This document shows positions 1-24,751 of a DNA stretch of 24,751 bases, piece by piece. How positions within the stretch are numbered: the first letter of the stretch is position 1; each line of letters begins with the position of its first letter. The position numbers and the translations under genes were made by a program. Origin of the DNA: a virus; the IMG/VR virus record IMGVR_UViG_3300030102_001653, positions 1 through 24,751 of that record; one strand, 5' to 3'. The notes beneath the pieces were generated by a model. The model searched no databases. It saw only the letters and a program-made list of their open reading frames with translations, and was not told the DNA's origin.

Positions 1-9
1 GTTCGTTAA

Positions 10-219
10 TTACTTTCCCGTAGAGTCTTCCTCCACGATTTCATCTATCGTATCGCAGACATCCGGTATCGCTACACCTGTCGTAACCTCAGTAGCTACG
101 CGGCCTACAGCCCTAATACCCTTGTACACCCCAGAACAATACAGTTCTTTGTTGGCTATCATTTCTTCCGAAACAGTACATCCGGTCATTAGTACACACA
201 GCGCAGCAATTCTAAGCAT
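10..219 (-). CDS. Small phage lipoprotein
   Basis: This 69-residue protein has a short hydrophobic N-terminus ending in LMTGC, so Cys14 is probably lipidated after signal peptidase II cleavage. The -3 residue is Met, slightly off the usual lipobox. The mature part is about 55 residues with two more Cys (about 28 and 55) and an acidic end, and should sit on the outer or inner membrane facing the periplasm. The start codon lies inside the end of the lipase gene (8-base overlap), so the two are likely co-translated. Position at the end of the late operon beside a lipase suggests a role in envelope disruption. An outer-membrane spanin subunit is possible but unproven, as no matching inner spanin is evident. 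The lipoprotein call is good, the role unknown. Confidence 0.75.
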   Translation of the reverse strand: MLRIAALCVLMTGCTVSEEMIANKELYCSGVYKGIRAVGRVATEVTTGVAIPDVCDTIDEIVEEDSTGK

Positions 220-949
220 TTTCTACCTCGTCAGCGATTTCATTAAGTTCGTCAATATCTTCTTTTTTAGGCTTTTGACTGTCTAAAAACTTTTCTAATC
301 TATCCTTATACCCTTCCATAAAATGATCTGAGATAGCGTCTGACATACGTCTATCCTCGTCCCTGGTAAGTTTGTCAGGGTTTACAAAGTCCACACCATT
401 GTTGGCAAAGTACAACATTGTCTGTGATTTAGACGGGCCATAGCAAAACTTAGGTATTCTAGCCACCAAATCAGACCCTTGTACGCAGGATATTTGGTTA
501 TCCAATGTAGTCATAGGCTGTTTAAACCCTTTGAAAAACGTATTTGGCTTGCCAAAAGTAATCACATTTAAATTGTTGTGCTTTTTCCATAGTTTTGCAG
601 CAGACAATTCAGCCAATGCACCACCTAAAGAATGACCGCAGATCAATGTACGCTTATCATAATCTATATGTCTAAGAACCTTCTTCCATACCGACTTGTG
701 AGCCAGTGTAAAGCCCCCATGACACATTCTTCCTGCATAGGGTACTGGTACTACCAGTGCGTCTGTAAGCCAATCTAGCTTTTGCTCAGTGCCTCTAAAG
801 GCTATTACGTCTATAGTCTTACGCTTTGCAATAAAAACAGTAGTTGAAGTCCACTTAGACTCTATCTTTGTAGCATCTTCTACAAACTTTCTGTAAGCCT
901 TCATGCTCCAAGAGCAAGCCATATTTAGCAATACAGGGTCTAACTTCAC
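212..949 (-). CDS. Class 3 lipase-like alpha/beta hydrolase
   Basis: This 245-residue protein has the layout of a class 3 (fungal-type) triacylglycerol lipase. FRGTE at 51-55 is the usual oxyanion-hole strand, HGGF is at 77-80, and the nucleophile elbow GHSLGG is at 105-110 (Ser107). ITFGKP follows at about 130-135. Asp160 in GSDLVARIP is the likely acid and His209 in SDHF the likely base, so a complete triad is visible. The C-terminal 30 residues are acidic and helical. There is no signal peptide, so it either acts in the cytoplasm, needs membrane rupture for access, or travels in the virion. The start is GTG, overlapping the upstream TAG by one base, with GGAG 8 bases before it. Membrane-lipid hydrolysis during lysis or entry is the natural guess; the substrate is unknown. 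Confidence 0.85.
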   Translation of the reverse strand: MKLDPVLLNMACSWSMKAYRKFVEDATKIESKWTSTTVFIAKRKTIDVIAFRGTEQKLDWLTDALVVPVPYAGRMCHGGFTLAHKSVWKKVLRHIDYDKRTLICGHSLGGALAELSAAKLWKKHNNLNVITFGKPNTFFKGFKQPMTTLDNQISCVQGSDLVARIPKFCYGPSKSQTMLYFANNGVDFVNPDKLTRDEDRRMSDAISDHFMEGYKDRLEKFLDSQKPKKEDIDELNEIADEVENA

Positions 950-1449
950 TATTCAGCTCCCATTCCAACAATTAAAAACGTCACACCAACTATTACTATT
1001 ACAGTTACTACTAATCCCAATACCAACTTTGCCAACTGTTCTATTAAAATCTGCTCTTCTTTCTTGGCTACCAGCCTAGCAGCTGCATTTGCTTTACGCT
1101 TTATCTCACGCTTCTTTTCTATCTTAGCCGCTTCAGCCTTAATCTTTACCCATCTGTGGGTTTGTCCTTTGCGAGAGTAATGGTCACGAATCTTGTCCAT
1201 CATCTTCTCAATACGTTCTTCTTGCTGATCTATTGTAATAGCTTCTTCCAAAGCCGAACCCGCCAACAAATCTTCAGTACCAGCATCCCTCGCTTTCTTA
1301 ATATGTTCTTCTACTTTCTTCTTGGCTGTGAAGAATTTACCCACTTCACCCGCCATATCCTCAACTTCTTTCTTTTTAGCAATCGCACCCTGAACAATAA
1401 CAAATGCACTGTCCAAGGCTTTTATCGCTAACATTGCTTCGCCAATCAT
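949..1449 (-). CDS. Coiled-coil protein with C-terminal membrane anchor
   Basis: This 166-residue protein has an amphipathic, Lys/Glu-rich helical body (about residues 25-135) and one strongly hydrophobic segment near 140-162 (LVLGLVVTVIVIVGVTFLIVG). It looks tail-anchored, with the charged part in the cytoplasm. It lies between a secreted Cys-rich peptide (ATGA overlap) and the lipase (TAG/GTG overlap), so it belongs to a four-gene membrane cassette at the operon end. The membrane topology is visible; the function is not. A holin-like or lysis-regulating role, or an inner-membrane virion component, are both possible. It does not look like a classical inner spanin, which has an N-terminal anchor. 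Confidence 0.7.
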   Translation of the reverse strand: MIGEAMLAIKALDSAFVIVQGAIAKKKEVEDMAGEVGKFFTAKKKVEEHIKKARDAGTEDLLAGSALEEAITIDQQEERIEKMMDKIRDHYSRKGQTHRWVKIKAEAAKIEKKREIKRKANAAARLVAKKEEQILIEQLAKLVLGLVVTVIVIVGVTFLIVGMGAE

Positions 1450-1619
1450 CTCTCAATCCTCTTGCACATGGCTGTTATGTTCGTAGTTACTGAATTGAGA
1501 ATAATTCTTTGAGCAAACTCTTCACAAGTAGTCTTCTCTTGGAAACACAAGCCGCCATCATCACAATCAGATATTGCCGATATTCCTCCAATAATTAGCA
1601 CCAACACAAAAATATTCAT
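1446..1619 (-). CDS. Small secreted Cys-containing peptide
   Basis: This 57-codon gene fills an otherwise empty gap. The product starts MNIFVLVLIIGGISA, a good signal peptide or single membrane segment, and continues with a short polar domain holding four Cys (near 19, 25, 32 and 52), which could form disulfides in the periplasm. It begins 3 bases after the stop of the fibre-assembly-like gene and its TGA overlaps the ATG of the next gene, so it fits the coupled operon. No strong Shine-Dalgarno is seen; translation probably depends on re-initiation. I do not recognise the family. A role in envelope modification or lysis is inferred from location only. Confidence 0.6.
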   Translation of the reverse strand: MNIFVLVLIIGGISAISDCDDGGLCFQEKTTCEEFAQRIILNSVTTNITAMCKRIER

Positions 1620-1622
1620 AAC

Positions 1623-2126
1623 TCATGGCTTCGTAGGCCAATCATCATCTGTTAAGTTATGAGGAAAATTGCTGTGTGCAGTTATATCCCTTAATGCTTG
1701 TCTATAGGTTGTCATATCTTCTGACATAGTGACATCAGACAAGGCATAGAAGTCTGTTTCAGCTAATAAGCCATCACGCCTAGACCTAACTGCCGCAGCA
1801 GCATCAGCATCTAACTTAGCTTGATACGCTGCTTCATGTTCTGCTTTGGTGGTTGTCACACCATCTACAGTAGTATCAGCAAACATATCCCTTTCAACCC
1901 ATGCCTGTACCCACTGTTCTTTAGAATTTTGCTCAACACCATTGCGTACATAATGCTTGTAAGCCTCAGAACTTGTAGGTTGTGGGGTTTCAAACACTAT
2001 GTCTATCCCTAAATCTTCACAAACTTGGTCAGTCCAAACTTTAGGAATACTTGTATTTGGAAATAGCGCAACAACTTCATTTTTAGTTTTTACGCTGCCG
2101 TCACTTTTTAATCTGTATTCGCTCAT
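1623..2126 (-). CDS. Tail fibre assembly-like protein
   Basis: This 167-residue protein has a variable N-terminal part and a helical, Ala-rich middle. Its C-terminal segment (RDGLLAETDFYALSD, then YRQALRDI, ending DDWPTKP) is the signature of phage tail-fibre assembly/chaperone-type domains (helical Leu..TD.....D.....Y RxxLRDI, then WPxxP). It directly follows the fibre genes, 9 bases after the end of the 645-residue fibre, which is where fibre chaperones normally sit. Start ATG has AGGAT upstream. Expected role: folding or trimerisation of the neighbouring fibre, or a small fibre-tip component. The domain resemblance is from memory and has not been searched. Confidence 0.65.
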   Translation of the reverse strand: MSEYRLKSDGSVKTKNEVVALFPNTSIPKVWTDQVCEDLGIDIVFETPQPTSSEAYKHYVRNGVEQNSKEQWVQAWVERDMFADTTVDGVTTTKAEHEAAYQAKLDADAAAAVRSRRDGLLAETDFYALSDVTMSEDMTTYRQALRDITAHSNFPHNLTDDDWPTKP

Positions 2127-2135
2127 TGTCTTATC

Positions 2136-4073
2136 CTACGAAATAGCTAAATATCGGTAAGTGCCACCGCTTGTATTTAAATCAGCAGGGGCAGATGAAG
2201 TTATAGTGAAACCAGATGAATGAGGGTCTATATAATCAGTATTTGTCACATCAGCAGCATTACTACTTAGAATCCAATATGGATCATTTCCAGATACAAT
2301 ACCTTGAACAGTTGAATCAAACACATACCAATCACCGCTACTGTCAGTTCTTTTAATAAGTACAAATCTAGCGGCAGCACCTAGTCCTGTTACATTTACA
2401 TCATTTCCTGTGCCTGTATAAGTTCCTACTTTTGATATACCATCTAATGAAGCAAACATAAGAACTAAATGAGTTTCACCACTACTAAAAGTTCCTGATT
2501 TTGCTCCATAAGTGGTTGCTGTTAAATTTTCAAAAACTGTATATTGACTTCCTAAATCAGCACTATTACTCATTAACAAATAATAATCTACTTGATCTAA
2601 AATCCAACCACCTGCTCCATCAAGTCTTTTAGATATAAAAAATTCTGGGGCAACTCCTAAGTTATGAGAGTAGTTTGCTGCGCTAGAAGTAGTAGACTTA
2701 ACAACTGATATATCAAATACTTTAGGGTATCTTCTGAACATTATTGATGAATAATCTGCATAAGCACCAGAACCAAGATCGTAATACCCATTCATAAAAT
2801 CCCAAACTTGTGCATTATCAATACTTCCCGCAGAATTATTTTGTGCTACTAGGTAGTTTTTTCCGGTTATTCGTGTTGATGCGTAATTTCCTTCATCTGG
2901 GGAGGCTGTTCTTTTTCTATAAAGTCCAAAATCTACAGGCCACGGAGTTTGAAAAAATGGCGATTCATAAGAACTTGGATGGCTTTCGTCTTGGATATAA
3001 ACATCAGTACCCGCTGAAGGTTCTTTCATAGGGCCACGACGGATTGCCACGTAAACATACTTTCTTGCGTTAACATTGACGTTAGAGTACAAAGTTGTCC
3101 GAAAACCAGTAGAGGTTATATCTAAAAATCCTCCCGTAGATTCTGCATTAGATGAGTCAAAATATAGATATGCGTCATTGCTTGCATTGTTGTCTGTAGC
3201 CCATCCACGCATATTGTCAATTACAAACCAGCTGTCTGCGGCACTTGATGCTTTGACAAGTATCCATTGCGGCTCAAAGCCTAGATTCACCTCTGTAGTT
3301 CCTGCGCCACCATCACCTGTATAAGAACCACACTTAATAATAGGTTCATCGCCATCATCACCAAAGATTTGATCTCCAGAACCGCCCTCGGCAAAAAAGT
3401 ATGCAATAAAATCAGCAGTCTGATTTGTGAAATAAGTGCTTAAAGTTATTCCAGAGCTAGTTGGTGCTGAATAAATTCCATTAGTGCTTCCCCAATAACC
3501 AAACGCTGCGGTTATATTTAAATTTGCATAATTAAGCCACCAATCTGATTGCGGTGATGTAACACTTTTATGAAAAACATACCAATATCCATCAGCGCCT
3601 GATGTAATTTGTTTTATTATAATCGTACCCGGAATACTGCCAAGATTATGACTTATTGTTTGTTGTCCACCACCACCAGTTGTGCTGAATTCTACAACAT
3701 CAAAAAATCCTGCTTGTTTTCGGAATGTCCAAGAAGCGTATTCCGCCGAACTTGTGTTAAGTTCAGTAGTAAACCCATTTGAATTGAATGACGCTAAACC
3801 ATATCCACCTGGATTAGCAGCAGCACTTGTAGAATCAGAATAAATGACAGAATCCACGCCACGCTCAGTGTCTTGAAAACTCCAGTTTTCAGCACCATCT
3901 CGTCTTCTATAAATTACTAAACCACCTTCACCAGAAAGGTCAATACCATTGTTAATAGTGATACCTGAACCTGTGCCTGTGTAAAGATGCGTAGAAAAAA
4001 CATCTTCTACATATACTGGATCGCCGCCAGCACTGCCAGCAGCTTGCATTAAAGCGTTTCTTATATTGGTCAT
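2136..4073 (-). CDS. Tail fibre/spike with repeated beta-rich modules
   Basis: This 645-residue Ser/Thr/Gly/Tyr-rich, Cys-poor protein is made of at least three related modules of about 90-100 residues. Each has the form (H)NLG-x-P-(hydrophobic)4-K, then GxWYVF, then a final FxIAYFF-type strand. Examples: SHNLGSIPGTIIIK...YWYVFH (about 140-235), NLGFEPQWILVK...WFVID (about 260-345), SHNLGVAPEFFISK (about 465-), and GLGAAARFVLIKRTDSSGDWYVFD (about 560-645). This module type (the DUF7483-like family, named from memory) is widespread in tail proteins of marine phages. The start overlaps the upstream fibre gene by 4 bases (ATGA). Likely role: receptor binding, trimeric. The repeat structure makes recombination and host-range change easy. 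The module boundaries are estimates. Confidence 0.75.
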   Translation of the reverse strand: MTNIRNALMQAAGSAGGDPVYVEDVFSTHLYTGTGSGITINNGIDLSGEGGLVIYRRRDGAENWSFQDTERGVDSVIYSDSTSAAANPGGYGLASFNSNGFTTELNTSSAEYASWTFRKQAGFFDVVEFSTTGGGGQQTISHNLGSIPGTIIIKQITSGADGYWYVFHKSVTSPQSDWWLNYANLNITAAFGYWGSTNGIYSAPTSSGITLSTYFTNQTADFIAYFFAEGGSGDQIFGDDGDEPIIKCGSYTGDGGAGTTEVNLGFEPQWILVKASSAADSWFVIDNMRGWATDNNASNDAYLYFDSSNAESTGGFLDITSTGFRTTLYSNVNVNARKYVYVAIRRGPMKEPSAGTDVYIQDESHPSSYESPFFQTPWPVDFGLYRKRTASPDEGNYASTRITGKNYLVAQNNSAGSIDNAQVWDFMNGYYDLGSGAYADYSSIMFRRYPKVFDISVVKSTTSSAANYSHNLGVAPEFFISKRLDGAGGWILDQVDYYLLMSNSADLGSQYTVFENLTATTYGAKSGTFSSGETHLVLMFASLDGISKVGTYTGTGNDVNVTGLGAAARFVLIKRTDSSGDWYVFDSTVQGIVSGNDPYWILSSNAADVTNTDYIDPHSSGFTITSSAPADLNTSGGTYRYLAIS

Positions 4074-5071
4074 GCTAAAGCTAACCCCGCAGTAAATCCG
4101 TAATAAGTCGTACCACCATCGCAGGTGATAAAAACTAATACGTCTGTGCCTGAAGTCGTCAGCGTTGGTGCAGTTCCACTAGGCCAATCTACACTTGTGG
4201 GCCACGTCTGCGTTGCCGATCCTCCGTTTACAAGTTTAAGTACAAATCCACACAACTCGTCTGAGGCTGTAGGATTACTAAACGTCCAAGTAATTGCACC
4301 ACCAGTAGTTGCAGTAACAGAATTACCAGCCGTCAAATCAATGGTTGTACTGCCTGACACACTACCTAAAGCATTAGTGACTTCACCATAATCTTTAAGA
4401 TTGATTGCTGAAACAGTTTGATCTGCCCCAGTTACCGCACCAGCTAATGTCATACCTGTTATTGTTGGGGCTGTACCAAAGACCAATGCGCCAGAGCCAG
4501 TTTCATCAGTGACCGCACTAGCTAGATTTGCACTTGAAGGTGTGCCAATCCACGTAGCTACTCCTGAACCAAAAGATGTAATTCCAGTGCCGCCATTTGC
4601 TACAGGTAGTGTCCCAGTAACTTGACTTGTTAGGCTTAAATTAAAATTAGCTAAAGCATCTACAACAGCAGCGCCAGCTCCTGCTCCATCTAAATAAACT
4701 ATTTTAGTTTCCCCAGTGCCAATATTAACAGTGCCACCTGAACCCTGTTTAATGGTTATAGTCTGGCTACCTGTAGTAGCGTTCTCTATCCACATTAAAC
4801 GAGATAATGTGTTGGGGGCTATTGTAAGTTCTCTAGTAGCACTTAAAGTAGCGCCTGAAGTAACTTTAAAATAAAGTGCTCTTGCTGGATCTGCTGCACC
4901 GTCAGCAACAGTCGTAGTAGCATTGCCATCTGACCCAAAAGAGGCTTGTGTATTGTACCCAAGCGAATCAGCAATAAGCTCTAAATTAGTGTTTGTGCTA
5001 GTGCCCCAAGTGCCGTCTTCATCACCCGTGGTAATTTCTTTAAGTCTTAAATTGTTTACGTAAGTAGCCAT
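4070..5071 (-). CDS. Tail fibre-like structural protein
   Basis: This 333-residue protein is rich in Thr, Gly, Ser and Ala and almost free of Cys. It begins MATYVNNLRLKEI, followed by GTWGTSTNTNLELIADSLGY, a start typical of phage fibre and baseplate-associated proteins. LPVANGGTGITSF (about residues 153-165) is a common fibre linker motif seen in many tail fibres and hinge proteins. The second half is a beta-rich domain ending YYGFTAGLALA. It starts 9 bases after the upstream gene and overlaps the next fibre by 4 bases. It probably forms the proximal fibre or the connector between virion and distal fibre. The fibre class is well supported; the exact position in the virion is inferred. Confidence 0.7.
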   Translation of the reverse strand: MATYVNNLRLKEITTGDEDGTWGTSTNTNLELIADSLGYNTQASFGSDGNATTTVADGAADPARALYFKVTSGATLSATRELTIAPNTLSRLMWIENATTGSQTITIKQGSGGTVNIGTGETKIVYLDGAGAGAAVVDALANFNLSLTSQVTGTLPVANGGTGITSFGSGVATWIGTPSSANLASAVTDETGSGALVFGTAPTITGMTLAGAVTGADQTVSAINLKDYGEVTNALGSVSGSTTIDLTAGNSVTATTGGAITWTFSNPTASDELCGFVLKLVNGGSATQTWPTSVDWPSGTAPTLTTSGTDVLVFITCDGGTTYYGFTAGLALA

Positions 5072-5080
5072 AATATATTC

Positions 5081-5881
5081 CTATGCCGCTTTGTTTATAT
5101 CTACCCAGTTAGGTGTTTGTGAATCTGTTACATTCGTCCAATTTGGTGTTTGTGAATCATCTATTGTTGTCCAACCGCCTCTAACTACTGTTCCTACTGC
5201 ACCCGTACCGCTTACACCCGTAGGTACTATTGAGCCACTAAACGTTAATCCTACACTACCTACTGCGCCTGTTCCTGCTACTCCTGTAACTGTTGGTATT
5301 ACAGTGGCTGTGCCTGTTCCTACTGCGCCTGTCCCTGCTACTCCTGTTGGGATAACTAGTTCTGCAAAAGAAACAGTTACGGTTCCTACTGCGCCTGTCC
5401 CTGCTACACCTGCTGGAATTACCGTATCTTCTCTGATAATCCCTACGCTACCTACTGCGCCTGTCCCTGCTACTCCTATTGGGATTATTGAATCGTCAAG
5501 AGCTATACCTACAGTCCCTACTGCGCCCGTTCCTACTACAGAGATATTTCCGTTATCTCCCCAAGCGCCATCACCCCAACCATTTTTACCCCATACAGCA
5601 CCAAGGTATACAATATTGTTATAGGATAACCCTAATGTCCCTACTGCACCTGTCCCTGCTACGCCTGTTGGAACTGCAACCCCAGTGCGGTTTATAGTAA
5701 CCGAACCTACTGCACTTGTTCCTGCTACACCTGTCGGAACAACATTTTCGTCCAGAACAAAACTTACTGTCCCTACTGCACCTGTCCCTACGACAGATAC
5801 ATTACCATTGTCTCCCCAAGCACCGTCGCCCCAACCGTCTTTACCCCATACAGCGCCAAGATATACAGTTTTATCTGCCAC
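5081..5881 (-). CDS. Glycine-rich repeat virion protein (GVAGTGAVGTV repeats)
   Basis: This 266-residue protein is built from about ten copies of a short motif, GVAGTGAVG(T/S)V, mostly preceded by a P-T or I-P pair and separated by variable 8-12 residue strands. A 34-residue Trp/Gly block (VYLGAVWGK.GWGDGAWGDNG) occurs twice, at 6-39 and 91-124, showing an internal duplication of the N-terminal third. The C-terminus has a two-copy DSQTPNW repeat. The regular hydrophobic/Gly pattern suggests a beta-solenoid or elongated fibre. GTG is the start codon, 9 bases after the previous stop, with AAGG upstream. Likely a fibre or decoration protein. The opposite strand of the repeat is also stop-free, which is a codon-usage by-product. 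Confidence 0.65.
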   Translation of the reverse strand: MADKTVYLGAVWGKDGWGDGAWGDNGNVSVVGTGAVGTVSFVLDENVVPTGVAGTSAVGSVTINRTGVAVPTGVAGTGAVGTLGLSYNNIVYLGAVWGKNGWGDGAWGDNGNISVVGTGAVGTVGIALDDSIIPIGVAGTGAVGSVGIIREDTVIPAGVAGTGAVGTVTVSFAELVIPTGVAGTGAVGTGTATVIPTVTGVAGTGAVGSVGLTFSGSIVPTGVSGTGAVGTVVRGGWTTIDDSQTPNWTNVTDSQTPNWVDINKAA

Positions 5882-5890
5882 TGTTCAGCC

Positions 5891-6346
5891 TTACGCGATA
5901 CGAATAATCGCAGTAGAAGCACCCGCAGCAGGGAACTGAATAGTAAAATCACCAGTGCTAACCGTTTGGTCGCCACTAAAACTTAACACCGCACAAGCAG
6001 AATTACTGTTGTTAGTGTTGTAGATCATCGCTCCACAAGTGGTAAAAGAAGCACTTGACCAAGTAGTGTCGTTAAAATCACAAACTGCCGTAGTACTAGA
6101 AGCAACTGGAGTTACGTTAGTAAGAGTATTACCACCTGCGCTGTAGCCTGAACCACTTGTCTCATCACTGTTACCAGTAATATCACTGTAGTTAGTGCTG
6201 GCAGCGCCATAGGTTCCTGAACCTGAGGATACTGATTTAAGCAGTGCAATCTTCAAAGTATCCGCACCGTTTTGTAAATCATGTAACCCTTTAAGCAGTT
6301 CTACTTTAAAACTTGTGGGCATCGCTGATGCTATCGTTATTGCCAT
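5891..6346 (-). CDS. Virion structural protein, tail-associated
   Basis: This 151-residue protein starts MAITIASAMPTSFKVELLKGLHDLQNGADTLKIALL and continues with GYSAGGNTLTNV, then DFNDTTWSSASFTTCGAMIYN and a C-terminal FPAAGASTAIIRIA. This order (LLxGxHxF/L...KIAL, YxxGG..L, AxFDD..W..ATFT.xGAxIYN, FPA....AIIRI) is a recurrent family in the tail region of marine phages, always annotated as structural or unknown. The fold is probably an all-beta sandwich. GGAGATATAAC gives a clear ribosome-binding site. It lies between an adaptor-side gene pair and the fibre genes, fitting a tail or fibre-anchor part. Function beyond virion structure is unknown. Confidence 0.6.
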   Translation of the reverse strand: MAITIASAMPTSFKVELLKGLHDLQNGADTLKIALLKSVSSGSGTYGAASTNYSDITGNSDETSGSGYSAGGNTLTNVTPVASSTTAVCDFNDTTWSSASFTTCGAMIYNTNNSNSACAVLSFSGDQTVSTGDFTIQFPAAGASTAIIRIA

Positions 6347-6347
6347 G

Positions 6348-6635
6348 TTATATCTCCAATAGTTTTACAAGTTCCGAATGCCCAGCATTGCGGAATTGGT
6401 TTGCCAAAGTTGTGCGATCTGAACGAATAGCCTGTTTCATATATTCAATCAATACCCCACGAATTTGCTTTTTAAACGCTTCTGCCTGTTCTACAATTAA
6501 CGGATGGCTATTGCCCCCCACATAAATTATTTTATCTAACGCCTGTTCTGCTAACTCTTCTACGGTAAAGCCACGTTTAGATACGGTAGTAACCTTTACG
6601 TTACCTATTTCTACAACACTTTCAGAACTTATCAT
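6348..6635 (-). CDS. Conserved phage protein, unknown function
   Basis: This 95-residue, mostly helical protein contains a GGNSHPLIVEQAEAFKKQIR segment (about 40-59) followed by IEYMKQAIRSDRTTL and a C-terminal GHSELVKLLE. This arrangement is familiar from phage genomes next to head-tail connector genes, but I know of no assigned function. The ATG overlaps the upstream stop by one base (TAATG), so it is coupled to the adaptor candidate. Plausible roles are a small tail-assembly or connector-interacting protein. It could also be an assembly factor absent from the virion. Confidence 0.55.
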   Translation of the reverse strand: MISSESVVEIGNVKVTTVSKRGFTVEELAEQALDKIIYVGGNSHPLIVEQAEAFKKQIRGVLIEYMKQAIRSDRTTLANQFRNAGHSELVKLLEI

Positions 6636-7261
6636 TAGACTGAATCTGTCCTAGTTTGACCGCTACGATACGCATCTTCTCGTAGTTTGCCATCTCCAAG
6701 ATTTTTAAGTAACGCTATAGATTGTACATACATCTTTTCATAAGTAGCTATCATATCAGGCTCTCCTTTTTGGAACCTAATAGCTTCCATCAAGGCCCCA
6801 TTCAAAAGAGCAGAATCAAACTCCGTACCTAACCATGTAGTGCCAGCGGTAACTATAGACTCTGGGTAATAAGCAAAGTGTATTTCTGCATCAAAGTTAG
6901 CATTAGGAGTTGGCCCTACTATAAAACTAGTTTGATCGAACACAGCATAGTGAACTGGTACTCCTGTTGTAGCAGGGTTTGGGTACGCTTCACGCATAAA
7001 ATTGGAATCTTTATCTAGCAAATAAATATAATCACTTCCGCTAACAATCGCTAAAGAATAAGCGTACAAAAAACCAGAAGGCATTGTTAAATATTTATTC
7101 CCGTTAGTTAAAGAACCTGTTTGATTCTTTCGCAGTGCAGGTAAAGATACCGTAGTGTATATTTTTTGCTCTGCTTGTTTAGTAAACATAGCAAGCTGAT
7201 CATCTGTGAACGTTTGCTCACAAATGTCATTAACATTGGCTTTGAGTTCTGTATAGTTCAC
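6635..7261 (-). CDS. Head-tail adaptor candidate (SU10-type adaptor-like)
   Basis: This 208-residue protein has an N-terminal helix pair (about 1-45: MNYTELKANVNDI, DDQLAMFTKQAEQKIY), a beta-rich middle with LTMPSGFLYAYSLAI and VHYAVFDQTSFIVGPTPNANFDAEIHFAYYPES, and a helical C-terminus (TTWLGTEFDSALLNGALMEA.RFQKGEPDMIATYEKMYVQSI). This is the pattern of the ring-forming adaptor family found in phages related to SU10-type short-tailed phages; the match is from memory. GTG start shares its G with the upstream TAG. Expected role: ring joining the portal or first adaptor to the tail. A nozzle-associated structural role is the alternative. Confidence 0.6.
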   Translation of the reverse strand: MNYTELKANVNDICEQTFTDDQLAMFTKQAEQKIYTTVSLPALRKNQTGSLTNGNKYLTMPSGFLYAYSLAIVSGSDYIYLLDKDSNFMREAYPNPATTGVPVHYAVFDQTSFIVGPTPNANFDAEIHFAYYPESIVTAGTTWLGTEFDSALLNGALMEAIRFQKGEPDMIATYEKMYVQSIALLKNLGDGKLREDAYRSGQTRTDSV

Positions 7262-7434
7262 TACGCCATCGGCCCTCTTGCTTTAGTACCTTTAGTGGCT
7301 GCACCATTACCACGAGTTTCTATGCCGCTTGTCTTCATGTTAATAGGTTGATTAACCTGTGTGCCGGGGCTATAAACTGTAGGCTCGTTTGGAAACTCTG
7401 TAATCTTAGGTGCTTTTTTACTTTCTTTTTTCAT
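7261..7434 (-). CDS. Small conserved phage protein with TRGNGAATKGTKARGPMA tail
   Basis: This 57-residue protein has a basic start (MKKESKKAPKITEF) and ends with IETRGNGAATKGTKARGPMA. Variants of this Gly/Arg/Lys tail (RGNGAATKG.KARGPMA) recur in small late-region proteins of marine phages. It fills the gap between two larger genes: 12 bases after the upstream stop, with AGAGG 8 bases before ATG, and its TAG is fused to the GTG of the next gene. It has no predicted membrane segment. Possibly a minor virion or DNA-binding peptide. The gene is well supported by spacing and codon layout; function unknown. Confidence 0.65.
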   Translation of the reverse strand: MKKESKKAPKITEFPNEPTVYSPGTQVNQPINMKTSGIETRGNGAATKGTKARGPMA

Positions 7435-7446
7435 TTTAAATACCTC

Positions 7447-8109
7447 TTACGGTGTATTAGCTTGACCGCCCATACCACTATGAGCAGAACAATAATAGTA
7501 TAAAGTAGGGGCTGAACTAGCGACTGTTATTTGTGTATACGCTCCTGCATTACCGGGAACTCCTACCTTGGTCACTCCTGTTGTATATTCTGATCCTCCA
7601 CCCCATGTTCCATTGGGCGTAGTTGAAAGTCGTAACGGGTGCGTTCCGTTTGTACCATCTGATTGATCAAACTTATAAGTTAGTCCTTCTGTTAGTTCTA
7701 CTGTAGGACTCACCACGCCTCCCAAATAAAATTTATTGCCCGTCCCATACGAATTTGCACCCGTTGCAACTGTCACTATAAAAGTATTAGTCACTATTCC
7801 TGATATAGTTACAACTCCAACTTTCCCAAACCCAACCACTATAGAAGGATCAATTGGTTCTATATGCGCTCTGCTTGCAGCTAACTCTGCAAAATCCGGT
7901 CTAGGATTTCTTAGAGCTTGCGGATCATCTACCGGAAACTCCCCTAGCCTGTTTTGAGGTTGGTCAGGATTCCAACACTCAGGACACGCTTTTATCTCAG
8001 TTACATTCCCTCTTTGAACCAAATTCCTTAACTCTCGCAATCGGTACTGAAACCCGCATACATCACATATTGCAAGTGCCTGTTGTCCCGATGCAAACCT
8101 CTGCGACAT
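7447..8109 (-). CDS. Zinc-ribbon plus cupredoxin-like domain virion protein
   Basis: This 220-residue protein has two parts. Residues 15-45 form a CxxC...CxxC zinc ribbon (Cys15, Cys18, Cys42, Cys45). Residues about 95-215 form a beta-rich domain ending YYYCSAHSGMGG. With His157 (in GTHPLRLS), the set His157, Cys207, His210 and Met213 matches a type 1 copper (cupredoxin) site, and the C-x2-H-x2-M spacing is that of amicyanin. PGNAGAYTQITV precedes the last strand as in plastocyanin-type folds. Related YYYCxxHSGMGG domains are common in marine phage virion proteins, where copper binding is not established as far as I know. It lies between the two adaptor candidates, so it is probably structural. 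ATG follows GAGGTAAGT. Confidence 0.7.
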   Translation of the reverse strand: MSQRFASGQQALAICDVCGFQYRLRELRNLVQRGNVTEIKACPECWNPDQPQNRLGEFPVDDPQALRNPRPDFAELAASRAHIEPIDPSIVVGFGKVGVVTISGIVTNTFIVTVATGANSYGTGNKFYLGGVVSPTVELTEGLTYKFDQSDGTNGTHPLRLSTTPNGTWGGGSEYTTGVTKVGVPGNAGAYTQITVASSAPTLYYYCSAHSGMGGQANTP

Positions 8110-8116
8110 ACTTACC

Positions 8117-8821
8117 TCATACCTTATTACGTATTAACGGCACTAGGTTAATAGACGCTTTTTCTCTGTCCTCTTTCGCAGCCAAATCAAACTGACGTTC
8201 ATATTCTGTCTGTAGCATGGGTACTCTTGTAGCTAATTCAGGGTCTTTCATAGCTACATAATAAGCTAACCCTGCTACCAAACAAGGCAAAAACCTAAAA
8301 TTAACATCCGCAGTTTGCACCCCACTACCCGCATCTTGAACCCTTCTCATACGATAGTACTTTAATATGTACGTAGGAGAATCGGCAGTGCCTTTATCTG
8401 GCACAGGCCACAAAGTCGCTTTTGGGTTATCCCGTGCCCTATCTATGTAGATTTGAATGGGACGACCCTGACTTAATTTATTTGGTATGGTTGCATAAGT
8501 AGAAACACTTATACGAGAAACAGTAAGGTCAGCCTGTGTAGACACACTTCCACTACCAGTACGAATAACATGTTCTAATAAGTCAATAGTGTCGGCGGGT
8601 AAATCATAAGTTGCAGTTCCAGCAACTAAGTTAACCGTGCCTTCATCTATCGTCCACATATTGATCCCACGGTTTTGCCACTCAATAGTAAGCAAATTCA
8701 TAGACCGCCTTGCAGTGCGTAGGTCGTAACCAGAACGCATTTCGCGCCCAGCCCGTTCCCACGCTTCTTCAGCGATTTCAGTGAAATCCATGTTAAACGC
8801 AGTAGTGCCGGAAGTAGCCAT
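8117..8821 (-). CDS. Head-completion adaptor (P22 gp4-like tail accessory factor)
   Basis: This 234-residue protein begins with a helical region (FTEIAEEAWERAGREM.SGYDLRTARRSMNLLTIEWQNRGINMW), followed by TGTATYDLPADTIDLLEHV, SRISVSTYATIPNKLSQGRPIQIYIDRAR..PKATLWPVPD and KYYRMRRVQD, and ends with a helical FLPCLVAGLAYYVAMKDPE segment. This order matches the gp4-type adaptor that docks under the portal of P22-like and many marine phages. It probably forms a ring below the portal and closes the DNA channel. It is placed 3 bases after the small basic repeat protein. The family call is by pattern, with a generic minor structural role as the alternative. Confidence 0.65.
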   Translation of the reverse strand: MATSGTTAFNMDFTEIAEEAWERAGREMRSGYDLRTARRSMNLLTIEWQNRGINMWTIDEGTVNLVAGTATYDLPADTIDLLEHVIRTGSGSVSTQADLTVSRISVSTYATIPNKLSQGRPIQIYIDRARDNPKATLWPVPDKGTADSPTYILKYYRMRRVQDAGSGVQTADVNFRFLPCLVAGLAYYVAMKDPELATRVPMLQTEYERQFDLAAKEDREKASINLVPLIRNKV

Positions 8822-8824
8822 AAG

Positions 8825-9022
8825 TTATCTCTTTCTTTTAGCTGGGCCTTTTTTCTTTGCCATACCGCCGCCGCGCATCCTTTTAGCAGCCATGCCGCCG
8901 CCGCGCATTTTTTTAGTAGCCATGCCGCCGCCGCGCATTTTTTTAGCTGGGCCTTTCTTCTTTGCCATGCCACCGCCTTTCATTCGTTTTTTAACTGGGC
9001 CTTTCTTCTTTGCTCCGCGCAT
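8825..9022 (-). CDS. Small Lys/Arg/Gly/Met repeat protein
   Basis: I place the start at 9022 rather than further upstream because ATG there is preceded by AGGAGACTACAAA, an excellent ribosome-binding site. The 65-residue product has no acidic residue and consists of MRGGGMA(T/A)KK-type decapeptides (three 30-bp DNA repeats at 8861-8950) flanked by AKKKGPAKK blocks. It should bind nucleic acid electrostatically. The gene overlaps the end of the upstream gene by 32 bases. It belongs to a group of six small basic proteins in this stretch; DNA condensation in the capsid or a virion-internal role is inferred. Repeat slippage could vary its length between relatives. Confidence 0.65.
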   Translation of the reverse strand: MRGAKKKGPVKKRMKGGGMAKKKGPAKKMRGGGMATKKMRGGGMAAKRMRGGGMAKKKGPAKRKR

Positions 9023-9581
9023 TTTGTAGTCTCCTGTAAAATTTAGTACGTAGTTTGTACATTGCTTCGGTATTATATTCTTGGAAACTTCTATCGTAGT
9101 ACCCAAGAGGTCTTAACTTCTCGGCAGCTTTCTCTAACTTAGATAATCGCTGCACAAATAACAAAGCATATTCAGTATCTACCTCTGGTTCAAACGCTTC
9201 GCTATCTAATAATTCTTGATCTCCATCATCAGGATGAAAACCCATTACCCACATATCTCTATCTCTAAAAACATTATCCGCAATGGCTTTGTTAACGTTA
9301 TCTACAAACTGATGAAACTCGTCATTGTCCCTTATAAATTCTGTATCAACTATAATTGTTAAGTCTTTTAAATCACTCCAATTATGAAGTGCCATGTATA
9401 ACTGCTTGTAATCTTCTTTCTCAAACTTAAAAACTATTTTTACTTTATGCTCTTGCCATGCTGCTTTTGCATAAGGACAAGCTGGTAAATTATTAAACTC
9501 TGGATTACTTGGTTCTAGTACCTGTTCAGACCAATCTTTTATTTCCTTGATTATTCCTGTTCGTTCGTCCCAAGTAATCAT
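8991..9581 (-). CDS. Conserved phage protein, unknown function
   Basis: This 196-residue soluble protein contains NLPACPYAKAAWQEHKVKIVF (about 31-51), a long acidic alpha/beta middle with TIIVDTEFIRDNDEFHQFVDNVNKAI and MGFHPDDGDQ, and a Lys/Arg-rich helical end. Proteins with a CPYAKxAW...KVKI start occur in cyanophages and other marine phages without a known role. The CPYA segment with single flanking Cys is not enough to claim a redox or metal site. ATGA overlap with the upstream basic gene and a 32-base overlap with the next gene show operon membership. Its acidity contrasts with its basic neighbours, so a partnership with them is conceivable. Confidence 0.55.
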   Translation of the reverse strand: MITWDERTGIIKEIKDWSEQVLEPSNPEFNNLPACPYAKAAWQEHKVKIVFKFEKEDYKQLYMALHNWSDLKDLTIIVDTEFIRDNDEFHQFVDNVNKAIADNVFRDRDMWVMGFHPDDGDQELLDSEAFEPEVDTEYALLFVQRLSKLEKAAEKLRPLGYYDRSFQEYNTEAMYKLRTKFYRRLQNARSKEERPS

Positions 9582-9871
9582 TTCTTCTTCTTAGAAGGTT
9601 TCTTCCGTCTAACCGCTTGAACTCTTCTTGGCTTACCTGCTGGTTGTCCTAACCTTTTTTTCTGTGCAACTCTTTTTCTTTTCTCTGAAGTAGTCATTTC
9701 AGAAGAAGTCTTAGGTGTTTTACTTGACACCCTTTTTGTCGGTCTACAGTAAGGAGTACCTCTTTTCTCTCCTTTCTGCCGTCCACAAGCCTTGCCTGTT
9801 CGCACATCTTTCCAGTCTTCCTTGAACCAACGTTTTAACGCAGCTCCTTTTTTGGTTTTACGAACAGCCAC
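9578..9871 (-). CDS. Small basic Cys-containing phage protein (DUF5872-like)
   Basis: This 97-residue, very basic protein has LKRWFKEDWKDVRTGKACGR (about 12-31), then KRGTPYCRPTKRV and KTPKTSSEM, and a Lys/Arg tail ending KKPSKKKK. I recall this WFKE.W.D..TGK.CGR...KRG.PYCRP.KRVS.KTPKT pattern as a widespread phage family of unknown function (DUF5872, from memory). GTG start shares one base with the preceding TAG. Two Cys (about 29 and 42) could bind metal with a partner or pair. DNA binding or a virion-internal position is inferred from charge. Confidence 0.6.
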   Translation of the reverse strand: MAVRKTKKGAALKRWFKEDWKDVRTGKACGRQKGEKRGTPYCRPTKRVSSKTPKTSSEMTTSEKRKRVAQKKRLGQPAGKPRRVQAVRRKKPSKKKK

Positions 9872-10053
9872 TAAGACTTATTCCCCCAGTTTTTAGCACC
9901 TACTTTACGACACTTGGCAATAGCTCCAGATGCGTAAGCAGATGGAAATACTTTATACCGAGACTTTACTTTGTGGTAACAAGCATCTTTAGTAGAACCA
10001 CCTTTTTTAAAAGTAATGGGCTTTATCCTGCCCATCCCTCTTGATCTCATCAT
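9871..10053 (-). CDS. Small phage protein with CYHKVKSRYKVFPSAYASGA motif
   Basis: This 60-residue protein carries a core at about 24-58: ACYHKVKSRYKVFPSAYASG, then AIAKCRKVGAKNWGNKS. The same core (C..KVK.RY.V.PSAYASGALVKCRKVGA.NWG) is frequent as a stand-alone small protein or C-terminal tag in T4-like cyanophages and other marine phages. The two Cys and the Tyr/Trp-rich fold suggest a compact domain, perhaps a structural tag that binds a virion partner or DNA. ATGA overlap upstream, TAG/GTG overlap downstream. Gene call strong, function unknown. Confidence 0.65.
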   Translation of the reverse strand: MMRSRGMGRIKPITFKKGGSTKDACYHKVKSRYKVFPSAYASGAIAKCRKVGAKNWGNKS

Positions 10054-10337
10054 GCTCTTGTCTTCCCTCTTTGCGCTATACCATCACGAGGGCATTTCGT
10101 CATTCCCCCATGCTTAAATCCTTTTACTCCACGACCTTTTAACACATCCGCTTGGGTAACTTTCCCGTCTTTGTTTAGGTCAGGAAAAGTTTCTCCACCT
10201 TCCTTAAACTTTTTACCTTCGTCTGCTTTCATATACTCTTTTCCTACACTTTGTGGTACACCCGTTTCTTTGGCAAATTTAGGGTTGTTAGCCACTGCTG
10301 CCATGAATTTGTGTTGTGCCTTAGATTTACTAGGCAT
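10050..10337 (-). CDS. Small phage protein, DUF3008-like start plus calcium-loop-like segment
   Basis: This 95-residue protein begins MPSKSKAQHKFMAAVANNPKFAKETGV, then VPQSVGKEYMKAD. This start is known from a family of small phage and bacterial proteins of unknown function (DUF3008-like, from memory). Residues about 54-64 read DLNKDGKVTQAD, which fits the DxNxDGxxxxxD calcium loop of EF-hand/dockerin domains, followed by GRGVKGFKHGG and CPRDGIAQRGKT, a C-terminal motif shared with other marine phage small proteins. Its ATG shares one base with the stop of the pqqA-like gene, so it should be coupled to it. Likely virion-associated; calcium binding is a prediction. Confidence 0.65.
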   Translation of the reverse strand: MPSKSKAQHKFMAAVANNPKFAKETGVPQSVGKEYMKADEGKKFKEGGETFPDLNKDGKVTQADVLKGRGVKGFKHGGMTKCPRDGIAQRGKTRA

Positions 10338-10408
10338 TAACGACTTTTAAAGTACATAGTGATTTCAAAACCTAGACGAACATTTTCATACGTTGGTTTA
10401 GTCCACAT
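10337..10408 (-). CDS. pqqA: PqqA-like precursor peptide of pyrroloquinoline quinone
   Basis: A 23-codon gene preceded by AGGAGG five bases before ATG, the strongest ribosome-binding site in the late block. The peptide reads MWTKPTYENVR, then LGFEITMYFKSR. PqqA peptides of gamma- and betaproteobacteria have the same length and pattern (MWTKPxYxxLRxGFEVTMYFxxR). Glu15 and Tyr19, the only two residues that end up in PQQ, are in the right E-x3-Y spacing. In hosts, the radical SAM enzyme PqqE with chaperone PqqD crosslinks these residues, then PqqB, PqqC and proteases complete the cofactor. No other pqq gene is in the window, so host enzymes would be needed. The stop overlaps the ATG of the next gene (TAATG), and the gene lies between small basic phage genes, so it is part of the late operon and not an insertion. 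Confidence 0.88.
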   Translation of the reverse strand: MWTKPTYENVRLGFEITMYFKSR

Positions 10409-10426
10409 AATAACCTCCTATCATTT

Positions 10427-10726
10427 TTAACACTTCCACCGTTTTCTTGCTTGACGCAGCCTAGAATTAGGATTCTTAGCTGCTTTTGGAAACTTTTTCA
10501 TCTGACCAGCAGAACGTGCACAGAACGACTTACGCCGCTTTGCTGCCTTGCTGCCCTTCTTTACTTTACCAGTAACGGCTGTCTTGAGCTTAGAGCCGGG
10601 ATTGTCCCTACGATATTTAGCCACACCCTTCTTGGTCATACCTGCGCCAGATTTAGTCGGACGCTTATGCCCACCTTTAATGGTGTGGCCTTTCATAGTT
10701 CCCTTTCTGCCCGCTTGTTTAGCCAC
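10427..10726 (-). CDS. Small highly basic phage protein (KAAKRRKSFCARSAG motif)
   Basis: This 99-residue protein has more than 30 Lys/Arg and almost no acidic residues. Motifs are GHTIKGGHKRPTKSGAGMTKKGVAKYRRDNPGSKLKTAVTG (about 13-53) and KAAKRRKSFCARSAGQMKKFPKAAKNPNSRLRQARKRWKC at the end, a recurrent C-terminal domain of small basic proteins in marine phages. The start is GTG inside the end of the upstream gene (8-base overlap). The 18 bases between it and the pqqA-like gene carry only the ribosome-binding site of the latter. Likely binds DNA or RNA; a core protein packaged with the genome is the simplest guess. Confidence 0.65.
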   Translation of the reverse strand: MAKQAGRKGTMKGHTIKGGHKRPTKSGAGMTKKGVAKYRRDNPGSKLKTAVTGKVKKGSKAAKRRKSFCARSAGQMKKFPKAAKNPNSRLRQARKRWKC

Positions 10727-11318
10727 AAAACACCGTTACATTAGTAATATTGCTTAGAGTCAGTATTGTAAAGTCACTACTACTATTACTGCGCTGAGTA
10801 AGAATACCCTCGTCAGGTATAGTTACACTGTCAGCAAACGAAGAAGAGGACGCAGGAGTATCAACCTGTAAAAGAAGAGTTCCGCTGGCGCTGTTAAGAT
10901 TAAACTTTAACGACCCCGCAGAACCTGCACCTACATAATAGACACTCTTAATCCTAGTGCGACCAAACGCTAACGAACCTGTAGTCCCAATGCTTACATT
11001 ACCCGCAGAAGCACCACTAGCTACTACACTAGTTACCACCGTATAGAAATTAGTAGAAGAAGCAGTACTAGCGTTAGCACCTGTCACTACCTCAGTAACG
11101 GCCTCACCAGTAAGACTACCCACTTTAATTCCTGTGATGGTAAAAGTTATACCTCTATCGTCACCCGCAGAGGTAAACAAAAGGTTATAACCAGTACCAA
11201 AAGGACTAACATCATTAGTAAGCAACGTAACAGCTCCAGCACCACTAATACTTCCCGCTGCTTTTAACAACGTAGCACTAGTGGAGGGAGTTATGGCGAA
11301 AATATCACCTTTGGACAT
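10719..11318 (-). CDS. Structural protein, beta-rich
   Basis: This 199-residue Ser/Thr/Gly/Ala-rich protein starts MSKGDIFAITPSTSATLLKAAGSISGAGAVTLL and is made of alternating beta strands with Gly/Ser turns. Middle: DDRGITFTITGIKVGSLTGEAVTEVVTGANASTASSTNFYTVV, typical of small tail or decoration proteins in which similar GxxLTEVVTG.N strings occur. The single Cys is at the C-terminus (FCG). GGAGTAAGTT provides a ribosome-binding site. Its place downstream of capsid genes suggests a head decoration, connector or tail sheath-independent structural role. I do not recognise a specific family. Confidence 0.55.
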   Translation of the reverse strand: MSKGDIFAITPSTSATLLKAAGSISGAGAVTLLTNDVSPFGTGYNLLFTSAGDDRGITFTITGIKVGSLTGEAVTEVVTGANASTASSTNFYTVVTSVVASGASAGNVSIGTTGSLAFGRTRIKSVYYVGAGSAGSLKFNLNSASGTLLLQVDTPASSSSFADSVTIPDEGILTQRSNSSSDFTILTLSNITNVTVFCG

Positions 11319-11321
11319 AAC

Positions 11322-11450
11322 TTACTCCTTAATTTCACCCCGCAATAAAGCGGCTTTATACTCAGCAGTGCCGGGTACAAGACCACCTTTTGCAGTTTTT
11401 TTGGGGGCCGCTTTCTTTTTAGCGGGTGCTTTTTTCTTAGCCGTAGCCAT
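11322..11450 (-). CDS. Tiny histone H1-like Lys/Ala peptide
   Basis: This 42-residue peptide begins MATAKKKAPAKKKAAPKK, a sequence style of histone H1 tails and bacterial H1-like proteins, and ends with a short ordered part (VPGTAEYKAALLRGEIKE). A run of G before ATG (GGGGGTAATT) serves as ribosome-binding site, and its own last codons supply the Shine-Dalgarno of the next gene. The LRGEIKE end resembles small conserved late proteins of related phages. DNA neutralisation in the capsid is inferred from composition. Confidence 0.6.
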   Translation of the reverse strand: MATAKKKAPAKKKAAPKKTAKGGLVPGTAEYKAALLRGEIKE

Positions 11451-11462
11451 AATTACCCCCTA

Positions 11463-12164
11463 TTAACGAGTTCCAGCGCCCATTAGATAATCAATAGTAG
11501 TTGCACGAGTACCTGATGCGCTACCAGATAGGCTCATGGCTGCTATAGCCAGATTTTCGTCATCAGGGATATTTGCACTGTGGGTAGCAACAAGTTTATC
11601 GTTGATAAAAAACTCAACTTTGCCAGTACCTTCTACTGCAATACCTAGTTTGACATAAGTATTATCAGCCATGTCTATACCGGAATCAGTAGAAGTTTCA
11701 GTGCCATCTTTCTCTGTCTTACACAGAATAGAAGCATCTCCGTCATCTACTTGAAATACGATACGGTCTGTTGCAGTCAACATGTTTTCTGGGTTAGTAG
11801 CAAAATTAACGGTAAAACCAACACAAATGTCAGATTGGTCTACATCGTTATTTTTAATACGTGTCTGAAAAAACATATTCTTGTTTGCTGCAACAGCAAA
11901 AATTTCATTGCCTTGTACAGAACCACCGTCATTATCGGTAGTACCTGCGGAAGTAATCGCAAGCTCTCCACCTACAGTGTCAGCTACGATAGCTACAGTT
12001 GCACCGGAGTCTTTGACAACTACCCAGCCAGTGTCTAGCTCGTAGACGAAATCGTCTTCTATACAAAAATAATCAGGGTTAATTGACATTGGCATTTCGC
12101 GAAGGTCTTTGTAACCAGCCGCATAGCCGCTGTACAACACGGGGGTATTGTGATGAGTAGCCAT
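11463..12164 (-). CDS. Lectin-fold-like capsid or decoration protein
   Basis: This 233-residue acidic protein is beta-rich, with segments typical of concanavalin/laminin-G-like jelly rolls: NKNMFFQTRIKNNDVDQSDICVGFTV (about 92-117), ADNTYVKLGIAVEGTGKVEFFINDKLVAT (about 165-193), and a final TTIDYLMGAGTR. The sequence of facts (fluorescent-like DGxxxF strand, FFINDKLVAT, IAAMSLSG) fits carbohydrate-binding jelly rolls used as head decoration. It is the first gene after the major capsid terminator, and ATG is preceded by GGAGAAATAT. It may decorate the capsid or mediate surface binding. Family call by pattern only. Confidence 0.5.
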   Translation of the reverse strand: MATHHNTPVLYSGYAAGYKDLREMPMSINPDYFCIEDDFVYELDTGWVVVKDSGATVAIVADTVGGELAITSAGTTDNDGGSVQGNEIFAVAANKNMFFQTRIKNNDVDQSDICVGFTVNFATNPENMLTATDRIVFQVDDGDASILCKTEKDGTETSTDSGIDMADNTYVKLGIAVEGTGKVEFFINDKLVATHSANIPDDENLAIAAMSLSGSASGTRATTIDYLMGAGTR

Positions 12165-12224
12165 ATATTTCTCCTGTCGTGGCTAAAGTCTGCCGCCTCC
12201 CCAATGGAGCGCAGTCAGGATGGA

Positions 12225-12253
12225 TTTATAGTATAACAAAGAAAAAGGGGCAA
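12225..12253 (-). promoter_or_regulatory. Candidate internal late promoter
   Basis: On the minus strand TTGCCC (-35) and TATAAA (-10) are separated by exactly 17 bases, placed between the major capsid gene and the next gene. The -35 box overlaps the right arm of the capsid terminator, so the same bases may stop one transcript and start another. TATACT just upstream of TATAAA is an alternative -10. This would allow independent expression of distal tail genes. Prediction only. Confidence 0.4.
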
Positions 12254-12264
12254 CAAGTGCCCCT
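12241..12264 (-). terminator. Intrinsic terminator after the major capsid gene
   Basis: On the minus strand the 7-bp stem AGGGGCA/TGCCCCT with loop CTTGT is followed directly by a TTTTT tract. It starts 14 bases after the capsid stop codon. It is inside the late operon, so it should work as an attenuator: high capsid and upstream message, lower downstream message. Confidence 0.75.
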
Positions 12265-12277
12265 CTCTCAACTAGCT

Positions 12278-13189
12278 TTAACTAGCTCCGGGCGAACCGA
12301 AGATACCTAGTGGGTCAGATACGCCAAAGCTGTAACGCTCACGAGCTTTATATCGACTGTTACCAGTATCGAAATCAGCATCCATTGAGGTTTGCATTGG
12401 TGTACGCACGAAGTGCTTAAGACCGTTTGGAACGTCAGTCAACAAGAACCAAGCATTGGTATCAGTCAGATAATGGTTAACTGTGTAACCTTCTGGGATT
12501 GAACCGTTATGCCGTAGGGCGTTGATGTCGTTGTCAGCAGTATTTGTGCGAAGTTCAGTATCTAGCAAACGAGTTGCCACAAACTGAAGATCAGCAGGAA
12601 CTACCAACTTGCGAGGCTTGGCTGCTATTAACAGCCCACGCTCGTCAGTCCAACCAGCAATCTGAATGACCGCAGCTTCTAAAGAAGTTTCGTTCAAATC
12701 AGCGCCAGTAGCTGGCTCATTAGAGTTAGTGCCACCAGACACCAAAGGGTGTGCAGTAGAACAAAGCTCTACACCATCGCCATAAGTAGTTCCCGAATCG
12801 AACGCACTGTTCAATATCGTAGCTGCCTTAACCTGCTTAGTGTAAGCCATTGCGCGTGCTAATGCTTTGGTATACCGCGCAGACAGAGAATCGTACAGGT
12901 TGTCCTCAATAGCTTCTTCAGTTACTGAGAATCCCATAGAAATCGTCTCGTGGTTATACCGAGCAGTAAACGCTTCTTGGGCGTTATCGTAAGCTATAGC
13001 AGCGCCTTCGTTTTTAACTGGGGCAGCTCCAAAGCCAGATAACTTGGTTTCTTCTTCAAAAGAACGCTCTGAGCTTTCAGTCTCGAAAATCTCAGCATGT
13101 TCTTCACCATACTTTTGATACTCCATACCAAATAAGGCATTTAGGCCCGGAAGGAGTTCTTTGAGTAGTTGTGCTCTTGAAATAGCCAT
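12278..13189 (-). CDS. Major capsid protein (HK97-fold, gpT-like)
   Basis: This 303-residue protein begins MAISRAQLLKELLPGLNALFGMEY, with an acidic helical N-arm (EEHAEIFETESSERSFEEETKLSGFG). It has ARYNHETISMGFSVTEEAIEDNLYDSL (about 96-122), a spine-helix-like RYTKALARAMAYTKQVKAATILNSAF, a Cys-His segment (ELCSTAHPLVSGG), and ends SRYKARERYSFGVSDPLGIFGS. The pattern is that of the Mu gpT-like branch of HK97-fold major capsid proteins. Synteny agrees: scaffold, small unknown, decoration candidate, then capsid, then a terminator. ATG is preceded by GGAG 10 bases upstream. No protease domain or fused N-terminal delta region is obvious, in line with a separate scaffold gene. Confidence 0.85.
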   Translation of the reverse strand: MAISRAQLLKELLPGLNALFGMEYQKYGEEHAEIFETESSERSFEEETKLSGFGAAPVKNEGAAIAYDNAQEAFTARYNHETISMGFSVTEEAIEDNLYDSLSARYTKALARAMAYTKQVKAATILNSAFDSGTTYGDGVELCSTAHPLVSGGTNSNEPATGADLNETSLEAAVIQIAGWTDERGLLIAAKPRKLVVPADLQFVATRLLDTELRTNTADNDINALRHNGSIPEGYTVNHYLTDTNAWFLLTDVPNGLKHFVRTPMQTSMDADFDTGNSRYKARERYSFGVSDPLGIFGSPGAS

Positions 13190-13202
13190 GTCTCAATGCT
13201 CC

Positions 13203-13808
13203 TTATATTCCGGTCTTATTAGTGTATGAATGTGAATCTGGGTTAAATTTAACCAACAAATCCGTAAAGTCATCCCCAATAGCAGACCCCGGTGCGTCAA
13301 CAAAATCAACGATTCTGAAGGCAAAACCAGAGGTTGAAGCAGTTGTAGCCGACACAGCACTAGTAGAATTACCAGTAGTGGTACTTCCAGTGTTGGTAGA
13401 CTGAACTGCTGCTAATTTGACGTTCTGACCCAAATCTGCCTGAGTAACAGCGCCATCGGCCTGTACTTGGAAGACCACATCAGGATCATCAACAACATAC
13501 GCCATAGCGTCAGAGGCTACAGTGCTGGCTGGCCAGTACTGACTGAACTGCTTTTGGCTATTGTTGGGGTCTGTGTAGGTGCAACCGACAAATACGCCGA
13601 TAGTACCTGCGGGAAACCCAGTTGAGTTATCTCCATTAGTCGTCACGATTTCAATAGTGCCGCCAGCTACAATGGATACAATAGACCCATTGAAGATATT
13701 AGTACCATAACCGGACGCTATCTTTATCTGACGGGTGGAACCAGCGTAAGGCTGTCCTCCTATCAGATTTACGGCTTTTAGACCGTAAGGGGTAGCAGAA
13801 GATGCCAT
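13203..13808 (-). CDS. Capsid decoration/structural protein candidate
   Basis: This 201-residue beta-rich protein begins MASSATPYGLKAVNLIGGQPYAGSTRQIKIASGYGTNIF. It continues with IGVFVGCTYTDPNNSQKQFSQYWPAST and DDPDVVFQVQADGAVTQADLGQNVKL, with a Ser/Thr-rich loop (about 137-160), and ends FRIVDFVDAPGSAIGDDFTDLLVKFNPDSH. Proteins with this GxxGVFVGC.Y......FSQYWPA pattern sit just upstream of the capsid gene in many marine phages and are treated as capsid-associated. GGAGTCTATC precedes ATG. A decoration or minor head protein is likely; direct evidence is lacking. Confidence 0.6.
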   Translation of the reverse strand: MASSATPYGLKAVNLIGGQPYAGSTRQIKIASGYGTNIFNGSIVSIVAGGTIEIVTTNGDNSTGFPAGTIGVFVGCTYTDPNNSQKQFSQYWPASTVASDAMAYVVDDPDVVFQVQADGAVTQADLGQNVKLAAVQSTNTGSTTTGNSTSAVSATTASTSGFAFRIVDFVDAPGSAIGDDFTDLLVKFNPDSHSYTNKTGI

Positions 13809-13821
13809 GATAGACTCCTAA

Positions 13822-14274
13822 TTAATCTTTACGAAAGGAGACCGTTGATTTCCTATCATTAAATATAGGCATACGAGGGTCACTTTCGCGCATTAAGTTG
13901 TTGTCAACAGAACGCATTTGAGCAGCAGTTTGCTGCTTGTAATAATCATTACGTTCGTTGACAAGTTCTTCAGGAGCTTTGCAAAGCATTAGTCCACCTA
14001 TAATAATATTGTCTTTAAACCTGTCATCAACGACAGCATCAGAAAATATCTCAGGGTGAGCATTTGTCTTTACTGGCTCCCAACCTTCACGTAATTTGGA
14101 AGAAACATTAGTAGCGTCTGGAACGCCTCTTGTGGCAATACGTATCCAGCGATAGGCATACCCTTCTTCAGGTATTGGGTTCGGCAATGTATCGGGCCTG
14201 TTCCAAGCCTGTTTACGAGTATCCTTTTCTCTCTTTTCGCTATCTCTGGACTTCTGTAGTTTATTATCAGCCAT
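13822..14274 (-). CDS. Conserved late protein between scaffold and decoration genes, unknown
   Basis: This 150-residue basic, Arg/Lys/Asp-rich protein has EEGYAYRWIRIATRGVPDATNVSSKLREGWEPVKTNAHPEI (about 36-76), IIIGGLMLCKAPEELVNERNDYY (about 90-112), then QMRSVDNNLMRESDPRMPIF and ends STVSFRKD. I recall this YRWIR...G..D..NVS..LREGWEPV...HPE pattern from related phage gene maps, always without function. It overlaps the scaffold gene by 8 bases, and AGGAAACAAA precedes ATG. A head-assembly role follows from context only. Confidence 0.55.
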   Translation of the reverse strand: MADNKLQKSRDSEKREKDTRKQAWNRPDTLPNPIPEEGYAYRWIRIATRGVPDATNVSSKLREGWEPVKTNAHPEIFSDAVVDDRFKDNIIIGGLMLCKAPEELVNERNDYYKQQTAAQMRSVDNNLMRESDPRMPIFNDRKSTVSFRKD

Positions 14275-15334
14275 TTTGTTTCCTCGCTAATTCAGCAACC
14301 TGTTTGGCGTATTGTTCCAAGGGAACCCCAAGTCTTTTCGCAACAGCTATTTGTGACTGCTTTAATTTCACTTTTTTAGGTGAAGTGCTCCGCGTAGCGG
14401 GTGCAACCACATTGCTTGGTTTTTGCTTGGGAGCCTCCTCTGGCTCATCTTCTATCCCTTCATCAAATTGATCGGGGAATATTTGTCGCATACGAGAATT
14501 TATCTTCTCGTAGTATTCATCTGATTGAGGACTTATACCCTCTTTCGTCAATTTCGTATGCAAACCTAGAGCAAACGCGGTCATTTCATCGTCAGACCCA
14601 AACCAAGGATTTTTAGTCCTCCATGTTTCAGCCTTTTCGTCTCGCTGCGGTTGTTCTGGCGCAAGTTGTTGTGATTGAACATTATTTTCAGTATTTTGTA
14701 AAGTAGTTTGGTTATTTGCAGGTATTTGCCGCTGTTTCATACCATTAACTTTATCTAAACGTATTTGAGCAGCGTTTAGCAGTGTCTGTGCCTGTAGCAC
14801 CGCATCTGGCTCTCCTGCTTCGTACGCTTCTTTGTACTGCTTTTGAGCGACAGCAAGCTCAGACTCAACCTGTTTCTTAGCAGACTCAATCAAAGCATTG
14901 TGATTCTGTGCTCCTTTAGCGTTAAGTTCTTGATTTTGTTCAATAAGTTTTTGGGCATACGCTATCGCTTCTTCGCGTTCACGAACAGCTTGTTCTTTGG
15001 CCCTTCGCTCATCGTGGTATCCCTTACTAAAATGCTGGATACGTTTTTTAACTTTATCCGAATAGTTTTCTAACTCTTCGTTGGTCACCTCTTCAGGAGG
15101 TTCAGAAGGTTTACGCCCTCTGTCAGCAAGAGGTGTATCGTCCTCTACTTCTATTTCAACTTCGCTCTTTTCGGATGTTCCCTTTTTATCGGGCTTCCCT
15201 ATGGTTTCACGCCCTACCGCATCCTCTACTTCTATATTGGTATCCACCACTTCTTCTTCCTTTACCTCTACTTCCTGTAGTTTTTCATCCTTTTCTGGGT
15301 CAGGAAACTCAAATTCTACTTGTTGCATTGGCAT
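14267..15334 (-). CDS. Scaffolding protein candidate
   Basis: This 355-residue, highly charged protein has an acidic disordered N-terminus (1-85), a long coiled coil (about 88-200, with VKKRIQHFSKGYHDERRAKEQ near its start), and a Gln/Asn-rich linker. The segment NPWFGSDDEMTAFALGLHTKL and SPQSDEYYEKINSRMRQIFPDQF lies at about 240-294. A basic C-terminal helical hairpin (KLKQSQIAVAKRLGVPLEQYAKQVAELARKQNG) is the usual capsid-binding end of scaffolds. Position between portal-side genes and capsid, low complexity and coiled coil all fit a scaffold. AAGGAGTAAATT precedes ATG. Confidence 0.75.
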   Translation of the reverse strand: MPMQQVEFEFPDPEKDEKLQEVEVKEEEVVDTNIEVEDAVGRETIGKPDKKGTSEKSEVEIEVEDDTPLADRGRKPSEPPEEVTNEELENYSDKVKKRIQHFSKGYHDERRAKEQAVREREEAIAYAQKLIEQNQELNAKGAQNHNALIESAKKQVESELAVAQKQYKEAYEAGEPDAVLQAQTLLNAAQIRLDKVNGMKQRQIPANNQTTLQNTENNVQSQQLAPEQPQRDEKAETWRTKNPWFGSDDEMTAFALGLHTKLTKEGISPQSDEYYEKINSRMRQIFPDQFDEGIEDEPEEAPKQKPSNVVAPATRSTSPKKVKLKQSQIAVAKRLGVPLEQYAKQVAELARKQNG

Positions 15335-15344
15335 AATTTACTCC

Positions 15345-15776
15345 TTACGCACGAGTCAGTTTACTCGGATCGTCAATTACGGCTTCAATCGAGTCGTCAT
15401 TCATAATGCGATACTCAACATCACCCACTCTAAGTCTAGTGCCTGTGTTTGCTCGGAATACTACGTAATCTCCTTCCTTACACCACGGGCCACTAGGGAA
15501 ACGTTCTTTATCCTTATAGGCTTCATCCCCCATATCACAGACAACGCCTGTCATCTGGAGAATGTTTTCTTCCCTGATTGTTTGACTTGCTTTCGCAATA
15601 CCACTATCAAACGTATCTTCTGCGTTAGATAAGGCCACCATAACCCTATAACCAACAGGCTTGGGAACATGTTTGTCTAAGACTACTTCTTTTTGCTTTT
15701 CAAACTCTTGTTCCGCTATCTTCTTCTTTCGCTTGGCTTCAATAGCCGTCATTTCAATCGCTTCAGGCATCGTCAT
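15345..15776 (-). CDS. GroES-like co-chaperonin with altered mobile loop
   Basis: This 143-residue protein has a 35-residue charged helical extension, then a GroES-type fold (about 37-137): KPVGYRVMVALS, SGIAKASQTIREENILQMTGVVCDMGD, KEGDYVVFRANTGTRLRVGDVEYRIMNDDSIEAVID. Strand order and the KxGD.V.F and ..YRIMND.SI segments match Cpn10. In the mobile loop the canonical hydrophobic GGIVL is replaced by SGIAKAS, so GroEL docking may be changed or lost. Phage co-chaperonins such as T4 gp31 help fold the capsid protein, and this gene is two genes from the scaffold. The second ATG (15770) has better spacing from GGAAG; either start is possible. It overlaps the upstream gene by 14 bases. Confidence 0.7.
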   Translation of the reverse strand: MTMPEAIEMTAIEAKRKKKIAEQEFEKQKEVVLDKHVPKPVGYRVMVALSNAEDTFDSGIAKASQTIREENILQMTGVVCDMGDEAYKDKERFPSGPWCKEGDYVVFRANTGTRLRVGDVEYRIMNDDSIEAVIDDPSKLTRA

Positions 15777-15960
15777 CTTCCATATAAGTACGCGAGAGGT
15801 CTTGTATTTCTCTGCGTGCGGTGGCTAGACCCCGTATCACCCCGCACGATTCCTTATATTCGGCGTAGTCTTGAGCACCACCACCGCTAACGAATTCTTC
15901 CTGTTGTTTCTGTAGCTCAGTTAACTTTTCTTCTAGCACGTCAAAGACGGTCTTTGCCAT
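15763..15960 (-). CDS. Small conserved phage protein (KTVFDVLEEKL family), unknown
   Basis: I start it at ATG 15960 (MAKTVFDVLEEKL) because GGAG lies about 10 bases upstream, rather than at the upstream ATG at 15990. The 65-residue product has a heptad-like helix, then SGGGAQDYAEYKESCGVIRGLATARREIQDLSRTYMEDDDA. The GGAxDYAEYKxxCGxIRGL..A..EI.DL...YMEDDD pattern is common in marine and T4-like cyanophages, near structural genes, with unknown function. It begins 4 bases after the preceding gene. It probably acts as a helical assembly or head component. Confidence 0.65.
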   Translation of the reverse strand: MAKTVFDVLEEKLTELQKQQEEFVSGGGAQDYAEYKESCGVIRGLATARREIQDLSRTYMEDDDA

Positions 15961-15964
15961 AAAG

Positions 15965-16324
15965 CTAATGCTCCGTTTTCTCTGTTTCATATTTTTCGTC
16001 TAGCTTTTTGCACACCTGCTCGGCCTTGTCGTATATCTCCTCAACAGTCATATTGCTATATTCTTTTTCTATTCCCATCAGATCAATCATCGGCGTATTT
16101 TCTAATTGTTCTTTGAGTCGCAACGCTATTGCGTCCAATCTTTCTTCTATCTCGTCAGTGAAATAAGGGTTGAGGTTCGGCCCTTTAATATTCCCCAGCC
16201 GCATTTGACGTTTATAATGTTTCTGGAAAGCAATCGTATCTTGCAAGTAATCAATATCAGCAACGCTAATCCTTGTAACTACTTGTTTTTTAAAATGTTC
16301 TTCCCCATCGAATGATTTGCTCAT
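15965..16324 (-). CDS. Unknown helical protein between portal and GroES-like genes
   Basis: This 119-residue, mostly alpha-helical protein includes KKQVVTRISVADIDYLQDTIAF, KRQMRLGNIKGPNLNPYFTDEIEERLDAIALRLKEQLENTP, and MTVEEIYDKAEQVCKKLDEKYETEKTEH. No catalytic motif or membrane segment is visible. AAGGG 11 bases upstream of ATG gives a weak ribosome-binding site. Its location after the portal suggests a head or packaging accessory role, but nothing in the sequence shows which. Confidence 0.5.
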   Translation of the reverse strand: MSKSFDGEEHFKKQVVTRISVADIDYLQDTIAFQKHYKRQMRLGNIKGPNLNPYFTDEIEERLDAIALRLKEQLENTPMIDLMGIEKEYSNMTVEEIYDKAEQVCKKLDEKYETEKTEH

Positions 16325-16342
16325 ATTAGCTACGCCCTTTTG

Positions 16343-18769
16343 TTACCTCTTAGGAGGTGTTGTTTTGTCAGTTTTAGCGAGGTCAATTATAGTTTTAGCC
16401 TCTTCTAAGTTCTGTTTTGCATCAGCTTGTTCCGTCATAGAAGCAATACGAGAGGCTTCGATAGCCGCAGTATTCTTAGCTTTCTGCGTATCCAGCTCTA
16501 ACCTTGCTGCGTCAAGCATCGTATCTGCTTCATCTTTAGCCGCTTTGCGTTGTTGTTCTTGCGCTTTAAGCTGCAACTCGGCTTGCTTCATCTGGAATAC
16601 AGGGTCTTGTGCCTGTTGCTGTTGAGCCGCTTGTGCCGCTTGCTGTTGTTTTTGAGCAGTAAGCTGTGAACTTGCTGAAGCCATAGCCTGTGAAAGAAGT
16701 TTCTCTGCCTGTTCTGGCATTTCGTCTTCCATAGCAGGTAGTTCTACACCGAGTTGCGCTTCCATCTGCTGTCTGTACAAAAATGCCATGTGTTCTCCAA
16801 TGTGCGCTTTTATAGCACCCACAATCTGTTGCCCCGTAGGGCTTTGCTGTATAAACGCAGCTATCTGTGGGTCTTGCAAGAACGCTTCATGCACAGCAAT
16901 GTGGGCTTCATGGTCTTGATATATAAAGGCTTTTACTGGTTTGCCCATTAATATGTCCATATTTTCAGACACTGGATCAGCAGGTTCTACATCATCTGAA
17001 GTCGGCACTAGTTTATCTGCGTTCTTAATACCCAACACTTCGATCATTTGCCGATGTAACTGAGGCAAATCATATATTTGTGGGCTAGCTTGTGCCATTT
17101 GAAGCACTGTTTGATACTGCACTACACGCTGTGCCATTGTGCTGCTGTTAGGGTCACTGACAGGAATAACTTCCACAGTATCGTAATCCGCACGTCTAGC
17201 ACGAGGCTCTGCACGATTGGGTACATACATGTATTCTTCGGGAGCATACTCAGCAATCAAAGCTCTGAGTAATTTAAACTCCTGCTTCATCGCATAGTGT
17301 ACACGGGACTGCACTGCTGCCATTGGTTTTAACGTACGTTCCAATAAAGCTAGTGTGGTTCCAACCGGAGCGTTAGCACTCATGTCCGATATATTCATAT
17401 CAGAGATAGCGCCAAGTCTCCTACCTTCTTCCGTTATCTGTTGTAGTAAAGCAAGTAGTGTTTGACTTGGCTCCTTATAAGGAAGCGTCATTAAATTGTC
17501 TTTTATACTGCCACTTGGCACGTCTACGTCACGAAACTCCCCCGGTCCTATTGGAGTATCGTCTCCTTTAACCCTTAGACCGCGAGACTTTAACCCTCCG
17601 GGCAAGTTTGCCAATGTGCCAGCGTCAACTAATTGACGGATAATTGAAGTTCCTGCTTTGGCATAACCACCAATAATATGAATTAAACCAAGACCATAGA
17701 AGCCAAATCCGGGCACATAAGAGTAATGAACAAAATGTTGACGCTTGAGTGTCAAAGGATCGTCAGGGTTCCAGTTACGCCTTATAGACAATACTTCTCC
17801 TGTTCCTTGTTCTATACTAACCACATAAGGTTTAGCTATCTGTAGAGAGTCTTCGTCTTCCTGATCCACTCCATCAATAACAAGATCAGCATGAATCTCT
17901 AATATAGTGTACCGATCATCTGTATTAAGTGTGTAACCACCTTCTTCAGCTTTCTTCTCTTCAATATCAGTGTGGTAGTAAACAGGCTCACCTAATTCGA
18001 GTTCTCGGTAGAAGCCAGCCGCTTGCAGCTTGATAAGTTCGTTTTTGGTTTTACGCATTACGTGTGTAACACGTTCAGCAGTCTCTATGTTAGAAGCGCC
18101 ATAAGGCACAATTACATCCTCCGCAGGAATGTACATAGCGACCTGTCGCCCAAGATTGGGGTCATAGTACACTTTTTTAAATGCAGACCCTGCAAGACCA
18201 AGACTATAAAGTAGACGTTCGTGCTCCGGGCGATATTCCATCATCACCTCAGTAAGCTCGTAATTCATGTCTGTTTGGACACGCGAAGCAGCATCCTCTT
18301 TTTCCTTGGTGACTTCACCAAGTATCTTGGTCTTGACAGGGCCAGCAGCGGGAAACGTTTCACTCATCGCTTCGGCTTGGAAACGAATAGCGGCTTCTGC
18401 CAATACATTACTGTAGACTCCACAGGCTTCTTCCCACGGCTCTACACGTTCTTCATACTTAAAACCTAATACATCCAACCCTTTAACAAAGGTATCTGCC
18501 CATTCCTTACGGCTTGACGTGTCTCCTTCAACATGGCCCACAAGTTCAGAAGATATGCCTACTAGATCAGCATCATCCAAGTATTCGGCAAGGTTGGCAT
18601 CAAATGGCGCTCCCATAGTCTCTTCAAGACCTTCTTCAGGAACCAATGTAATTTCGACAGACCCATCATCTAAAGTCACCATATCAGGGTTTACAATCCC
18701 AATCTCCATCGTTGACTCTTCAGCCCCTATTCCTTCAGGGGTCTGATATAAACTTTTCTCAATAGCCAT
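16343..18769 (-). CDS. Portal protein
   Basis: This 808-residue protein directly follows the large terminase (TAATG overlap). Features typical of large portals are an acidic N-terminus, SSRKEWADTFVKGLDVLGFKYEERVEPWEEACGVYSNVLAEAAIRFQAEAMSETFP (about 85-140), ADVIVPYGASNIETAERVTHV (about 217-240), PLTLKRQHFVHYSYVPGFGFYGLGLIHIIGGYAKAGTSIIRQLVDAGTLANLPGG (about 338-393), PSQTLLALLQQITEEGRRLGAISDMNISDMSANAPVGTTLALLER (the stem/tunnel-like region) and a Gln/Ala-rich coiled C-terminus (about 690-800). It forms the dodecameric DNA channel at one capsid vertex. The long helical tail could make a barrel, as in P22-type portals. Well supported by size and synteny. Confidence 0.85.
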   Translation of the reverse strand: MAIEKSLYQTPEGIGAEESTMEIGIVNPDMVTLDDGSVEITLVPEEGLEETMGAPFDANLAEYLDDADLVGISSELVGHVEGDTSSRKEWADTFVKGLDVLGFKYEERVEPWEEACGVYSNVLAEAAIRFQAEAMSETFPAAGPVKTKILGEVTKEKEDAASRVQTDMNYELTEVMMEYRPEHERLLYSLGLAGSAFKKVYYDPNLGRQVAMYIPAEDVIVPYGASNIETAERVTHVMRKTKNELIKLQAAGFYRELELGEPVYYHTDIEEKKAEEGGYTLNTDDRYTILEIHADLVIDGVDQEDEDSLQIAKPYVVSIEQGTGEVLSIRRNWNPDDPLTLKRQHFVHYSYVPGFGFYGLGLIHIIGGYAKAGTSIIRQLVDAGTLANLPGGLKSRGLRVKGDDTPIGPGEFRDVDVPSGSIKDNLMTLPYKEPSQTLLALLQQITEEGRRLGAISDMNISDMSANAPVGTTLALLERTLKPMAAVQSRVHYAMKQEFKLLRALIAEYAPEEYMYVPNRAEPRARRADYDTVEVIPVSDPNSSTMAQRVVQYQTVLQMAQASPQIYDLPQLHRQMIEVLGIKNADKLVPTSDDVEPADPVSENMDILMGKPVKAFIYQDHEAHIAVHEAFLQDPQIAAFIQQSPTGQQIVGAIKAHIGEHMAFLYRQQMEAQLGVELPAMEDEMPEQAEKLLSQAMASASSQLTAQKQQQAAQAAQQQQAQDPVFQMKQAELQLKAQEQQRKAAKDEADTMLDAARLELDTQKAKNTAAIEASRIASMTEQADAKQNLEEAKTIIDLAKTDKTTPPKR

Positions 18770-20361
18770 TAGTAGTACCCGCCTCTACGTTGCTTAAAGT
18801 ATTGCACTTCATCCGGTTCATCTGAGGGTAATCGTATGAACCCACCTTGCCTAAACCGCATGAGCGCCATTACAGTCGAGTCCACCAAGTCATCATTAGG
18901 CATGAACGGGAACCCCGCTACTTCTTCCACAAGTTCTTCTGCCCAACGTGTTTGAGGAACCCACGTTAATCCTGACTTTATTATATCGGCAACAGAGTTC
19001 AATCGCGCCATTTTATCGCCCGAACCTCTGTGAGGTGTGTATTCTTGCACAACCAGCCCCATTCTGCGAAATTCTTGGTATAAAGGTGTGCCACTTCCCT
19101 TCTTCTCCACAATAAACGCATCCGGTTCCCACTCCATATACTCGTTATAGGACAACTCTTTGAGTTCAGGAAACTCTAGCCGTTCCTTGATGGAGTTCAA
19201 CAGGATTATCTCGTACCTGCCTTCCTCCTCGTTATGGAATACACCCCACGTAGTTATCGCCGTATAGTCAGCTCGATTATGTTTCTCGGCTGCGGCATCC
19301 AGAGACATAATCAAATACTCGCACTGTGGCGGGTTCTCATCTTTCCATTCCTTCCACCACTCCCGTTTTACCAGAGCAGCCTCTTCTGCGGTGGGTGTTT
19401 GCTGATATTGGGCGTTCCACTGGAACAGCGGCATGGAAGCCTTGGTACGGTGAAGTGCATCAAGATTAAAGAACTCAGGCCACAAGGGTTTCTCTTGGTC
19501 ATTGACATCCAGTATCGCAGGAAACTCCACTATCTCGTATTTGTCAGACAGCTCATTCTGCGTCATGTCCCGCACTACCCGACCTGTTAGGTCATCCATG
19601 TGCCACCGCGTCTGTATGATAGCCACCCGACCTCCGGGCATCAGACGAGTTCGAGCACCAAAGGTAAACCACTCGTAGGCTTTATCGAACACATCAAGGT
19701 TTCCGTTGATGATGTCCTGCTCATTATGCGGGTCATCCACCAGAAGCAGGTGTGCACCACGACCCGCAAGGGCTGAACCCACACCACAAGCGAAATACTC
19801 ACCCCCTTCGCTGGTGTTCCACCGTCCTGCCGACTTACTATCCACCGCCAGTTTGGTATCAGGGAATATCTCTTGGTACTGAGGCGTGCTTATGAGGTTT
19901 CTCACCTTACGTCCAAAGTCCACCGCAAGGTCTGTGGTGTGTGAAACCATCAATACCTTCTTATCGGGGTTCCTACCCAAGAACCATGCGGGAAAATAGA
20001 TGGAAACCAACTGGGATTTACCGTGTCTGGGGGGCATATTGACACAAATACGGTCTTTCCCCGTGTCAGGGAGGGGTTTGCCAGCATAGTCGTACTCTCG
20101 ACCTTGTTCTATCTCCATTAGAAGGTCACCCAGTATGCGATGGTGCTTGCCCACCTTGTAATCTGGCTGCATACGTTGACAAAACTGGATTAAATCACGC
20201 CGAGAGGCTTCAACACGCTGTTTTTGCTTGTAACTTTCGACTAGTTCAAATAATCGTTGTACTTCTTCGTCCGAATAGTTGTCTGCATCGGCTAAAAGGG
20301 CTTCAAGTTCGGCTTCACTGACTATTTCTTCGGATTCAACGGACTGTAGCACAGCACTCAT
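18769..20361 (-). CDS. Terminase large subunit
   Basis: This is the ATP-driven DNA packaging motor and headful/cos nuclease. I start it at ATG 20361 (530 residues), one base after the upstream stop, with AGGTGG nine bases before; an ATG six codons upstream overlaps the previous gene. Residues: Walker A PPRHGKS (110-116), Walker B LLLVDD (205-210), coupling TRW (251-253). The RNase H-like nuclease has SLDAA with Asp355, VEKKGSG with Glu419, and DDLVDS with Asp491/Asp494. All key residues are present, so it should be active. It belongs to the general terminase 6/gp17-like group. Partner: the small subunit candidate just upstream. Confidence 0.95.
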   Translation of the reverse strand: MSAVLQSVESEEIVSEAELEALLADADNYSDEEVQRLFELVESYKQKQRVEASRRDLIQFCQRMQPDYKVGKHHRILGDLLMEIEQGREYDYAGKPLPDTGKDRICVNMPPRHGKSQLVSIYFPAWFLGRNPDKKVLMVSHTTDLAVDFGRKVRNLISTPQYQEIFPDTKLAVDSKSAGRWNTSEGGEYFACGVGSALAGRGAHLLLVDDPHNEQDIINGNLDVFDKAYEWFTFGARTRLMPGGRVAIIQTRWHMDDLTGRVVRDMTQNELSDKYEIVEFPAILDVNDQEKPLWPEFFNLDALHRTKASMPLFQWNAQYQQTPTAEEAALVKREWWKEWKDENPPQCEYLIMSLDAAAEKHNRADYTAITTWGVFHNEEEGRYEIILLNSIKERLEFPELKELSYNEYMEWEPDAFIVEKKGSGTPLYQEFRRMGLVVQEYTPHRGSGDKMARLNSVADIIKSGLTWVPQTRWAEELVEEVAGFPFMPNDDLVDSTVMALMRFRQGGFIRLPSDEPDEVQYFKQRRGGYY

Positions 20362-20362
20362 G

Positions 20363-20851
20363 CTACTTACCCACCTCATAAATGCCGTCTTTGTTCTCTT
20401 TTAGCTCTAAAAGGCTCTCTTTTAGCTTTTGCCGTAGCTCTTGGGCGTTTTGATGCGTTATTTTGACTTCTTTTTTGTCTGCAAACAGTCCAACTTCGCT
20501 AATCCTGCCGATATTAACTAAAGCAGAGATACGTTCAGAGGCTTTATCGTTCTGTGTCTCCAGAATAAGACTGTTAATTACAAAGTCACGGAGCTTGGCA
20601 GGGGTGGCATTTAGCGAATTACCATGTTCTTTCAGGATATTCACCGCTTGGAGCTGCGATACGGTAACTCCTTCGGCGCGATCTGGTTTGGTAGTGGCTT
20701 TTTTGTCAGAAGTTGTGGAGGTGACAAGTTGCAAATCGTGTTCTTCCAGCAGTTCTTTGTTGCGACAAGCAGCCTCTGCGGTTTCACGCACGTCTACATA
20801 CTTGAGATTAACTGGCAACTCAATAGGAGTGGCCGTGTCAGAAGAATCCAT
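20363..20851 (-). CDS. Terminase small subunit candidate
   Basis: This 162-residue protein is immediately upstream of the large terminase, the usual place of the small subunit. It has a flexible charged N-terminus (1-65) and a helical core: VSQLQAVNILKEHGNSLNATPAKLRDFVINSLILE (about 62-98), then RISALVNIGRISEVGLF and a C-terminal amphipathic helix. No classical helix-turn-helix is obvious. It would form a ring that recognises the packaging start site; the 18-bp repeats 76 bases upstream are a candidate target. The ribosome-binding site is weak (GATGG). Assignment rests on position and helical content, so moderate confidence. Confidence 0.6.
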   Translation of the reverse strand: MDSSDTATPIELPVNLKYVDVRETAEAACRNKELLEEHDLQLVTSTTSDKKATTKPDRAEGVTVSQLQAVNILKEHGNSLNATPAKLRDFVINSLILETQNDKASERISALVNIGRISEVGLFADKKEVKITHQNAQELRQKLKESLLELKENKDGIYEVGK

Positions 20852-20887
20852 AGCGTTACCATCGCAGACTTAGTGTCGTAAGGCGTA

Positions 20888-20915
20888 AGTATAGGAACTT
20901 CTTGAGAAAAGTAAA
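20888..20915 (-). promoter_or_regulatory. Candidate late promoter
   Basis: On the minus strand TTTACT (-35) and TATACT (-10) are 16 bases apart, about 40 bases before the small terminase start. It is the only good sigma70-like site upstream of the entire 20-kb late block. The -35 box is a weak match, which suits a promoter needing an activator; the 18-bp repeats end 11 bases upstream of it. Confidence 0.5.
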
Positions 20916-20926
20916 GGAAACATTAG

Positions 20927-20998
20927 AAAAGTGTTGCAGAAATCAAAAGTGTTGCAGAAATCAAAAGTGTTGCAGAAATCAAAAGTGTTGCAGAAATC
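20927..20998. repeat. Four perfect 18-bp direct repeats
   Basis: The unit AAAAGTGTTGCAGAAATC occurs four times head-to-tail with no spacer and no mismatch. The array lies just upstream of the candidate late promoter and 76 bases from the small terminase start. Perfect identity implies recent amplification or selection for protein binding. Candidate roles: activator sites for late transcription, small-terminase binding array (pac/cos), or iterons. Confidence 0.9.
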
Positions 20999-21166
20999 AA
21001 ACAGGAGGTACGGGACTCCAAAGGGGGGTCTTTTATATATTGAAGGGGTGGAATTAAGTTAGACGCTGTTTTATTTAAAGGGGGTGGGGTCTTTTTGGGA
21101 GTAATTTGTGATTTGTTGGTGCGTATTATTATTACATATACGTGTATGGAACCGTTGTCGCATAGT

Positions 21167-21195
21167 GGGGGGCGGGGACGGGAGGGGGTACGGGG
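21167..21195 (+). other. G-quadruplex-forming motif
   Basis: Five runs of G (6, 4, 3, 5 and 4) are separated by loops of 1-3 bases (C, AC, A, TAC) on the plus strand. This meets the G3+N1-7 rule with margin and stands out in an AT-rich genome. It lies between late and early promoters in non-coding DNA. Confidence 0.8.
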
Positions 21196-21305
21196 TAGGC
21201 CACTCTACAGGAAAAAGGGCACGCCCTCGCGCACGCGCACATAAAAGGAATAAACTGCAAATCACTACTTATATGTGCATAAAACTCAATTAAACTACAA
21301 ATAAC

Positions 21306-21334
21306 TTGACATTACTACCAATCTATGAGACTAT
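21306..21334 (+). promoter_or_regulatory. Early promoter P1 (extended -10)
   Basis: TTGACA, a 17-base spacer ending in TGA, and GACTAT. The TGn directly before the -10 makes it an extended -10 promoter. The same layout (TTGACT, 17 bases, TGA-GACTATA) recurs at 22165-22193, which strengthens both. Estimated start of transcription near 21341. Confidence 0.7.
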
Positions 21335-21338
21335 ATAA

Positions 21339-21356
21339 CCATCGACAGGGAGATGG
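21339..21356 (+). promoter_or_regulatory. 5'-terminal leader hairpin of P1 transcript
   Basis: CCATC and GATGG pair around the 8-base loop GACAGGGA. The hairpin begins at the predicted transcription start and ends 33 bases before the first start codon. A similar one follows promoter P2. Such 5' hairpins protect messages from decay. Confidence 0.45.
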
Positions 21357-21389
21357 GGTTGATAACTAAAATAAACAAATAGGTGATTT

Positions 21390-21653
21390 ATGAACGATAG
21401 ACCTAACACGTTTGAAGAAAAATTAGATGCTAGAGGTTTCGCAAGTACGCGAGTAAAGAAACTTAAATGGGCGGTAGAACAATTACACGGAGCGATCTGC
21501 CAGATGGATACCCAAAACAAGGCATTGTTTGAAAAGGAATACGGAGGTTACAAGGGTATCTACCAGCTTATGTATGATTACTCGGAAGCTGAACCCGGAT
21601 TGTTCGATATATTTCCACAAAGCGCTAACGAACTTGGCCCTAACATTGACTAA
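21390..21653 (+). CDS. Unknown early protein
   Basis: First gene of the rightward block, 87 residues. It reads MNDRPNTFEEKLDARGFASTRVKKLKWAVEQLHGAICQMD, then a middle with FEKEYGGYKGIYQLMYDYSEAEPGLFDIF and ends NELGPNID. Mostly helical, slightly acidic; the first 40 residues could form an amphipathic hairpin. No motif I recognise. ATG follows AGGTGATTT, an acceptable ribosome-binding site. Being the first early gene behind a strong promoter, it may be a host-takeover or regulatory protein. Confidence 0.6.
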   Translation: MNDRPNTFEEKLDARGFASTRVKKLKWAVEQLHGAICQMDTQNKALFEKEYGGYKGIYQLMYDYSEAEPGLFDIFPQSANELGPNID

Positions 21654-21662
21654 CAATAACCC

Positions 21663-21678
21663 GGCACATGGACGTGCC
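21663..21678 (+). promoter_or_regulatory. Intercistronic hairpin (GGCACATGGACGTGCC)
   Basis: GGCAC and GTGCC form a stem with loop ATGGAC between two early genes, ending 19 bases before the next ATG. A near-copy (GGCACAGGGACGTGC) occurs in the leader at 23645, and a related GCACAAGGATGTGC occurs at 21959. It lacks a U tract, so it is not a terminator; RNA processing, stability or protein binding are possible. Confidence 0.55.
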
Positions 21679-21697
21679 ACTTACTTAGGAGATAGAT

Positions 21698-21949
21698 ATG
21701 AAAGGTATAAACTACGATAGAAGAGCGTTAGAAGAAAAGTACAAAGAGTACATGATAGACGCAGAAAGAGTAGCGGAAAAATTGTTAAACATAGACTTCA
21801 AAGAGCGCACGGAGAGGTTACTCGAAAGAGAAAAGGGTAGGTTCAAGAGGGAACTTAGGAGAGTAAAGGAAGCGCACAATCGAGGGAGATCATCAGTACT
21901 TCAGGATGAAATGATCGCAAGGAGAAGGATGAGATTGAAAGAAGTATAA
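21698..21949 (+). CDS. Small highly charged helical protein
   Basis: This 83-residue protein is nearly one continuous helix of Glu, Lys and Arg: RRALEEKYKEYMIDAERVAEKLLNIDFKERTERLLEREKGRFKRELRRVKEAHNRGRS...IARRRMRLKEV. It looks like a coiled coil or nucleic-acid-binding helix with a net positive C-terminal half. Ribosome-binding site TTAGGAGATAGAT is strong. It follows the first early gene after a hairpin, so probably the same transcript. No family recognised. Confidence 0.65.
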   Translation: MKGINYDRRALEEKYKEYMIDAERVAEKLLNIDFKERTERLLEREKGRFKRELRRVKEAHNRGRSSVLQDEMIARRRMRLKEV

Positions 21950-21956
21950 AACCTAC

Positions 21957-21976
21957 GGAGCACAAGGATGTGCTCC
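21957..21976 (+). promoter_or_regulatory. Perfect hairpin at the end of the first early unit
   Basis: GGAGCACA and TGTGCTCC pair perfectly around AGGA, 7 bases after the stop of the charged helical gene. It is followed by CCCTCTTG rather than a U tract, so it is a poor intrinsic terminator. It may protect the 3' end of the message or be a processing site. Confidence 0.55.
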
Positions 21977-21987
21977 CCCTCTTGATG

Positions 21988-22010
21988 CCAGTTCCCGAAC
22001 TGCGTGCCGC
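21988..22010. repeat. CCAGTTCCC repeat, copy 1
   Basis: A 23-bp element starting CCAGTTCCC and ending GCGTGCCGC. Other copies at 22922 and 23027 keep the same length, the CCAGTTCCC start and the GCGTNCYGC end, while the five central bases vary. It occurs only in the non-coding regions of the rightward block. Function unknown; dispersed protein-binding element or remnant of a duplicated control segment. Confidence 0.65.
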
Positions 22011-22080
22011 CTAAGTCCCGCCCCCAAGATTTTTGTTCAAATTTTTTTCAGCGTGACGCAAAAAATAGGCGGCGTTTCTC

Positions 22081-22099
22081 ATTATCTAAATTAGATAAT
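22081..22099. promoter_or_regulatory. 19-bp palindromic operator, copy 1
   Basis: ATTATCTAAATTAGATAAT is a perfect inverted repeat around a central A. It lies 65 bases upstream of the -35 box of promoter P2, a distance fitting activation or looping rather than steric block. Three other copies are in the window. Confidence 0.8.
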
Positions 22100-22164
22100 C
22101 AAACTAGAATAGACTCAAAAAGACTCAAAAAAACTCCATTAAAATCAACCAGATACGAAATCAC

Positions 22165-22193
22165 TTGACTCTGTAACTTGTTTGTGAGACTAT
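22165..22193 (+). promoter_or_regulatory. Early promoter P2 (extended -10)
   Basis: TTGACT, 17-base spacer ending in TGA, then GACTAT. Same layout as P1. Predicted transcription start near 22200, exactly where the leader hairpin begins. Drives the PET-linker gene as a single-gene transcript ended by a terminator. Confidence 0.7.
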
Positions 22194-22199
22194 AGAAAC

Positions 22200-22219
22200 C
22201 GTTCCCAATGACGGGAGCG
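22200..22219 (+). promoter_or_regulatory. 5'-terminal leader hairpin of P2 transcript
   Basis: CGTTCCC pairs with GGGAGCG (one G-U pair) around loop AATGAC at the predicted 5' end of the P2 transcript. Matches the arrangement behind P1. Confidence 0.5.
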
Positions 22220-22251
22220 ATACACTTAACTTTAATTATGAGGAGACAGTT

Positions 22252-22866
22252 ATGTCTGTTTTATTAAATCTAAAAACGAAAGCGGTAAACGCAGGTAAAA
22301 AATGGGCTGCTAGTGCATATCAGAGCCTTCAAGATAAAAAGGCTTTTGTCACGGCATTATTTGCGGATGGCATTACGCCGGATGATATCAGGAAAGGATC
22401 GCGCACCGAGGATAACCCTTTGTATGATCATGTTTTGCAGGTGTTAACGGATGGATTGCCTGAGAAGAAACGAGCGCTTTTGATGCGAGATCATGCCGAT
22501 TTGACTACAAAGCGCCAGAAGGATGAGCGTAACGAGTTACTGACAGTACGCTCGAAATTGATGGGTAATCTCCGAGGATCGCTTGATCGAAAATGGAAGC
22601 GAGAAGTAAAGGATGGGAATATCGAGAAACCTAATTGGATGGAATCGGATACTCCTGAGACTCCTGAGACTCCTGTTACTCCTGCTACTCCTGAGACTCC
22701 TGAGACTCCTGAGACTCCTGAGACGGTCACGCCTAGTCAGCACATGTCCATCATCATGGCCACGTTCATGGATAACGTAAGATCAGAAACATCTTACTTT
22801 AACGCCACCGCAATCATCAAAACTGGAATGGCTTTCCAGAAGGAGTTAGACAAGCAGCCAAAGTAG
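22252..22866 (+). CDS. Unknown protein with Thr-Pro-Glu repeat linker
   Basis: This 204-residue protein has an N-terminal helical domain (about 1-130: KKWAASAYQSLQDKKAFVTALFADGITPDDIRKG..., KRALLMRDHADLTTKRQKDERNELLTVRSKLMGNLRGSLDRKWKRE), an eight-unit TPE-type linker (about 134-157, encoded by a 9-bp repeat ACTCCTGAG at 22651-22722), and a C-terminal helical segment (about 160-204: SQHMSIIMATFMDNVRSETSYFNATAIIKTG). The layout suggests two domains joined by a stiff extended linker. It is alone between promoter P2 and a strong terminator, so separately controlled and likely abundant. Strong ribosome-binding site GAGGAGACAGTT. No family recognised. Confidence 0.7.
   Translation: MSVLLNLKTKAVNAGKKWAASAYQSLQDKKAFVTALFADGITPDDIRKGSRTEDNPLYDHVLQVLTDGLPEKKRALLMRDHADLTTKRQKDERNELLTVRSKLMGNLRGSLDRKWKREVKDGNIEKPNWMESDTPETPETPVTPATPETPETPETPETVTPSQHMSIIMATFMDNVRSETSYFNATAIIKTGMAFQKELDKQPK
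22651..22722 (+). repeat. Eight-unit 9-bp coding repeat (ACTCCTGAG)
   Basis: Eight in-frame 9-bp units; six are identical and two carry GTT or GCT instead of GAG. Encodes TPETPETPVTPATPETPE-type linker. Copy number could change by slippage without a frameshift. Confidence 0.85.
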
Positions 22867-22880
22867 TTAGCAAGACAATG

Positions 22881-22907
22881 GGGGAACCGAAAGGTTCCCC
22901 TTTTTTT
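22881..22907 (+). terminator. Strong intrinsic terminator
   Basis: GGGGAACC and GGTTCCCC form a perfect 8-bp stem closed by a stable GAAA tetraloop and followed by seven T. It starts 14 bases after the PET-linker gene stop. Textbook rho-independent terminator. Confidence 0.95.
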
Positions 22908-22921
22908 GTGCCCAAAAGAAA

Positions 22922-22944
22922 CCAGTTCCCACTCGGCGTGCTGC
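22922..22944. repeat. CCAGTTCCC repeat, copy 2
   Basis: CCAGTTCCC, then ACTCG, then GCGTGCTGC. It follows the terminator by 15 bases. See copy 1 for comparison. Confidence 0.65.
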
Positions 22945-22996
22945 CTTGCGTCCCAAATCTGTCCTGCCCCCCGCAAAATTCGATCTAACGCATGTG

Positions 22997-23015
22997 ATTA
23001 TCTAAATTAGATAAT
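22997..23015. promoter_or_regulatory. 19-bp palindromic operator, copy 2
   Basis: ATTATCTAAATTAGATAAT, identical to copy 1, preceded by G. It lies between CCAGTTCCC repeat copies 2 and 3, with no promoter close by that I can identify. Confidence 0.75.
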
Positions 23016-23026
23016 GGGGATCGACA

Positions 23027-23049
23027 CCAGTTCCCCCTCGGCGTACCGC
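23027..23049. repeat. CCAGTTCCC repeat, copy 3
   Basis: CCAGTTCCC, then CCTCG, then GCGTACCGC. Eleven bases after palindrome copy 2; copies 2 and 3 share more central bases with each other than with copy 1. Confidence 0.65.
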
Positions 23050-23081
23050 AAAAACCCCTGATTTCGCGTAGAAATGCGTTT

Positions 23082-23428
23082 GTAACTTTTGTAACTTTTG
23101 TAACCTTTTTGAAACCTTGAAAAAGTTACAGCAGTCTTTTGCAGTTTGACGTGGGTTTCTTGTAGAAAGGCAAATTAATCTTGTTTGTTTTGATATATAA
23201 ATTACTTAACTAAACTGTAATGTAACTTTTGTACTTTTTTTATTTATAAATAATAGGTCTGAACTTTTTTTTCACTGTTATTTCAAACTTGTTGTCAAGA
23301 GAGTGTCTGCGCCATAATCTCCAAACCTATTGTTTAAAAAGGTACAAAAGTTACAAAAGTTACACAGTTGTTTTATAAGGAGTTTTTCGCCAAAAAAAAG
23401 TTACTTTTGTAACTTTTGTAACCTTTTT
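23082..23428. repeat. GTAACTTTT iteron-like repeat blocks
   Basis: Nine-base units GTAACTTTT occur in four blocks: 23082-23110 (two units, then GTAACCTTTTT), 23222-23240 (GTAACTTTT, GTACTTTTTT), 23342-23365 (two units on the opposite strand) and 23400-23428 (GTTACTTTT, GTAACTTTT, GTAACCTTTTT). The first and last blocks are near identical. The inverted third block lies only 35 bases before the fourth, so they can also pair. Candidate initiator binding sites of a replication origin. Confidence 0.7.
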
Positions 23429-23464
23429 ATATCTCCACAACTTGTTGTCATATTAAGACTTCAC

Positions 23465-23484
23465 TTTCATGCAGTTTCATGCAG
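23465..23484. repeat. TTTCATGCAG direct repeat pair
   Basis: Two adjacent copies of TTTCATGCAG, one helical turn each, 56 bases before the -35 box of promoter P3. Possible activator or initiator half-sites. Confidence 0.5.
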
Positions 23485-23539
23485 TCATTTATAGCTTAAT
23501 TCCACTTAAAACTTTTTTATGTGTAAGTCTTTGTTTTAC

Positions 23540-23568
23540 TTGACATTTATTATGTTCTTTGCTATTAT
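23540..23568 (+). promoter_or_regulatory. Promoter P3
   Basis: TTGACA, 17-base spacer, TATTAT: the best sigma70 consensus match in the window (11 of 12). Predicted start near 23575. It has a 139-base leader with two operator palindromes and a hairpin before the first gene. Confidence 0.8.
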
Positions 23569-23608
23569 ATATAACAATTGGAGTTGCATTGCAGCTTGTT
23601 GTATTTTG

Positions 23609-23627
23609 ATTATCTAATTTAGATAAT
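23609..23627. promoter_or_regulatory. 19-bp palindromic operator, copy 3
   Basis: ATTATCTAATTTAGATAAT, the same palindrome with central T, about 35 bases downstream of the predicted P3 start. Flanking G and C extend the symmetry to 21 bp. It could block elongation when bound or form an RNA hairpin in the leader. Confidence 0.8.
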
Positions 23628-23644
23628 CACATGGGTTGTGTGTC

Positions 23645-23659
23645 GGCACAGGGACGTGC
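23645..23659 (+). promoter_or_regulatory. Leader hairpin GGCACAGGGACGTGC
   Basis: GCAC and GTGC pair around AGGGAC between two operators in the P3 leader. It matches the intercistronic hairpin at 21663 in 14 of 15 positions. Confidence 0.5.
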
Positions 23660-23673
23660 ACTTTTATTAATCG

Positions 23674-23692
23674 ATTATCTAATTTAGATAGT
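23674..23692. promoter_or_regulatory. 19-bp palindromic operator, copy 4
   Basis: ATTATCTAATTTAGATAGT, one mismatch from copy 3, 65 bases from it centre to centre and 21 bases before the first codon of the P3 operon. Close enough to the ribosome-binding site to affect translation if it folds in RNA. Confidence 0.75.
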
Positions 23693-23713
23693 CACTAACT
23701 GAGGAAAGTATCA

Positions 23714-23914
23714 ATGAATATCTTAAGTAATGTAGTTGATGTTGACCTTCTTGATGATGGCACGCTAGACACAGTAGTACGTATCACCACTACTTGTGGC
23801 GCATCATTGATCGAGAGATTCGACAGCGAGACAAGGTTCGGCTTTGACGCTGACCCTGACACCTCTACTGGTCTGTTCCTAGATGACATCAAGGGGCAAC
23901 TATGGGACGTGTGA
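23714..23914 (+). CDS. Small acidic unknown protein
   Basis: This 66-residue protein is acidic and beta-like: MNILSNVVDVDLLDDGTLDTVVRITTTCGASLIERFDSETRFGFDADPDTSTGLFLDDIKGQLWDV. First gene behind promoter P3 and the operators; ribosome-binding site GAGGAAAGTATCA. It overlaps the next gene by 13 bases, so a three-gene operon follows. The high Asp content could suggest DNA mimicry, but the protein is short and no family is recognised. Confidence 0.6.
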   Translation: MNILSNVVDVDLLDDGTLDTVVRITTTCGASLIERFDSETRFGFDADPDTSTGLFLDDIKGQLWDV

Positions 23915-24132
23915 AGCAAGAGCTAGTAACTGAAGAGGAATGCTCAGTGTGCGGTTTGTTGTATGACCGCCGCCGAGCAGATCTGGGGTACACAACTTGT
24001 GTAACTTGTGGAGAGAAAGAAGCACGACAGCGCAAGCACACAGTAGTACCCCTTCACAAATCAAACTACATGGTTCCGGCTAACAGCACAGAACTACGTG
24101 GTATCAACAACAAGGGAGGATTCTTCCGATGA
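23902..24132 (+). CDS. Small zinc-ribbon protein
   Basis: This 76-residue protein has two CxxC pairs, Cys14/Cys17 (CSVC) and Cys33/Cys36 (CVTC), about 15 residues apart: a four-Cys zinc ribbon. The second half is basic, with KHTVVPLHKSNYMVPANSTEL, then LRGINNKGGFF. This VPLHKSNY...L..INNKGG tail is familiar from small phage zinc-finger proteins with no assigned role. It may bind RNA polymerase, DNA or RNA. Overlaps its neighbours by 13 and 4 bases. Zinc binding is well supported; target unknown. Confidence 0.65.
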   Translation: MGRVKQELVTEEECSVCGLLYDRRRADLGYTTCVTCGEKEARQRKHTVVPLHKSNYMVPANSTELRGINNKGGFFR

Positions 24133-24416
24133 TTGTTTTACTAATTAGGTACGACACTTATTCTGATCGTGACCATGAGGGTCAAGAAATATTTACCAGA
24201 GAGTGGGCGGTATTGGATAAGGGATTCTGGGACACTGATGATGATGAACTTGTAGTAGACAGGTACGACCAAGACAAGTTTGACTTTGACGGCCCACGAG
24301 ATGCAGCAAAAGAGTTTGTAAAGAAGCACTACCCTGACATGCGTGTACTTCATGTTGGACGCTTGCCTGACTCTCGACATTCTATAGCAACACTAGAACC
24401 GGACGACCCTGATTAA
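24129..24416 (+). CDS. Unknown acidic early protein
   Basis: This 95-residue protein has a beta start (MIVLLIRYDTYSDRDHEGQEIF), an Asp/Glu-rich middle (DTDDDELVVDRYDQDKFDFDG), a helix (DAAKEFVKKHYPDMRVLHVGRL) and a short acidic end. ATGA overlap with the zinc-ribbon gene. No recognised motif. Last gene of the P3 operon; a new promoter begins at its stop codon. Confidence 0.6.
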   Translation: MIVLLIRYDTYSDRDHEGQEIFTREWAVLDKGFWDTDDDELVVDRYDQDKFDFDGPRDAAKEFVKKHYPDMRVLHVGRLPDSRHSIATLEPDDPD

Positions 24417-24418
24417 AC

Positions 24419-24447
24419 TTGATATAACTAAACCAAACTGTAATAAT
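24419..24447 (+). promoter_or_regulatory. Promoter P4
   Basis: TTGATA, 17-base spacer, AATAAT, starting 3 bases after the previous stop. Predicted start near 24454, giving a 27-base leader with no hairpin or operator. Confidence 0.55.
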
Positions 24448-24480
24448 CCATAATCTAATTAATTATTTGAGGAGACTATA

Positions 24481-24751
24481 ATGGATAATGACAATGTAAA
24501 TGAGACACTGAGTCCTATGGAGCGGTTATCCGCTAGTGCTAGGCTTGTGTCTGTGGAGGTGCACATACCTTCCTTTCGTAGGAAAGACAAACGTGCGGCG
24601 GCTGAGTATTCCAAAGCACGCGGTGCGAAAGAAGGTCGGCATGACATACACAAAGTACTTGTGAACAGTCCGCACCTGAAAGCGATTGTTTCACTGGGCA
24701 ATGACGCGAGAACTATTATTCGCAATAGCTGCCCCCCTTACTCTCAAGGAC
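24481..24751 (+). CDS. Unknown phage protein, cut by the window end
   Basis: Open from ATG 24481 (ribosome-binding site GAGGAG, 7 bases before) to the last base with no stop, at least 90 residues. It reads NETLSPMERLSASARLVSV, then HIPSFRRKDKRAAAEYSKARGAKEG, then HDIHKVLVNSPHLKAIVSLGNDARTII and PPYSQG. This order (RLSxSAxLVSLxI......RKDK.....GA......HK.L.....L..I...G..AR) resembles a family of phage proteins of unknown function in the replication/early region. The longest early gene start here and the only one with its own unregulated-looking promoter. Confidence 0.7.
   Translation, partial: MDNDNVNETLSPMERLSASARLVSVEVHIPSFRRKDKRAAAEYSKARGAKEGRHDIHKVLVNSPHLKAIVSLGNDARTIIRNSCPPYSQG

Follow-up and report, generated by a model that had tools for sequence, protein, structure and literature searches.

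Organization of the region upstream of the terminase genes

The window, by which we mean the whole stretch of DNA analyzed (a virus record of 24,751 bases, from a marine phage), carries two terminase genes on the minus strand, preceded by a candidate late promoter, a tandem array and a C-rich block. The features, with coordinates in the window, are as follows.

18769–20379, minus strand: large terminase subunit TerL (phrog_38, E=5e-101)
20363–20851, minus strand: putative TerS, assigned by its position before TerL
20888–20915, minus strand: late promoter candidate TTTACT-16-TATACT (TTTACT at 20915–20910, TATACT at 20893–20888)
20927–20944, minus strand: repeat copy 1, nearest TerS, with the core TTTGATTTCTGCAACACT in the TerS direction
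20945–20962, minus strand: repeat copy 2
20963–20980, minus strand: repeat copy 3
20981–20998, minus strand: repeat copy 4, after which the unit continues for 3 bases, to 21001
21002–21020, minus strand: conserved element GGAGTCCCGTACCTCC(TG), bordering the array and also present in the clade B relative L084
21012–21090 (21012–21180 for the block pair), minus strand: C-rich block, CCCCACCCCC..ACCCCCC..GGAGTCCC, conserved across relatives

TerL is 46% identical to its counterparts in phage 023Pt_psg01 and Pelagibacter phage HTVC027P, which places the window phage in a broad family of ~58–60 kb phages. The passages found from papers on HTVC027P and HTVC023P-type phages hold no promoter or repeat analysis. 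ORF 20363–20851 had no match in PHROG or Pfam. We infer that it encodes TerS, because it lies before TerL and because carriers of this ORF have no Terminase_2-type TerS.

Direct reading and TRF both gave four perfect head-to-tail copies of the 18-bp unit AAAAGTGTTGCAGAAATC at 20927–20998, as the sequence-only reading had described. TRF extends the array to 21001 (20927–21001, 4.2 copies, 100% identity), the last 3 bases continuing the unit, which reads TTTGATTTCTGCAACACT on the minus strand, the direction of TerS. The geometry given earlier was also accurate: the array lies directly upstream of the sole late promoter candidate, across a gap of 11 bp, and 75 bases (76 had been stated) from the start codon of the putative small-terminase ORF at 20851. 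A scan of 20500–21700 returned this one promoter-like site, on the minus strand, with a score not above chance (2.5 expected). Conservation is better evidence for the late promoter than the scan score, as TATACT is kept at this place in relatives with and without the array.

Upstream layout was compared in 106 relatives with at least 1 kb of sequence upstream of TerL. The common arrangement is a C-rich block pair, often followed by GGAGTCCC, then a spacer, a promoter ending in TATACT, and the pre-TerL gene. The C-block pair was found in 91 of the 106 relatives and in none of the control stretches; it spans two diverged clades, and its opposite strand is G-rich. The window has the array in this spacer, filling it from GGAGTCCCGTACCTCC to TTTACT-16-TATACT. 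Relatives have a median of 115 bp between the C-run and the gene start, and repeat carriers about 170–380 bp, indicating that the array enlarges a usually short spacer. As a real control element of the late promoter, the C-rich block is a stronger candidate than the array.

No further copy of the unit with up to 2 mismatches occurs elsewhere in the 24.7-kb window; at up to 3 mismatches, the window holds 5 matches, versus 0.08 expected from dinucleotide shuffles. Folding z-scores of the array were near 0 on both strands, and an Rfam search gave no match. Several identities were considered and set aside. A 51-aa ORF across the array is unsupported as a coding use, in-frame use being confined to single-strand annealing protein (SSAP) genes. 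The window units directly abut, with no unique spacers between repeats, so this is not a CRISPR array. Nor does the spacing of the IHF consensus fit the unit, and an IHF-site reading was rejected.

Other repeats were noticed in the window and in its relatives. The early region holds 4 copies (1–2 mismatches) of the operator-like palindrome GATTATCTAAATTAGATAATC, at 22076–22101, 22992–23017, 23604–23629 and 23669–23694. At 23079–23430, the 9-mer TTTTGTAAC clusters in both orientations and in inverted pairs, an iteron-like pattern that may mark an origin or a regulatory region. Repeats of CCAGTTCCC occur at 21988, 22922 and 23027 and in the VRR-NUC leaders of L433–L453, while GATACCAGTTCCCAAGGAG lies right before start codons in relatives, like a leader- or RBS-associated repeat. 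The record of L164 (G025) offers a strong candidate for an origin or partition site at 30122–31178, ~1 kb in which TGACTCGTT and TGGTTGTCT alternate in 18-bp steps. Upstream of terS in L274–L279, the region before the Terminase_2 gene is bracketed by a ~37-bp inverted repeat (GCTCTCC..TATATGTACTCAGAA..AAAAAAA) whose arms are separated by ~250 bp.

Presence and copy number in relatives

We carried out the comparison of copy number in relatives that the sequence-only reading had proposed, and it bore out that reading's aside that the array might be recently expanded. The sister phage L005 (TerL 94% identical) has the same promoter and no array, and L004 (TerL 99%) has the same array-free sequence as L005 up to its contig end. 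Beside terS, the core was found in just 5 of the 80 loci of clade A, 5 of the 73 of clade B and 5 of the 69 of clade C. At one site in clade C, among relatives with 99% identical TerS, copy number ranges from zero (L277, L278) through one (L274), two (L275, L276, L172), three (L104, L100) and four (L279) to six (L109). The leader of the VRR-NUC gene likewise has one, two or only degenerate copies among relatives.

Most relatives lack the repeat. In 23 of 24 further large relatives (28–73 kb), matches to the motif were at chance level only; the sole exception, the record of L203, has one single-mismatch site, TTTGATTTCTGAAAGCCT. Where arrays occur, their units are alike within an array, and arrays differ from one another at position 12 (C/T/G) and position 15 (C/G/T). 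Such uniformity within arrays and difference between them is expected for young, homogenized tandem repeats. Perfect or near-perfect head-to-tail units, with a copy number that varies between close relatives, are also what characterizes minisatellites and Borg-type repeats.

Two further observations concern the region upstream of TerL. In clade A (contigs L004–L083), 33 of 80 contigs end 240–1011 bp upstream of TerL, versus 6–19 in neighboring bins of equal size; these ends mark either a hotspot of assembly breaks or a physical end within a hypervariable, C-rich spacer. About 1 kb upstream of TerL, L054–L056 carry a new array of 10-bp TCTAACAGTT/TCTAACACTT units directly beside the motif. It is absent from L062, which indicates that the spacer spawns different tandem repeats.

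Dispersal of the 18-nt core within one phage family

Across arrays, the core consensus is TTTGATTTCTG-N-AA-S-ACT (18 nt), with linkers of 0–4 nt. A strict search pattern, consisting of two core copies with a free linker, matched 18 viral contigs, and a looser pattern matched 29, although some of those found only with the latter appear to be unrelated (L105, L108 and L110 among them). At the sensitivity of this search, the strict pattern had no match in 257 Gb of cellular (bacterial and archaeal) genomes, which rules against an origin in host genomes. The loose pattern matched 42 stretches of cellular DNA, mostly unrelated tandem or chance sequences, the nearest look-alike being L137. Searches of plasmids and phage records gave no convincing match. 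Judged by TerL, capsid or replication genes, every contig that bears an array and has sufficient sequence falls in the same phage family.

Within this one family, the core was found in eight non-homologous contexts:

terS spacer, with a pre-TerL-type TerS (window, L039, L084, L093, L097, L102)
upstream of a Terminase_2 TerS (clade C, L088 and others)
leader of a VRR-NUC/Hjc-like nuclease gene (L091 group)
near PolA (L086/L107)
before an AAA ATPase gene (L087)
between small genes (L090)
behind the capsid gene, as a variant core (L101/L106; in L101 beside a GIY-YIG homing endonuclease)
in frame inside the gene of a Sak-type SSAP (L096/L098), giving SVAEIKE-like heptads

Each carrier genome (25–59 kb) has a single cluster at up to 4 mismatches, with a weak second site in L170. 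Loci fetched by protein similarity only are enriched in the motif, with 34 matches at up to 2 mismatches versus 0–1 for shuffled motifs. Identical arrays of 36–38 nt occupy non-homologous sites, namely the terS spacer of the window and the VRR-NUC leader of L091. In the SSAP arrays, the units are 21 bp long, a multiple of three, and encode SVAEIKE-type repeats, whereas intergenic arrays have units of 18–22 bp. The SSAP genes of L353 (1906–1968) and L354 (1906–1989) have gained 3–4 SVAEIKE-like heptads from the same 21-bp DNA repeat; other SSAPs inspected are without the heptad-bearing region.

The VRR-NUC leader is the one site where local degenerate precursors of the core are present. There, the single-copy core shows 0.217 differences per site, compared to 0.044 for the preceding hairpin, 0.000 for the RBS leader and 0.070 for the gene. 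The core changes fastest, and hence is under no visible constraint at this site. No phage gene was found to track the motif in a comparison of 7 carriers, not all of them independent, with 23 non-carriers, a test of low power.

Origin and possible roles of the array

These data make it probable that the array arose recently by minisatellite-like tandem amplification of a dispersed element specific to the family, and that neither packaging nor late transcription depends on it. The amplified unit would be an 18-nt dispersed repeat specific to a phage family related to Pelagibacter phage HTVC027P, single copies of which appear to occupy various, mostly non-coding places. Such copies may be multiplied in tandem through recombination or slippage; duplication is probably aided by the T-rich ends of the unit, which would give slippage a simple route. 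Perfect identity would then reflect youth and homogenization of the array rather than selection acting on each copy. In the window, it occupies an expandable spacer that runs from the conserved C-rich block to the terS–terL late promoter, a promoter that presumably functions without the array in most relatives. Some points sit less easily with a minisatellite: core length stays at 18 nt despite variable linkers in arrays of apparently separate origin, as would be expected of binding sites; arrays in the terS spacer all lie upstream of the promoter in one orientation; and no target-site duplication has been established.

With distinctly less confidence, the repeat could be described as a family-restricted 18-nt mini-element that is copied between non-homologous sites and then amplified in tandem, in one cluster per genome, as either a selfish element or an optional regulatory module. 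Identical arrays at sites without homology, together with the in-frame SSAP copies, suggest that the core is copied from site to site. We infer that the core lacks an essential function and that it moves between sites.

The sequence-only reading had offered two roles, activator sites for late transcription and a packaging recognition array. An obligatory activator array does not survive the comparison, as the C-block/TATACT promoter is shared by most relatives and has no repeats there, and gap and period vary. Among carriers, the last unit lies 8, 9, 14, ~51, 66, 87 or ~110 bp from the –35 box, and the period is 18–22 bp, so neither position nor helical phase is kept relative to the promoter. 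An accessory, modulating role is conceivable, because units in the terS spacer lie upstream of the promoter, in one orientation, in all carriers of clades A, B and C. The 18-nt unit would then be a binding site for a DNA-binding protein of phage or host that tunes the terS–terL promoter, an optional module gained or lost. We regard this as rather unlikely. The constant place and orientation in the terS spacer across the three clades, the constancy of the core while linkers vary, and the enrichment of the motif in protein-fetched loci (34 versus 0–1) all speak for it. Yet gaps of 8 to ~110 bp with 18–22 bp periods define no single helix face, the same promoter lacks repeats in most relatives, repeats also lie inside the SSAP gene and after the capsid gene, and orientation outside the terS spacer is mixed. 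Moreover, carrier genomes hold no second set of sites, and no gene was found to co-occur with the motif.

Slightly less probable still is a genuinely mobile mini-element, in which a specific enzyme or ectopic gene conversion would place copies of the 18-mer itself at non-homologous sites, with arrays following. This would account for the identical 36–38 nt arrays in the window terS spacer and the L091 VRR-NUC leader, and for the in-frame 21-bp copies in the L353/L354 SSAP, in a stretch that the other SSAPs inspected lack. Arrays also lie at mosaic boundaries (L084 versus L167; L101, with the GIY-YIG gene, versus L106). However, the repeat has no defined ends, no target-site duplication and no associated gene, and a degenerate pre-existing copy in the VRR-NUC leader explains that location without transposition.

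The other role proposed earlier, a packaging (pac/cos) array recognized by the small terminase, is now highly improbable. The array does adjoin terS, both in the window and across clades A, B and C, and the contig ends 0.24–1.0 kb upstream of TerL in 33 of 80 clade A contigs could be a physical end. But the same core precedes both the Terminase_2 TerS of clade C and the unrelated pre-TerL gene of clades A and B, two TerS families between which hhalign detects no homology (probability 0.5%), so the repeat does not track TerS type. Furthermore, it sits elsewhere in other genomes and is absent from most relatives (including 23 of the 24 large ones), and contigs also break in array-free relatives, in keeping with a hypervariable, C-rich spacer. 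Replication origin iterons (17–22 bp direct repeats, one cluster per genome) can be largely dismissed too: the unit size, the direct orientation, the single cluster and an occasional place in the replication region (VRR-NUC/PolA leader, SSAP gene) fit, but absence from 23 of 24 large relatives and single-copy carriers (L161, L170) argue against a required origin, no cluster is conserved with an initiator gene across relatives, stronger iteron-like regions exist (window 23079–23430; L164 record 30122–31178), and the GC-skew minimum of L091 (37998) is 9 kb from its array (29.0 kb). Skew follows gene strand in L091, and this confounding led us to discard GC skew as a way of placing the origin.

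Non-coding DNA is scarce in phages, and arrays beside terminase genes are readily taken for packaging or activator sites; a test based on relatives can overturn such a reading. The core, found at unrelated places in one virus family and in none of the cellular genomes searched, is a tractable system for studying the origin and spread of short repeats and their tolerance in compact genomes, protein-coding sequence included.

Several known systems resemble the array in part. Like the iterons of plasmid and phage origins, it is a cluster of direct repeats in the 17–22 bp range; unlike them, it is not conserved in position or presence, relatives having as few as one copy or none. Mycobacteriophage stoperators and start-associated sequences (e.g., PMC9283540, PMC3203893) are also short, asymmetric, group-specific intergenic repeats, with many dispersed sites per genome and known or proposed regulatory roles. 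The phage core differs from stoperators in forming one cluster per genome, with no dispersed set, and in being mostly absent. Bacterial VNTR or minisatellite loci share the homogeneous units and the copy number that differs between near-identical genomes, whereas the phage unit recurs at several non-homologous loci of one virus family and has no known typing or phase-variation role of the VNTR kind. Among published systems, the array is closest to the perfect tandem repeats of Borg extrachromosomal elements (PMC9879509). There, units are virtually all unique and rarely shared; here, one core recurs at eight sites across a family of ~60 kb phages, with one cluster per genome. Common to both are perfect head-to-tail units of ~20 nt, located between genes or within ORFs (then in multiples of three), fast change in copy number, absence in a close relative, and near-absence from host genomes.
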